DNA from: Nitrosospira sp.
GTDB taxonomy: Bacteria > Pseudomonadota > Gammaproteobacteria > Burkholderiales > Nitrosomonadaceae
DNA: 64,000 bases
Reading direction: 5' to 3'
Assembly (NCBI GenBank): GCA_013821425.1
Contig: JACDGV010000010.1
Coordinates: 1-64,000 of the forward strand
The notes below the pieces were generated by a model. The model saw only the letters and a program-made list of their open reading frames with translations. It searched no databases and was not told the origin of the DNA. This document shows positions 1 to 64,000 of the stretch, in pieces. Each line of letters starts with the position of its first letter. Positions within the stretch are counted from its first letter, which is position 1. The translations under genes and the position numbers were made by a program.

Positions 1-2
1 GC

Positions 3-500
3 CCGCCCAATTTCTCCTACACCGCCCACGACGGCTCAAGCGGCACCCTGAAGGACTTCCGCGAGGAGAGCAACGTCCTGCTGGTCGTGTTCTCGTGGCC
101 GCAATCGCATGAGCGCCTGGAGCAACTGCGCGCGCTCTATTCAGAGCTTGCCGCCACCAATACGGTGCTGCTGGCGGTGCCGCAGGATGACCCCGATGCG
201 CAGGAGCTGGCCGAGATTGCCGCCAAGGTGCCCTTCCCGGTTGTAACCCAGGGCGCGCGCGAGATGGCGCGAAGCTACGCCCTGTTCCGCCGCACCCTAA
301 GCAAGCCCGACCTGCTGGGCGAGGGGAGCGTGCCTGCGCACATGGAGTTCCTGGTGGACCGCTACGGCTATCTGCGGGCACGCTGGATTCCCGATGCCGA
401 CAGCACGGGTTGGGACAATACCGCCATGCTCATGCAGCAGATCGCACAACTCAACCGCGAAAAAGAAATACTGCCCCCCCCAGGCGATCATGTGCATTGA
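3..500 (+). CDS. C-terminal part of a protein truncated by the window edge; thioredoxin/redoxin-like domain (possibly the C-terminus of a CopD-type copper-resistance fusion)
   Basis: Frame open from base 3 (PPNFSYTAHDGSSGTLKDFREESNVLLVVFSWPQSHERLEQL...) to the stop at 498-500; the pattern resembles an AhpC/TSA/SCO-type fold; the CopD link is only from memory of related genomes. Confidence 0.5.
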   Translation, partial: PPNFSYTAHDGSSGTLKDFREESNVLLVVFSWPQSHERLEQLRALYSELAATNTVLLAVPQDDPDAQELAEIAAKVPFPVVTQGAREMARSYALFRRTLSKPDLLGEGSVPAHMEFLVDRYGYLRARWIPDADSTGWDNTAMLMQQIAQLNREKEILPPPGDHVH

Positions 501-622
501 GCCGATCTGGCAGTTGATGTTCCCCTTTCCTTGCGATTAGGGAAGCCCTGAATAAGTCCCCACGCGGAGCGCACCCGCTGGCATGATCGACGCCTTTGTT
601 CTCAGCGTCCTGGAACGGATCC

Positions 623-1297
623 CTAATTCTCAGCTGGGCGCGACACGCGCAAAAGTGATCCGGTATTAGTAACTCCAGCGTCCATCGGCTCCGGAACGGG
701 CAACAACTCCATAATTCCCCTGGACTCAATGACCGAATCCAGCTCCTCCAGCGGAGGTAGCTCTTCGAGCGAGCGCAGATTCAGATCATTGAGAAAATTC
801 ACAGTCGTGGCGTACAAAGCTGGTCTGCCCGGAACATCGCGGTGTCCGACAGCCGCTATCCAGCCCCGAGACTCCAACGCTTTAAGTACCGACGCCGAAA
901 CCCCCACTCCCCGAATTTCCTCTATATCGCCGCGCGTTACTGGCTGCCTGTACGCGATAATGGCGAGTGTTTCCAGCACTGCGCGCGAGTAGCGTGGCGG
1001 TTTTTGGGGATTAAGCCGTTCAAGGAATCCTTGTACTTCCGCAGTCGCCTGGAAGCGCCATCCGCCGGCAACATTTACCAGTTCCACTCCTTTTCCTACC
1101 CAGTCGGTGCGCAACTCTTCAAGTAACCTGCGCAAGACTTCCGCATTCAACTCTCCATGAAACAGTTTGGAAAGTTCCGGCAAGGGTAATGGCTCCTGGC
1201 TGGTTAGCAACGCCGCTTCCAGAATCCGCTTGATCTCGGCCGGAATGGCCGAACCCGCGGAGCTAAATGGCGGAGATGTAACTGATAGGCCTGACAT
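623..1297 (-). CDS. scpB: Segregation and condensation protein B
   Basis: ORF with ScpB winged-helix motif (RYSRAVLETLAIIAYRQPVTRGDIEEIRGVGVS); adjacent to scpA. Confidence 0.95.
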   Translation of the reverse strand: MSGLSVTSPPFSSAGSAIPAEIKRILEAALLTSQEPLPLPELSKLFHGELNAEVLRRLLEELRTDWVGKGVELVNVAGGWRFQATAEVQGFLERLNPQKPPRYSRAVLETLAIIAYRQPVTRGDIEEIRGVGVSASVLKALESRGWIAAVGHRDVPGRPALYATTVNFLNDLNLRSLEELPPLEELDSVIESRGIMELLPVPEPMDAGVTNTGSLLRVSRPAEN

Positions 1298-2072
1298 AAA
1301 TCATCCCAAAGGTACGAGGCTGGCTTACTTCTACCTGATTTTCCTTCAGAAGCTCCAGCAACGCCAGAAAAGTCACTACCAATTCCGCTATTCCCGCAGC
1401 GCGGCTGAACAAGTCCCTGAACTCGACAAATTTATGCCCCTGCAATAGGCGCAAAATCCGGGTCATGTGTTCCCGCACCGAAAGCTCCTCTCTAGTTATC
1501 TGGTGGCGGCGGTTTGCCTGGAAGCGAGCCATCAGTACAAGCCAGGCCTGACGCAGATCGTCCACGTGGACCTCCGGCAACCGCTCGGTTACCGCTTCCT
1601 CGATCCAGACATTCGTCAGCTGAAAATCCCGCTCCGCCTGAGGCATCTCGTTGAGCCGTTGCGCAGCCGCTTTCATTTGCTCATATTCCAGTAACCGGCG
1701 GACTATTTCCGCGCGCGGGTCGCCCTCGTCGGTATCTTGTGTAACGGGTGCGGGCAGCAGCATCCGCGATTTGATGTCAATCAGAACCGCGGCCATAAGA
1801 AGGTATTCAGCAGCCAGTTCAAGCTTATTCGCACGCATCATCTCGATGTAGGCCATATATTGCCGGGTGAGTTCGGCCATGGGAATGTCCAGCACATCCA
1901 GATTGTGCTTTCGGATGAGGTACAGCAGCAGATCCAGGGGGCCCTGGAATGTCTCGAAAAATACCTCCAGTGCGTCAGGCGGAATGTACAGATCCGCGGG
2001 TAGTTCAGTCAGTGGTTGACCGCAAATTTTTGCAACCGGGGCAGCCCCGGCATGATGTAAAGAGCTGTTCAT
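1263..2072 (-). CDS. scpA: Segregation and condensation protein A
   Basis: FQGPLDLLLYLIRKHNLDVLDIPMAELTRQYMAYI is a ScpA hallmark; overlaps scpB. Confidence 0.95.
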   Translation of the reverse strand: MNSSLHHAGAAPVAKICGQPLTELPADLYIPPDALEVFFETFQGPLDLLLYLIRKHNLDVLDIPMAELTRQYMAYIEMMRANKLELAAEYLLMAAVLIDIKSRMLLPAPVTQDTDEGDPRAEIVRRLLEYEQMKAAAQRLNEMPQAERDFQLTNVWIEEAVTERLPEVHVDDLRQAWLVLMARFQANRRHQITREELSVREHMTRILRLLQGHKFVEFRDLFSRAAGIAELVVTFLALLELLKENQVEVSQPRTFGMIYVRPISYISAI

Positions 2073-2085
2073 GGCGAAGTAGCGG

Positions 2086-3288
2086 CTAGGAGTAGTCCAG
2101 CCCCATGGCCTCCCTTACGTCACGCATTGTTTCCTGGGCCAGCTTGTCGGCTTTCTCACATCCATCCGCGATGATGTTGCGTACGAGTGTAGAATCTTCC
2201 TCGTACATCCGGGCGCGCTCATGCATGGGTTTCTGCTCGGCCAGTATCGCATCAATAACCGGTTGCTTGCATTCCAGGCAACCAATACCCGCAGTGGTGC
2301 AGCCATGCTGCGCCCACTGCCTTGTTTCCGCATCCGAATAGACGAGATGGAACTGCCATAGAGGGCATTTCGCAGGATCACCCGGATCGTTGCGGCGCAC
2401 CCGTGCCGGATCTGTCGGCATCGTCCGGATTTTCCTTACGACGCTCGCGGGGTCCTCTCGCAGGGTGATGGTGTTGTTATAGGATTTCGACATCTTCTGG
2501 CCGTCCAGGCCCGGCATTTTCGATGCGGGGCTCAGCATCGCCTCTGGCTCTGAAAGAATCATCTTGCCACCCCCTTCCAGGTATCCAAATAAACGTTCCT
2601 GATCCCCGAGGCTCAAGTTCTGCTGCTCGTCGAGCAACGATTTTGCCGCAGCGAGGGCTTCCTCATCGCCGTGCTCCTGGTAACGATTTCGCAACTCACG
2701 GTAGAGCCTTGATTTCTTCGAGCCCAGCTTTTTAATTGCCGCTTCCGCTTTTTCGCGAAAGCCGGCTTCCTTTCCAAAGATGTGGTTGAAGCGGCGCGCG
2801 ATCTCGCGCGTAAATTCGATATGCGGCGTCTGATCTTCCCCTACTGGCACGCGCGTCGCTCGATAGATGAGAATATCGGCGCTCTGCAGCAAGGGATAGC
2901 CCAGGAAGCCAAAAGTATTCAACTCCTTTTCGGATAATTTCTCCTGCTGATCCTTGTAGGAGGGGACCCGTTCCAGCCAGCCAAGCGGGGTAACCATGGA
3001 AAGCAGCACATGCAGTTCGGCATGTGCCGGTACACGCGATTGTATGAATAATGTCGCCTGGGCCGGATCCACGCCAGCGGCAAGCCAATCAATCACCATG
3101 TCCCAGACATGCTGCTCAATGACATCCGGCGAGTCGTAATGCGTTGTGAGAGCATGCCAATCGGCTACAAAGAACAGACACTCGAATTGGTGCTGCAATT
3201 CCACCCAATTCTTCAGCACGCCATGGTAGTGCCCCAGATGCAGGCCGCCGGTGGGGCGCATACCCGACAAAACTCTTTCAGTAAACAT
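2086..3288 (-). CDS. trpS: Tryptophan--tRNA ligase
   Basis: RVLSGMRPTGGLHLGHYHGVL and KMSKSYNN class I aaRS motifs. Confidence 0.96.
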   Translation of the reverse strand: MFTERVLSGMRPTGGLHLGHYHGVLKNWVELQHQFECLFFVADWHALTTHYDSPDVIEQHVWDMVIDWLAAGVDPAQATLFIQSRVPAHAELHVLLSMVTPLGWLERVPSYKDQQEKLSEKELNTFGFLGYPLLQSADILIYRATRVPVGEDQTPHIEFTREIARRFNHIFGKEAGFREKAEAAIKKLGSKKSRLYRELRNRYQEHGDEEALAAAKSLLDEQQNLSLGDQERLFGYLEGGGKMILSEPEAMLSPASKMPGLDGQKMSKSYNNTITLREDPASVVRKIRTMPTDPARVRRNDPGDPAKCPLWQFHLVYSDAETRQWAQHGCTTAGIGCLECKQPVIDAILAEQKPMHERARMYEEDSTLVRNIIADGCEKADKLAQETMRDVREAMGLDYS

Positions 3289-3321
3289 ACTGTTTGCCCT
3301 TATTCAATCCCTTGTCATCCC

Positions 3322-3984
3322 CTAATAAGCTTCCAAACCGAAAAACCACGCCACCAGTTGTATGGTGATTACAATGAAAGGTCCGATAATCGCGCCCAGC
3401 ACACCCGTCATCAACAGCAACAGGAGGATCATAAAGCCATACGGCTCGATTTTTGCAAAACCATGCGCCATGTGGTGTGGCAGAAGGCTTGCCGCGATGC
3501 GGCCACCATCCAGAGGCGGCAGAGGCAACAGATTCAGGACCATCAGTATTACGTTGATCTTGATCCCCGCTTCACCCATTAATATCATTGGCCGGGTAAA
3601 TGCCGTTTCCGGCAGGGCAAGCCCAAGCTTGATTAAGAGTGCCCAAAGCACTGCCATAAAAAGATTGGCGCCTGGTCCAGCCAGCGCTACCCATAACATG
3701 TCCTGCTTGGGGCGGCGCAGTGCTGAAAAGTTGACCGGCACCGGCTTGGCCCAGCCGAATAATATGCCGCCCAGCCACAGGGTTACAAGAGGAAGCAGGA
3801 TCGTTCCCACCGGGTCGATATGGCGTATCGGATTCAGGCTGACTCGCCCTTGGGCGTAGGCGGTGAAATCACCAAAATGCTTTGCCACATATCCATGTGC
3901 GGCCTCGTGCAGCGTAATGGCGAAAATTACCGGGAGAGCATAGAGTGCAATATTCTGGATAATGCTATCCATGCGTGATTCCAA
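3322..3984 (-). CDS. Site-2 protease family (M50) membrane metalloprotease
   Basis: HEAAH zinc motif, NLLPLPPLDGGRI motif, hydrophobic segments. Confidence 0.9.
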   Translation of the reverse strand: MESRMDSIIQNIALYALPVIFAITLHEAAHGYVAKHFGDFTAYAQGRVSLNPIRHIDPVGTILLPLVTLWLGGILFGWAKPVPVNFSALRRPKQDMLWVALAGPGANLFMAVLWALLIKLGLALPETAFTRPMILMGEAGIKINVILMVLNLLPLPPLDGGRIAASLLPHHMAHGFAKIEPYGFMILLLLLMTGVLGAIIGPFIVITIQLVAWFFGLEAY

Positions 3985-4597
3985 AAGGCGCGAGACTGCC
4001 CTTGCCTTGCCGGATCACTTCGGGTGTATCCCCAGTCATATCGATTACTGTGCTCATCTCCAGACCACAGGCTCCACCGTCCAGCACCAGTTCCACGCAG
4101 TGCTCAAGGCGAGCACGAATTTCCGCCGCCTCATTAAGGGGAAGGTCATCCCCCGGCAGTATCAGGGTGGAACTCAACAACGGCTCATTCAATTCTCCCA
4201 ACAGGGCCTGAACCACGGGGTGATCGGGTATTCGTACGCCGATGGTGTTGCGTTTCGGCCGCTGCAGGCGGCGCGGCACCTCCCGCGTGGCGTGGAATAT
4301 AAACGTATAGCTGCCGGGGGTGCTTGCCTTTAGCAGCCGGTATTGACGATTATCAACCTTAGCATAGTGCGAGATTTCCGCCAAGTCGCGACACATCAGG
4401 GTAAAGTGATGCCGCTCATCCACCTGGCGGATAGCGCGAATACGGGTCATGACCGTCTTGTCGCCCAATTGCCCGCCAAGCGCATAACAGGAATCGGTCG
4501 GGTACACGATTACGCCGCCTGAGTGCACGATCGAGGCCGCCTGGCGTATAAGGCGTAATTGAGGGTTATCCGGGTGAATCGAAAAGAATTGGGCCAC
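3965..4597 (-). CDS. L-threonylcarbamoyladenylate synthase (Sua5/YciO/YrdC family)
   Basis: VIVYPTDSCYALGGQLGDK and KRNTIGVRIPDHPVVQALL motifs. Confidence 0.9.
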   Translation of the reverse strand: MAQFFSIHPDNPQLRLIRQAASIVHSGGVIVYPTDSCYALGGQLGDKTVMTRIRAIRQVDERHHFTLMCRDLAEISHYAKVDNRQYRLLKASTPGSYTFIFHATREVPRRLQRPKRNTIGVRIPDHPVVQALLGELNEPLLSSTLILPGDDLPLNEAAEIRARLEHCVELVLDGGACGLEMSTVIDMTGDTPEVIRQGKGSLAPFGITHG

Positions 4598-4789
4598 GTG
4601 ATAAATCGTTTCTGATTATGTTAGCGTGTATGCAAGACAGGTTGAATATTACGGGGAGGAGGGCTGTTTAACTGCGGACTGAAGGCTAACTTAGCCAATC
4701 CAGGGCACGAAAAAACGAGGGAATGCTGAAAGGCAAGTACCCGCAATGGTTTATTGCTCGATGTGGAACGGCAAGACAATACGGTTCGC

Positions 4790-5656
4790 CTATTTACCTA
4801 TCCCCACCCAGTCATGCCAGACCGGTGTGCAGAGGGAAGGCAGTTCGGGTATCCCGCCGAGATCGAAGTGGCTCTCGCCCGCTCCATGGAAATCCGAGCC
4901 GCGCGACGCCAGCAAACCCAGCCGCTGGCTGTGGCGGGCAAACAGCCGCGCCTGTTCCGGCGTGTGGCTCCCGGTGACAACTTCAATACCTTCCCCTCCC
5001 AGGGCGCGAAATTCCCCAAGCAGATCGTCCAGCGCTTTCTTGTCCAGCTTGTAGCGGCCTGGATGGGCAATGATCGCTCTGCCCCCGCTATCGCGTATCC
5101 AGCCGATCGCCTCGCCTAGAGGCACCCACTGGTGCGGCGCATATCCCGGCTTGCCTTTTACCAGATACTTCCTGAACACCGATTTCGCATCCTTGGCATA
5201 ACCCTGCTGGACCAGGAAGCGCGCGAAGTGCATGCGCCCTATCAGATGCCCATCTCCAGCGTTCCTGCAGGCACCCTCAAAACTGCCATGGATACCGAAT
5301 CTATCAAGTTGCGCGGCGATATTACGTGCACGTACTTTACGGCCATCGCGAATAGACATCAAACCTTGGACCAGTTGGGCATGCTCGGGATCTATGCCAA
5401 GGCCGACAATATGCACCGTCTGTCCGCGCCAGTCTACGGAGATTTCAACACCGTTAACAAGGGTGATATTCTTCTCGGCGGCTGCCTGGCGTGCCTCGGC
5501 AAGTCCGCCCACATCGTCGTGATCGGTCAGCGCCAGCACCTCGACTCCCCGCTCAGCCGCGTGTTCCACCAACTGGGTTGGCGTCAGCAAGCCGTCAGAA
5601 ATGGTGGAATGGCAATGCAAGTCAATGTTAAGCATGAGGCCCGTAAATTTGCGCAA
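4790..5656 (-). CDS. PHP-domain phosphoesterase (YciV/RNase AM-like)
   Basis: IDLHCHSTISDGLLTPTQLVEHA, LTDHDDVGG and RGSDFHG motifs. Confidence 0.88.
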   Translation of the reverse strand: MRKFTGLMLNIDLHCHSTISDGLLTPTQLVEHAAERGVEVLALTDHDDVGGLAEARQAAAEKNITLVNGVEISVDWRGQTVHIVGLGIDPEHAQLVQGLMSIRDGRKVRARNIAAQLDRFGIHGSFEGACRNAGDGHLIGRMHFARFLVQQGYAKDAKSVFRKYLVKGKPGYAPHQWVPLGEAIGWIRDSGGRAIIAHPGRYKLDKKALDDLLGEFRALGGEGIEVVTGSHTPEQARLFARHSQRLGLLASRGSDFHGAGESHFDLGGIPELPSLCTPVWHDWVGIGK

Positions 5657-5807
5657 GCAGGATACACATCATAACATAAGGGCGATTAGGAGAATTTGGC
5701 CCGAAAAACATTTGAGGCGTTCAGAACCCAGCCGCGGCAGCATACTGAAAACCAGGGGCGTTTCCGGTAAAGTGGGAGGCTGAAAACTATTTTTCGAACA
5801 GAAGGAA

Positions 5808-7247
5808 ATGGATTTCCTGCCCATTTTTGTCGATATCAGAAATCGAAACTGCGTCGTAGTCGGCGGAGGGGAATTGGCTGCGCGAAAGATCGCATTATTA
5901 TTGCGCGCCGGTGCTCGCATCACCGTGGTTTCTCCGCAACTCTGCGCCGAGCTGGCCGAGCTGTTGCTGGAACAGAAACATCGGGGGGTTATTACCCACC
6001 GCGCCGAGCCCTTCCATCCCCATCATCTGGATAACGCCGTACTGGCGATTGCCGCTACCAGCGATCGTTTCGTCAACCGGGAAGTTTCCGAAGCCGCCGG
6101 GCAAACGCGTATTCCGGTCAACGTAGTCGACGATCCGGCTTCGTGCTCTTTCATCATGCCCTCCATTGTGGACCGGTCCCCCATTATCGTCGCCGTCTCG
6201 AGCGGCGGCGCATCGCCGGTTCTGGCGCGATTGTTGCGAGCGCGCCTGGAAACGATGATTCCGGCGGCATATGGACGTCTTGCCGTCTACGCCGCGAATT
6301 TCCGGCAGCGGGTTAAACTCCATTTTTCACGCCCGGAGAAGCGTCGCCTATTCTGGGAAAAAGCATTGCAGGGGCCATTTGCCGAAATGGTCTTCGCGGG
6401 GAGGGACCAGGCAGCAAACGAGTATCTTGAGCGTTTGCTGGAAGGCGAAGCCGACGAATGTCCACAGGGAGAAGTTTATCTGGTGGGAGCCGGACCAGGA
6501 GATCCCGAATTGCTGACTTTTCGCGCCATGCGCCTCATGCAGCAGGCGGACGTGGTCGTGTATGACCGTCTGGTTTCGCCTGAAATACTCGACATGGTAC
6601 GCCGGGATGCGGCCCGCATTTATGCCGGGAAGGAGCGCAGCAAGCACGTGATGCCGCAGGAATCGATCAACGATTTATTGGTACGGCTGGCGAAAGAGGG
6701 CAAGCGCGTCCTGCGGCTGAAAGGCGGCGATCCTTTCATCTTTGGCCGCGGCGGCGAGGAAATCGAAACGCTCGCCAGTGAGGGTATTCCTTTCCAGGTG
6801 GTGCCGGGCATCACCGCGGCGACGGGGGCGGCGTCCTACGCCGGCATCCCGCTCACCCATCGCGACTACGCCCAGTCATGTATTTTCGTTACCGGCCATC
6901 TCAAGGATGGCAGCGTAAACCTGGACTGGCCAATGCTGGCACGGCGAAACCAGACTATTGTTGTTTACATGGGGCTGCTCGGCTTACCCGAGCTGTGCCG
7001 GCAACTTGTCGCCCACGGTCTGTCCGCAGGGACGCCGGCAGCCATCGTGCAACAGGGAACCACCCGCAAACAGCGGGTACTCACCGGTACACTGGAGACG
7101 CTTCCCTGCCTGACCGTTTCCGCCAAACTGATTCCCCCAACGCTTATCATCGTCGGGGAGGTAGTGAGACTGCATCAGCGGCTTGCCTGGTTCCAACCCG
7201 GGGGCGATATGAAAACAGCTGCTGAAAGTCCTGCCGAACGCCAATAA
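5808..7247 (+). CDS. cysG: Siroheme synthase (precorrin-2 dehydrogenase/ferrochelatase and uroporphyrinogen III methyltransferase)
   Basis: N-terminal [21 protein letters not shown] and C-terminal [35 protein letters not shown]. Confidence 0.96.
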
Positions 7248-7272
7248 CAGGGAGGGGATTGTCTTGCATCTT

Positions 7273-8073
7273 TTAGTCAAAAAGTCCTACCAACATCCTT
7301 GTCCCCAGCAAGTAAAGTAGCACAACCAAAACCTTCCTGAGCGTGCCGGTTTGCACGATATGGGTGGCTTTCGCGCCCCAACGTGCGGTCACCATGCTGG
7401 CCAGTACAATCCACCCTAATGCCGGCAAATACACATATCCCAGGCTATATTCCGGCAGCGGCCGGGGTTGAGCCATACCGTTAGCGATATAGCCGATGGC
7501 TCCCGCCACGGCAATGGGAAAGCCTACCGCGGCAGCGGTACCAATAGCATGCTGTAGCCTGAAATTGCACAGGGAAAGAAACGGGATTGTCAGCAAACCG
7601 CCGCCGATCGCGACAAAACTTGAAACCGCGCCGATGACTCCGCCAGCTCCAAGCAATCCGATCTGGCCCGGCAGTTCGCGGCTGGGTTTGGGGCTGATAT
7701 TGAGTAGCATCTGTGTTGCGGCAAAATAAATGAACACAACAAAAATAATACTCAGAATCCTGCTGTCCAGCATGCTTACCAGCGTGGCGCCTCCTAATGT
7801 CCCGACTATGACACCCGGTGTAATGGATTTAACGACCCGCCAGTTCACCGCACCATGCGCGTGATGGGTCCGCAGGCTGGAGGCAGAAGTGAAAATGATG
7901 GCTGCCATGGTCGTACCGAGGGCGAGGTGCAGGATGCGGTCGGGCGGAAAATGCTGGGCGCTGAAAATAAAGGTGAGGACGGGCACCAGTACCAACCCGC
8001 CGCCGATGCCCAGCAGTCCGGCAAAGAAGCCGACAACAGCGCCCAACAGCAGATAAGCGGGCCACCACTCCAT
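7273..8073 (-). CDS. Sulfite exporter TauE/SafE family membrane protein
   Basis: YLLLGAVVGFFAGLLGIGGGLVLVPVL and polytopic hydrophobic pattern. Confidence 0.9.
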   Translation of the reverse strand: MEWWPAYLLLGAVVGFFAGLLGIGGGLVLVPVLTFIFSAQHFPPDRILHLALGTTMAAIIFTSASSLRTHHAHGAVNWRVVKSITPGVIVGTLGGATLVSMLDSRILSIIFVVFIYFAATQMLLNISPKPSRELPGQIGLLGAGGVIGAVSSFVAIGGGLLTIPFLSLCNFRLQHAIGTAAAVGFPIAVAGAIGYIANGMAQPRPLPEYSLGYVYLPALGWIVLASMVTARWGAKATHIVQTGTLRKVLVVLLYLLGTRMLVGLFD

Positions 8074-8155
8074 GTCAGCCTTGGCCGGGATAACTGATCG
8101 GTTTCAGCATTTCCCGATCGCGTTCGGGATTACGAAGCCAGCCGCAAGCGGATCA

Positions 8156-8641
8156 TTACAGGATTCCCATAATGAAGTTCCATTCCGCCGGATCAACCGG
8201 GGTAATGGACAAGCGATTCCCGGTTTGCAGAATACGCATATTCGACAGTTTGGGCCAGCCTCGTAATTCCTTGATGCCAACCAGACGCGTTTTCCTGACG
8301 AACTTCACATCCACATTAAACCAGCGCGGATTTTGCGATGTTGCCTTCGGGTCGAAATACTTGCCGACCGGATCAAACTGGGTAGCGTCGGGATATGCCA
8401 CTTTGCTAACCTCGGCAATTCCCGCAATCCCCGGCTGTTCACAGCTCGAATGATAGAAAAATACCGGGTCGCCAACTCGCATCTGGTCACGCATGAAGTT
8501 GCGCGCCTGGTAATTGCGAACGCCATACCATGCAACAGTCTGGCCGGGCATGGTCGCAAGGTCATCAATGCTGACGTCTGAAGGTTCCGATTTCATGAGC
8601 CAATAACGCATGTCAATTCCCTGTGGTTCCCGAATTGTCAC
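8156..8641 (-). CDS. EVE domain-containing protein
   Basis: MRYWLMKSEPSDVSIDDL...TVAWYGVRNYQARNFMRDQMRVGDPVFFYHSS; probable start is the internal Met of MRYWLMK. Confidence 0.92.
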   Translation of the reverse strand: MTIREPQGIDMRYWLMKSEPSDVSIDDLATMPGQTVAWYGVRNYQARNFMRDQMRVGDPVFFYHSSCEQPGIAGIAEVSKVAYPDATQFDPVGKYFDPKATSQNPRWFNVDVKFVRKTRLVGIKELRGWPKLSNMRILQTGNRLSITPVDPAEWNFIMGIL

Positions 8642-9056
8642 AACCCCGTTGATTTGCCGGGGAAGACCGTATTCCTCTTACTTGATCCTCCCTGTCGTCT
8701 TATACGATCCCGCCCAACTTCCACCCTGACTCTCACCCGACATTCAAGCCAGGGACCTCATGGTAAAACTGCGGCGGTCAGCTGCGAGACAGCGAAACCC
8801 GACTCAAACCAGGATCGCCTAACAGGCGATGGCGGGGGTTATTTCTTCGAATTTGACCAAATGGAATGAAGACATGGGTGATTGAATATGAGTTCCAAGG
8901 TAGTCGCATAAAATACACTATAGGTAGGTATTCACGCAACGGCGCACAAGGCGAGAGTATTCCAGTTTAGCTTAGGGCTTCCTTGGAAATGGCCAGCAGT
9001 CGCTGGCCCAAGGCCGTTCGGTTGCTCGGAGGTTGGAAGGCAGCCCCGATGGCGGG

Positions 9057-9262
9057 GACATTACAGACCTCAATTCGCTGGTGATCTGCCAGATTGGGTT
9101 ATTCTAACCCACGCCGTGGACATCAATAACGTGGGACAGGTCATTGCCATCGCTTCAGGCATCCCGGAGCCTGAGATCTATACAATGCTTCTTGCCGGGC
9201 TTGGCCTAGTCGGATTTGTGGCTCGGCGAAAGAAGATGGGTGCCCGCGCCTTTAGCGCTTGA
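9057..9262 (+). pseudogene. Frameshifted 3' remnant of a HAF-repeat/PEP-CTERM secreted protein
   Basis: Two adjacent frames read GDITDLNSLV / DLPDWVILTHAVDINNVGQVIAIASGIPEPEIYTMLLAGLGLVGFVARRKKMGARAFSA*; PEP motif, hydrophobic helix and Arg/Lys-rich tail; one base appears missing near 9083. Confidence 0.75.
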
Positions 9263-9593
9263 GGCGGCGACCCTAGTTGTAGAAGTTATAAATTTTTGAT
9301 CGCAGTCCAGAATACATGAAAGGATTTACGATGCTTTGACCTGACCCCCCTGCAGGTAAAGCGAATTTTGCCGAATTGGAAACCTCGATAAAAGTTTCCC
9401 TGCGATACAAAACGGGTCTCCCGTTTTGTGTTACTGCCCTGCCTGCGTCTGCGTGGCGGCAACACCCGCTTGCCCCGGCTTGATTTTGTTGATTGAATGT
9501 CGGGGTGTGTGATCCAGGCCTTCCCGGGCGATTGAAAGACAGGATGGGCTCTTGCCCCCCGGTAAGTAATCGCCCAGATGCAGCGCCAGCCTC

Positions 9594-10037
9594 TCACTGC
9601 TTCTTCCACTCCATTTTTTCGCCCGGAACGATGCGAAAAAATGGATGGGACTCAGGCACGATAATGTCTTGAAACTGCCGATGAAGACCTGGAGCCCGTC
9701 TTCGCAGTTTTTCCTTTAAGTGGGCCCATTCGAAGAGTAGTTGCCCATCTGTTTCCTCAATCGGGCTCACTGTCCCAGACTCGACCGTACCCGGCACTAG
9801 AATCTTCGTTGTATCGAAGTGGTAGCCCCGGCACTCTGCTTCCTCCGCAAGGCTTGCCAGAAATACTCCCATTGCCTGCAGCGGCTGAGGATGGTTCCGG
9901 AAACGCAAAAGTTGGGGATGACGGGTGTAGCCGATGGTGAAACCGGACAATACCTTTTGAGCCAACAAGGCCTCCCTCCATGCGGCGGTAAGGCCCCTGG
10001 CGTCAAGATAACGTGGGTGAAGCGTCCAGAGGCGCAT
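9594..10037 (-). CDS. Pyrimidine dimer DNA glycosylase/endonuclease V-like protein (Pyr_excise family)
   Basis: MRLWTLHPRYLDARGLTAAWREALLAQKVL...GYTRHPQLLRF pattern. Confidence 0.78.
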   Translation of the reverse strand: MRLWTLHPRYLDARGLTAAWREALLAQKVLSGFTIGYTRHPQLLRFRNHPQPLQAMGVFLASLAEEAECRGYHFDTTKILVPGTVESGTVSPIEETDGQLLFEWAHLKEKLRRRAPGLHRQFQDIIVPESHPFFRIVPGEKMEWKKQ

Positions 10038-10102
10038 AAGCTATACTTTTCCCGTAGTATTGGTCTAGCATGTAATCTTACCGTTCCGATGAATAACGTG
10101 TC

Positions 10103-11404
10103 ATGAAGAACCGCAAAAATACAAATTGTGGGAACAATGGGTTGAGGCGACGCAGGTTTATCTTTTCGACTCTTTCGGCTGGATTTACCCTGGCAGTTTC
10201 TCCGCTTTACGCCCAGGTGGCCATGAACATGCCAGAAGCGCATGTAAAGGAGGACGAAGAAAATTCGCTTGCATCCCCCCGGTCCCCGGTTTCCGGCTCA
10301 GTCACGCTGTTTCTCTGCGGCGATGTCATGACGGGGAGGGGAATCGACCAGGTCCTGCCCCACGCTGGCGACCCCATCCTCTATGAGGATTATATGAAGA
10401 GCGCGACCGGTTATGTGGAGCTTGCCGAAAGGGCCAATGGCCCGATTCCCAGGCCAGTGAATTTTTCCTATATCTGGGGCGATGCCCTGCCCGAGCTGGA
10501 TCGCAGAAAGCCCGACGTGCGCATTATCAACCTGGAGACGGCTGTCACACGCAGCGACGCTGTGCAAGACAAGGCAGTCAACTATCGCATGCATCCCGAT
10601 AATATCCCGTGTATCGCCGTGGCTGATATCGATTGCTGTGCCCTGGCGAATAATCATGTTCTGGATTGGGGATACGCCGGCCTTGCCGATACGCTGGAAA
10701 CTCTGAAAAAGGCAAATATAAGATCTGCCGGAGCAGGCCAGGATATCCGCGAGGCGCGAGAACCGGCCGTGATGCCCATTCCCGGAAAGGGGCGCGTTTT
10801 GGTATGTTCTTTTGGTTCCGAGACCAGCGGCATTCCCTCGAGCTGGGCTGCGATGCCGAGCAGAGCGGGAGTGGATTTCCTGCCCGACTTTTCTTCCGGC
10901 ACGATCCGTGGTATCAGAGAGCGCATTGCGGTGGTTAAAAGGATGAGCGACATTGTCGTTGCCTCGATTCACTGGGGCGGCAATTGGGGCTATGAGGTGC
11001 CGCGTGAGCAGCGGGAGTTTGCCTATGGGCTGATCGATGAAGCAGGGGTTGATATCGTCCACGGCCATTCGTCCCACCATGCGAAAGGGATTGAGGTTTA
11101 TCAAGGAAAGCTTGTTCTTTACGGCTGCGGCGACTTTCTCAACGACTACGAAGGTATCTCGGGACATGGAGCGTACCGGGGGGACCTGGCTCTGATGTAT
11201 TTCGTAAGCACCGATCTGTTAAGCGGCAAGCTGGTCAGCCTGGAGATGAAACCGATGCAGCTCAAGCGCTTCAGGCTTAACCGCGCTTCCAGGCTCGATG
11301 CGATCTGGCTGAGGGATGTCCTGAATCGTGAAGGAAAAAAATTTGGAAGCTGGGTAGAACTGAGTGCGGAGAATACTTTAACGTTGCGATGGGCGAATGG
11401 CTGA
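10103..11404 (+). CDS. CapA family protein (poly-gamma-glutamate capsule biosynthesis-like metallophosphatase)
   Basis: LFLCGDVMTGRGIDQVL, LETAVT, ANNHVLDWG, GHSSHHAKGIEVYQGKLVLYGCGDFLNDYEG motifs; N-terminal RRRFIFSTLSAGFTLAVSPLYA signal. Confidence 0.88.
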   Translation: MKNRKNTNCGNNGLRRRRFIFSTLSAGFTLAVSPLYAQVAMNMPEAHVKEDEENSLASPRSPVSGSVTLFLCGDVMTGRGIDQVLPHAGDPILYEDYMKSATGYVELAERANGPIPRPVNFSYIWGDALPELDRRKPDVRIINLETAVTRSDAVQDKAVNYRMHPDNIPCIAVADIDCCALANNHVLDWGYAGLADTLETLKKANIRSAGAGQDIREAREPAVMPIPGKGRVLVCSFGSETSGIPSSWAAMPSRAGVDFLPDFSSGTIRGIRERIAVVKRMSDIVVASIHWGGNWGYEVPREQREFAYGLIDEAGVDIVHGHSSHHAKGIEVYQGKLVLYGCGDFLNDYEGISGHGAYRGDLALMYFVSTDLLSGKLVSLEMKPMQLKRFRLNRASRLDAIWLRDVLNREGKKFGSWVELSAENTLTLRWANG

Positions 11405-11544
11405 CATCACTGCTTGTTACTTTCGCGAAATGCGGGAATGACGATAATGGTGAGGCCAAATCCGCTTTGCGATGGGTGTGCATTCCAGGCTCGCGGGGGG
11501 ATTAGACCAGGCCTTGCATTGATTTACGATCTTGATGTGAACTG

Positions 11545-11841
11545 ATGGAACGGAACCCGGCTGTCTATATGCTTGCAAGCAAGTATAACGGCACACTTTA
11601 CATTGGTGTGACCAGTGACCCGATGAAGCGAGTATGGGAGCACAAACAGAATCTGGCAAAAGGGTTCACTCAAAAATATGATGTACACATGCTTGTTTAC
11701 TTCGAAGTGCATTATGAGATGGCCGAGGCAATTCGACGCGAGAAACAGCTCAAGAAATGGAACCGGGCGTGGAAGATAGAATTGATCGAGAAGTCCAACC
11801 CCGGCTGGCGGGATTTATGGCGCGACATTGTCATTGTATAG
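11545..11841 (+). CDS. GIY-YIG nuclease family protein
   Basis: AVYMLASKYNGTLYIGVTSDPMKRVWEHK...REKQLKKWNRAWKIELIE. Confidence 0.92.
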   Translation: MERNPAVYMLASKYNGTLYIGVTSDPMKRVWEHKQNLAKGFTQKYDVHMLVYFEVHYEMAEAIRREKQLKKWNRAWKIELIEKSNPGWRDLWRDIVIV

Positions 11842-11950
11842 GTGGATTCCCGCCTTTCGCAGATGATAGTAAGGAGGGGGCACGAGAAAGCAGGCGGTGA
11901 TGGCTGAGGCCGGTTTCCACCGAAGCTTTGTTCAGAAGCTCCTTCGCGGG

Positions 11951-13443
11951 TCAGGGTTGTCCGGCTCCGGGCAGCCGGAGGAACTCCCGCCGGGTCTTGG
12001 GCCCATACGTGAGGAAGTGCGGCTCGGGGTGTTCCAGGTACGCAAGCCGCTCGCGGGCGAGCCGATCGCGGCTGATGTATTTCTTCACTTCATCCGCGCT
12101 GATCGAATAAACCTTTGCTGCATTGAGACCAAAAATCTTTGCGCGCAGCTGCGGCGTAATTTCGGGATATCCATGCCTGGCGCGCAATTCGGGCGTGATC
12201 TGAAATGCGCGGAACGCCTGAATCTGATCCTGGGGGGAACCGTACCAGATCGAATCAGTGCCCCACAAAACGTTGTCCTCGCCGCAGTACTTCAAGAGTT
12301 TGCCCAGCACATGCGCCCCAGCTTCCGGGTCGCGCATCAGAAACCGCCACGTACTTCCGAGTTCCGCGTAAACGTTACTATTTGGCGCAACGCCATTCTC
12401 GATCAGGGAGCGAATCAGGGTATCGACGCCGTCATCTGCGCCTCTACCCTTGAAGGCGCGTTCCGGAAAGCTTGTGACAAAGCCCGAGTGATAGACCAGG
12501 AAGGCAACGTCCGGAAAGCGCTTTGCGACGACACCGATGTCGCTGCATTGGCTGTGCTCGTAGGATTTCTTGCCGAAGGGGAGGCCTTTGTGTATGCAAA
12601 TGACCTTGACGTCTAGCTTGCGCGCCTTTTCGATGAAACGCGTGCCGATGTCATCTGATAAAAAGTAGCCCTTACCGTCCGGGCCGAACTGGGTATAGGT
12701 TTTCCAGGCAGATACGCCCCAGCGTTCCTTCAGCTCGTCCATTGCTTCGAGATCGTATGCTTGATTAGGGTTGACACGGCCATGGAGCAGCAGGCGATGC
12801 ATGCCCTCCATGCGGTCGACGATTTTGCGCACCGCATCCGCAGTCTGTATGGTGAGGGGCTCGGCGTCGGGACGAGAGGGGACGAATGAGAGCACCATCA
12901 TGTCGGTATCGGAATCGAGGAATACGTCCTTTATGAACTCCTCCGGGCCCAGGCAGCGCAGGTAGCTCCGCGCCCCCGGTTCCGATGCAAGCGCGCAGCC
13001 TGTCTTTGGCATTTGGCTCAGCGGATTGGAGCCGGCCGGGAGTTTTCTTAGCCATGGACCATTCGGATCCACGAAGTGGCCCTGCACGTCGAAGATAAAT
13101 TCTCCGGGGGCGCTGCCGATGTGCGTCTGTGCGAGTTCGTGTTCGAGCGCGGCTTCGCGCGGAAGATCGAAGAAGCCCCCGGTTTTGCCTGCCGCGGCGT
13201 TTGCGGCATTAAAGGCAAGAAGGGTGGATGCCGCGCCACAAGCCGAGATGAGGAAGTCTCTGCGCGAAACGGCCAGGCGTCTCGCATTCTTTCCGGCTGC
13301 TTCTTGTGCAACGCGGTTTGCCGCACGGTTTACGGGCGATAACGGCACGGGCTCGAACTCTCCGTTCGAGGTTGTGTCAATCTTGATCGGTAGCCGGGTG
13401 CCGTCGGGATCGACGCGTGGCGTTGAAGGGTGAAATGGTTTCA
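11951..13443 (-). CDS. Amidohydrolase family protein with Tat-type signal
   Basis: SRRDFLISACGAASTLLAFNAANAAA signal; VICIHKGLPFG, VYAELGSTW, NVLWGTDSIWYGSP motifs; probable start MKPFHPSTPRV (upstream in-frame extension exists to 13609). Confidence 0.82.
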
Positions 13444-13897
13444 TGCTGGGATGTCCTTTAGAAACGGAAATAAACGCGAGCGCAGGGTGGTTCATCCCCA
13501 GCAAGTCAATTCGAGTACCGCCCTTCCGTTCCGCGCGCGACTTGCCGTACTCGGTCCTGAACCGGTATTCCCCCCGTTGCCACGGGATTTGGCTCCTTTT
13601 GGGAAACAATATACAGGGGGCCCTTCCAACAGATTAGTACAGCAGAATCGCTTTGGCAAAGAATGTTCGCAGATCGGGTAACGCCAGAACCTGCAGGTTC
13701 GCACTGGTTCATGCGTAACCGATGTGCCTTCCTGTTGTCACTCGAACCGCTTCATCCCTAAACCCGCATCGGGAAAGCGGGAAAGGATCCTGTTATCGTG
13801 GCGCGAGCGGCAAGAAAATAATCAAGCGCCATACTGAGTTTGTTGCGGTTGGGGTCTCGATCCTCACCGCTGCCGGCTAAATTTCTGGAGATCCAGG

Positions 13898-14647
13898 ATG
13901 AAAAGAAATATTCATTACTTCGCTTTGTTAACCGGCTTTCTCGCCGGGATCAGTCTGGCACGCGAAGCTTACGCGGAAACAAACGATGCAATCCTTAGTA
14001 GTCAGGAATTGGGAATACCTGAGCCGCTGGTATTTGATTTGGTTAGACCTCTGGGCTCGCCCAGAGGTGAGCTTGAGGTTAATGCTTTAATAACGCAATC
14101 CTCTCAAACTGGCCAGTTCGCATGGGCTCCGGAAATTGAGTACGCATTTGCTGACGGGTATGCGGTTGAGCTAGAGTTGCCATTCGAGAACGCGTCATTT
14201 GAAGAATACAAGCTTGGGCTACAGGGCACCTTTGGTGAGTTGCTTAACGGGCGGATGATACATGGGTGGCAGGCTTTGGGGCGTCATCGCAGGCATGAGA
14301 ATTTGTACTCCGGGGATATCCTCTACCTGAACGGTATCCGGCTTTCCGATCGGTGGAGCATCATGAACATGCTTGGCGTCAGGCGCACCGATTTCCGAAA
14401 GCGCGGCGATATCGTCGCCTTATTGAATAATAATTTGTTTTACCATTATTCGCATCGTTTAACGTTTGGAGTAGAGGTCAACAACGAAGTCCAAGAACGC
14501 AAACAGTGGGGCTATCGATTAACACCTCAACTTCATTACAGCTTTAGTTCGGATAAAGCAGTGCAGATAGGCGGAGGACCCGCGCGATTGGATAAGGGCA
14601 AGAAAACCGACTGGTTGTTTGCAGCACGGTTCATTCAGACGTTTTAA
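13898..14647 (+). CDS. Hypothetical secreted/outer-membrane beta-barrel protein
   Basis: Signal peptide MKRNIHYFALLTGFLAGISLAREAYA; alternating amphipathic strands; C-terminal aromatic FIQTF. Confidence 0.6.
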   Translation: MKRNIHYFALLTGFLAGISLAREAYAETNDAILSSQELGIPEPLVFDLVRPLGSPRGELEVNALITQSSQTGQFAWAPEIEYAFADGYAVELELPFENASFEEYKLGLQGTFGELLNGRMIHGWQALGRHRRHENLYSGDILYLNGIRLSDRWSIMNMLGVRRTDFRKRGDIVALLNNNLFYHYSHRLTFGVEVNNEVQERKQWGYRLTPQLHYSFSSDKAVQIGGGPARLDKGKKTDWLFAARFIQTF

Positions 14648-14700
14648 ACGATAATTGTTTGGCCGGGCTGGCAAAAACAGATTTCTATTCGAGAGGATAA

Positions 14701-14733
14701 GACAAAAAAAGCGGCTTGGCCGCTTTTTTTGTC
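14701..14733. terminator. Perfect palindromic, probably bidirectional intrinsic terminator
   Basis: GACAAAAAAAGCGGC-TTG-GCCGCTTTTTTTGTC between the + strand CDS ending 14647 and the minus-strand 6S RNA. Confidence 0.85.
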
Positions 14734-14737
14734 TTGA

Positions 14738-14916
14738 ATAAAGTCCCCGCAAATGCCGTCAGACCATTTATCTTGAACCTTAAGGTCCAAGGCGGTCGCC
14801 TGCCGGAGGCATCAGGCGCTTCCGTGTAGGACGCGCACAACAGCCTCACATTCGCTGGCAACCAATTCTTAAAAAGTTGGTTCAAAGAATATAGGCCTAA
14901 ACGAACACCGCAGGGA
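14738..14916 (-). ncRNA. ssrS: 6S RNA
   Basis: Minus strand reads CCCTGCGGTGTTCGTTTAGGCC...GCGCCTGATGCC...TTGGACCTTAAGGTTCAA...GGCATTTGCGGGGACTT, with complementary ends; located just downstream of zapA as is common in proteobacteria. Confidence 0.85.
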
Positions 14917-15005
14917 ACAACTCTTATCATTTCCACCCGGGGGCGCATTACCCCGATGGCGCAAATGAGGAATTAGTCGGCTGGCTTGAGATCAGGTAAC
15001 CTGGA

Positions 15006-15314
15006 CTAGAACAGCTTGTCCTGCTCCGGCATTACCGCATCAAGCGTTGCCTGCATGCGATCGATTCTACGCCTAAATTCTTCCGTGTCAAACCCCTCCC
15101 TGTTTCTTGCAGTGAGCAATTCATGGGTGATATTGAGTGCCGCCATGATAGTAACGCGCTCGGAACCGACGACCTTGCCGCTGTCCCGGATCTCACGCAT
15201 TCTTTTGTCGAGATAAGTTACTGCTTGCAACAGTTCTTCCCGCTCGCCGTCCGGACAGACGACGCGGAATTCGCGGCCCATGATCGTTACATCCATGGTC
15301 TTGCCCGTATTCAT
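15006..15314 (-). CDS. zapA: Cell division protein ZapA
   Basis: VTIMGREFRVVCPDGEREELLQAVTYLDKRMREIRDSGKVVGSERVTIMAALNITHELL. Confidence 0.93.
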   Translation of the reverse strand: MNTGKTMDVTIMGREFRVVCPDGEREELLQAVTYLDKRMREIRDSGKVVGSERVTIMAALNITHELLTARNREGFDTEEFRRRIDRMQATLDAVMPEQDKLF

Positions 15315-15547
15315 TCGTCGCTTCCGGGGATTTTTGTCAAAAGGGCTTCGAGGCGGGAGGTTGCCGCATTTATTTTTTCCGAGAGGCGCTTGTTTTCGCT
15401 GTCAGCGCCAGCCAATTGTTGACGCAGTTGGATGTTTTCTGCCCGCAGTTGCCGGCAAAGGCGCACGAATTGATTGATTTTATCTTCCAGGGAGTTCAGT
15501 TCCGATTCCATCGGATCACTATAGTTGTGAATTCCGTGTCGCGTCAA
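15311..15547 (-). CDS. Small coiled-coil protein (ZapB-like/TIGR02449-type)
   Basis: Coiled coil LEDKINQFVRLCRQLRAENIQLRQQLAGADSENKRLSEKINAA; overlaps zapA. Confidence 0.75.
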   Translation of the reverse strand: MTRHGIHNYSDPMESELNSLEDKINQFVRLCRQLRAENIQLRQQLAGADSENKRLSEKINAATSRLEALLTKIPGSDE

Positions 15548-15696
15548 CTCATAAGAAGCCTTTTTAAATGTAGTTTGGTATCAACGCAATGATAGCCACC
15601 ACGTTTATCCGATCCGGTCCAGGGAATCCATTTCAACGCTCCGGCGCGTCCCGACGCGGGGGTGCTCCGGTTCTGGTAGAATTCCGCCACATTTGA

Positions 15697-15945
15697 GGTG
15701 CTCCGGCCGTGTTACGGTCGAGTTAAACGGGAACCAGGTAAGGGAGCTTCCGGATCAGTCGATCACGAACTGTTCAGGAGGCCCCATGATGCCTGGGCTG
15801 CCCCCGCAACGGTAAGCAAGTGTGGGCGTATCAGAACCTTCGACAAGTCTGCTTGAGACTTGTCGAAGGTTCCCTAATGTCACTGTGAACTCTCCAGTTC
15901 ATGGGAAGGCGCTACGTCAAATCCTGCGAGCCCGGATACCGGCCT
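15697..15945 (+). promoter_or_regulatory. Cobalamin riboswitch
   Basis: GCCTGGGCTGCCCCCGCAACGGTAAGC, CACTG...ATGGGAAGGCG and GCGAGCCCGGATACCGGCC consensus blocks, upstream of a TonB-dependent receptor. Confidence 0.92.
15834..15872 (+). repeat. Perfect 17-bp inverted repeat with 5-nt loop inside the riboswitch
   Basis: GAACCTTCGACAAGTCT-GCTTG-AGACTTGTCGAAGGTTC. Confidence 0.95.
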
Positions 15946-16074
15946 TGAATGCGTATGGAAATATCGCGTGGGGCGGTATCCCTGATCGATATCCTTTCTC
16001 GCTCAAGGCGTCTCCGCGGTATTTTCTTGTTAACCACATGTTGGACGGCGGGTCCATCAATACAAGAAGATACC

Positions 16075-18147
16075 ATGAGCAGTTGTCGTAAATCCTTTGC
16101 GCCATTTTTTTTCCTTGCTACATCTTCGTGGGGTTCGTGGGCCGTTGGGTCGGACGGCTCGGCAGCGAAGCCGCTCGAAGAAGTTGTGGTCACCGCTACG
16201 CGTTTTAGCGAACGGGTCGAGAAACTGCCCATCGGGGTATCGGTTATCAACGCGGAACAGATCAGAAACAGCGCCGCTTCAAGCCTGCCTGAGCTATTGC
16301 AACAACTGGCAGGCGTACATACCCGTAACGTCGATGGCAGTCCCGATCCGCAGATCGACATGCGCGGATTCGGCATTACCGGCAATCAGAACACTCTGGT
16401 TCTGCTGGATGGTCAACGGATAAACGAAAACGAACTGGTCGGTATCCGCTGGTCGACAATTCCACTGGGTTCAATCGAACGTATCGAGGTGCTGAGAAGC
16501 AGTGGCGCCGTGACCTATGGCGGGGGCGCCACGGGCGGGGTAATCAATATTGTTACGCGCGCTGCAACTCCTGGCGGCGTCTCCGGCAGCGGTGCTGTTT
16601 CGCTGGGCAGCTACAGTGGTACCGAGTTTAACGGCGCGCTGAACGTCGCGGGTAAGAACCTGGGGCTGGCGCTCACCGGTAACGCCCTCGAAACGGAAAA
16701 CTACCGCGTCAACAACGCCTTGCGCCAGATGAACCTTCAAGGAGATCTCCGCTACCAGTTTGCCACCGGCAGGGCGTTATTAAAGTTTGGCCTGGATGAT
16801 CAGAAGCTGGAATTACCTGCGACTCGCACCGAGGCGCAACTGCAAACCGACCGAAGAGGGACCTCGACACCGCGGGATTTCAGCACCCGGGATGGCGCGT
16901 ATATCACGCTCAGGGGCGAGCATTCCGTTGGATGGGGCGATTTTGCCGCGGACCTGTCCTTTCGGAACAACCATCGCACAGCGTTGTTCGACGACTACAG
17001 CATCGATTTCTTCAACTCGAAGTCGTTCCTGAATTCGAGGTCCGCCGCGTGGTTGTTCAATCCCAGGGTAAAACTGCCGTTTCGGGCTTTCGAGATGAAT
17101 CATGAACTGATATTGGGCGCCAACCTGGAATGGTGGGATTACCGTTCGAAGCGCTTTAGCGGGTCAGAAATTGAGCCGGGTGCAGCATCAGCCGACATAT
17201 TGCAAGCTGATGTGGCGGCGACGCAGCAAAACCGGGCCATCTATCTTCAACATGCCTCGACTCTACACACCGGCACTGTCGTGACTGTAGGGGGGCGGCT
17301 GCAAGGGGTGGAAAACCGGGTCAATGATCATTTCAATTCGGCGACCCACGCCCGCGACCGGCAGAGCCGGATGGTGTATGCTTATGATGCAGGTATCCGC
17401 CAGCCAGTGGCTTCTGCCTTCTCCTTTTACGGCAAATTTGGCCGCAGTTTCCGGATAGCTACCGTAGACGAAAACTACAATCAGTTTGGAGGGCCCGCGT
17501 TTGATTCCCAGGTCGAGATACTTGAACCTCAGACTGCTCATATCGGGGAACTCGGGGTGGATTACCAGCGAGGGCCAGTTCTTGGGCGAGCCTCGCTCTA
17601 CCGAATCAATCTCGACAACGAGATCAGCTTCATCAACATAGACCCGTTCCTGTTCTTTGCCAACATCAATCTTCCTCCTACCCGGCGGCAGGGTTTCGAA
17701 CTGGAAGGTTCCTGGGCTGTCACCAGCGCATTCGATATTTCTGGTAACTATACGTTTGCCGATGCGCGTTTTCGTGAGGGGAGCTTTGGCGGAATGGATG
17801 TTTCAGGGAACATGATCCCGCTGGTTCCTCGCCACAGGGCTGCCGCGGGGGGCACGTTCCGGTTCGCGCGGCAAACCAGGGTTGCGGCAATGATGAACTA
17901 TGTAGGCGACCAAGTCATGGACAATGACCAGGCTAACACCGCTACACGCCGCATGCCGGATTATGTTACGGTGGATATCAAAATTACCCATCAGATGAGC
18001 AGGTTGTTGTTGAGCATGGCAGTAAATAATCTGTTTGATGAAAAGTATTTTTCTTATGCAGTCCGCAACGGAGCCGGCACGAGCTTCAATGCACTCCCGG
18101 CTCGAGAGCGTAATGTCTGGTTCACAGTAAAATACCAGTTCGACTGA
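16075..18147 (+). CDS. btuB: TonB-dependent receptor, BtuB-like (cobalamin)
   Basis: EEVVVTATRFSERVEKLPIGVSVINAEQI TonB box/plug, QIDMRGFG, GAVTYGGGATGGVINIVTR, C-terminal NVWFTVKYQFD; follows the cobalamin riboswitch; start chosen at MSSCRKSFAPFF. Confidence 0.9.
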   Translation: MSSCRKSFAPFFFLATSSWGSWAVGSDGSAAKPLEEVVVTATRFSERVEKLPIGVSVINAEQIRNSAASSLPELLQQLAGVHTRNVDGSPDPQIDMRGFGITGNQNTLVLLDGQRINENELVGIRWSTIPLGSIERIEVLRSSGAVTYGGGATGGVINIVTRAATPGGVSGSGAVSLGSYSGTEFNGALNVAGKNLGLALTGNALETENYRVNNALRQMNLQGDLRYQFATGRALLKFGLDDQKLELPATRTEAQLQTDRRGTSTPRDFSTRDGAYITLRGEHSVGWGDFAADLSFRNNHRTALFDDYSIDFFNSKSFLNSRSAAWLFNPRVKLPFRAFEMNHELILGANLEWWDYRSKRFSGSEIEPGAASADILQADVAATQQNRAIYLQHASTLHTGTVVTVGGRLQGVENRVNDHFNSATHARDRQSRMVYAYDAGIRQPVASAFSFYGKFGRSFRIATVDENYNQFGGPAFDSQVEILEPQTAHIGELGVDYQRGPVLGRASLYRINLDNEISFINIDPFLFFANINLPPTRRQGFELEGSWAVTSAFDISGNYTFADARFREGSFGGMDVSGNMIPLVPRHRAAAGGTFRFARQTRVAAMMNYVGDQVMDNDQANTATRRMPDYVTVDIKITHQMSRLLLSMAVNNLFDEKYFSYAVRNGAGTSFNALPARERNVWFTVKYQFD

Positions 18148-18307
18148 AGTTGCCCGGGCTTTTTCCGAGAGCTCCCGGTAATTGCGCCTCGTAGCGAATC
18201 CGTCGGATTCTGGCTGTTCACATCTTATCGGCGGCGGAAGCAGGTGAGATAATACGGCTTTTTCCAAATTCCGGTGCACGTCCATTTTCCCGATTCTGCT
18301 CATTCCC

Positions 18308-20107
18308 ATGCAAAACAGGCAGCCAACCACCCGCCGTAAATTATGCCTGCGCCTGATGAAATATACCGCATCCCACTGGGGGGCATTTATGCTTGGGCTG
18401 GGCGGGATGCTGGTGACGGCGGCAACGATGCCAGGACTCGCGGCATTGGTGCAATTGATCCTGGATGGCGTCGTTGCGGGGAAGAGCCTGGAATTGATGC
18501 AGGTAGCCCTGCTGAGCATACTCGCGTTATTTGCCATGCGTGGCGTCGCCGGTCACATCGGTACCTATGGGATCAATTGGGTAGGCAGTCAACTGGCGCA
18601 GGATTTGCGCCTGGAAATATCACACAAATTATTGCTGCTCTCCGTTGGCTGTGAGCTCTGGCATCCCAACGGCACAGTTGTTTCCAGGATCACATCAGGC
18701 ACTACACAAATTGCCCATGCTTTCTCCAGCGTGGTTACGGTGGCGATAAAGGACACGTTTACGATTACCGGCCTGCTGATGTGGATGCTTTATCTGGACT
18801 GGACACTTGCCTTGCTTGCAGTATTGATGGCACTGTCGATTCTGTTGATTAGGCATTTAATCAGCAAGCGGCTGCAAGGATTAACGCTGCAGGTCGAGCA
18901 AGCCCTGGATGGCTTCTCTCAGCTGGTGAAGCAATCCGTCGAAAATCACATGCTGGTCAAGCTTCACGATGGTGAGCAGTATGAAAACCAGCGCATGAGG
19001 AAGCAAGCGGAAGAGGTGCACCGCGGGGTGGCAAGACGGACGTCAATCGAGGCTAACAGCATTCTGCTCATGCAGATGGCGATCGCTATTGCGCTGTCGG
19101 TTATCGTCTACGCTGCGGCTCAGCACGCATCGGCGGATAAGATCACTGCGGGCGGCTTTGCTTCTCTCGCCGCCGCCGCGCTGCTGTTGATTCCGGCGCT
19201 AAGACGAGTCACGCGTATAAATGAATCTTTGCAACCTGGGCTGACCGCCGCTGAGAGCATATTTTCATTCCTGGACCAGGAAACTGAACCGGATGAGGGA
19301 ACGATAGCAATCGAACGCGCACGGGGAGAATTGAGATTCGAGGAGATCACTTTCTGCCACGGCCGGGAGATGAACTCCGAAACCGGCGTCACGGCGGGTT
19401 CTGGTTCAAGTGCCGAAGCGACTTCGGCTTCGCAGGGCATCACGCTGACGGTCCAACCCGGAGAGATGGTGGCGTTGACCGGCGGTTCCCCGGCAGCAAT
19501 AGCGGCTCTGGTTAGCCTGGTGCCTCGCTTTCTTAATCCCGCATCGGGAAAAGTCCTGCTTGATGGCCATGATGTAAAGTGTCTCAAGTTGGCCGATTTG
19601 CGCGCCAATATCGCGCTTGTGTCCGCCGATGCGGTATTCAGTGACACTATCGCCGCGAACATAGCGTACGGCGCCAGGGGCTACGCAACAGAAGCACGGA
19701 TCACAGCAGTTGCGCAAGCGGCCCATGCTGCGGAATTCATCCGCAAAATGCCGCAGGGATTGCAAACGATGGTGGGACAGCAGGGTCAAAAGCTTTCCAG
19801 CGACCAGTACCTGCGCATAGCCATAGCACGGGCATTGCTGAAAAATCCCTCCATCCTGATCCTGGATGAGACATTGGAAACGACGGGCCCGGACGCCGTG
19901 CGGCACGTACAGGCCGCGTTGGAAAACCTGACAAAGGACCGAACCACGCTCGTCATCAAGCCTCGTCCATACACTCTGGAGAAAGCCGATTGGATAGTCG
20001 TGCTGGACAAAAACGGAATTATCGAAAGCGGCAGCCACCGGGAGTTACTCGCAAGAAACGCGTCCTACGCTAAATTTGCCGACACTTTGCTTGAACAGCA
20101 CGTGTGA
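18308..20107 (+). CDS. MsbA-like ABC transmembrane/ATPase fusion protein with degenerate nucleotide-binding motifs
   Basis: MsbA-like TMD and NBD layout (NTIAANIAYG-like ADAVFSDTIAANIAYGARG, ILILDET, VVLDKNGIIESGSHRELL) but Walker A, Q-loop, signature and H-loop are not consensus. Confidence 0.88.
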   Translation: MQNRQPTTRRKLCLRLMKYTASHWGAFMLGLGGMLVTAATMPGLAALVQLILDGVVAGKSLELMQVALLSILALFAMRGVAGHIGTYGINWVGSQLAQDLRLEISHKLLLLSVGCELWHPNGTVVSRITSGTTQIAHAFSSVVTVAIKDTFTITGLLMWMLYLDWTLALLAVLMALSILLIRHLISKRLQGLTLQVEQALDGFSQLVKQSVENHMLVKLHDGEQYENQRMRKQAEEVHRGVARRTSIEANSILLMQMAIAIALSVIVYAAAQHASADKITAGGFASLAAAALLLIPALRRVTRINESLQPGLTAAESIFSFLDQETEPDEGTIAIERARGELRFEEITFCHGREMNSETGVTAGSGSSAEATSASQGITLTVQPGEMVALTGGSPAAIAALVSLVPRFLNPASGKVLLDGHDVKCLKLADLRANIALVSADAVFSDTIAANIAYGARGYATEARITAVAQAAHAAEFIRKMPQGLQTMVGQQGQKLSSDQYLRIAIARALLKNPSILILDETLETTGPDAVRHVQAALENLTKDRTTLVIKPRPYTLEKADWIVVLDKNGIIESGSHRELLARNASYAKFADTLLEQHV

Positions 20108-20136
20108 TTGCCAGTTATTCCTGGCTGCTGAACGGG

Positions 20137-22185
20137 TTATTGGGGCGTGTGTTGAGGGGTTTGTCCGGCCACGTCACTGTAGGGCTCGCCAGGTTCCCGA
20201 AAGGAGAGTATTGTTTCCCGGCTTGAGTATTCCGGCACCCATTTTTTCAATTGCTGCCTGACCTCCTCATCGCTCAGTACAGGGTGTTCGTTTAGCCATT
20301 TCAGCAAATCCGCCAGCCATCCTTTGTCTATCTGGCGAGCCTGGGCGATGCGCAGTTTAGGATGAGGTGTGAGCAACGTGCTTTCGTCGTCGGCCAATAG
20401 TTCTTCGTAGAGTTTTTCCCCAGGGCGCAATCCATTGTACACAATCCCTATTTCGTCCTCGCTCAAACCAGAGAGGCGGATCAGGTCTCGGGCAAGGTCA
20501 GCTATTTTTACCGGCTCGCCCATATCCAGCACGAAGATTTCTCCGCCGCCTTTCCCTCCCATCACTCCGGCTTGCAAAACCAGTTGGGCGGCTTCAGGTA
20601 TGGACATGAAATAGCGGGTTACGTCGGCATGAGTCACGGTTATCGGTCCGCCGTTTTTTATCTGCTCGCGGAACTTGGGTATCACGCTGCCCGCGCTATC
20701 CAGCACGTTGCCGAAACGTACCATGACAAAACCCGGGCCTTGGGACCGCACGCTTGAACCTTTATTTGCGCAGCCAGAGACGGGTTGCTGTAACGCCTGG
20801 CATACCATCTCCGCGAGGCGCTTGCTGGCTCCCATGACATTGGTGGGATTGACTGCCTTATCCGTCGAAATCAATACGAATTTTTCCACCGCATGCTCAA
20901 TTGCGGTCTGCGCAAGGATATAGGTTCCGAGCACGTTGTTCAGAATCGCCTGCCACGCATTTTCCAGTTCCATCAGCGGCACATGCTTATAAGCGGCAGC
21001 ATGAAACACGACTGCCGGCTGGTATCGTGAGAACACTTGATCCAAACGCGCCTGATTCTTGACATCTCCTATGGTAAATGCCATCAGGATGTCCGGAAAA
21101 CTGGACTGGAATTCCTGCTCAAGGCTATAGAGCGAAAATTCGTTCAATTCGAACAGCACCAGTCGGCCGGGATTGAACTTGGCAATTTGCCGGCATAATT
21201 CCGAGCCGATCGAGCCTCCGGCTCCTGTGACTAATATCGTTTTCCCCGCCAGCAAGTCATGGAGACCCTCGTTATCCAGTACTACGGGATCGCGTCCTAA
21301 TAAGTCTTCTGGCTCGACAGTGCGTATTTGCGACACGGTGATTTTTCCGCTTATTAGGTCGTCATACGAAGGGACAGTTAGCGCCTTTATCCCGGCGCCA
21401 GCGCACATTTCCACGGCTCGACGGCGGTTGCGGTGAGAGCGGTCCGGACGCCGGCGGTCGAGTTCAGCACGGGAGGACCGCCGGCGATCGGACGGGGAGG
21501 ATGTTATGGCGATAATGGCTTGGGAGATGCCCAGTTTTCTGGCTATGGCAGGCAATTCATCGATCCTTCCCAGGACTTTGGCACCGTGCAGAACCAGGCC
21601 ATGTTTTGCAGGGTCATCGTCCAGTAAGCCGGCCACTTGCCACTGCCGGCTGCGGCCAAGTTCCTTCACCAGGCTGATTCCGGTGTCCCCCGCCCCCAGC
21701 ACCAGCACGGAGCTGCTTTCCGGTTTCTTTTTTCCATAGAGTCGATGCTCCTTCCAAAACCGGTACGCAAGCCGGCTGCCACCCATGATAAACAGAAGCA
21801 GGATGGGGGCCAGCAGCAATACGGTTCGCGGCACGCCAGCGAGCGTTTGCAGCATGAATAACACTAACGGCATGGCGGCGGCAGAGGCCAGCACGGCGAA
21901 AAGAATGCGCTGTAGATCTGGCAAACTTGCATAATGCCAGAGCCCCCGATATAGCCCGAACCAGAGAAACACGACCGCATGCACCGGCACCACCCAAGGT
22001 AGAATCTCCTTCAATGAGGTCAGGTACAGGGTGGGTATTTCGAAATTAAAGCGAAACGCAAAAGCCAGCCACCAGGCGAAAATCGCCGCGGCAAGATCGT
22101 GAACGAAGGCAATGACAGTGCGTATATTGATTCGTGGCAGCGGCATGTTATGAGTTGCAGGGATTGCGCGCCAAATAGCGATCAT
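20137..22185 (-). CDS. Nucleoside-diphosphate sugar epimerase/4,6-dehydratase (WbpM/CapD/FlaA1-like)
   Basis: TM helices at N-terminus; KTILVTGAGGSIGSELCRQI; VFHAAAYKHVPLME; LISTDKAVNPTNVMGASKRLAE. Confidence 0.93.
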   Translation of the reverse strand: MIAIWRAIPATHNMPLPRINIRTVIAFVHDLAAAIFAWWLAFAFRFNFEIPTLYLTSLKEILPWVVPVHAVVFLWFGLYRGLWHYASLPDLQRILFAVLASAAAMPLVLFMLQTLAGVPRTVLLLAPILLLFIMGGSRLAYRFWKEHRLYGKKKPESSSVLVLGAGDTGISLVKELGRSRQWQVAGLLDDDPAKHGLVLHGAKVLGRIDELPAIARKLGISQAIIAITSSPSDRRRSSRAELDRRRPDRSHRNRRRAVEMCAGAGIKALTVPSYDDLISGKITVSQIRTVEPEDLLGRDPVVLDNEGLHDLLAGKTILVTGAGGSIGSELCRQIAKFNPGRLVLFELNEFSLYSLEQEFQSSFPDILMAFTIGDVKNQARLDQVFSRYQPAVVFHAAAYKHVPLMELENAWQAILNNVLGTYILAQTAIEHAVEKFVLISTDKAVNPTNVMGASKRLAEMVCQALQQPVSGCANKGSSVRSQGPGFVMVRFGNVLDSAGSVIPKFREQIKNGGPITVTHADVTRYFMSIPEAAQLVLQAGVMGGKGGGEIFVLDMGEPVKIADLARDLIRLSGLSEDEIGIVYNGLRPGEKLYEELLADDESTLLTPHPKLRIAQARQIDKGWLADLLKWLNEHPVLSDEEVRQQLKKWVPEYSSRETILSFREPGEPYSDVAGQTPQHTPQ
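21442..21493. repeat. Imperfect palindromic element inside the epimerase gene
   Basis: GTCCGgaCGCCGGCGGTC (21442-21459) and GACCGCCGGCGatCGGAC (21476-21493): 16 of 18 paired, 16-nt loop. Confidence 0.85.
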
Positions 22186-23140
22186 AGGCGAGCATCAAGA
22201 CAAGGTAGATTCCACACCATGCAATACCAACCACGAGCTGAACAGCGGAATCCTCGCGCATTGCCCACAACGCGCTTGCGCCCGAGGCCAGCATGAGAAT
22301 ATAGGCAAGCAGCGCGGTATTGCGATGACCCAGGCCATTTTGCACCATGCGCTGGTAATAATGTTCCCGATGTGCTTGCCAGATTTTTTCACGCCGCAGG
22401 CTTCGTTTCGCGAGAGTGACGGAAGCATCGGCGATAAATGGAGAAAATACCAGCAGTGGCAGCCAAGCCGGCCAATAGCCGTTTATCCAGCCAGTCATAC
22501 CCAGTGCGGCGGCTAGAAATCCCAGCGGAATCGAGCCTGTATCACCCAGAAAAATACGGGCGGGATGGAAATTGAACAGCAAAAAAGCGGCCGCGGACGA
22601 GGCAATACAGAAATTGATCATTGCAAATAGCTCATTTGCATTCAACCAGGCCGCCATGCCATAACAGCTGAAGCCGATCAGCGTCATGCCCCCCGCAAGG
22701 CCATCCGACCCATCCATAAAGTTATAGAGATTTATCATCCATGCAACCGCGATAGCCGTAATGGCTACAATCATCCAGCTGTTTGTACCGGGAAGCAATG
22801 CTGCCGAGAACCAGAGCGCAACGGCGCCATGCATCAGCAGGCGCACCGGGGCCGGAAGCCCGAAAATGTCGTCGGCGAAGGATACCGATGCCAAAAGGGT
22901 AACCGCTATCCATATCGGCGCGGCCAGTGCGGTAGGCAGGATTGTCCATGAGACGAGTATGCCCAGCACCAGGGCCAGTCCCCCGGTACGGGGAATAGGC
23001 TTGGTGTGAAGTGAACGGAGATTGGGGTAATCCAGCACTTCGAAAATTTTGCTTTTGATCAGCCATTTGGTCAAGGCGAGCGTCACTATGAATGCTAATA
23101 ATGGCGGCGCAACGCTTATAAGAAAGGGGCCAGGGATCAT
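22148..23140 (-). CDS. Undecaprenyl-phosphate glycosyl-1-phosphate transferase family (WecA/MraY-like)
   Basis: RSLHTKPIPRTGGLALVLG, NLYNFMDGSDGLAGG, FLGDTGSIPLGFL, HREHYYQRMVQNGLGH motifs. Confidence 0.92.
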   Translation of the reverse strand: MIPGPFLISVAPPLLAFIVTLALTKWLIKSKIFEVLDYPNLRSLHTKPIPRTGGLALVLGILVSWTILPTALAAPIWIAVTLLASVSFADDIFGLPAPVRLLMHGAVALWFSAALLPGTNSWMIVAITAIAVAWMINLYNFMDGSDGLAGGMTLIGFSCYGMAAWLNANELFAMINFCIASSAAAFLLFNFHPARIFLGDTGSIPLGFLAAALGMTGWINGYWPAWLPLLVFSPFIADASVTLAKRSLRREKIWQAHREHYYQRMVQNGLGHRNTALLAYILMLASGASALWAMREDSAVQLVVGIAWCGIYLVLMLAYDRYLARNPCNS

Positions 23141-23477
23141 GAGGGTGGATTATAGCCGTTGAGAGTGATTACCCTCGAGCGATTACCCGGTAAAATGCGG
23201 GAAGCATATAATGGACCGCGGCCGCTAATATCCGAAGCGCTTCCGCCCCTCACGCACGCGGCGGGAAGCGCCATTTTGCTTCCATCCAGCAACCCGCGTT
23301 TCATTCATTCTTTCACTCGGCTTTCCATGAAGGGGAAATCTGGTATTGTTGCCTGCAAAGATGCATCACCGTTCATTACCAACACTTCGAATATTTTTAT
23401 CTCGCACCGCAAGTTGCCTCATCGCCGAATTAGCGTTGTACAACCCTAGACCACTGTAGTTCACAAAGGGGCTGCCA

Positions 23478-24746
23478 ATGAGAAGAATATCACTTAACGC
23501 GCAAATTCTGGCAGGAGTGCTGGCTGGGACCGTTCTCGGTCTGGGGTTATCCATGCTTGAGAAAGACTCGGCTGTCGCCATTACCGGGCTCTATATGGCC
23601 GATCTCATCGGTACGCTATTCATCGACCTGTTGAAGATGGTATTGATCCCACTGGTATTTACCTCGATTGCAGTTGGGGTAGCGAACTTGCGCATGCACC
23701 GGCAGATGCACAAGGTATGGAAAGCAACACTGGGCTTTTTTATATTGTCGGGGTCGCTGGCGATTTTTCTGGGGTTGAGTGCTGCCAACCTTGTCCGGCC
23801 GGGCGAGGGGCTGCAGATTGCCATGTTCCAGGACGCCATGCAGGGGTTTCAAGCCGGGCAAATGCCACTATCGGAGTTTTTCGCGCAACTGCTCCATTCC
23901 TTGTTCCAGAACCCGATAACGGCACTGGCTCAAGGTAATATCGTGGCAGTGGTGGTTTTTGCCCTGTTACTGGGGATTGCCATGGTGATAGGTGGCGAGC
24001 GGTACACCAATATACTCATTCTGCTCCAGGAGTTCCTGGAGCTGATGCTGATGCTGGTGGGTTGGATCATGCGTCTAGCGCCTTTGGGGATTATGGCGCT
24101 GCTGCTGAAGCTGGCTGCAACGCAGGACACCGCATTGCTTGCGACACTGATCGAATTCATCGCCGTGGTGGTCGGGACGACGTTGCTGCACGGTATGGTG
24201 GTCTTGCCCCTGATTCTCTATCTGTTTACCGGAATGACCCCGGTCAAGTTCTGGCGCGGCGCGCGCGAGGCGCTGATAACAGCGTTCGCTACGAGTTCCA
24301 GTTCCGCCACCCTCCCGGTCACTTTGCGTTGCGCGGAACTGCATCTGCATGTCAAACGTGATATTGCCGGCTTTGTCCTTCCGCTGGGGGCGACCCTCAA
24401 CATGGACGGCACTGCGTTGTATGAAGCTGTGGCTGCCCTGTTTATCGCCAACCTGGCAGGAATAGAGCTCAACCTCATGCAGCAGATGATCGTATTTTTC
24501 ATCGCCATGCTGGCCTCAATGGGCGCGCCTGGCATCCCCAGCGCGGGATTGGTGACGATGGTCATGGTGCTGCAAGCGGTAGGCTTGCCTGCCGAAGCCA
24601 TCGCCATTCTTCTGCCTGTCGACCGCCTCCTGGATACATTCCGCACCATGGTCAATGTCGAGGGCGACATGGTAGGAAGCCTGGTCGTGCAGAAGTGGGT
24701 GAGAAGTGAACGGCATGATACCGGCGGCTCTAGCGCTTTGCCATAA
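23478..24746 (+). CDS. Dicarboxylate/amino acid:cation symporter
   Basis: ATSSSSATLPVTLRCAEL, PLGATLNMDGTALYEAVAALFIANLAG, GAPGIPSAGLV motifs. Confidence 0.93.
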   Translation: MRRISLNAQILAGVLAGTVLGLGLSMLEKDSAVAITGLYMADLIGTLFIDLLKMVLIPLVFTSIAVGVANLRMHRQMHKVWKATLGFFILSGSLAIFLGLSAANLVRPGEGLQIAMFQDAMQGFQAGQMPLSEFFAQLLHSLFQNPITALAQGNIVAVVVFALLLGIAMVIGGERYTNILILLQEFLELMLMLVGWIMRLAPLGIMALLLKLAATQDTALLATLIEFIAVVVGTTLLHGMVVLPLILYLFTGMTPVKFWRGAREALITAFATSSSSATLPVTLRCAELHLHVKRDIAGFVLPLGATLNMDGTALYEAVAALFIANLAGIELNLMQQMIVFFIAMLASMGAPGIPSAGLVTMVMVLQAVGLPAEAIAILLPVDRLLDTFRTMVNVEGDMVGSLVVQKWVRSERHDTGGSSALP

Positions 24747-24994
24747 GATCCCGCCTATCATTCGCATATCGGATTCAGTAAGTCATCGTTTTTCAAGGTA
24801 CGGTTCATGCCGGGATACAAGATAAAGCATCGCTGTGCGGAACAGGTTATTTGAATCAAAAACGTTTTTAAAAGAATAACTCAGCAGCCGGTATTGCATT
24901 AACTGGGCGAGTAACAAAACTTTTAGCCTTCGTCGCAATCTAACGCGCAGTAATTTCGCCTTACCCTGGCTTCGGAGAGGCATGCCCCGAAAGC

Positions 24995-26992
24995 ATGGGT
25001 GTTTTCAAAGTGCTTAGCGGTCAGACCATCGTGCGGGGCAAGTCATGGCCGGCTCTGTGGCGGATGGGTTCACGCTATAATTATAATCTCAAAGAGACGC
25101 CTCTAACCTTGCATTCCAGTTTCCGGACTTTCTCAACATTGAATGTTTTTTACGAAGATGAAGGTACCTTTAAAGTAGGCGCGATTCTTGCCGACAATAC
25201 GACTTCGCTTCAGGTGGAGGCGCCTCATGGCAAGCGCGCAAAAATAAAGGCGGCGTCCGTGCTGCTTCGGTTTGACGCGCCGTCCCTCTCCGAATTCATG
25301 GATCGCGCGCAAAAGACTGCGGAGGACCTGGACCCCAATTTTCTGTGGGAATGTTGCGAGAGCGAGGCCGAGTTTGCCAGTGATGCATTGGCCGCGGATT
25401 ATTTCGGTCACGCAGCGACCTCGGAGGAAGCGGCGGCGGTGCTGATCCGCCTGCACAGTGCGCCGATGTATTTTTACAAGAAAGGCCGTGGGCGGTACAA
25501 GGCTGCCCCCCCAAAGGCACTCGAGGCGGCGCTGGCCAGTCAGGAAAAAAAGCGCCGCCAGGCGGAGCGGCAGACTCGCTACAGGGAGTCGCTTGACCGG
25601 TTCACGCTGCCGGAAGAATTCAGGGCATCGCTATTCAGCCTGCTTTATCGGCCCGACAAGAACACGGTCGAGTGGAAGGCGCTTGATGCAGCTTGTACCG
25701 CCGCAAGACTGAGCGTTTCCCAACTGCTGGAAAAATGCGGCGCAATTCCCTCCACGCACGATTATCACCTGAACCGGTTTTTGCTGGAGCATTTTCCTGA
25801 AGGTACAGGTTTTGGAACGCTTGAAACTGGGGATTTGACCGTATTCGCCGATTTGCCAGTCTCGGATGTGCTGGCGTTCAGCATAGATGATGCCACGACG
25901 ACGGAAATTGATGATGCTTTTTCTGTCACCCCCTTGACTTTGGGCAGTTTCCGCATCGGCATTCACATCGCAATCCCAACCTTGGGAATTCCGCCGGGCT
26001 CACTGCTGGATAATTTGGCGGCGAAGCGTCTTTCGACCGTCTACCTCCCGGGCAGCAAGATCACCATGTTGCCAGACTCCGTGATACAGCACTACACGCT
26101 GGGGGAAAAACGTTTGTGCCCTGCGCTTTCGATGTATCTTGACGTGGCGGACGATTTTACGGTTACCGCCACAAAAAGCCGCATCGAACAAGTGAGAATT
26201 GCCGCCAATCTAAGGCACGACGCGCTGGAAGAGCACTTCAATGAATTTAGCCTTGCCGGAGGAGCCGTGGATCACCCTTTCGGCAATGAACTGCTCGCGC
26301 TATGGAATTTTGCCCGCAAGATGGAGTCGATCCGGGGAAAAACCAATGACAGCAATAATGAGAAAATCGATTACAACTTCAATGTCGTGGCTGACCGTAT
26401 TACAATCACCCAGCGGCGGCGGGGCTCACCCATTGATAAGGTGGTTTCCGAGCTGATGATTTACGTTAACGCCGAATGGGGCAAGCAACTCGCCGACAGT
26501 GGCGTTTGCGGCATCTATCGCAGCCAGGGGGGCGGCAAGGTGAGGATGAGCACCTCTCCCGCGCCTCATCAGGGCCTGGGAGTTTCGCAGTACGCCTGGA
26601 TCAGCTCCCCCATGCGCCGCTATGTTGATTTCATCAACCAGCGGCAGCTGGTTGCACTGTTGCGCGGAGAGACACCCCCTTATACGCGAGATAGCGAGAG
26701 CCTGAAAACGCCTTTACGGGATTTCGAGGCCGCGTATGAGGTCTACGGCGATTTTCAGCGCAACATGGAGCGCTACTGGTGCCTGCGCTGGTTATTGCAG
26801 GAAAACGTGATTACGACCAGTGCACAGGTATTGAAAGAAAACCTGGTCAGGTTGGATCGCCTGCCGCTCGTGACACGCGTATCCTCATTGCCCGAGTTGC
26901 CGCCCGAGACGAATGTTGAAGTGGAAATTTCGCACGTCGATTTGCTGGAACTTACTTTCAACGCGAAATTTCTGTGTAAACTGCAAGCATGA
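24995..26992 (+). CDS. RNB domain ribonuclease (RNase II/R-like)
   Basis: SIDDATTTEIDDAFSV, GIHIAIPTLGI, QYAWISSPMRRYVDFINQRQL motifs; true start probably later than 24995. Confidence 0.88.
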   Translation: MGVFKVLSGQTIVRGKSWPALWRMGSRYNYNLKETPLTLHSSFRTFSTLNVFYEDEGTFKVGAILADNTTSLQVEAPHGKRAKIKAASVLLRFDAPSLSEFMDRAQKTAEDLDPNFLWECCESEAEFASDALAADYFGHAATSEEAAAVLIRLHSAPMYFYKKGRGRYKAAPPKALEAALASQEKKRRQAERQTRYRESLDRFTLPEEFRASLFSLLYRPDKNTVEWKALDAACTAARLSVSQLLEKCGAIPSTHDYHLNRFLLEHFPEGTGFGTLETGDLTVFADLPVSDVLAFSIDDATTTEIDDAFSVTPLTLGSFRIGIHIAIPTLGIPPGSLLDNLAAKRLSTVYLPGSKITMLPDSVIQHYTLGEKRLCPALSMYLDVADDFTVTATKSRIEQVRIAANLRHDALEEHFNEFSLAGGAVDHPFGNELLALWNFARKMESIRGKTNDSNNEKIDYNFNVVADRITITQRRRGSPIDKVVSELMIYVNAEWGKQLADSGVCGIYRSQGGGKVRMSTSPAPHQGLGVSQYAWISSPMRRYVDFINQRQLVALLRGETPPYTRDSESLKTPLRDFEAAYEVYGDFQRNMERYWCLRWLLQENVITTSAQVLKENLVRLDRLPLVTRVSSLPELPPETNVEVEISHVDLLELTFNAKFLCKLQA

Positions 26993-27022
26993 ATTGCCGT
27001 GTCCGGGTCGCGATGACGGGGG

Positions 27023-28015
27023 GTGACTATGCCGGTATTGTTAACCCTGACTGCTCTTCCGGCCATTCTCCCGAGCTTTGGTAGATTGAGCGCCACTTCG
27101 AATATATCGGGTTTTATTTCAGTCACGTACGCCGGCTGGCCGTCGAACGCTTCGTCACGCCTGAACCTGGCGATATTCATATCGGTAATCCTGCACGCAG
27201 CGGTGCTGCTCGGCGTTGACTTCACTTTACCGGTTTCAAAAAGCGGGAAGTCCGGGATGCCGCTGGAAGTGGTCCTGGTTAACAGCAAGCCACCAGCCCC
27301 CTCCAGGGCGAAAAATACAAATGTGCTGGCGCAGACCAACGAGGAGGGTGTCGGCACGCCTGACCATCCCCCCCCCCGTGAGGCCGCAGCTTCTTTTCCA
27401 ACCTTGCCCGTGCAAGATAATGCGGTGGCTGCGGAACCGGCGCACCAGCAGATGGAGCAGCCTGAACAGGAAGCACCCCGGTTAACCACTACCGTAGATG
27501 ACGACCAAGGTATTTATGAAGCCGACGATGCTGGATTGGAGCTGGTGCAAAAGGGAAACATTTTTGATGCCGTCGACCTTGTTCAGCGAAGTTTCGAGAT
27601 CGCGCGGCTGGAAGGGCGAACCACCCGGAACTACGAAACTTATCAGAAACCTTCGAAACGCAGGTTCCTTGGGGCTCGCACACAGGAATACCGATTTGCC
27701 CGTTATCTGGAAGATTGGCGTATCAAGGTGGAGCGCATCGGGAACCTGAATTATCCGGAAGCAGCCAAACGCGAGAAGCTCTACGGAAACCTCCAGCTTA
27801 CAGTTGGCATCAAGGCGGATGGAAGCCTTGAATCTATAGCGCTAAACCGTTCATCAGGAAAAAAGGTTCTTGATGAAGCAGCGCTGCGTATCGTAAAACT
27901 AGCGGGGCAATATGGGTTTGCACCTTTCCCGCCTGAAATCAGTCAGGATACCGACATTCTGTATATTACCCGTACGTGGGTTTTTACCCGTTCGGACGAG
28001 CTGGCCAGCCAATAA
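27023..28015 (+). CDS. TonB family protein (energy transducer)
   Basis: N-terminal TM, VPLEVVLVNSKPP-like motif (MPLEVVLVNSKPPAPSRAKN), C-terminal YPEAAKREKLYGNLQLTVGIKADGSLESIALNRSSGKKVLDEAALRIV; start uncertain. Confidence 0.85.
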   Translation: MTMPVLLTLTALPAILPSFGRLSATSNISGFISVTYAGWPSNASSRLNLAIFISVILHAAVLLGVDFTLPVSKSGKSGMPLEVVLVNSKPPAPSRAKNTNVLAQTNEEGVGTPDHPPPREAAASFPTLPVQDNAVAAEPAHQQMEQPEQEAPRLTTTVDDDQGIYEADDAGLELVQKGNIFDAVDLVQRSFEIARLEGRTTRNYETYQKPSKRRFLGARTQEYRFARYLEDWRIKVERIGNLNYPEAAKREKLYGNLQLTVGIKADGSLESIALNRSSGKKVLDEAALRIVKLAGQYGFAPFPPEISQDTDILYITRTWVFTRSDELASQ

Positions 28016-28264
28016 ATGTTTTGGCTGCGTGCACGTAGCAGGGCAGCCGACCGCCTTGACGCGAACTGACATGAGGTTTGACCGCAGAGCGTCGGAGCGG
28101 CGCCCTGCGCTGTGGTAAAATCACTGGTACTGTTGTTTTGCGTGATACTACCGTGGCAAATCCAGTTCAGTCACGCGCCCTGCTCCGCATACCTGTGATC
28201 GTCCCGTTCCTGCCGCTATGCGCGCAGGTAAGACTTATGCCTTTGTCGTTGGCTTTCCTTATCC

Positions 28265-29086
28265 ATGGCTGATCTTTATGCCGTTATCGGCAACCCTGTT
28301 GTCCATAGCAAGTCGCCTCTGATTCATCTGGAGTTTTCCCGGCAAACCGGTCAGGATATCGGTTACGAAGCCCTGCCCGCCCCCGAGGATGCGTTCACTG
28401 CGGCAGTAGCCGGTTTCAGGCAGCGGGGCGGCAAAGGCATGAATGTGACCGTTCCATTCAAGCTCGAAGCCTGCAAAATTTCCAGCCACCTGACTGAGCG
28501 AGCGAGTGCCGCACAGGCGGTTAACACTCTCTCATTCAATACCAGGGAAATCTTTGGTGATAATACTGACGGCGTAGGACTGGTGCGCGACATTACAGTT
28601 AATAGGGAATTTTCGCTTGGGGCCAAACGGATTTTGCTGATGGGCGCGGGAGGCGCGGCACGAGGCGTGTTGTTGCCGCTACTGGAACGCGAGCCTCGCG
28701 TGCTGACGATCGCTAATCGCACCAGACAAAAGGCGGCCGAGTTGCAGCAGCAATTCTCACGCTATGGAAATATAGTATCCGGGGATTACGCTGATCTCAA
28801 GGGTGAAGAATTCGATCTCATCATCAACGCCACCTCTGCAAGCCTGAAGGGGGAGTTGCCGACACTCCCGCCCGGTATCTTCGCCGCACGGTCCATGGCT
28901 TATGACATGATGTATGGGAATGAATATAACCTTTTTCTGCAACACGCCGAGCGGCAGGGCGCCATGCGCCTTGCGAACGGCACCGGCATGCTGGTAGAGC
29001 AAGCGGCGGAATCATTTTTCGTCTGGCGCGGGATCAGACCAAAAACAGCCCCGGTCATTGAAATGCTCAGGAAAATTGGGGGGTAA
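28265..29086 (+). CDS. aroE: Shikimate dehydrogenase
   Basis: YAVIGNPVVHSKSPLIH, GMNVTVPFKLEA, NTLSF, LLMGAGGAARGVLLPLL motifs. Confidence 0.95.
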   Translation: MADLYAVIGNPVVHSKSPLIHLEFSRQTGQDIGYEALPAPEDAFTAAVAGFRQRGGKGMNVTVPFKLEACKISSHLTERASAAQAVNTLSFNTREIFGDNTDGVGLVRDITVNREFSLGAKRILLMGAGGAARGVLLPLLEREPRVLTIANRTRQKAAELQQQFSRYGNIVSGDYADLKGEEFDLIINATSASLKGELPTLPPGIFAARSMAYDMMYGNEYNLFLQHAERQGAMRLANGTGMLVEQAAESFFVWRGIRPKTAPVIEMLRKIGG

Positions 29087-29164
29087 GATACGTTCAGCAA
29101 GATTTGCCTGTGACGTGCGTTGCCGACACCGCCGGGCCCCCGGGATTGCTTGAGTGGAAGTGAA

Positions 29165-29857
29165 ATGTTCTTCTATCGCTGGCTCTTACGCCTTCTTTTA
29201 CTTCTTGTTGGCACCGCATTCGGCTACCAGTTGTGGATTTTTGGCCATGTGGTTCACTGGAACTCCCACAACCCTTCCAGCAGCTCTGTCATGCGGGGCC
29301 GATTGGAATTATTGCAGCGGGAAAATCCCCAAGCGACTCTGCGCGCGGAATGGACGCCTTACGAGCGAATTTCGCCTCAACTTAAGCGGGCGGTTATTGC
29401 TGCCGAGGACGGTAAATTCGCGAAGCATTGGGGGTTTGATTTTCAGGCTATTCAGAAGGCCTACCAAAAGAACCTGGAAAACGGCAGATCAGTTGCCGGC
29501 GGTTCAACCATCAGTCAGCAGCTTGCGAAAAACCTGTTTCTTTCGGGCAAAAAAACTCTATGGCGTAAACTCCAGGAAGCCCTCATTACATTAATGCTGG
29601 AAAATGTGATGTCTAAGCGTCGGATCCTGGAAATTTATCTGAATGTGATAGAGTGGGGTGAGGGCGTGTTCGGCGCCGAGGCTGCGGCTCGACACTATTA
29701 TGGCGTTTCCGCTGCTTCTGTCACAGCGGAACAGGCAGCCCGTCTTGCGGCCATGCTTCCCCATCCAAGCTTTTACGATCGCAATGGCGAGACGTCCGGA
29801 CTGTTGAAAAAAGCTCGCACCATCCTCGGTCGAATGCCGTCGGCACAGGTTCCCTGA
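29165..29857 (+). CDS. mtgA: Monofunctional biosynthetic peptidoglycan transglycosylase
   Basis: AVIAAEDGKFAKHWGFDF, GGSTISQQLAKNLFLSGKKTLWRKLQEALI; start set at MFFYRWLLRLLL. Confidence 0.93.
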   Translation: MFFYRWLLRLLLLLVGTAFGYQLWIFGHVVHWNSHNPSSSSVMRGRLELLQRENPQATLRAEWTPYERISPQLKRAVIAAEDGKFAKHWGFDFQAIQKAYQKNLENGRSVAGGSTISQQLAKNLFLSGKKTLWRKLQEALITLMLENVMSKRRILEIYLNVIEWGEGVFGAEAAARHYYGVSAASVTAEQAARLAAMLPHPSFYDRNGETSGLLKKARTILGRMPSAQVP

Positions 29858-29954
29858 GGTTGCCCGATGGCCTCAAGTTTTCGGCCCGAGTGATTACACG
29901 CTTTGAGTTCGGCATCCTCCCTGTCATAATATCCGCCCCAATTTCCCTACAATC

Positions 29955-31430
29955 ATGCAGCCCAATCGCATTTCGGGCGATCTCGTCATGACCAAAGCAA
30001 ACAACCTCAGGGAAACCGAAAACGTGCAAGAGCATTTGCAGCGGGTAGCCCGCCTATTGCACAAGCACAAGCTGGTGGAAGGCCTTGTGCACACGCAGAA
30101 CATGCCGCGCCAGGAACTCGTGGAAGCCCTGGTGCACAAGCAGAATCTGGCAGAGCTGCAAAACCTTCTTGACAAGCTTCACCCCGCCGACGTTGCCTAT
30201 ATTCTTGAGGCCATGCCGCTGGAAGATCGTCTTCTGATCTGGGACCTGGTCAAGGCGGAACGCGATGGCGAGATCCTTCTGGAGGTCTCCGACGCGGTGC
30301 GCGAAACGCTGATCGCGACGATGAACAGTGGTGAGATGCGGGCTGCTGCAGAGCAGCTTGATGCTGATGAGATCGCCGACCTCGCGCCCAATCTTCCGCA
30401 GTATGTCCTCGACGATGTATTTCAGTCGCTCCCGATGGAGGAGCGAGAGAACTTGCGTGCTGCCATGTCTTACGCCGAGGATTCGGTAGGGGCGCTTATG
30501 GATTTCGATGTTGTCACTATCCGCGACGATGTGACGCTGGAAGTGGTGCTGCGCTATCTGCGGCGCCTGGATGAGCTGCCCGATCATACCGATCAACTGT
30601 TCGTAGTTAACCGCGACGGACACTTCAAGGGCGTCCTGCCAGTGAACCGGCTGCTGGTAAGCGACCCGGGAGCTAAGGTGGGCTCGGTAATGGCTGCCGG
30701 AATGGTAATGCTCCAGCCTAATGAAAAGGCACACGAAGCGGCCCAGGCTTTCGAGCGCTACGACCTTGTATCCGCTGCAGTGGTAAATAACGAGGGTAAG
30801 TTGGTGGGACGCGTCACGGTTAATGCAGTGATGGATTTTATTCGCGAGGAATCGGAAAGCGAAGCGCTTAGCCTGGCTGGTCTGCGGCAAGAGGAAGATT
30901 TGTTCGCGCCAGTATGGAAGAGTTTGAAGAACCGCTGGACCTGGCTGGCGATTAATCTGGTAACAGCTTTCATTGCTTCGCGCGTCATTGGCATATTTGA
31001 GGATTCGATCGAAAAACTAGTCGCACTGGCGGCGCTAATGCCGATTATTGCTGGAATCGGCGGTAACTCCGGCAATCAGACTATCACAATGATCGTGCGT
31101 GCCCTTGCCCTAGGGCAGCTAAATACCCGCAGCACCCGCACATTGTTCGCAAAGGAAATCGGGGTAAGTGCCGTGAACGGGCTGGTGTGGGGCAGCGTGG
31201 TAGGACTATTCGCTTTCCTGATTTACGGCAGCGTGCCTCTTAGCCTGGTAATGACGCTGGCAATGATGCTCAATCTGCTTCTGGCGGCGTCGTTGGGTGT
31301 GCTGATACCGCTGACTCTTCACAAGCTTGGGCGCGATCCGGCGGCAGGCTCCAGCGTGATGATTACCGCTGTTACCGATAGTGGCGGTTTTTTTATTTTT
31401 CTCGGGCTCGCGACAATCTTCCTGGTATAG
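29955..31430 (+). CDS. mgtE: Magnesium transporter MgtE
   Basis: MgtE N-domain, CBS domains, GIGGNSGNQTITMIVRALALGQ and C-terminal TM region. Confidence 0.93.
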   Translation: MQPNRISGDLVMTKANNLRETENVQEHLQRVARLLHKHKLVEGLVHTQNMPRQELVEALVHKQNLAELQNLLDKLHPADVAYILEAMPLEDRLLIWDLVKAERDGEILLEVSDAVRETLIATMNSGEMRAAAEQLDADEIADLAPNLPQYVLDDVFQSLPMEERENLRAAMSYAEDSVGALMDFDVVTIRDDVTLEVVLRYLRRLDELPDHTDQLFVVNRDGHFKGVLPVNRLLVSDPGAKVGSVMAAGMVMLQPNEKAHEAAQAFERYDLVSAAVVNNEGKLVGRVTVNAVMDFIREESESEALSLAGLRQEEDLFAPVWKSLKNRWTWLAINLVTAFIASRVIGIFEDSIEKLVALAALMPIIAGIGGNSGNQTITMIVRALALGQLNTRSTRTLFAKEIGVSAVNGLVWGSVVGLFAFLIYGSVPLSLVMTLAMMLNLLLAASLGVLIPLTLHKLGRDPAAGSSVMITAVTDSGGFFIFLGLATIFLV

Positions 31431-31518
31431 CGGAGCGGAATATTCCTTGAGCGCGATAGCGGAACCAGCCGATAAATCGACACAGGTAAGTCAGGCAACC
31501 GAGGTCTCAGCTATTCAC

Positions 31519-32775
31519 CTAGGGCAGGATTTTCTCGCCGGCCATCAGTTGATCCATGGATTCGCGTTCACGGATCAGATGAGCGCGGTCTCCGTCGACC
31601 ATCACCTCCGCGGCTCTTGGGCGGGAATTATAATTCGAGCTCATGCTCATGCCATATGCGCCAGCCGACATGACCGCCAGCAGATCCCCCGGCAACAGCG
31701 CTAGCTCGCGGTCATGCCCCAGGAAGTCGCCCGTCTCGCAAACCGGACCGACCACTTGATAAGTTTTCACGTCAGCCTGCGTTCCGGGTGCAACCGGAAG
31801 GATTTCATGGTAAGCGTTATAAAGCGCCGGACGCATCAAATCATTCATGGCGGCATCAACGATGGCGAAATTGCGATGAGTCGCGTGTTTGAGATACTCA
31901 ACCCGGGTCAGCAGTATACCGGCATTTCCCACCAGCACGCGACCCGGCTCGACGAGAATGCGCTGCTTGCGCTGAACCATACCGCCACACAATGCGGCTA
32001 TATAAGCCCGGGCCGGGGGAGGTTTTTCGCTCGAATACCGGATTCCCAGTCCGCCCCCCAGATCCAGATGATGGATTTTTAAACCCCGAGCTTCGAGACG
32101 ATCGAGCAATCCCAGCATCTTCTCGCGTGTTTCGACGAAGGGATCGAGTTCCGTCAGCTGCGAGCCGATGTGGCAATCCAGCCCGGTAACGCGCACGTTG
32201 GCTAATTTTTGCGCAGAGGCATAAAGGGATTCCGCTTCCTCGAAGGGTATCCCAAATTTGTTTTCCTTGAGTCCCGTAGAAATATAAGGATGAGTTCGGG
32301 CGTCGACGTCAGGGTTGACCCTAAAGCTGACCGGCGCGATTTGATTCATGCTGCGCGCCACCTGATCCAGAATTTCCAGCTCCGCTTCCGATTCCACGTT
32401 GAAGCAAAGTATTCCTGCCTCTAGCGCCACGCGCATCTCGTCTGGCTGCTTGCCAACGCCGGAAAACACAATCTTCCGCGGATCGCCGCCTGCTTCCAGT
32501 ACCCGCCGCAGTTCCCCGCCCGAAACGATGTCGAAGCCACTGCCAAGACGAGCAAATAAATTGAGAATGGCCAGATTGGAGTTGGCTTTCACCGCATAGC
32601 ATACCAGGTGGTCGCGGCCCGCGAACGCGGAGTCGAATTCCGAATATGCGGCCACGAGCGCGTGGCGGGAATAAACGTAGCAAGGTGTGCCAAACTCTCT
32701 TGCAATACGATCGAGCCGGACCGATTCGCCACACAGTACGTTATTGCGATAGTTAAATGAAGGGAACCCGCTCAC
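31519..32775 (-). CDS. lysA: Diaminopimelate decarboxylase
   Basis: CYAVKANSNLAIL, HIGSQLTELDPF, EPGRVLVGNAG, GPVCETGDFLGHDREL motifs. Confidence 0.96.
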   Translation of the reverse strand: MSGFPSFNYRNNVLCGESVRLDRIAREFGTPCYVYSRHALVAAYSEFDSAFAGRDHLVCYAVKANSNLAILNLFARLGSGFDIVSGGELRRVLEAGGDPRKIVFSGVGKQPDEMRVALEAGILCFNVESEAELEILDQVARSMNQIAPVSFRVNPDVDARTHPYISTGLKENKFGIPFEEAESLYASAQKLANVRVTGLDCHIGSQLTELDPFVETREKMLGLLDRLEARGLKIHHLDLGGGLGIRYSSEKPPPARAYIAALCGGMVQRKQRILVEPGRVLVGNAGILLTRVEYLKHATHRNFAIVDAAMNDLMRPALYNAYHEILPVAPGTQADVKTYQVVGPVCETGDFLGHDRELALLPGDLLAVMSAGAYGMSMSSNYNSRPRAAEVMVDGDRAHLIRERESMDQLMAGEKILP

Positions 32776-32900
32776 CTCTGCTTCTCTTCATCCTGTGCCT
32801 GCTGCGGTTGTGGTATCTTCTCGGGGAGATAGAGTGGAGCCTTCAGGCCGCAGGCGTTAAGCAGCAAGATGATCAGGGCGGTGATGCAGGATGTTCGCAT
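32772..32900 (-). CDS. lptM: LptM/YifL-type small lipoprotein
   Basis: 42-codon ORF not in the supplied track: MRTSCITALIILLLNACGLKAPLYLPEKIPQPQQAQDEEKQR; lipobox LNAC followed by GLKAPLYLP; directly upstream of lysA. Confidence 0.85.
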   Translation of the reverse strand: MRTSCITALIILLLNACGLKAPLYLPEKIPQPQQAQDEEKQR

Positions 32901-33028
32901 GAGTTGTCGCAGGACCGAAAATATAAAATACTACCATACGGCCAGAACCGCCAAGAATCCTTCTTGCCCGGCCCGGGTTGTTCTGGCCCCTGTATCCATC
33001 AATAAATATAAATCACGCACGATGCGCA

Positions 33029-33784
33029 TCACCCTGACCCTCTCAATTTCTTTCTTGCCTCTTTACAATTCGGGTACACGCGCTCTACTGTTTGCCAGAA
33101 CGCCATGGAGTGGTTCATTTCGATAAGGTGGGCTAATTCGTGAGCAACAACGTAGTCGACCAGATCCAGTGGTTTCTGGATCAGCCGCCAGTTGAGACGA
33201 ACAACACCACGGGCGTGGCAACTCCCCCAGAGAGTTCTGGCGCGGGATAGTTTCAGTTGCGGCAGCGCAATGCCGAGCTTTTGTGAATACAGCGCCATGC
33301 GCTCTCTGAAACACGACATTGCGCGGTCACAATACCATTCCATCACAACGCATTCGATTTGTTGGGCAGTCAACCGGGATGGCAGGGGCAGTTTCAGTTG
33401 TGTTTCCAGCGCGGAGTCAGCATTTGTTCGACGCATTCGCACAGCACCATTCGCTGTGATAGTTACCTGCCACGGTTCCCCCAGCAATGGAAAAATGGCT
33501 CCTTCCTCCCATTTCGGCCCGCATGGCTTTCGGTGGTGCCAGCTGTTCAGTTTCTTAACGATCCAGTCGGCTTTGGTTTGCAAAACGGATTCCACCCACC
33601 GTACTGATTCCCTGGATGGAATGCGAACACTCAATCCGCTATGGTCTACTTTCATGCCGATAGTCGTTCTCGGGCATCGAATAAGGGTGTAGGCCACGTC
33701 TTGGCCGTTCAGGGAGATACGCCGTAGCTCCCCAGCCGGGGGCCTGCTTTCCTCCCCCATGCTAAACATGGTTTTCGTGCCCAT
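33029..33784 (-). CDS. YgjP/SprT-like M48-type metallopeptidase
   Basis: VVAHELAHLIEMNHSMAFWQTVERVYPN; start set at MGTKTMFSMG (upstream extension overlaps plsC). Confidence 0.9.
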   Translation of the reverse strand: MGTKTMFSMGEESRPPAGELRRISLNGQDVAYTLIRCPRTTIGMKVDHSGLSVRIPSRESVRWVESVLQTKADWIVKKLNSWHHRKPCGPKWEEGAIFPLLGEPWQVTITANGAVRMRRTNADSALETQLKLPLPSRLTAQQIECVVMEWYCDRAMSCFRERMALYSQKLGIALPQLKLSRARTLWGSCHARGVVRLNWRLIQKPLDLVDYVVAHELAHLIEMNHSMAFWQTVERVYPNCKEARKKLRGSG

Positions 33785-33800
33785 AAAATTTATTTCCCAT

Positions 33801-34535
33801 CTATGAACGCAGTGGAGCCGGTCCGCTGATACGCGCCATTTCCGCCTCGATCCAGGACTCAACCCGCGCATTGAGGTCGCCCAATTCCATTCCTTCCGGA
33901 TCGATGGGGGGGCCGATACTTACTGTAACTGTGCCGGGTAGTTTCACAAAATTCCTAACCCAGAACTCTCCCGCGTTATGTGCCACGGGTATCACCGGTG
34001 CGCCGGTGTGCGTCGCGAGCCACGCGCCGCCAACACCGTATCTGCCCTTTTTTCCGGGTGGGATGCGTGTGCCCTCCGGAAAGATTACGATCCAAAACCC
34101 TTGCTTAAGCCTATCTTTTCCCTGTTCAACGATCTGCTTCAAGGCCGCTTTCCTTGAACTCCGATCAATGGCAATCGGACTGGTCATGGCGAGGCCCCAG
34201 CCAAAAAAGGGAATACGCAATAGTTCTTTTTTTAGTACCCATACTTGAGGCGGAAAAATCTGCTGGAACGCAAGCGTTTCCCATCCCGATTGATGTTTCG
34301 ACAGCACGATACCGGGAACCGGGGGAATACGTTCCACGCCCAGCACGCGATACCGGATGCCGCAAATAACGCGAAGCAGAAACAACATCAGATGCGCCCA
34401 GCCGGAAGTGATCCGATAGCGGGTGAGCGGCGGGAGCGGAAAAGACGCCAATATGACGAAAAAATACAATGGCGTAATGATAATCTGCAACATGCCATAT
34501 AGTATCGAGCGCAGTATCGCCAGTTTTGAATTCAC
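33801..34535 (-). CDS. plsC: 1-acyl-sn-glycerol-3-phosphate acyltransferase
   Basis: LSKHQSGWETLA (variant HX4D-like block), FPEGTRIPPGKKGRYGVGGAWLA. Confidence 0.88.
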   Translation of the reverse strand: MNSKLAILRSILYGMLQIIITPLYFFVILASFPLPPLTRYRITSGWAHLMLFLLRVICGIRYRVLGVERIPPVPGIVLSKHQSGWETLAFQQIFPPQVWVLKKELLRIPFFGWGLAMTSPIAIDRSSRKAALKQIVEQGKDRLKQGFWIVIFPEGTRIPPGKKGRYGVGGAWLATHTGAPVIPVAHNAGEFWVRNFVKLPGTVTVSIGPPIDPEGMELGDLNARVESWIEAEMARISGPAPLRS

Positions 34536-35065
34536 TGGGCCAGTGCATCAACGGCGGCGGCGAGATTCGCAAATATCTTCGTATTTTCCGGCAACCCGCC
34601 CTCCGCTTTGGTCTTTTTGCCCTTGCCCGTAAGCACCAGGATAGGGATTGCCCCCGCAGCGACCGCAGCTTGCAAATCCCGCAACGAATCGCCGATTGCC
34701 GGCACTCCGCTTAACCCGAGACCGAACCGCTCCGAAATCTCCCGGAACATTCCCGCCGCGGGCTTACGGCAAGTGCAATGGTCCGAGTTGGCGTGGGGGC
34801 AGAAAAAGATGGCGTCAATGCGTCCCCCAGCCTGACCAGTCGCCTTGCACATCTTGTCGTTGATGGCGTTGAGCGCCACCGTATCCAGCAAGCCCCGGCG
34901 GATGCCGGATTGATTCATTGCAACGACCACGCGGTAACCCGCCTGGCTCAGGTGCGCGATGGCTTCCAGGCTGCCAGGAATAGGCTTCCATTCGTCCGGC
35001 GTTTTGATAAAGACAGGACTATCGTAGTTGATTACACCGTCGCGATCGAGAACGACCAGTTTCAA
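34532..35065 (-). CDS. gmhB: D-glycero-beta-D-manno-heptose 1,7-bisphosphate 7-phosphatase
   Basis: VVLDRDGVINYDSPVFIKTPDEWKPIPGSLEAIAHL, CPHANSDHCTCRKPAAGM. Confidence 0.93.
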   Translation of the reverse strand: MKLVVLDRDGVINYDSPVFIKTPDEWKPIPGSLEAIAHLSQAGYRVVVAMNQSGIRRGLLDTVALNAINDKMCKATGQAGGRIDAIFFCPHANSDHCTCRKPAAGMFREISERFGLGLSGVPAIGDSLRDLQAAVAAGAIPILVLTGKGKKTKAEGGLPENTKIFANLAAAVDALAQ

Positions 35066-35066
35066 T

Positions 35067-37301
35067 TTAAACTGCCAACCTGGAAATGTCCGCTACACGG
35101 TTCATCGCTTGCTGCAATTGGGCCAGCAAGGCGAGGCGGTTGTGACGCAGCGCTTCATCCTCGGTGTTGACCATGACACTATCGAAAAAATCGTCCACGG
35201 GCCGCTTGAGCGCAGCCAGTATTTGCAGCGACCTGTTGTAATCCCCTGCTGAGAACGCGTTCTCGGCCTGGGGGGCGACCTGGCTCAACGCGAGATGCAG
35301 TGCTTGTTCAGCAGGCGCTTGCAACAGGGCCGGATTCACCTCGATTTTTATATCGATATCCGCTTTTTTGAGGATATTCCCCACACGTTTGTTGGTTGCG
35401 GCGAGACTTTCCGCGTCTGGAAGTGCGGCGAAAGCATGCACTGCGCAAAGACGTTCTTTGATATCGCTCAAATTCGAGGGCCGCAAGGCCAGCACTGCCT
35501 CGATTTCCTGCGGGGAGAAGATCCCCTCGGGCGCCGATATAGTAATATAAGGACGTTTTCGCGATTCGATCGCTTGCTCATCCAGGGACTCCATACTGAA
35601 ATAGTGACGCAGCCGTTCGTAAATAAACCCGTTGAGACTATCGGGCACTTGTTTGAACATACCTCCGAAAGTATCAGCGGTTTGTTCAAGTAAAATGTCC
35701 AGAGACAGCGGTACCTTTTTTTCAACCAGTATCCGGATCACCCCCAAGGCATGCCGCCGTAATGCGAAAGGGTCCTTGTCTCCAGTGGGCACTTGCCCGA
35801 TACCAAACATCCCGACCAGGGTTTCCAGCTTGTCCGCCAGTGCCACACAAACGCCGACCGTGTTACGCGGCAATTCATCACCGGCGAATCGTGGCTTGTA
35901 ATGGTCCTCAATCGCATCGGCGACGTCATCCGCCAATCCGTCGTGTTTTGCGTAGTACCGCCCCATGGCGCCTTGCAACTCGGGAAATTCCCCTACCATA
36001 TCGGTGAGCAAGTCTGCTTTGGAGAGCATCGCGGCTTCGCCCGCCTGTGCCGCAAGTGCGGGGCCGCCCAGTCGCAAGCCAATCGCCTGAGCAATGGCCC
36101 ATATCCGTTCCACGCGCTCCGCCTGCGTCCCCAGCCTGTGATGATAAACGACTCCACGCAAGCCTTCGACGCGGGAAGCCAGGGTCTTCTTCCGGTCCTG
36201 ATCGAAGAAGAATTTCGCATCCGACAGACGCGACCGCAGCACGCGCTCGTTGCCGGTCACTATTCCGGCAGCATTAGCCGGGCGAATGTTCGAAACGATC
36301 AGAAATTTATGAGAGAGATTTCCATTTTTATCCGAGAGAGGGAAATATTTCTGATTCATTTTCATGGTGAGAACAAGGCATTCCCGCGGCACTTCCAAAA
36401 ATTCGCGTTCAAATTCACCGGTTAGCACATTGGGGCGTTCGACTAGCGCGGTCACCTCATCCAGCAGGACTTCATCTTTAATTATATTCAAGCCTTCTCT
36501 GGCAGTGGCCGCTTCAAGCTGCCGGATAATTTCATTTCGACGCCTTTCAAAGCTGGCGATAACGGCCCCTTCGCTTTCAAGCTGTTGTTCATAACTGTCG
36601 GCGTCCCTTAGTTCTATCGTCTTGCTGTTTGCTTCAAAGCGATGTCCTTTTGTCGTGTTTCCCGCGATCAGTCCCAGTACTTCGATTGCGGCGACAATTT
36701 CGGTACCATGCAGCGCTACCAGTCCGTGTGCGGGACGCACGAAACTAACGCTGCTCCAGCCATCCGCGAGTTGATATGTCATCGCTTTGCCAATTGGCAG
36801 TTTCTGGATCGAATCCTGAAGTGCCTGCAGCAAATTTACGGAAAGCGGGAGCCCTTCAGCAACATCCGCGTAAAAAAGATAGTCCAGTTTGCCGTCATTT
36901 TCACGGAGAATCTTCACCTCCCAGACGGATGCGGGGGCGTGCGCGAGGTATCCCAGACCCAGGGCGTCACATTTTTTCAGTAAGGAGGGAGTAGGAGAGC
37001 CATCGGCATTCAGGCCGACCGATACCGGCATGAGCCTTATTTTGCGGGGCTTCTGCACCGCTATTTCCCGGACGTTCGTGACATGCGCTGCAAGCCGCCT
37101 GGGTGAGGCAAATGTCGTGAGCTGTGCATCACCGCCCAGATGGTGAAGTTTTTGCAGCCCCTCGAACAGGAGTGTTCCAAAGGACTGGCCCAGCTGCTTC
37201 AGCGACTTTGGAGGCAACTCCTCGACAAGCAGCTCGACAAGCAGGCTTTTATTTTTGCTCGCGCTGCTCAAGTGACGCTCTCCACCGCCTGCTCTACCCA
37301 A
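35067..37301 (-). CDS. glyS: Glycine--tRNA ligase beta subunit
   Basis: [44 protein letters not shown]; real start probably near 37270 adjoining glyQ. Confidence 0.95.
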
Positions 37302-38173
37302 CCGGAAGGCGCCATAGGGAAACCCAGACGTTTGCGGCTCTCGTAATATGCCTGCGCTACGCTTCGGGCCAAATCCCGGATTCGCCCGATGTAGGCCGCG
37401 CGCTCCATGACGGAAATGGCGCCGCGTGCGTCAAGCAGATTGAATGTGTGCGCGGTTTTCAACACCTGTTCATAACCCGGCAACGGCAGTCCTTGCTCCA
37501 CCAGAAACCTTGCTTGCGTTTCGTGGCTCGTAAAGGCCTTCAACAGAAAATCCACATCGCTGTGCTCGAAGTTGTATGCCGATTGCTCGACTTCGTTCTG
37601 ATGGTACACGTCACGGTACAAAAGCCCCTCCGTCCAAACCAGATCGAACACGTTTTCTACGCTTTGCAGGTACATCGCAAGCCGCTCCAGCCCATAGGTG
37701 ATTTCGCCCGTAATGGGCTTGCAATTCATGCCGCCCACTTGCTGAAAATAGGTAAACTGTGTTATTTCCATGCCGTTCAGCCACACTTCCCAGCCCAGGC
37801 CCCAAGCGCCCAACGTCGGGTTTTCCCAGTCATCCTCGACGAAGCGGATATCGTTTTGTTTCAGATCAAGCCCCAAGTCTTCGAGGGAACCAAGGTACAG
37901 TTCCAGGATGTTGGAAGGAGCGGGTTTCAGCACCGCCTGAAACTGATAATAATGCTGCAGGCGGTTCGGATTTTCACCATAACGTCCGTCTTTTGGCCTT
38001 CGGGTCGGTTGCACATATGCCGCCTTCCAGGGCTCGGGACCAAGTGCACGCAGAAACGTTGCAGTGTGCGAAGTGCCTGCGCCCACCTCCATGTCGTAAG
38101 GCTGGAGCAGTGCGCAGCCCTGCTTATGCCAATAGTGCTGCAAGACGAGAATAATTTCCTGGAATGTACGCAT
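37268..38173 (-). CDS. glyQ: Glycine--tRNA ligase alpha subunit
   Basis: [47 protein letters not shown]. Confidence 0.97.
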
Positions 38174-38412
38174 TAAACGTGGGAGTTCTCATGTAGTTTC
38201 AGTAAATCTTGAAAAGCGCGCCCACCGATGGAAGCGAATTGGGGGTAGGAAAGTAGCGGCGCTGTTTCTCGGCCTGCTGTCAGCCCTGATGAAGCTGCCG
38301 CCAATTGAACACTCTGAACACTCGTTTTGTCATCTTCTTTAGGCATATCCCATAAAGCCGCAACCACCCGGGCTGTGAACTTCTTCACGTTGAGCAACCG
38401 ACGACCGGGATT

Positions 38413-39915
38413 TTACAGGTTTTTGCGTGCACTACGAAAAACCAGCAGGAGCGCGCCAGATAATACTATTATTGCGGCCAACCCCAGGAACAGTGTATTG
38501 CCTAACCGGACGTAGGGCGTTGCGCCGCTAAACCCCTGCGCCATACCGTGCAGTGCGGTAGTGGTAAACACTTCCGCTTGTTGCAGGACCACGCCGCGTT
38601 CATCGATAATGGCGGTAACGCCGGTGTTCGTGGCCCGCAGCATATACCGTCCGGTTTCCAAAGCGCGCATTTGGGAGATTTGCAAATGTTGCCGCGGGCC
38701 GATGGAGCGGCCGAACCACGCGTCATTACTCACGTTGGCAAGCAGCGTGGCCTGCGGCAGTTGCCTGATGATTTCTTCGCCAAAAACGTCTTCGTAGCAA
38801 ATATTCACAGCTACACGCTGCCCGGCGATATTCATGGGTTTCTGGTCAAGCGTCCCGCGCGAAAAGTCGGACAACGGAATTTTCAGCACATTGACGACCC
38901 ACCCGAACACGGGCTTTAATGGAATGAATTCCCCGAACGGTACCAGGTGGTACTTGCGGTAACTCTGGCCGGGAGAGGAGCCAAAGCTGAACATGGAGTT
39001 GTAATATGCGCTGCCCCCGCCCGGTGCTTCAACCATGCCTACGAGAATGTCTCCATTATTCTGCCTGGCATGAGTGGCAAGTTGCGCGAGATAACTTGAC
39101 GGTACTTCGTCGCGATACAGGGGCACTGAAATTTCCGGTGTAATTATCAGGCGACTGCTACTTTCTTCTGCAAGCCTTGCGTAAGTATCCATGGAAGTGG
39201 CGATTTGATCCGCTCGCCATTTCAGGTCCTGCGAAATATTGCCTTGCAGCAGGCTTACTGTCACACGCTCGCCCAAGGGTTGGGTCCAGCGGATATGCTG
39301 CAAGCCAAAACCGATGATCCAGATTGCCAGCAGCGGCAGCAAATAACGGCGCTGGCGAAATTCTTTTTCAAAAAACAGGCAAAAGAGCGCCGCACTGCAA
39401 ACAAGCACCAGGGAAATGCCGTAGGCGCCCACTACCGGGGCAAAACCCGCCAGTGGACTATGCGGTACCTGCGAGTAGCCCAGCGTCAGCCATGGGAAAC
39501 CGGTAAACAACACGCTTCGTAGCCAGTCCGACAGTCCCCACAATGCACCCGCGGCCAGCGACCAGAGAGCGGGCATGGCAATATTCAGCTTCTTCAGTAT
39601 CCACCCCGTCGCCGCGGGGAACAGCGCGAGGTAAGCGCAGAGGAAGAGCAGCGCAATCACCGCGATGGGCATGGGCATCGCGCCAAAGTCGTGCAGGCTC
39701 ACGTAGATCCAGGTAACGCCAGCGCTGAACATGCCCATCCCGAAAGAAAAGCCCAGCAAGGCCGAATGGAAGGGCGTGGCGCTGCCGCGCCAAAAATGGC
39801 AAAGTAGCGCAACCGTGAACAGAGGAACCGGAAAAAGATAAAATGGCGCAAAACCCAGAACGGTAAGTGCGCCAAGCAGAAAGGAAATGATTAACTTAGA
39901 GCGGATTGTATTCAA
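38413..39915 (-). CDS. lnt: Apolipoprotein N-acyltransferase
   Basis: GFAPFYLFPVPLF, SLLQGNISQDLKW, ITPEISVPLYRDEVP, NICYEDVFGEEI, LANVSNDAWFGRS. Confidence 0.94.
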   Translation of the reverse strand: MNTIRSKLIISFLLGALTVLGFAPFYLFPVPLFTVALLCHFWRGSATPFHSALLGFSFGMGMFSAGVTWIYVSLHDFGAMPMPIAVIALLFLCAYLALFPAATGWILKKLNIAMPALWSLAAGALWGLSDWLRSVLFTGFPWLTLGYSQVPHSPLAGFAPVVGAYGISLVLVCSAALFCLFFEKEFRQRRYLLPLLAIWIIGFGLQHIRWTQPLGERVTVSLLQGNISQDLKWRADQIATSMDTYARLAEESSSRLIITPEISVPLYRDEVPSSYLAQLATHARQNNGDILVGMVEAPGGGSAYYNSMFSFGSSPGQSYRKYHLVPFGEFIPLKPVFGWVVNVLKIPLSDFSRGTLDQKPMNIAGQRVAVNICYEDVFGEEIIRQLPQATLLANVSNDAWFGRSIGPRQHLQISQMRALETGRYMLRATNTGVTAIIDERGVVLQQAEVFTTTALHGMAQGFSGATPYVRLGNTLFLGLAAIIVLSGALLLVFRSARKNL

Positions 39916-39930
39916 CGGCGCTTCAATAAC

Positions 39931-39978
39931 TCATCCCGCGAGGCTGGTGGAAAATCATCCCGCGAGGCTGGTGGAAAA
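39931..39978. repeat. 24-bp exact tandem duplication
   Basis: TCATCCCGCGAGGCTGGTGGAAAA repeated twice in direct tandem. Confidence 0.95.
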
Positions 39979-39992
39979 AACCCGGAACAGAA

Positions 39993-41174
39993 TCAGGTAG
40001 ACGAAGGGTTACGGTTTGGCAACACCAAGCGGAAGGTTGAGCCGACGTTGATCGCCGACTCGATCTCTAGTTCACCTCCCAGAAGTCGGGTCGCGTGGGA
40101 CGCGATACATAGTCCAAGCCCTACTCCGGACTGGCCGTATGTCTCGCCACGCCTGAATGCGTCGAACAGATTCTTTAAGTTTTCCGGCGGGATGCCGGGC
40201 CCTTGATCGATAACGCTGAGTACCCAATAAGAATCCGCCATATTACTCGCCTTTATCGTTACCCTGCCCCGTGAGCTGTATTTTACCGCGTTTGCCAGCA
40301 GGTTCTGCAGCACCAGAGTCAGCAACGCTCCATCGCTCTCGGCGTGGGCCCCATCCGGCACATCCACCTCGAACTCCAGTCCTTTGGATTGCGCTTCCTG
40401 CAATAACTGTTTGCTCACCTCCAGAATCAGTCGATGAAGATCCACGGGGTAAACATGTAGTTCAACACACTCCTGCCGCAGCAGTTCCGCCTGCAACAAT
40501 CGGTCCATTCCCGTTGTTGTCTGCAGGATGGCCCGCTTGATCGATTGAATATCCTCCATGCTTTCCGCATATTCTGGAGCTTTGGCCAGCTTTGCGGCAA
40601 GAAGTTGCAAATGAAGCATCGCGTGATTGAGATGGTTCCGAAGATCGTGCGATAGGAAGGAGAGGTATTTGGCCTGCGCATCCGTACTGGCCTGGAGTCG
40701 CTGCTGCAGGTGTTCGGTGAATTCGACTACTCCATGCTGGAGCGCCGTGTCGACCGCCATATTCAGCGCCACCTGCCCCTGAACGTCCACTTTCCCGTCC
40801 AACGCTTGAGAAACCTGCTCGACAATTATCCTGCGAAGCAGTCGGTACTCGATAATTAATTCCTGCACATTGTAATTTTCATGGAAGCGCGTCGCCCCGT
40901 GACTCTTGCTGCCTTCGATAAGCGCATAAGTAGCGTGGGGCTTGTCGGAAGCCAATGCATCGGCGATTTCATCCAGAACAAGCGGCAGGGAGTTTCGCAG
41001 TTGTAGCAGTGTTAATTCGTCGGCCGCGGGTAGCGTATTGCGCACCGCAATTTCCCACTTCGGGATAATGCTGGCGGCGCGTGCTCTTACAGCCGCCGCG
41101 AGGCGCGGAAAAGCCTGGTGCGCCAGTAAATTAAGCGTCAGGTCTTCGGTAGACGTCAGGTCTTCGGTAGACAA
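39993..41174 (-). CDS. Sensor histidine kinase (soluble, orphan)
   Basis: H-box FLSHDLRNHLNHAMLHLQLL, N-box NLLANAVKYSS, G-boxes DQGPGIPPENLKNLFDAFRRGETYGQSGVGLGL. Confidence 0.9.
   Translation of the reverse strand: MSTEDLTSTEDLTLNLLAHQAFPRLAAAVRARAASIIPKWEIAVRNTLPAADELTLLQLRNSLPLVLDEIADALASDKPHATYALIEGSKSHGATRFHENYNVQELIIEYRLLRRIIVEQVSQALDGKVDVQGQVALNMAVDTALQHGVVEFTEHLQQRLQASTDAQAKYLSFLSHDLRNHLNHAMLHLQLLAAKLAKAPEYAESMEDIQSIKRAILQTTTGMDRLLQAELLRQECVELHVYPVDLHRLILEVSKQLLQEAQSKGLEFEVDVPDGAHAESDGALLTLVLQNLLANAVKYSSRGRVTIKASNMADSYWVLSVIDQGPGIPPENLKNLFDAFRRGETYGQSGVGLGLCIASHATRLLGGELEIESAINVGSTFRLVLPNRNPSST
41137..41172. repeat. 18-bp exact tandem duplication in the 5' end of the histidine kinase gene
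   Basis: GTCAGGTCTTCGGTAGAC twice; encodes the doubled STEDLT in MSTEDLTSTEDLT. Confidence 0.95.
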
Positions 41175-41468
41175 AAGGCGTTCTCCTTTAACGGGATGTG
41201 AAGTAATCTCGGCTTAGAAAAATCAGAACATAAACGTGGGGTACGTGGGACCACGTGGGTTACTCGGGGTAGCCGGAGGATTGAGATGGCCCAATCAGTG
41301 AGGACGCCTCAAAAGAGATTTTTTGCAAAGAAACCCGAACCAGGGAATTGAATATGCGCAAACCGTTATTATACGGGAGCTGCTGCTGAATGGGGAAGTT
41401 GAACACGTGGACGAGCGGCGCCACATCGATTTTGTGTTAGACTTCAGGTCTCAAGCGTGGGGGGAAAT

Positions 41469-42785
41469 ATGCTGGGCCACAAATTCAGGGTTTTTAGCCA
41501 CGAGCCGCTGACGTTGACGAAAAAAAAACTGCGCTGGCTGATTCTGTTATCGAGCATTCCGCTGTTCGGCATGGTGGCCGCTTTCGGTATAGCGCCCAAC
41601 ACGGCGCTGGAAGAGCTTCCGGTGGAACAGGTCATCCTCGGCCTCGATCTTCCGGAAATTCATTCGGCGTCGCATGCAAACATGACCTTTTGGCGTCAGG
41701 AACGCATCCAGCGCGGCGACACGATTGCTACCCTCCTTTCCCGGCTCCATGTAAGCAACCAGGAGGCGGTCAAATTCCTGCGAGATACAAGGGATATCAA
41801 GGGTGTGCATCAACTGGCCGCCGGCAAAACCATCCATGTGCTGACTACGGCGGCTGGCCAACTGCTCCTGTTACGCTATTTTTCAGGCGGCAGTGAGCAA
41901 CTGGTAATTGAAAAGAGTGGTGAAACCTTTAAAGTAAGCGATCAACCTCCCGCCCTGGAGACGCACGTTCAGATGAAATCGGGCATGATAAACAGCTCGC
42001 TGTTCGCTGCTATCGACAGCGCGGGCGTGCCCGACAGCGTTGCTACCCAGATCGTTGATATTCTTGCTACCGAAATTGATTTTCATCGGGATTTGCGCAA
42101 GGGTGACCGCTTTACGGTTGTGTACGATTCGCTTTACGGCAATGGGGAGCCTGCCCGGGCCGGACGGGTTCTGGCGGTGGAATTCGTCAATCAGGGAACG
42201 CCCCATCGTGCGCTATATTTTCAGGCCGATAATGGGGAAAGCGGGTATTACACGCCTGACGGCAAAAATCTCCGAAAAGCCTTCCTGCGTTCGCCTCTGG
42301 AGTTTTCCCGCATCAGTTCCGGTTTTTCCAGCGCACGTTTCCACCCCGTCCTCAAGACATGGCGGGCTCATAAAGGCATCGATTACGCTGCGCCGACAGG
42401 TACTCGGGTGAAAGCGGCCGCTGATGGAACGGTGGCTTTTGCCGGATGGCAGGGCGGTTATGGTAACGTCGTCATTCTTGAGCACCGCGGGTCGTATTCT
42501 ACCGTTTATGGTCACTTATCCGCGTTTGCCAAAGGCTTGCGCAAAGGCCAGCGCGTCAGCCAGGGAGACGTAATCGGGAATGTGGGTGCAACGGGAATGG
42601 CTACCGGTCCGCATCTGCATTATGAATTTCGCTTCAAAGGCGTTCAGCGTGATCCCTTGAAGGTGGCGATGCCTGCCGCCAATCCTGTTTTACCCAAACA
42701 CATGCCTGCGTTCTACGAATACACAAAGTCGTCAATGGCTCGGCTGGATATGCTGCGTGGCACGAGCCTCGCATTTCTGGACTAG
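41469..42785 (+). CDS. M23 family peptidoglycan DD-metallopeptidase (MepM-like)
   Basis: HKGIDYAAPTGTRVKAAADGTVAFAGWQGGYGNVVILEH, GATGMATGPHLHYEF. Confidence 0.93.
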   Translation: MLGHKFRVFSHEPLTLTKKKLRWLILLSSIPLFGMVAAFGIAPNTALEELPVEQVILGLDLPEIHSASHANMTFWRQERIQRGDTIATLLSRLHVSNQEAVKFLRDTRDIKGVHQLAAGKTIHVLTTAAGQLLLLRYFSGGSEQLVIEKSGETFKVSDQPPALETHVQMKSGMINSSLFAAIDSAGVPDSVATQIVDILATEIDFHRDLRKGDRFTVVYDSLYGNGEPARAGRVLAVEFVNQGTPHRALYFQADNGESGYYTPDGKNLRKAFLRSPLEFSRISSGFSSARFHPVLKTWRAHKGIDYAAPTGTRVKAAADGTVAFAGWQGGYGNVVILEHRGSYSTVYGHLSAFAKGLRKGQRVSQGDVIGNVGATGMATGPHLHYEFRFKGVQRDPLKVAMPAANPVLPKHMPAFYEYTKSSMARLDMLRGTSLAFLD

Positions 42786-42827
42786 CGCGAAATAGCGCCG
42801 GAAATCAAAGGGTGCGGAGCGAAAGAT

Positions 42828-43928
42828 TTGACAGCCGAATACTACATCGGTCTCATGTCCGGTACCAGTCTGGACGGAATCGATGCGGTGCTGGCCGATT
42901 TTACTTCAGCCCCATCTCTCGTGCGGCATACCTTTTATGTAGCTTATGATGGGAACTTGCGCACTCGGTTGCTCGATTTGCATCACTCCGGGCATGATGA
43001 ACTGCACCGCGCTGCCATTCTTGGCAATGACCTTGCCCATCATTACGCGGAAGCCGTTAACGGTGTACTTCGAGGAAGCGGCGTAAAATCCGGAGACGTT
43101 GTAGCGGTCGGATGCCATGGCCAGACTGTCCGGCATTGTCCCCAGTCCGGGGCAGGATATACGATTCAACTGTGCAATCCGGCGTTGCTCGTTGAGCTCA
43201 CCGGCATTACCGTGGTTGCGGATTTCAGAAGCCGCGATATAGGGGCAGGCGGTCAGGGTGCTCCCCTGGTTCCGGCATTTCATCAAGTATTATTCGCAGA
43301 CCCTCAAATCCACCGGGCTATTGTCAACATTGGCGGCATATCCAATCTCACCAGCCTGGCGCCGGGAGGAGAGGTCACCGGATTCGATTGCGGCCCCGGC
43401 AATATGATGATGGACGCCTGGTGCTTACGTCACACCGGAAATACCTACGACGAAAACGGCGCATGGGCCGAATCCGGCAGGGTGCTACAGGCATTGCTGG
43501 AGAAACTTCTGGCGCTGCCGTTCTTTTCCCTTCCGCCGCCAAAAAGCGCCGGTAGGGAAACATTCAATCTCGGCTGGCTGGAGAGTTGCCTATCTGGAGA
43601 TGAAAAGCCTGCGGATGTGCAAGCAACGCTGCTGCAGTTGACCGTCCTCGGAATTGCCCGGTCGGTGCTGGTTTATTCCCCCAACGCGGCGGAAATTTTC
43701 CTATGTGGCGGAGGCGCGCGAAACGGGGCGCTGGTCTCGCGAATGCGAGCAGCTCTGCCGGGTAGGAAAGTGGACTTGACGGACAGTCTCGGCGTTGATG
43801 CTGACTGGCTGGAAGCACTTGCTTTTGCCTGGCTGGCGAAACAGGTCATCCAGGGTATTCCGGCCAATCTTCCCGCAGCAACCGGCGCAAGGGGCCCAAG
43901 ACTGCTTGGGGCCATCTACCCTAAGTGA
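42828..43928 (+). CDS. anmK: Anhydro-N-acetylmuramic acid kinase
   Basis: YYIGLMSGTSLDGIDAVLADF, GCHGQTVRH, NIGGISNLT, FDCGPGNMMMDAW; TTG start. Confidence 0.95.
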   Translation: MTAEYYIGLMSGTSLDGIDAVLADFTSAPSLVRHTFYVAYDGNLRTRLLDLHHSGHDELHRAAILGNDLAHHYAEAVNGVLRGSGVKSGDVVAVGCHGQTVRHCPQSGAGYTIQLCNPALLVELTGITVVADFRSRDIGAGGQGAPLVPAFHQVLFADPQIHRAIVNIGGISNLTSLAPGGEVTGFDCGPGNMMMDAWCLRHTGNTYDENGAWAESGRVLQALLEKLLALPFFSLPPPKSAGRETFNLGWLESCLSGDEKPADVQATLLQLTVLGIARSVLVYSPNAAEIFLCGGGARNGALVSRMRAALPGRKVDLTDSLGVDADWLEALAFAWLAKQVIQGIPANLPAATGARGPRLLGAIYPK

Positions 43929-43995
43929 TTTCCTATTTCCCATATTTCGCTACTTGCCACCAGTCACCAGCAGGAGTAGTTTGGCGGGGAAATTG

Positions 43996-44364
43996 TTAAA
44001 CCGAAAAAGATGAGCCACAACCGCATGTGCTGGACGCCCCGGGGTTCTTGATGACAAATTGAGCCCCTTCGGCATTTTCCTGATAGTCGATTTCCGCTCC
44101 TGCCAGATATTGAAAACTCATCGCATCGATCAGTAGCTTGACGCCGCTCTTCTCCATTACCATGTCATCTTCGTTTATCAGTTCGTCAAAGGTAAAGCCG
44201 TACTTGAAACCGGAGCATCCCCCACCCGCTACGAATACTCTCAGCTTGAGATCATCATTTCCTTCTTCCTCGATCAGCTGTCTCACTTTGCTCGCCGCGT
44301 TATCGGTGAAGATTAAAGGAACCTGCGTTTCGGTGACCAACTCATGCTCGGTTGGGGCGTTCAT
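43996..44364 (-). CDS. erpA: Iron-sulfur cluster insertion protein
   Basis: [15 protein letters not shown] and CGCGSSF A-type carrier motifs. Confidence 0.93.
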
Positions 44365-44419
44365 ATTGAATCTCCCGGTAGATAAATAGAAACATTATTC
44401 CACCTGCTATTATACATCG

Positions 44420-44833
44420 TCAGTCAGCCTGGGCGGCAGGCACCAATGGCACAACATTGCTGTCGGGCTGCGCATTATCCACATGGTGAAGCATACCGTC
44501 AACCGCTGCGCCAAGTTGTATTTCCATTGTCTTGTAATGTACATCGCCAGAGACCCGTGCTTTGGGTTGCAGTTCCATATACTCAGTCGTATGTATCGCT
44601 CCTGCCACCGTGCCATTGATGATCGCATGGGAGACCTGTATTTTCCCCTCGATGACCGCCTGATCGCTAAGCACCAGGGTGCTGGGCTTGTCGCCGAGCG
44701 CGGTAATGTTTCCCGTGACATGGCCATCTACGCGCAACCCCCCGCTGAAGTTTATGTTGCCGTCTATATGGGTCCCCGAACCGATAAGTGAGTCAATCTG
44801 GTTTTGGGGTTTTCCCGTTTTTTTCCCGAACAT
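44420..44833 (-). CDS. Bactofilin (polymer-forming cytoskeletal protein)
   Basis: IDSLIGSGTHIDGNINFSGGLRVDGHVTGNI...ARVSGDVHYKTMEIQLGAAVDGML. Confidence 0.92.
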   Translation of the reverse strand: MFGKKTGKPQNQIDSLIGSGTHIDGNINFSGGLRVDGHVTGNITALGDKPSTLVLSDQAVIEGKIQVSHAIINGTVAGAIHTTEYMELQPKARVSGDVHYKTMEIQLGAAVDGMLHHVDNAQPDSNVVPLVPAAQAD

Positions 44834-44843
44834 TTTCTCTCCT

Positions 44844-45590
44844 TCACAAAGTCAGGTTTACGGTCTGCATTAGCCTTGCCTGCGTTATACCTTTTTCAAA
44901 CACTTTCACTTGCATGCTGTCGACGATGGCTTCTGGCGGGAGCCGGAAAGTGTTTTCTATGCGCTGATAAAATCGGAAGCTGACATCAAACGTCTGAGAC
45001 GTACTGTCGCTGGCTAAGGGTACCACCATTTTTTCCCCATTTTGCTGGAAGTGGACGGCAAGTTCAAGGCTACCCTGAAAATCCTTTCCGCGCTGTCCGA
45101 CCTGCACGAGCAAAAGGCTATACCGGTATTCTCCGGGCAGCTTGCTGCGTTCGAGCTTTAGCCGGCCAATGGAAACACGTTGGTCGGTTTTCCCGGGTGC
45201 TGTTCCGAGGCTTTGGAAAAATGCCAGATCTTCCTTGAGGCGGGTATTTTCATCTTCCAGAATTTTAACCTGCCTGGTGATATCTTCGCGTGCAACGATA
45301 TCCATTTGTAACTGACGGTCAAAACCGGCCACTTGCATACGCAGCTCGTCATTATCCTGTTGCAGGCGTGTGTTCAGCTGGGACAGGCGATTCAGTTCTG
45401 CGCTTCCTTCCTCATTTTTGTCAAATCCCGCAAACTTGCGCCCGGCATCGTACATACCCCAGGACAGACCCAGCGCCAGCAAGGCAAGCAAGGCGATTAC
45501 CAGCCAGCGCACGTATGTCGGCGTTTGCGGACGCACGGCTACTCGTGGGGCTGATATGCCGTATTTCCTTTTAAGCGATTTGATCATCAT
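44844..45590 (-). CDS. Conserved membrane-anchored coiled-coil protein (DUF6776-like)
   Basis: Single TM then coiled coil; location next to bactofilin/erpA. Confidence 0.65.
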   Translation of the reverse strand: MMIKSLKRKYGISAPRVAVRPQTPTYVRWLVIALLALLALGLSWGMYDAGRKFAGFDKNEEGSAELNRLSQLNTRLQQDNDELRMQVAGFDRQLQMDIVAREDITRQVKILEDENTRLKEDLAFFQSLGTAPGKTDQRVSIGRLKLERSKLPGEYRYSLLLVQVGQRGKDFQGSLELAVHFQQNGEKMVVPLASDSTSQTFDVSFRFYQRIENTFRLPPEAIVDSMQVKVFEKGITQARLMQTVNLTL

Positions 45591-45764
45591 CCAGGAGCGC
45601 TGAAGGGTTTTCCCGTGGAGCTTCCCGCCGCAAACGGTCCTGAGAGGGCTAGGCGGACAAGCAGACGGGTTCCGCGCACCACCGCTGCAGTTGACTTGAT
45701 CTGGCCTTGCAAAACGCCCGGTGCGAGCCCCGCTGGTAAAATCCGGGACTCCTTCAAAGGTTTG

Positions 45765-46793
45765 CTACGGCAGCAAAGGAGCATGGCTGTTCGCGAGGGT
45801 TTCCGGCAAGCCAAACATAAGATTCATGTTCTGTACCGCTTGTCCCGCCGCACCTTTAACCAGGTTATCTGTTACCGACAGTATCACGGCTGTGTCACCC
45901 CCCTGTGGGCGGTGGACAGCGATGCGGCAGAGATTTGAACCTCGCACTGAGCGTGTTTCCGGATGGGCGCCGGGAGGAAGTACGTCCACAAACGGTTCGT
46001 TCGCGTATCGTTTTTCATAGAGAGCCTGTAAGTCGACATCCGCGACGAGCCTCGCATAGAGCGTGGCGTGTATACCGCGGATCATCGGTGTAAGGTGAGG
46101 CACGAATGTTAATCCCACCGGACGTGCCGCTACCTGAGACAGACCTTGGCTAATTTCGGGCAGATGGCGATGGCCGGGAACACCGTAGGCTTTGAAATTA
46201 TCGGCAGTTTCTGCAAACAATGAATGTACGGCTGCGTTTCGTCCAGCGCCCGACACTCCGGATTTTGCGTCTGCGATGAGGTGGTCCAGGTCTGCAGCGC
46301 CTGTTTCAATCAGCGGCAGAAAACCCAATTGCACCGCGGTGGGATAACAGCCTGGATTAGCTATGAGCCGGGCACTCCGGATCTGGTCGCGATTGATTTC
46401 CGGCAGGCCATAAACCGCCTCTGACACCAGGTCTGGACACGCGTGCGGCATGCCGTACCATTTTTCCCATATCGCAATATCCTTGATACGAAAATCGGCA
46501 GCCAGATCGATAACGCGCACCCCCGCGTTGAGCAATGATCGGGCCTGTTGCATGGCTATGCCGTTAGGCGTGGCAAAGAATACCAGGTCACACTTGTCAA
46601 GGCGTGCTTCCGCGGGATCACAGAATTTAAGCGATACGTGTCCGCGTAAGCTGGGGAATAATTCTGCTACACCCATGCCTGCTTCCTTGCGCGAAGTAAT
46701 CGCCTGTATGTTCACCTCCGGGTGCTGTGACAAAAGGCGCAACAACTCTACACCGGTGTAGCCCGTTCCTCCCACAATACCAATATTCAGCAT
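45765..46793 (-). CDS. argC: N-acetyl-gamma-glutamyl-phosphate reductase
   Basis: [41 protein letters not shown]; start moved to MLNIGIVGG from the longer track ORF. Confidence 0.95.
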
Positions 46794-46834
46794 GGACCCC
46801 CCCATCGTGTTTCCAGGACAATTATAAAGCAAAT

Positions 46835-46863
46835 AAAAAAGCCGCCACAGACGGGCGGCTTTA
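46835..46863 (-). terminator. Intrinsic terminator after rpsI
   Basis: Minus strand GCCGCCCGTCTGTGGCGGCTTTTTTATTTGC-type hairpin and T-run between rpsI stop and argC start. Confidence 0.8.
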
Positions 46864-46881
46864 GTGTGAACCGTAAAAAAC

Positions 46882-47274
46882 TTATCGCTTAGAAAATTGC
46901 TTGCGTCGACGCGCCTTCCGCAAGCCAACCTTCTTTCTTTCCACCTCGCGGGCATCGCGGGTAACAAGCCCGGCATTGCTCAATATGGGTTTGAGGGTCG
47001 CGTCAAAATCGATTAATGCGCGAGTGATGCCGTGGCGCACTGCGCCAGCCTGTCCCGACTCACCCCCGCCGTGGATATTTACCATGATGTCGAAACTGGT
47101 GAGATTGCCAGTCAACTCAAGCGGCTGCCGGACCACCATGCGACCGGTTTCGCGGGAGAAAAATTCATCAACTGGTTTGTCGTTAACAGTGATCAAACCC
47201 CTGCCAGGCTTGAGGAAAACACGAGCCACGGCGCTCTTCCGACGACCAGTACCATAATTATAGGTTGTACTCAT
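46882..47274 (-). CDS. rpsI: 30S ribosomal protein S9
   Basis: [20 protein letters not shown]...[14 protein letters not shown]. Confidence 0.97.
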
Positions 47275-47279
47275 GATTA

Positions 47280-47723
47280 TCAAGCCCTGACTTCGAGTTG
47301 TCGCGGTTGTTGCGCCGCGTGCGGATGAGACGCCCCAGCATAGACTTTGAGTTTTTTCAACATTGCATACCCCAGCGGACCTTTTGGCAGCATGCCCCTG
47401 ACCGCTTTTTCCAACGGACGCCCCGGAAAACGCGCATGCATTTTCGCGAAGCTGGTCTCGTAAATGCCACCCGGATAACCGCTGTGACGGTAATAGATCT
47501 TGTTCTCCGCCTTATTTCCCGTAACCCGCAGCTTGTCGACGTTGACGACAACGATGAAATCGCCGGTATCGACATGGGGCGTGAATATAGGCTTGTGTTT
47601 GCCCCGAAGACGATGCGCAATCTCCGCCGCGAGACGCCCCAACACCTTGTCGGCCGCATCGATCACGAACCAGTCGCGGCTCACTTCATGTGGTTTGGCT
47701 GAAAAGGTTTTCACGAAGGCCAT
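47280..47723 (-). CDS. rplM: 50S ribosomal protein L13
   Basis: [57 protein letters not shown]; start at [10 protein letters not shown]. Confidence 0.96.
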
Positions 47724-48108
47724 CCCTGCTGTTTCAGTAAAGCCCTGCACTTTATACCCGAACCGGTCCAATGTCAAATTTCGCGCCCATTCGGGCTTCC
47801 CCGACCACCTATTATCCCCAATAAAAGGGCGCTCCTCTCATTTTCCGGATAAGTCTTTTTGAATGGCATCTGCCGCGACCGGGGGTGATGCCCGACTCCC
47901 ACATAATATATAAAGGCGCAGGTTCGTGCAGATGGGCGAGCCGAGTCGAGTTGTGATCTGTGTTTATGGCACAAAAGGCATCTTATCTTTATCCAATAGC
48001 CCTGAGAAAACAGGTATTATAAACGCCGCAAAAAAAGCTAGCTGGAGTTCAGCGAGTGCTATTAACGCGAAATAAAATAAAAATCTTATTGTCAAGAGGA
48101 GAGAGTTG

Positions 48109-48981
48109 ATGTCACAAAAATACCCTGTCATCGCCGTTACCGGGTCGTCCGGCGCTGGTACGTCGACGGTCAAAAACAGTTTCGAGCATATATTTCGCCG
48201 CGAAAAACTGACCGCCGCGGTGATAGAGGGCGACAGCTTCCATCGTTACGATCGCGAGGCAATGAAAGCCGCGGTAGTCGAATCGGAAAAGGATGGCGGC
48301 CACCCCATCAGTCACTTCGGCCCCGAGGCAAACGAGTTCGAAAAACTGGAAGCGTTGTTCAAGGAATATGGAGAAAGCGGCAGCGGCGAGAGCCGGCTTT
48401 ACCTTCACAATGACGAGGAAGCCGCCCCCTACAACCAGAAGGCAGGCACTTTTACTCCTTGGGGACCGATAAAGCCCGGTTCAGATTTGCTCTTTTACGA
48501 AGGTTTGCATGGCGGCGTGAAAAGCGCTACCGCCGATGTGGCGACCTACGTGGATTTGCTGGTGGGCGTAGTGCCCATCGTCAATCTGGAATGGATACAA
48601 AAAATTCATCGGGACATGAACGCGCGCGGCTATTCGGCAGAGGCTGTTACCCACACCATCCTTCGCCGCATGCACGATTACGTGCATTACATCACCCCGC
48701 AATTTTCGCGCACGCATATCAACTTTCAGCGGGTACCGACGGTAGATACGTCCAATCCTTTTATTGCGCGTGACATTCCCACCCTGGATGAAAGTTTCGT
48801 GGTGATCCGCTTCCGCGACCCCCGGAAAGTGGATTTTCCCTATCTGCTTTCCATGATTCATAACTCGTTCATGTCTCGTCCGAATACGATAGTCGTGCCA
48901 GGCGGAAAGATGGGATTGGCTATAGAGCTTATATTGACGCCGCTTATTCTTAATCTGGTGAGGGTAAGCCGTAACAAATAG
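48109..48981 (+). CDS. prk: Phosphoribulokinase
   Basis: YPVIAVTGSSGAGTSTVKNSFEHIFRREKLTAAVIEGDSFHRYDR; class I bacterial PRK pattern. Confidence 0.94.
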   Translation: MSQKYPVIAVTGSSGAGTSTVKNSFEHIFRREKLTAAVIEGDSFHRYDREAMKAAVVESEKDGGHPISHFGPEANEFEKLEALFKEYGESGSGESRLYLHNDEEAAPYNQKAGTFTPWGPIKPGSDLLFYEGLHGGVKSATADVATYVDLLVGVVPIVNLEWIQKIHRDMNARGYSAEAVTHTILRRMHDYVHYITPQFSRTHINFQRVPTVDTSNPFIARDIPTLDESFVVIRFRDPRKVDFPYLLSMIHNSFMSRPNTIVVPGGKMGLAIELILTPLILNLVRVSRNK

Positions 48982-49264
48982 CAGCAACGCTGGCCGATAA
49001 AAGCGTGCTATAAAGCATGGCTTGGACGCTGTACTCCAAGTATTGAGGATTCTGCCACACGTGCCCGCACATGCTCCGGGGAAAGGTGACCGGCGCCAAG
49101 TGTTGAAGGACCGGCCAGGAGCCCCGTTCGTTGCGAAGGCCAGGCCGGGCTGCTTTCGTTTGATTTATAGATGTGCGTTCCGCCTTTTTTCAGCACAGCG
49201 CTTTTCGTACGTTCGATGAAGGTTCAATAATTCCGCTGTCCGCTTCCGGAACCCCATCTCCTCA

Positions 49265-51496
49265 ATGTCCTCTCTACTTTCGGCACTGAATCCCGAGCAG
49301 CTCGAAGCCGTCACGTTGCCGCACCAGTCAGCGCTGGTGCTGGCCGGCGCAGGCAGCGGCAAGACCCGGGTACTCACTACCCGCATTGCTTATCTCATCC
49401 AGTCCGGCCAGGTCGGTTCTCATGGCATATTGGCTGTTACTTTCACCAACAAGGCAGCGAAGGAAATGCTCACCCGGATTTCCTCGATATTGCCGGTCAA
49501 TACACGCGGTCTGTGGATAGGAACCTTCCACGGGCTTTGCAACCGGTTGCTGCGGGCCCACCATCAGGACGCTGGGCTGCCGCAGACTTTTCAAATTCTG
49601 GATTCCGCCGATCAGCTGGCTATCATCAAGCGCATTTTGAAAAGCCTGAGCGCCGATGACGCAAAATTTCCGCCGCGGCAGGTTCAGTGGTTCATCAACA
49701 ATGCAAAGGAAGAGGGACTCAGGGCATCTCAGGTGGAAACCTATGACGACTTCGCGCGCGAGATGGCCGTGTTTTATCTGGCTTACGAGGTTCAGTGCAA
49801 TAAGGAAGGCGTGGTTGACTTTGCGGAACTGCTGTTGCGCAGTTACGAGTTGCTGACCCGCAACGAAATTGTGCGGGAGCATTATCGGGGTCGATTCCGC
49901 CACATTCTGGTAGATGAATTTCAGGATACCAGCCGCCTGCAATACAGATGGCTACGCCTGCTCGCTGGTGAGCAGGCGGCCATATTCGCAGTTGGCGACG
50001 ACGATCAGAGCATTTATGCGTTTCGCGGTGCTAACACAGGCAATATGAAAGAGTTCGAGCGTGACTTTCGCGTTTCTAAGATCATTAAACTGGAGCAGAA
50101 TTACCGCTCTCAGGGCAATATACTGGACGCCGCCAATATCCTTATACGCAACAATAGTGGACGGCTAGGCAAGAATCTCTGGACTTCGGAAGGCCACGGC
50201 GAACCGATACGAGTGTTCAACGCGCCGACCGATTTCGATGAAGCCGCGTTTATAGTGGACGAAGTGAAGGCGCTGCGCGCGGAAGGCGTAGCGTTGTCGC
50301 AGATGGCGCTGCTTTACCGTTCCAATGCGCAATCGCGGGTGCTGGAGCACGCTTTGTTCAATGCGGCTTTGCCCTACCGCGTGTATGGCGGCATGCGGTT
50401 CTTTGAGCGGCTGGAGATCAAACATGCCTTGGCGTATCTGCGGCTGATAGCCAATCCCAACGACGATAATGCCCTGCTTCGAGTCGCCAACTTTCCGGTA
50501 CGCGGTATCGGTGCGCGTAGTCTGGAACAATTGCAGAGCGAGGCGACGGCGCAAGGGACGAGCCTGTGGACAGCGATGCTGCGGAAATACGAAAACGGAG
50601 CTACCAGTGTGCCAGGATCAGGCAATGATACCCGGTTGGGAATTGCAGGATATAAAAAACCGGATAAAGCAAAAAAAGGAATTGAAGGTTTTGTTGGGTT
50701 ACTTGAGTCGATGCGTCAGGATTGCGAGGGGTTGCCATTACCGGAAATCGTGGCATATATGCTCGAACATAGCGGACTGGCGGCACACTATCGTGCTGAA
50801 CGCGAGGGAGCGGATCGGCTGGAAAACCTGAACGAACTGATCAATGCCGCTACCAGCTTCGTCCATGAAGCCGAGGATGACGGACTCATGCTATTTCTTA
50901 ATCATGCTTCCCTGGAAGCGGGCGAGCATCAGGCTGGCCATGGCCAGGATGCATTGCAATTGATGACGGTTCACTCCGCCAAGGGACTGGAATTTCACAG
51001 CGTGTTTCTCAGCGGATTGGAGGAAGGTCTGTTTCCCCATGATAATAGTCGAAACGAGGCAGGGGGCCTCGAAGAGGAACGCCGGTTGATGTATGTTGCA
51101 ATAACCCGCGCCCGGCGGCGGTTGTATTTGAGTTTTGCTCAAAGCCGCATGTTGCACGGCCAGACCCGCTATAATATTCCCTCCCGTTTCTTGCAGGAAA
51201 TTCCGGATAGCCTGCTGAAGTGGCCGCAACCATTGCAGAAGACGGTCAATAAAACCCGGGAATTGCCGCCAAGGAGCCTGGGTGCCGGCTATGCTGCGCA
51301 GACACATGCATCTCCGGTTCGGGACGCCGCCGCGTCGCGTTGGCGGATAGGGCAAAATGTCATTCACGCCAAGTTCGGCGCGGGCGTGATCGTCAATTGC
51401 GAGGGTTGCGGTGCGGATGCCCGTGTCGAGGTAAAATTCGGCCGCGCTGGCACCAAATGGCTATTATTGGAATACGCAAAGCTGCTTCCCGCCTGA
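49265..51496 (+). CDS. UvrD/Rep-family ATP-dependent DNA helicase
   Basis: LNPEQLEAVTLPHQSALVLAGAGSGKTRVLTTRIAYLI, VDEFQDTSRLQYRWLRLL, VGDDDQSIYAFRGA, MTVHSAKGLEF motifs. Confidence 0.95.
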   Translation: MSSLLSALNPEQLEAVTLPHQSALVLAGAGSGKTRVLTTRIAYLIQSGQVGSHGILAVTFTNKAAKEMLTRISSILPVNTRGLWIGTFHGLCNRLLRAHHQDAGLPQTFQILDSADQLAIIKRILKSLSADDAKFPPRQVQWFINNAKEEGLRASQVETYDDFAREMAVFYLAYEVQCNKEGVVDFAELLLRSYELLTRNEIVREHYRGRFRHILVDEFQDTSRLQYRWLRLLAGEQAAIFAVGDDDQSIYAFRGANTGNMKEFERDFRVSKIIKLEQNYRSQGNILDAANILIRNNSGRLGKNLWTSEGHGEPIRVFNAPTDFDEAAFIVDEVKALRAEGVALSQMALLYRSNAQSRVLEHALFNAALPYRVYGGMRFFERLEIKHALAYLRLIANPNDDNALLRVANFPVRGIGARSLEQLQSEATAQGTSLWTAMLRKYENGATSVPGSGNDTRLGIAGYKKPDKAKKGIEGFVGLLESMRQDCEGLPLPEIVAYMLEHSGLAAHYRAEREGADRLENLNELINAATSFVHEAEDDGLMLFLNHASLEAGEHQAGHGQDALQLMTVHSAKGLEFHSVFLSGLEEGLFPHDNSRNEAGGLEEERRLMYVAITRARRRLYLSFAQSRMLHGQTRYNIPSRFLQEIPDSLLKWPQPLQKTVNKTRELPPRSLGAGYAAQTHASPVRDAAASRWRIGQNVIHAKFGAGVIVNCEGCGADARVEVKFGRAGTKWLLLEYAKLLPA

Positions 51497-51506
51497 GAGG
51501 TACAGC

Positions 51507-52229
51507 TCAGGCAGTTTCCGCCGTGTCGATGAAAATATCGTTGTAGCTTACGTAGATCGAGGCAAACAGGGTAGGTATCAGTACAAACAATCCCAAGCCA
51601 TAGGGTATTGTCGCGATTACCGTCAGGACCACCAGTATTACCGCATAAATCTGGAACGCCATGATATTTTTCAGGCAGGCGAAAAAGCTTAGCCGCATTG
51701 CGTCGAGCGGGGGCATGTCCCTGAATATGACAAGTAAAGGTGCAAACCAGGCCGCCATCATCAGTGGGATGGATAACGTTAACGCGACAAGAGAGGCGGA
51801 CAACATATCGCCGGATACACTTTTCAACTCGTTTTCGTCGACCCGCTTTCCTTCCAGCAATAGACCCATCAGGACATCGCCGCCAACCAGCATGAACACG
51901 CCAAGAATCAGCACTTGTCCTACCAGATAAATTCCTCCTATCGTAATCAACGGCGTTGGGCTATTCTTGAAGCCCGCCACTAAATGGGAGAGCTCCAGCG
52001 CTCCGCCCTGCTCAAGATTTTTGCAGCCCATCATCAGCCCAGCCAGAAACACCGGCGACAGCAACGTGAAAATAAATTGTCCCGCCATCGGGATTAGCGC
52101 GAGCGTGGCGGCGATGAGCAGCAAGGTGGCGCATAACAGAATCCATACCACTGGAACCTGGCGGAATAGCGAGAAGCCGCGCACGATCCATTGCCATCCT
52201 TGTTTTGCATCGACTTGCCTGACTTCCAT
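51507..52229 (-). CDS. BPSS1780 family membrane protein
   Basis: VDAKQGWQWIVRGFSLFRQVPVVWI and repeated TM segments. Confidence 0.8.
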   Translation of the reverse strand: MEVRQVDAKQGWQWIVRGFSLFRQVPVVWILLCATLLLIAATLALIPMAGQFIFTLLSPVFLAGLMMGCKNLEQGGALELSHLVAGFKNSPTPLITIGGIYLVGQVLILGVFMLVGGDVLMGLLLEGKRVDENELKSVSGDMLSASLVALTLSIPLMMAAWFAPLLVIFRDMPPLDAMRLSFFACLKNIMAFQIYAVILVVLTVIATIPYGLGLFVLIPTLFASIYVSYNDIFIDTAETA

Positions 52230-52285
52230 TTTTGAATCTCCGGTAGAGCTTCACTTGAAACGAGTTCTGGCTCGCAGTTTCGCGC

Positions 52286-53236
52286 TCAAACCCACACCGA
52301 GGCCGCGCTCGATCGGGATGCCGCATGATTTCTCAATACATGCATAAAGTGAGCCGGATCCTTGACATGGGTAAGCTGACCCGGGCGAGGCAAATAATAA
52401 TCCTGCAGCCGTGATAACCAGAAACGCAAAGCGGCGCCGCGCAGCATCACCGGCCAGGCGCTGTGTTCGGCCGCGGTAAGGGGACGGGTGCGGTGGTAGG
52501 CTTCGAGCAAGGAAAATGTCCGGGCAACATCCAGTTCGCTGCTTTCATCCATGCACCAGTCATTGGCGGTAATAGCAAGATCGTACAGCAAGACATCGTT
52601 GCAGGCGAAATAGAAGTCGATCACCCCGCCCATGGCTCCGTCATTGAACAGTACATTGTCGCGAAACAGATCAGCATGGATTACGCCGCGCGGGAGGTTT
52701 TCAAAACGGCATAATGATTGAAAACGCAGCTCTTCCTTCAGGATCTCGGCTTCTTCTGCCGATAGAAACGGGATAATATCGAGTGCTGCGGCTTTCCACC
52801 ACTTCGGTCCCCGCGAGTTCGCCATTTTCTCCGGATAGGACATGCCCGATAAATGCATGTTCGCCAGAAGCTCACCAACTTCGGCACAGTGAGCGGAGGT
52901 CGGATGTTCCTGAGATTTTCCGGGTAGACAAGTCACGATGCCTGCCGGTTTGCCGTTGAGTTCTCCAAGGAAGTTATTGTCGAGGTCCGCCACGGGGCGA
53001 GGGCATGGGATGCCATGACGTGACAAATACGCCATGAGGTTAAGGTAGTAGGGCAGGTCGCAACAGCTCAGTTTCTCAAACAGGGTGAGAACATATTTGC
53101 CGTGACTCGTCGTGACGAAGTAATTTGTGTTTTCGATACCCGAGGAGATTCCTTCCAGGTTTATAAGCGTGCCGAGAGAGTAGTTTCTTAGCCAGCTCGA
53201 CAGCTGATGTTGGGTGACGGTAGTGAAGACAGACAT
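52286..53236 (-). CDS. thrB: Homoserine kinase
   Basis: [57 protein letters not shown]. Confidence 0.93.
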
Positions 53237-53301
53237 TCAGCGCGAAAAAAGGAGGGCAAAAGCAGTATAAGCAGATCCAATCTTGCTGCTTTCCATAAGA
53301 T

Positions 53302-53667
53302 TCAAAACTCGCGTATCACCCACATTGGTGGACGAATGCCTTGATCCAGACCACCGCTGCCATGGGCGGAAAATGTTCCGTCCCCCTGGTTATCGATCAG
53401 ATAATACGGCAGGCCAATGCGAGGCGTTACCTTGATCATGTAAAGGCGTCCGTTGACGCGGTATTCCTCGATCTTATCCTCTCCGCGCCGGGTGATTGTA
53501 ACCTGAGGCTCAAGCGAGTCATCATCCTCCCCGGCGCCGGGGGGAGGCAGAGGCAACTCCGGTGGTTCCGGCACTTCCGGCAGAGGCTGCAGGTCCTTCG
53601 GTTGGTTGGACTGTGCCGCCGCGGGTAACGCGGAGCTTAGTAACAATAGAAGAACTGTACGACGCAT
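53302..53667 (-). CDS. DUF2782 domain-containing protein
   Basis: Signal peptide; Pro-rich linker; PQVTITRRGEDKIEEYRVNGRLYMIKVTPRIGLPYYLID. Confidence 0.85.
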   Translation of the reverse strand: MRRTVLLLLLSSALPAAAQSNQPKDLQPLPEVPEPPELPLPPPGAGEDDDSLEPQVTITRRGEDKIEEYRVNGRLYMIKVTPRIGLPYYLIDNQGDGTFSAHGSGGLDQGIRPPMWVIREF

Positions 53668-53738
53668 GGCGCCTCCCGGCAGGGGTAAGGGTCAATGAAC
53701 CCATTCTATCCGAAATGATGCCGCAAATGATGCCGCTA

Positions 53739-54467
53739 TTACAGATTCAGTTGGACTTCGCGCTCTGCCGCGGAAGACTCGAAGCCACGGGTTTCGTAGT
53801 ACTTGAATATTGCGTCCACGATCTCGCCCGGCTCATCGATCACCTGTATCAGGTCCATGTCTTCTGGAGCGATCATGGCTTCGGCTACCAGCACCTGTCG
53901 GAGCCAGTCCAGGATGCCGCCCCAGAAATCCGAACAGACCAGGATAATAGGCATTTTCCGTGTCTTGCCGGTCTGAACCAGGGTAAGCGCCTCGAACAGC
54001 TCGTCCAGTGTACCGAATCCGCCGGGTAGCACGATGTATGCGGTGGCCAGTTTGACGAACATATACTTGCGTGCAAAGAAGTGCCGGAATGTCTGGCTGA
54101 CATCCTGATAGATGTTGCGCCGCTGTTCGTGGGGGAGTTGGATGTTCAGGCCGATACTGGGCGACTCACCAAAATAAGCACCCTTGTTGGCGGCTTCCAT
54201 GATACCCGGCCCCCCGCCGGATATCACGGCGAAACCCGCATCAGACAGTCGGCGCGCAATCTGCTCGGTAAGTTTATAAGTAGGATGGTCGGGAAGTGTG
54301 CGCGCACTTCCAAAAATGCTTACTGCGGGCCTGATCGAATTCAGGCGTTCCGTCGCCTCGACAAATTCTGCCATAATCCCGAACACGCGCCACGACTCCC
54401 TCGCCGACCAGGTTTTTTCCTGAAACTCGTACGTCATGGTACGGGCTAACTTATCTTGCGTGCTCAT
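53739..54467 (-). CDS. TIGR00730 family Rossmann-fold (LOG-like) protein
   Basis: SIFGSARTLPDHPTYKLTEQIARRLSDAGFAVISGGGPGIMEAANKGA, LPGGFGTLDELFEALTLVQTGK. Confidence 0.93.
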   Translation of the reverse strand: MSTQDKLARTMTYEFQEKTWSARESWRVFGIMAEFVEATERLNSIRPAVSIFGSARTLPDHPTYKLTEQIARRLSDAGFAVISGGGPGIMEAANKGAYFGESPSIGLNIQLPHEQRRNIYQDVSQTFRHFFARKYMFVKLATAYIVLPGGFGTLDELFEALTLVQTGKTRKMPIILVCSDFWGGILDWLRQVLVAEAMIAPEDMDLIQVIDEPGEIVDAIFKYYETRGFESSAAEREVQLNL

Positions 54468-54485
54468 CGGAAGCCTTTGAAATTA

Positions 54486-57221
54486 ATGAAAACATTATTA
54501 CTGGTCGACGGTTCATCCTACCTGTACCGCGCTTTTCATGCACTGCCCGATTTTCGCAACCGCAGTAACGAACCAACCGGCGCGATTTACGGCGTACTCA
54601 GCATGCTGCGCCGTCTGCACAAGGATTACCAAGCCGATTATAGCGCGTGCGTATTTGATGCAAAAGGCAAGACTTTCCGCGACGACCTTTACGCCCAGTA
54701 CAAGTCGCATCGCCCGCCCATGCCGGATGACCTTGCCAGGCAGATAGCGCCGCTGCATGAATGTATCAATGGCATGGGATGGCCGATGCTGATCGTAGAA
54801 GGCGTGGAGGCGGATGATGTAATTGGCACCCTGGCTAAAGAGGCTGAGCGCGAGAACATGCGTTGCATCATTTCCACCGGCGACAAGGACATCGCGCAAC
54901 TGGTAAAGCCGCAGGTAACACTGGTCAATACTATGACAAACGAAACGCTCGATGAAGCGGGCGTACTCGCGCGTTTTGGGGTATCGCCAGCGCGCATGCT
55001 CGACTATCTTGCACTGGTCGGCGACGCATCCGACAATATTCCTGGCGTAGAAAAGGTGGGTCCCAAAACGGCTGTAAAATGGCTCAAACAGTACGGCACC
55101 CTGGACAACCTCATTATTCACGCGCACGAGATAGGCGGCGTGGTGGGGGGAAACCTGCGCGGGTCCCTCGACTGGTTAACTCGATCCCGCGAACTCCTTG
55201 CGATAAAGTGCGACGTTCCGTTACCGGTCAGGCTGCATGACCTTGGGCCACAACCGCAGGATACCGCAAAGCTGGAAGCGTTGTATGACCGGCTGGATTT
55301 TAAAACCTGGTTGCGGGAATTGCGGCAGCAAGCGGTAGCAGGAGACAACGCATATGTGACATCCCCCGCCGGGTTGAAGGAAGCGGAGGCAGACCGCTCA
55401 TCTGCCGGAGCGATCCGGGTGGACTATCAGACCATCCTTACCCTGCCCCAACTGGATGAATGGATCAGGCGTATCGATGCGGCGTCCCTGGTTTCGGTGG
55501 ACACCGAAACAACCGGGCTTAATCCGATGCAGGCCCAACTCGTCGGCATTGCCTTTTCGGTTGAGGCTCATAGCGCAGCTTACGTGCCACTCGCGCATCG
55601 ATATGCCGGTGCGCCGCCTCAACTATCGGCCGGGATGGTGCTCGATAAGCTGAAGCCCTGGTTAATGGACCCCGCCAAACCGAAGCTGGGGCAGAACCTC
55701 AAATACGACAAGCATATATTTGCCAACCATGGAATTGCCCTGAACGGGGTTGTCCATGACACACTGTTACAGTCCTACGTGCTCGAGTCGCACCGTCCGC
55801 ACGATATGGATAACCTTGCATTGCGGCATCTCGGTACCAGAACCATTGGCTATGATGAGATCACCGGCAAGGGAGCAGGCCGGATATGCTTTGATCAGGT
55901 CGACATTGAACGTGCCTCGCAATATGCGGCGGAGGATGCCGACATCACGCTACAGCTTCACCAGCAGCTTTACCCGGGAATCAGCGGGGATGTAAAGCTT
56001 GCACATGTTTATCACACCCTCGAAATCCCGGTAATGGATATATTGTTCCAGATGGAACGCCACGGCGTACTGCTGGACTTGAAGTTGCTGGAAAGCCAAA
56101 GCCGCGAACTCGGCGAGAAAATGATGGCGCTGGAGGATCGCGCCTGCGCAATCGCCGGGCAGCCATTCAATTTGAATTCAACCAAGCAGATTCAGGAGAT
56201 CCTGTTCGAGAGGCTCAAGCTCCCTGTCATTAAAAAAACCCCGGGGGGCGTCCCTTCCACCGACGAAGACGTGCTGCAACGGCTGGCGCTGGACTACCCG
56301 CTAGCAAAGGTTCTGCTCCATTACCGGGGCTTAGCCAAGCTCAAATCGACTTACACCGATAAGCTCCCCCGCATGGTCGATCCGGTTACCGGCCGGGTCC
56401 ATACGAATTACGCACAGGCGGTCGCGGTGACAGGGAGGCTTGCCAGCAACGAACCCAATCTGCAAAACATCCCGGTGCGCACCGCGGAGGGCCGCCGTAT
56501 TCGCGAGGCTTTTATCGCATCACCGGGGCACAGCATCATTTCCGCTGATTATTCGCAAATTGAGCTGCGCATCATGGCGCACATATCGCAGGACGCGGGG
56601 CTGCTCAAAGCTTTCGCCGAAGGGGAGGACATACACCGCGCCACTGCCGCCGAAGTGTTCGGCATTCCGCTGGAAGCGGTAGGCAGCGAGCAGCGCCGCT
56701 ATGCGAAAATCATCAACTTCGGTTTGATCTATGGCATGTCGGAATTCGGGCTCGCCTCGCAGCTTGGCATCGAACGCGCCGCCGCCAGGGCTTACATGGA
56801 CCGCTATTTCGCGCGCTACCCCGGTGTCGCAAATTACATGCAGCATACCCGGGAGGCTGCGAGAGAAACGGGTCGTGTCGAGACGGTGTTCGGACGCCGG
56901 CTATGGCTGCCCGAGATCAATAGTTCCAATGGCAATCGCCGGCAGGCTGCGGAACGTGCCGCGATTAATGCGCCGATGCAGGGTACCGCGGCGGATATCA
57001 TCAAGCTTGCCATGATTGCGGCGCAGGGTTGGCTGGTGCGAGAAAACCTGCGCAGCAAACTTATCATGCAGGTTCACGATGAACTCGTGCTGGAAGTGCC
57101 GGAAGATGAGATCGAAACCGTGAAATACGAACTGCCTAAGCTCATGGGTAATGTAGCGAAACTTGAGGTACCGTTGATGGTGGACGTTGGCGTGGGGCCG
57201 AACTGGGAGCAGGCGCACTAA
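54486..57221 (+). CDS. polA: DNA polymerase I
   Basis: LLLVDGSSYLYRAFHALP, 3'-5' exo VSVDTETTGLNPM, SADYSQIELRIMAHIS, RRYAKIINFGLIYGMS, QVHDELVLEVP; start at MKTLLLVDG. Confidence 0.97.
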   Translation: MKTLLLVDGSSYLYRAFHALPDFRNRSNEPTGAIYGVLSMLRRLHKDYQADYSACVFDAKGKTFRDDLYAQYKSHRPPMPDDLARQIAPLHECINGMGWPMLIVEGVEADDVIGTLAKEAERENMRCIISTGDKDIAQLVKPQVTLVNTMTNETLDEAGVLARFGVSPARMLDYLALVGDASDNIPGVEKVGPKTAVKWLKQYGTLDNLIIHAHEIGGVVGGNLRGSLDWLTRSRELLAIKCDVPLPVRLHDLGPQPQDTAKLEALYDRLDFKTWLRELRQQAVAGDNAYVTSPAGLKEAEADRSSAGAIRVDYQTILTLPQLDEWIRRIDAASLVSVDTETTGLNPMQAQLVGIAFSVEAHSAAYVPLAHRYAGAPPQLSAGMVLDKLKPWLMDPAKPKLGQNLKYDKHIFANHGIALNGVVHDTLLQSYVLESHRPHDMDNLALRHLGTRTIGYDEITGKGAGRICFDQVDIERASQYAAEDADITLQLHQQLYPGISGDVKLAHVYHTLEIPVMDILFQMERHGVLLDLKLLESQSRELGEKMMALEDRACAIAGQPFNLNSTKQIQEILFERLKLPVIKKTPGGVPSTDEDVLQRLALDYPLAKVLLHYRGLAKLKSTYTDKLPRMVDPVTGRVHTNYAQAVAVTGRLASNEPNLQNIPVRTAEGRRIREAFIASPGHSIISADYSQIELRIMAHISQDAGLLKAFAEGEDIHRATAAEVFGIPLEAVGSEQRRYAKIINFGLIYGMSEFGLASQLGIERAAARAYMDRYFARYPGVANYMQHTREAARETGRVETVFGRRLWLPEINSSNGNRRQAAERAAINAPMQGTAADIIKLAMIAAQGWLVRENLRSKLIMQVHDELVLEVPEDEIETVKYELPKLMGNVAKLEVPLMVDVGVGPNWEQAH

Positions 57222-57641
57222 AAGTTTTATCGGGTCGTTTGCAAAATTCATTCCGTAAGGGGTAAGTTCCACCGAAAACAGGCGTTAGCGCTACATCATG
57301 GACTTGTGGAGCGCAGCCGAAGCGAGCAGCAAGCTGCATTAAAATGCCGGCTTACTCGACATGGCTTGCTGTCGTTATGTAAACCGGATTTTCTGGTGCC
57401 AATTTACCACCAGCGCTGCTGCCGTGAGCAGAAGCAGCAAGACGATTAAGGGAGGTCAGTCCCATTACCTCAGCGAAGACCTGTTGCCCAGCAACAATAT
57501 CGGGGCCCATAGAAAAAGCTTTCACGTACGCGAGCGTTGCGCCAACCAACCGGCGCGCCCCGCGTGTATCGTACTGGTGTTGGCAACAGAAACGAACGGA
57601 CAAACTATTCACTCTTCAACGAATCGATAAGGAACAGAAAT

Positions 57642-58364
57642 ATGACTGCAACCAACAAGATCCTCATAATCGTTACCAACGCTGATGAATTCGAAAAGGT
57701 GGGATTCAGAACGGGACTGTGGCTTAGCGAGCTAACCCATTTCTGGGAGGTCGCTGAAGAGGCGGGTTGTCAAATGGATATCGCCAGCCTGTCGGGTGGA
57801 AAAATCCCCATCGATCCGGAAAGCCTGATGATCCCGCAAGCAGCTGACGCGGTCGGCCTGAAAGGCGATGTGTCCAAGCGGTACGAAGATCGGTCCTTCA
57901 TGAACCTGCTGGATAACACACTCAAGGTGTCGGACGTGAATTCCGCGGCGTATGATGCTATTTACATGACAGGGGGACATGGTGTCATGTTCGATTTCCC
58001 TAAAAGCGTGGCCCTGGCAGAGTTAACCGCCAAGTTCTACGAGTCCAGCAAAGTTGTTTCGGCTGTATGTCATGGACCCTGTGGCCTGCTGGAAGTAAAG
58101 TTGAGCAACGGGGAGCTTCTGATTAAAGGCAAGAACGTAACAGGCTTTTCATGGAATGAAGAAGTCCTGGCAAAACGCGACCATGCGGTTCCGTTCAATC
58201 TCGAGGAAGAACTGCAAAGGCGGGAAGCCAACTACAGCAAGGCATTGGTGCCCTTCAGCTCTCATGTTGTGGAGGATGGTCTGCTGATTACGGGCCAAAA
58301 TCCTGGAAGCGCCCTTGGGGTAGGAAAGGCCGTAGTCAAAAAACTGGAAGAAGTGAGACGATAG
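57642..58364 (+). CDS. DJ-1/PfpI-type glutamine amidotransferase-like (Hsp31-like) protein
   Basis: AIYMTGGHGVMFDFPKSVALAEL, VVSAVCHGPCGLLEV nucleophile elbow; start at MTATNKILIIVTN. Confidence 0.88.
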   Translation: MTATNKILIIVTNADEFEKVGFRTGLWLSELTHFWEVAEEAGCQMDIASLSGGKIPIDPESLMIPQAADAVGLKGDVSKRYEDRSFMNLLDNTLKVSDVNSAAYDAIYMTGGHGVMFDFPKSVALAELTAKFYESSKVVSAVCHGPCGLLEVKLSNGELLIKGKNVTGFSWNEEVLAKRDHAVPFNLEEELQRREANYSKALVPFSSHVVEDGLLITGQNPGSALGVGKAVVKKLEEVRR

Positions 58365-58530
58365 GGCCGTGCTCACGTGGGCAGTGGCTGTAGTGAAGTA
58401 GTACTTGAAGGTATGCCCCGAGCCGGCCTGGGACGCTCCCGTAGCGGGGAGCTTTATATACTTGCTAACGCCGTGAAAATTGCCGTAGAATCACACCCTT
58501 TTCGGTTTTAGACCTCCATAGGGATTAGAC

Positions 58531-58797
58531 ATGGTCATTATTCGACTAGCGCGAGGCGGCGCCAAGAAACGCCCATTTTTCAACATGGTGGTAGCAGATT
58601 CGCGCGACGCCCGGGATGGCAAGTTCATCGAACGCATCGGTTTTTATAACCCCAGGGCGGCTGGGAGTGAAGAGGCGTTGCGCGTTCAGCTTGATCGCGT
58701 GACCTACTGGCAGTCACAGGGTGCGCAGCTGTCCGACACGGTGACCAGACTGGTCAAGCAATTTGGTGCAAGAGAAAAAGCAGCCACAGGAAGCTGA
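58531..58797 (+). CDS. rpsP: 30S ribosomal protein S16
   Basis: [41 protein letters not shown]. Confidence 0.97.
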
Positions 58798-59332
58798 ACC
58801 AGGGGAAGCAGCCGAACCGATGGTAGTAATGGGGCGCGTTGCTGGTCCCCATGGGGTGTTGGGCTGGATAAAAGTTTTTCCCCATACCGAATATGTGGAT
58901 GGACTGCTTGATTATCCCGTGTGGTGGCTGGGCAGTGGTGACGGCGGGTGGCGCAGGTTCAAGGTGGTTGCCGGCGAAGTTCACGGCAATAAATTGATTG
59001 CCCTGCTTGAGCAATATGTCGACCGTACCGCCGCGCTGCGGCTGAAAGGTCTGCAGATCGCGGTTCCCCGAAGCGAATTGCCAGACTTATCGGAAAATGG
59101 TAACGACGGCTACTACTGGTCGGACTTGATTGGCCTTGAAGTAGTAAATCTGCAGGGGGAAGAACTTGGGAAAGTGACTGGATTACTTCAAACCGGTGCC
59201 AATGATGTACTTCAAGTGCAAACCCTGAACGAAGGCAAGAACGAAAAATTGATTCCGTTCATCGATCGGGTAATCGTCAAGGTAGATTTGACGGCGGGGC
59301 GGGTAACAGTGGACTGGGGAATGGACTACTAG
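58763..59332 (+). CDS. rimM: Ribosome maturation factor RimM
   Basis: [24 protein letters not shown]...[14 protein letters not shown]; rpsP-rimM-trmD-rplS order. Confidence 0.95.
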
Positions 59333-59333
59333 C

Positions 59334-60110
59334 ATGACGATGGAATTTGACGTAGTCACGCTGTTTCCCGAAATGTTCGACGCAATTACCAAATATGGCG
59401 TCACCGGCAGGGCTAACGGAAATGTATATCATTTGCAGACGTGGAACCCGCGCCAGTTCACAGACGATAATTACCACACCGTAGATGACCGTCCCTATGG
59501 GGGCGGGCCGGGAATGGTGATGCTGGCGAAACCGCTGGAAAAAGCCGTCACGGCGGCGAGAAACAGGCAGGAAGCGAAGGGCCTCGGGGGAATTAACGGC
59601 ACGAAGGTGATCTACCTTTCTCCCCAGGGACGCTCCCTGAATCATGACGTAGTAATGGAACTATCACAATTACCGGCGCTGGTGCTACTGGCGGGGCGCT
59701 ACGAGGGGGTCGATGAGCGCTTAATAGAGCGCCAGGCGGATTATGAAATTTCCATTGGCGATTATGTGCTCTCTGGCGGAGAGTTGGCGGCAATGGTACT
59801 GATAGACTGTCTGGTGCGGCAAATGCCAGGCGTGCTCGGGGACCCCGAGTCCGCCCGCCAGGAATCGTTTACAAGCGGATTACTGGATTTTCCCCAGTAC
59901 ACGCGACCTGAGGTTTATCAGGGAGCTGTTGTGCCTGAAGTTTTGATGTCTGGCAATCATGCCAGAATCAAGCGCTGGCGTTTGCAGCAGTCGCTGGGCA
60001 GGACATGGCTTAGACGGCCGGATATGCTCGCATTGAAAATCGAGAACGGTCTCAGCGGGGAAGAGAAGAAGTTGCTGGAAGAATTTCAGCGTGCCTATGA
60101 AACCAATTAA
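59334..60110 (+). CDS. trmD: tRNA (guanine-N1)-methyltransferase
   Basis: [60 protein letters not shown]. Confidence 0.97.
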
Positions 60111-60157
60111 AAGCAGCAGCAACCAAGGAATATGAAGCTAAAGCCAAGGAGTCATAA

Positions 60158-60565
60158 ATGAATGTGATCGAACAACTTGAGAACGAAGAGATTAGCCGTC
60201 TCGGCAAGACAATTCCGGCCTTCGCCCCTGGCGACACCGTAGTGGTCAGCGTCAAGGTGGTGGAAGGTGACCGCAAGCGCATACAGGCTTATGAAGGTAT
60301 TGTCATCGCCATCCGCAACCGTGGTCTCAACTCGGCCTTCACGGTGCGAAAGGTATCCAGCGGCGAGGGGGTTGAACGTACTTTCCAGACTTATTCCCCG
60401 CTGATTGCCAGCATAGAGATCAAGCGACGTGGCGACGTTCGCCGCGCCAAGCTTTATTACCTGAGAGACCGCTCCGGCAAGTCGGCACGTATTCGTGAAA
60501 AGCTTCCCGCCCGCGCTGCTGTGAAGAAGGAAGGGAAGGCAATACAGAAGGCCGAGCCGGCCTAA
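60158..60565 (+). CDS. rplS: 50S ribosomal protein L19
   Basis: [60 protein letters not shown]. Confidence 0.97.
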
Positions 60566-60732
60566 GCTGGCGCCCTCAGGGATTCCAATCTCGGGGATTC
60601 CATTAGAGGTTCATAAATCGCTGGCGCAATAGCCAATAGCATCGATACCGCGAGTCAGGAGAAGGGCTTTTCAATGGGGGCGCGGCCTGTTCTTCAAGAG
60701 GCCGCTATTGGGGGGCAAAACCGGAACTGCAG

Positions 60733-61332
60733 TCAACCCCGTTTCGGTTGCGGCTTTTGTTCGATTTCCTTGTACCAGATATCATATACTTCGTCTGGCC
60801 ACAACGATTTGATCCAGACAATCACGTCATCGATTTGCTGGTTTGTCAGCTTTCCATCCCACGGCGGCATACCGCCATCCGGGCTACCTTCCCGGATCAT
60901 CTTTTCCAGCGTTTCAGTTGAGTGATGCCATGCATGGGCGCTGCCGTCCAGTGGTGGTGGCGGGTATCTGCCGTCGGCACCCGGGTGGCGCCACCCTGGG
61001 GTGGCTTCCCCGTTTGGTCCATGACAACTGGCACAGCTTGCACGATACACAGTCTCCCCACGCTTGATTTTTTCTGGATCAAGGTTCCGTGCCGCCAGGT
61101 TTTTGGGTTCCACAGGAGCAGCGGCAGAGGGCATCTGCTCAGCAGCAGGCTGGCCGGTTTCGCCAGTCGAAGGCGCCGAGGAAACAACAGGTCCTGGAGT
61201 CTCCGTGGATGGCGTCGGTATTGATGGAGGTGGCTTTGACTCACCGCAGCCAGCGATAAATCCCGCTAACATTCCCGACAGGAGAAAAGAACGAATCATC
61301 ATGATTGCTTTTGCCTTTCGTGCTCGTCGCAT
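60733..61332 (-). CDS. Lipoprotein-like c-type cytochrome
   Basis: Signal/lipobox GMLAGFIAGCGE, single heme motif CASCH, distal Met region GGMPPWDGKL. Confidence 0.85.
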   Translation of the reverse strand: MRRARKAKAIMMIRSFLLSGMLAGFIAGCGESKPPPSIPTPSTETPGPVVSSAPSTGETGQPAAEQMPSAAAPVEPKNLAARNLDPEKIKRGETVYRASCASCHGPNGEATPGWRHPGADGRYPPPPLDGSAHAWHHSTETLEKMIREGSPDGGMPPWDGKLTNQQIDDVIVWIKSLWPDEVYDIWYKEIEQKPQPKRG

Positions 61333-61414
61333 TTGGGAAGCCCTTGACGGTGATTCACCGATCCGGGATTTCCTTTAATTGTACACGGAGATAGGGTGAG
61401 GGGATTACATCGCC

Positions 61415-61897
61415 CTATTTCAGTCTCATCATGGATTCGTTGGGGTCGGACGGACGATAGCGGTTATATACGGCCGTATCACCCTGCTTGTTGATTAGAA
61501 GCACGTCGTAGGGATCACTGCGGGCCCCTTCCATTCCGGGAGAGCCGTGCGGCATGTCTGGAACGGCGAGGCCAATGGCGCGGGGGCGTTCCTTGAGCAA
61601 CCGCTTGATATCCGCTGCCGGCACGTGGCCCTCAATCGCGTAGCCGTCAACCAGGGCTGTATGGCATGAACCCAGCTTGGTAGCGATTCCGGCGCGCTCG
61701 CGTGCCTCCTTGTTGCCCACATCGTGGCTGTTGACGGTAAAGCCGTGTGCCCGCATATGGTCGACCCATTTGGCGCAGCATTTGCACGTCGCGCTCTTGT
61801 AAACCTCGACCGTTGCCGCAGCGACGTGGGTGGCAAGTCCCCCTAAAGCGCTGATGAGTATCGACCCGGTCAATAATGCACGTAGAGATGTTTTCAT
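61415..61897 (-). CDS. DUF411 domain-containing protein (putative periplasmic metal-binding)
   Basis: VEVYKSATCKCCAKWVDHMRAHGFTVNSHDVGN, GHVPAADIKRLL; start MKTSLRALL overlaps upstream gene stop by 4 nt. Confidence 0.88.
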   Translation of the reverse strand: MKTSLRALLTGSILISALGGLATHVAAATVEVYKSATCKCCAKWVDHMRAHGFTVNSHDVGNKEARERAGIATKLGSCHTALVDGYAIEGHVPAADIKRLLKERPRAIGLAVPDMPHGSPGMEGARSDPYDVLLINKQGDTAVYNRYRPSDPNESMMRLK

Positions 61898-62388
61898 TTG
61901 GCTTCCACTTTGATTGTTCCTTTCATACCTGGAAAATTCATACCTTTGAAATGACCCGGCAACGGGCATGCGAAATTGACTTCGCCAGCTTCAGCGAAAT
62001 GCCATATCAGTTCCCTGGTCTTGCCAGGGTCAACGGTGATCATGTTGGGTTCATCAGGATGTTCCATGTCGGGAAATTTCTTCATCATTTTGCCATGCTT
62101 ATCTATTTCCTCCCTGGTCCCAATCATAATCTCATGCTTTTTCTTGCCGGTGTTCTTCAACACAAATCTTATCGTTTCTCCCTGTTTCACTTCTATTTCA
62201 GAAGGCCTGAACCGGTTATCCACCATTGTTATTTCAATAGTGCGTGAGACTTGCCCAGGGTCGCCTGGACTGCCGATAGTTGTGCCTCCATGTTCACCGT
62301 GATGATTCCCCGCGGCTAATGCGCCGACCGGGATAAAGTTCAGGGTTAACGCAGACGCGATCAAAACCGAAACCGAAAGCTTTTTCAT
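61894..62388 (-). CDS. Cupredoxin-family (plastocyanin/azurin-like) copper protein
   Basis: IEVKQGETIRFVLKNTGKKKHEIMIGT...GEVNFACPLPGHFKGM: Cu ligands His, Cys, His, Met. Confidence 0.9.
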   Translation of the reverse strand: MKKLSVSVLIASALTLNFIPVGALAAGNHHGEHGGTTIGSPGDPGQVSRTIEITMVDNRFRPSEIEVKQGETIRFVLKNTGKKKHEIMIGTREEIDKHGKMMKKFPDMEHPDEPNMITVDPGKTRELIWHFAEAGEVNFACPLPGHFKGMNFPGMKGTIKVEAK

Positions 62389-62780
62389 TTGTTCTCCTCT
62401 TTCCAGAGAATACGAACGCTATGCTTGCTGACCGGCAATATAGCAAAAAAATGACTCTCGGCCCAACTCCGTGCAACACAAAGTGCACACCGCCCATTCC
62501 CGACTTTTTCCAATGCAGGCGATTTGCCCAGAAGCTGGGATATACTGTCGCACAGGCTTAACCTGTGCTCTGGCTGGCTCTATGGAAGATAGCTCCATTG
62601 GCGATCTGAATGCGCTCATGATATGGCGGTTATCACGTGATACCGGTAGTAGACCGGATAAGTCGCCCTGGAGTTCCTTTCTTCACCGGGGTCCTGCTTG
62701 ATCAGCCTGATACGAGCCCGAGTGGGCCGCCCCCAAAAGGAGGGAGGAGGGCGCATTATCATTTTACCTGCCTCGCACCT

Positions 62781-64000
62781 ATGAAAACCCGGCATCTGGA
62801 CATCTGTCGTTTTCCGCGTTCAGCGCGCGCACTGCTGTGTCTGATGTTTGCTTTCGCCCTATCCGGCTGTGTATCCCCCATCGCTCTCAACCGTGCAGTC
62901 GGGGCTTATGATGAGGCCATTACCACCGCGGCGTCTAAACAACTGCTGATGAATATCGCCCGAGCCCATCACCATCAGCCCATCCATTTCACGGGTGTTT
63001 CCAATGTTGCGGCGACCTTCGATTTCCGCTTTAACGCGGGCGGTACTCCTGCACTGGGGGGCCTCGCCGGACAAGTCCTTATGCCGATATTCGGTGGGAG
63101 CGTCGGCGAAAGTCCTACCATTAGCATTGTCCCGATCGAAGGGGAAGAATTTACGAAAAGGCTGCTAACTCCGTTTCAGCACAGCAAGCTGACTCTTCTG
63201 CTCCGTCAGCGCTACGACATCGATCTCTTGCTGAGGCTGATGGCTCAGGAAGTGCGCCTACAGTCCGCAAACCGGCAGATTTCCTTTCGCAACACGCCCT
63301 CCGATACGCGGGGATACGAGATGTTCCGTCGCCTGGTACTTCACCTTTCAGCTATTCAAGACCAGAACCAACTCTATGTGGAGCCCTTGACCCTGGAACA
63401 TGCCTGGACCATACCGGCCGGCTCGGTAACGGGAGAAGGCTTTCAATCACTGGAGAAAGAATTTACCGTGCTCTACAACAAGCAGGACAATACCTATTTA
63501 CTTCGCAAACAAGTGCCCGGTCCTATCCTCATCACCAATTACGATCCGAATACCTTGACCTCGGACGAACGCGCCGGGTTGAGTGTCGAAGTGGGGCGCT
63601 GGAGCGCCAATGATGTGGCGTTCGATATCCGTTCCGGTTATTTCGGGGGCGAGTGGCCGGTCAAGGGAAGTTTCCGGCTCAGAAGCTTTCATGCGATTCT
63701 TGGTTTCCTCGGCCGTTCTCTGGGTGACGAGCCGGAATACCATGTTGCGAAGGATCCCCGAACTCCAGCGATCAAGGGTGATGAAAATCCGGTCGCCACC
63801 ATGGAAATCATTGTGTCGGACTCAGCGCCGCCGGAGGCCGATGTGTCGATTCGTTCACATAACCAGCACTACGCAATAAACACCGGTGGTCCGCTGGCTC
63901 GTTGGAACAGGGATGCTTTCCAGATGTTATATCTCCTGTTTCAGATGACCATCACGGATTTGCCGCGTGTTGGTGTACCAAGCATTACTATCGCAAAGTG
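62781..64000 (+). CDS. Hypothetical lipoprotein, truncated by the window end
   Basis: Open frame from ATG 62781 to the edge; MKTRHLDICRFPRSARALLCLMFAFALSGCVSP signal with lipobox; absent from the track because it has no stop in the window. Confidence 0.75.
   Translation, partial: MKTRHLDICRFPRSARALLCLMFAFALSGCVSPIALNRAVGAYDEAITTAASKQLLMNIARAHHHQPIHFTGVSNVAATFDFRFNAGGTPALGGLAGQVLMPIFGGSVGESPTISIVPIEGEEFTKRLLTPFQHSKLTLLLRQRYDIDLLLRLMAQEVRLQSANRQISFRNTPSDTRGYEMFRRLVLHLSAIQDQNQLYVEPLTLEHAWTIPAGSVTGEGFQSLEKEFTVLYNKQDNTYLLRKQVPGPILITNYDPNTLTSDERAGLSVEVGRWSANDVAFDIRSGYFGGEWPVKGSFRLRSFHAILGFLGRSLGDEPEYHVAKDPRTPAIKGDENPVATMEIIVSDSAPPEADVSIRSHNQHYAINTGGPLARWNRDAFQMLYLLFQMTITDLPRVGVPSITIAK

Follow-up and report, generated by a model that had tools for sequence, protein, structure and literature searches.

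The open reading frame at positions 18308-20107 of the forward strand is very likely the true msbA ortholog of the Nitrosomonadaceae, a family that no longer makes lipid A. (Positions without a contig prefix refer to the window, the whole 64,000-nucleotide stretch of Nitrosospira DNA analyzed here.) We term this gene pseudo-msbA; the ATPase motifs of its 599 amino acid product are degenerate. The LPS genes are gone and the ATP residues have been lost with the pump still intact, which argues that selection preserves a pump-like protein for another job, probably one that is not driven by ATP. Our best explanation, to which we give somewhat less than an even chance of being right as a whole, is that this msbA ortholog of a lipid-A-less family is now an ATP-independent, lipid-binding pseudo-transporter, probably a scramblase or chaperone of anionic lipids, in which the NBDs act as structural gates.

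The protein is encoded in one unbroken frame, and the initial annotation of an uninterrupted MsbA-like ORF was confirmed by Pfam and NCBIfam searches. The TMD (aa 34-293; 18407-19186, forward strand) matches PF00664 ABC_membrane (E=1.7e-31, 110.4 bits), and the degenerate NBD (aa 338-599; 19319-20104, forward strand) includes a match to PF00005 ABC_tran at aa 376-522 (E=3.4e-18, 67.0 bits). Both matches are above the gathering score, placing the protein within the ABC exporter fold. TIGR02203 (MsbA) is the top NCBIfam model, with a score of 473.8 bits that lies below the curated cut-off of 602. The pseudo-msbA locus corresponds by synteny to the canonical msbA locus of the outgroups, and the MsbA orthologs of the family form a single clade with support of 100/99. 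Among the features expected of an MsbA equivalog, pseudo-MsbA thus has the locus, the tree position and, except for D/E41, the lipid A phosphate ring; it lacks the 602-bit score and intact ATPase motifs. An AlphaFold model from a three-sequence input had a pLDDT of 40 and a pTM of 0.25, too low to be informative.

Pseudo-msbA is flanked upstream by a TonB-dependent receptor gene (15949-18147, forward strand; Pfam and synteny), a neighbor in many Nitrosospira, and downstream by a conserved, convergent gene for a WbpM/CapD-type UDP-sugar dehydratase (20137-22185, reverse strand; PF02719 and synteny). The latter is followed by a WecA-type undecaprenyl-phosphate sugar transferase (22148-23140, reverse strand; PF00953 and synteny). 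The same-strand order of receptor and pseudo-msbA, kept in many Nitrosospira and in genus g4, could suggest that the protein is an inner-membrane partner of the receptor in substrate uptake. We regard this as highly improbable: the receptor gene ends 115-320 bp ahead of pseudo-msbA, the two genes are not adjacent in genus g3, and LPS-making outgroups also have the receptor near msbA, so the gene order is inherited.

All of the ATP-site elements reported in the initial annotation, including degenerate Walker A, Q-loop, signature and H-loop motifs and a preserved Walker B, were recovered on the forward strand, at positions exact to within a few bases. Walker A reads LTGGSPAAIAALV (19475-19513) and has no P-loop Lys, the equivalent of E. 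coli K382 being Ile398. The Q-loop is VSADAVF (19619-19639), with Ala in place of Q424, the signature is LSSDQYLR (19793-19816), and the H-loop is VIKPRP (19952-19969), with Pro in place of H537. Two further losses were identified, the A-loop Tyr351, which is His (19358-19360), and the D-loop, which reads ETTG where SALD is expected (19877-19888). The Asp and Glu of Walker B, ILILDET (19853-19873; D505 and the catalytic E506), are the sole catalytic residues left in the window's protein. Assembly or sequencing error was ruled out as the source of the degenerate motifs, as independent genomes agree.

We compared 33 full-length orthologs from the family with 14 aligned outgroup MsbAs from other families of the order. 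The annotation would have been contradicted by intact motifs in sister genomes, but a canonical P-loop was found in none of the 33 family sequences, as against 14/14 outgroup MsbAs. MsbA is degenerate also in a further family member (G027) and in the partial sequence from G034; no msbA ortholog was located in two of the 37 family genomes, G028 and G030. Within the 33 sequences the A-loop Tyr is kept in one, Q424 in 5, H537 in 9 and K382 in 15. Residues K382, G379, S/T383, Q424 and H537 each require 4-6 changes on the tree; the loss of the ATP site is progressive and has proceeded in parallel across lineages. Conservation of a degenerate motif set among homologs therefore holds only as far as the degeneracy itself, which is family-wide; no new motif set has been conserved, and the same losses have occurred repeatedly. 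Among columns without variation in outgroup MsbAs, family retention is 44% at the ATP site (19 columns) versus 74% elsewhere in the NBD (Mann-Whitney p = 0.0005); for the TMD it is 66%. Walker B Glu506 is kept in 32/33 pseudo-MsbAs even though nearly all other ATP contacts have drifted.

The near invariance of Glu506 is one reason to consider a reduced but real ATPase. On this reading, ATP binding would persist in some lineages (G018, G002 and G004), and the transporter would be weak or gated by ATP. The least degraded members still have K382 and Q424 along with the signature and the catalytic Glu; G018, the least degraded of all, reads GFSGCGKAA, VSQ, LTGGQ and DE. However, the window's protein and the group typified by G013 lack the Lys, Gln and His together, and 32 of the 33 orthologs have lost the A-loop Tyr, and we consider this explanation quite improbable.

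The lipid A pathway was surveyed in 61 genomes, 37 from the family and 24 from outgroups. LpxC, LpxB and WaaA were found in 0/37 family genomes and in 24/24 outgroups, and no LpxK was detected in family genomes outside genus g3. The fabZ locus includes lpxD and lpxA-lpxB in outgroup G050, and these genes are missing from that locus in G000 (the genome of the window), G024 and G033. These losses agree with the published lpx count, in which lpxK is the sole lpx gene of N. europaea and lpxA that of N. multiformis (PMC3087551). Since g3 alone keeps LpxK, as published for N. europaea, this genus is presumably Nitrosomonas. A lone canonical LpxA (320-333 bits) is encoded away from the fabZ locus in G003, G006-G011 and G013 (for example, G006:C1:2515906-2516664); the LpxA-bearing Nitrosospira have none of the other Lpx enzymes tested, and G000 has no LpxA. 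G037, a 98% complete genome of family f2, has LpxC, LpxB, WaaA and a canonical MsbA and shows no match to LpxK.

It had been predicted that a genuine MsbA would be encoded elsewhere in the genome. This was not the case: searches with TIGR02203 across the 61 genomes gave clear MsbA matches in outgroup families, mostly at 680-809 bits, and no canonical MsbA in the genome of the window or its 36 relatives within the family, an absence explained by the loss of the lipid A pathway. In the window's own genome pseudo-MsbA ranks first (473 bits) and an Atm1-type exporter second (420 bits). Five less degraded members of the family narrowly exceed the cut-off (607-624 bits); the matching gene in all five is again the degenerate one. 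The Atm1-type paralog (C24) was ruled out as a replacement flippase, as its best solved relatives are Atm1, ABCB7 and ABCB6 and it occurs in outgroups too.

Another ABC half-exporter of this genome, C4 (L077:6743-8476, reverse strand), has canonical motifs and shares 53% identity over its full length with the exporter beside spt on a Pseudomonas plasmid sphingolipid island. Its four closest plasmid homologs are set apart from the rest (47-53% identity versus 31%), and the records of at least three of these four also carry a ceramide synthase homolog. Judging from these sequence relationships, C4 is probably a new, sphingolipid flippase that has taken over flipping, which would leave the former role of MsbA doubly vacant. 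The presence of canonical half-exporters in the genome also bears on the proposal, made in the initial annotation, that pseudo-MsbA is a heterodimer partner, supplying the degenerate half-site to a canonical half-exporter, for example one of the C4 type. Heterodimeric ABC exporters in which one site is degenerate are known, and pseudo-MsbA nearly always keeps the Walker B Glu and, in some lineages, part of the signature. We found no positive evidence for such pairing. No paired canonical exporter gene adjoins pseudo-msbA, whose neighbors are the TonB receptor and WbpM genes. The ATP-site elements lost differ by lineage, so that the pattern of degeneracy is not conserved, and the signature too is lost in many of them. 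Because the window's protein has a damaged Walker A as well as a damaged signature, neither composite site would be left unimpaired. In addition, no pseudo-MsbA is present in the stretch read of the sphingolipid island that carries the plasmid homolog of C4. A heterodimer is thus improbable.

A homolog of the YghO/CC_1154-family acyltransferase, a ceramide synthase needed for dihydroceramide, is encoded in 37/37 family genomes and in 0/24 outgroups. In G000 it belongs to a sphingolipid-type cluster (C7, 133.8-140.3 kb; L117:12818-18998 and L124:656-1810) that also includes a nucleotidyltransferase-like protein, a DAGK-type kinase, LptG, LptF and an NTP transferase; the order of the ceramide synthase, NTP transferase, lptF, lptG and DAGK-type kinase genes matches that of the Pseudomonas sphingolipid island. 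In G033, presumed to be a Nitrosomonas, spt and an acyl-ACP synthetase gene lie about 6 kb from pseudo-msbA (L087:1-3371 and 9022-10734). Phosphosphingolipid genes have been reported for N. eutropha, without the Caulobacter flippase candidate CC_1166 (PMC11324152). The family has apparently swapped lipid A for sphingolipids, to judge from its gene content. Of the 61 genomes, 60 have two LptF/LptG genes. LptD is retained throughout, including in every LPS-less genome of the family (for example, G000:C24:247975-249072). The retention of LptF/LptG and LptD suggests that Lpt probably carries sphingolipid in the Nitrosomonadaceae. The open frame of LptD is mostly about 900-976 aa in genera g1, g2 and g4 versus mostly 740-880 aa in outgroups.

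Selection on pseudo-msbA was measured with bootstrapped Nei-Gojobori counts from six pairs of closely related species taken together. The dN/dS ratio of the TMD is 0.214 (0.179-0.251) and that of the NBD 0.218 (0.181-0.262); both lie far under 1, even between sister species that are already degenerate. The frame is intact in every complete pseudo-MsbA of the family, with synonymous sites near saturation, whereas neutral drift would be expected to yield about 5 stops at 0.1 substitutions per site. With neither a broken frame nor a dN/dS near 1, pseudo-MsbA is not a pseudogene; the constraint is weaker than that on the Atm1-type paralog and is present in both domains. These values, together with the family-wide degeneracy, support the earlier description of a pseudo-transporter under continued selection.

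The same data bear on a slow loss of the gene, in which pseudo-MsbA has no dedicated new function, has been eroding since lipid A synthesis ended, and retains its frame through weak residual selection, for example because misfolding of a membrane protein is harmful or because some minor residual phospholipid activity is still useful. The dN/dS of pseudo-MsbA is 3-4 times that of the Atm1-type paralog (0.05 for the TMD and 0.08 for the NBD), and pseudo-msbA is the fastest evolving gene at its own locus (50-58% identity versus about 75-82% for its neighbors), which fits relaxed constraint and argues against our best explanation. The parallel losses at the ATP site, with no conserved replacement motif, and the two genomes in which the gene was not located point in the same direction. 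On the other hand, the intact frames, in which neutral change of as little as 0.1 substitutions per site should have left about 5 stops, the low dN/dS of both domains among degenerate sisters and the retention of NBD core residues count against slow loss, which we consider possible but not probable.

Most of the lipid A phosphate ring of MsbA, as defined in PMC8660845, is also preserved. On the forward strand of the window it includes R78 (18539-18541; kept in 30/33 orthologs), K148-D149 (18749-18754; residue 148 is basic and residue 149 acidic, each in 32/33), Q256 (19073-19075; 27/33) and R299, the equivalent of E. coli K299 (19202-19204; basic in 30/33). Given the column retention and the conserved ring, pseudo-MsbA looks like a folded, non-catalytic NBD beneath a lipid-binding cavity.

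From these patterns we infer that pseudo-MsbA would not hydrolyze ATP and that it would bind and scramble lipid, and we suggest the following course for the ATP-independent pseudo-transporter. Once sphingolipid had taken the place of lipid A, flipping of lipid A at the cost of ATP would no longer have been needed, and each lineage would then have lost the ATP site stepwise, in parallel with the others. The protein may persist because the folded dimer retains a role that requires no hydrolysis: its inner-membrane cavity, with the basic ring, could bind an anionic lipid, either a phospholipid or a phosphosphingolipid, and the protein would supply the Lpt extraction machinery as a scramblase or lipid chaperone that needs no energy input, its NBDs serving solely as structural dimer gates. 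That pseudo-MsbA is a selected, nucleotide-independent scramblase or chaperone specifically for sphingolipid export via Lpt, following a family-wide swap of lipid A, seems to us rather unlikely. The ring losses (D/E41 is gone in 27/33 orthologs, R310 in most) and the failure to locate an ortholog in G028 and G030 count against the best explanation. In E. coli, MsbA without K382 does not flop PE, growth is not rescued by MsbA without K382 or without its NBD, and drug transport is the only activity on record for truncated MsbA in the same study (PMC8660845); this is the weak point of a lipid-moving role without ATP.

The decayed transporter is tied to a switch of the whole envelope in a family of ammonia oxidizers, which appear to lack lipid A and to have ceramide synthase instead, with LptD and lptF/lptG kept. 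The family offers about 35 natural MsbA variants with graded loss of the ATP site, most of them with the lipid ring, as a panel for studying an ATP-free MsbA fold and for asking whether Lpt can carry sphingolipids. If the explanation is true, an ATP-free MsbA scramblase or chaperone would be a new working mode for the ABC exporter fold. Publications on single species already describe Lpx enzymes as lost (N. europaea, N. multiformis) and sphingolipid genes as present (N. eutropha), but we found no prior report in the open-access literature of a family-wide, selected, ATPase-degenerate MsbA. The Kdo2-lipid A loss described for N. europaea and N. multiformis concerns the same family and the same pathway; the lpx survey of that report counts genes and does not treat MsbA or a sphingolipid replacement (PMC3087551).

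Pseudo-MsbA resembles the E. coli lipid A flippase MsbA (b0914) in its length, six-helix TMD and NBD, Walker B DE, lipid-phosphate ring (R78/R148/K299 in E. coli) and, in related families, chromosomal locus. It differs in its degenerate A-loop, Walker A, Q-loop, signature, D-loop and H-loop, and in a host without lipid A enzymes. It shares the ABC exporter fold and non-canonical ATP-site residues with TmrAB, TM287/288 and TAP, heterodimers with one degenerate site. These, however, have one complete site and both of the Walker A lysines, whereas in pseudo-MsbA a single chain carries the damage to Walker A and to the signature, and no partner gene is adjacent. Like MsbA-MD and MsbA-deltaK382, it would be an MsbA membrane domain without ATP hydrolysis; those constructs are artificial and do not rescue lipid transport in E. 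coli (PMC8660845), while pseudo-MsbA is natural, under selection and found in an LPS-less cell. The sphingolipid-island exporter (Pseudomonas pBYT5-2, L128:3755-5485, with C4 as its Nitrosospira ortholog) is a half-exporter of the same superfamily, present in the same cells, but it has canonical motifs, shares only 32% NBD identity with pseudo-MsbA, and is the likely replacement flippase.
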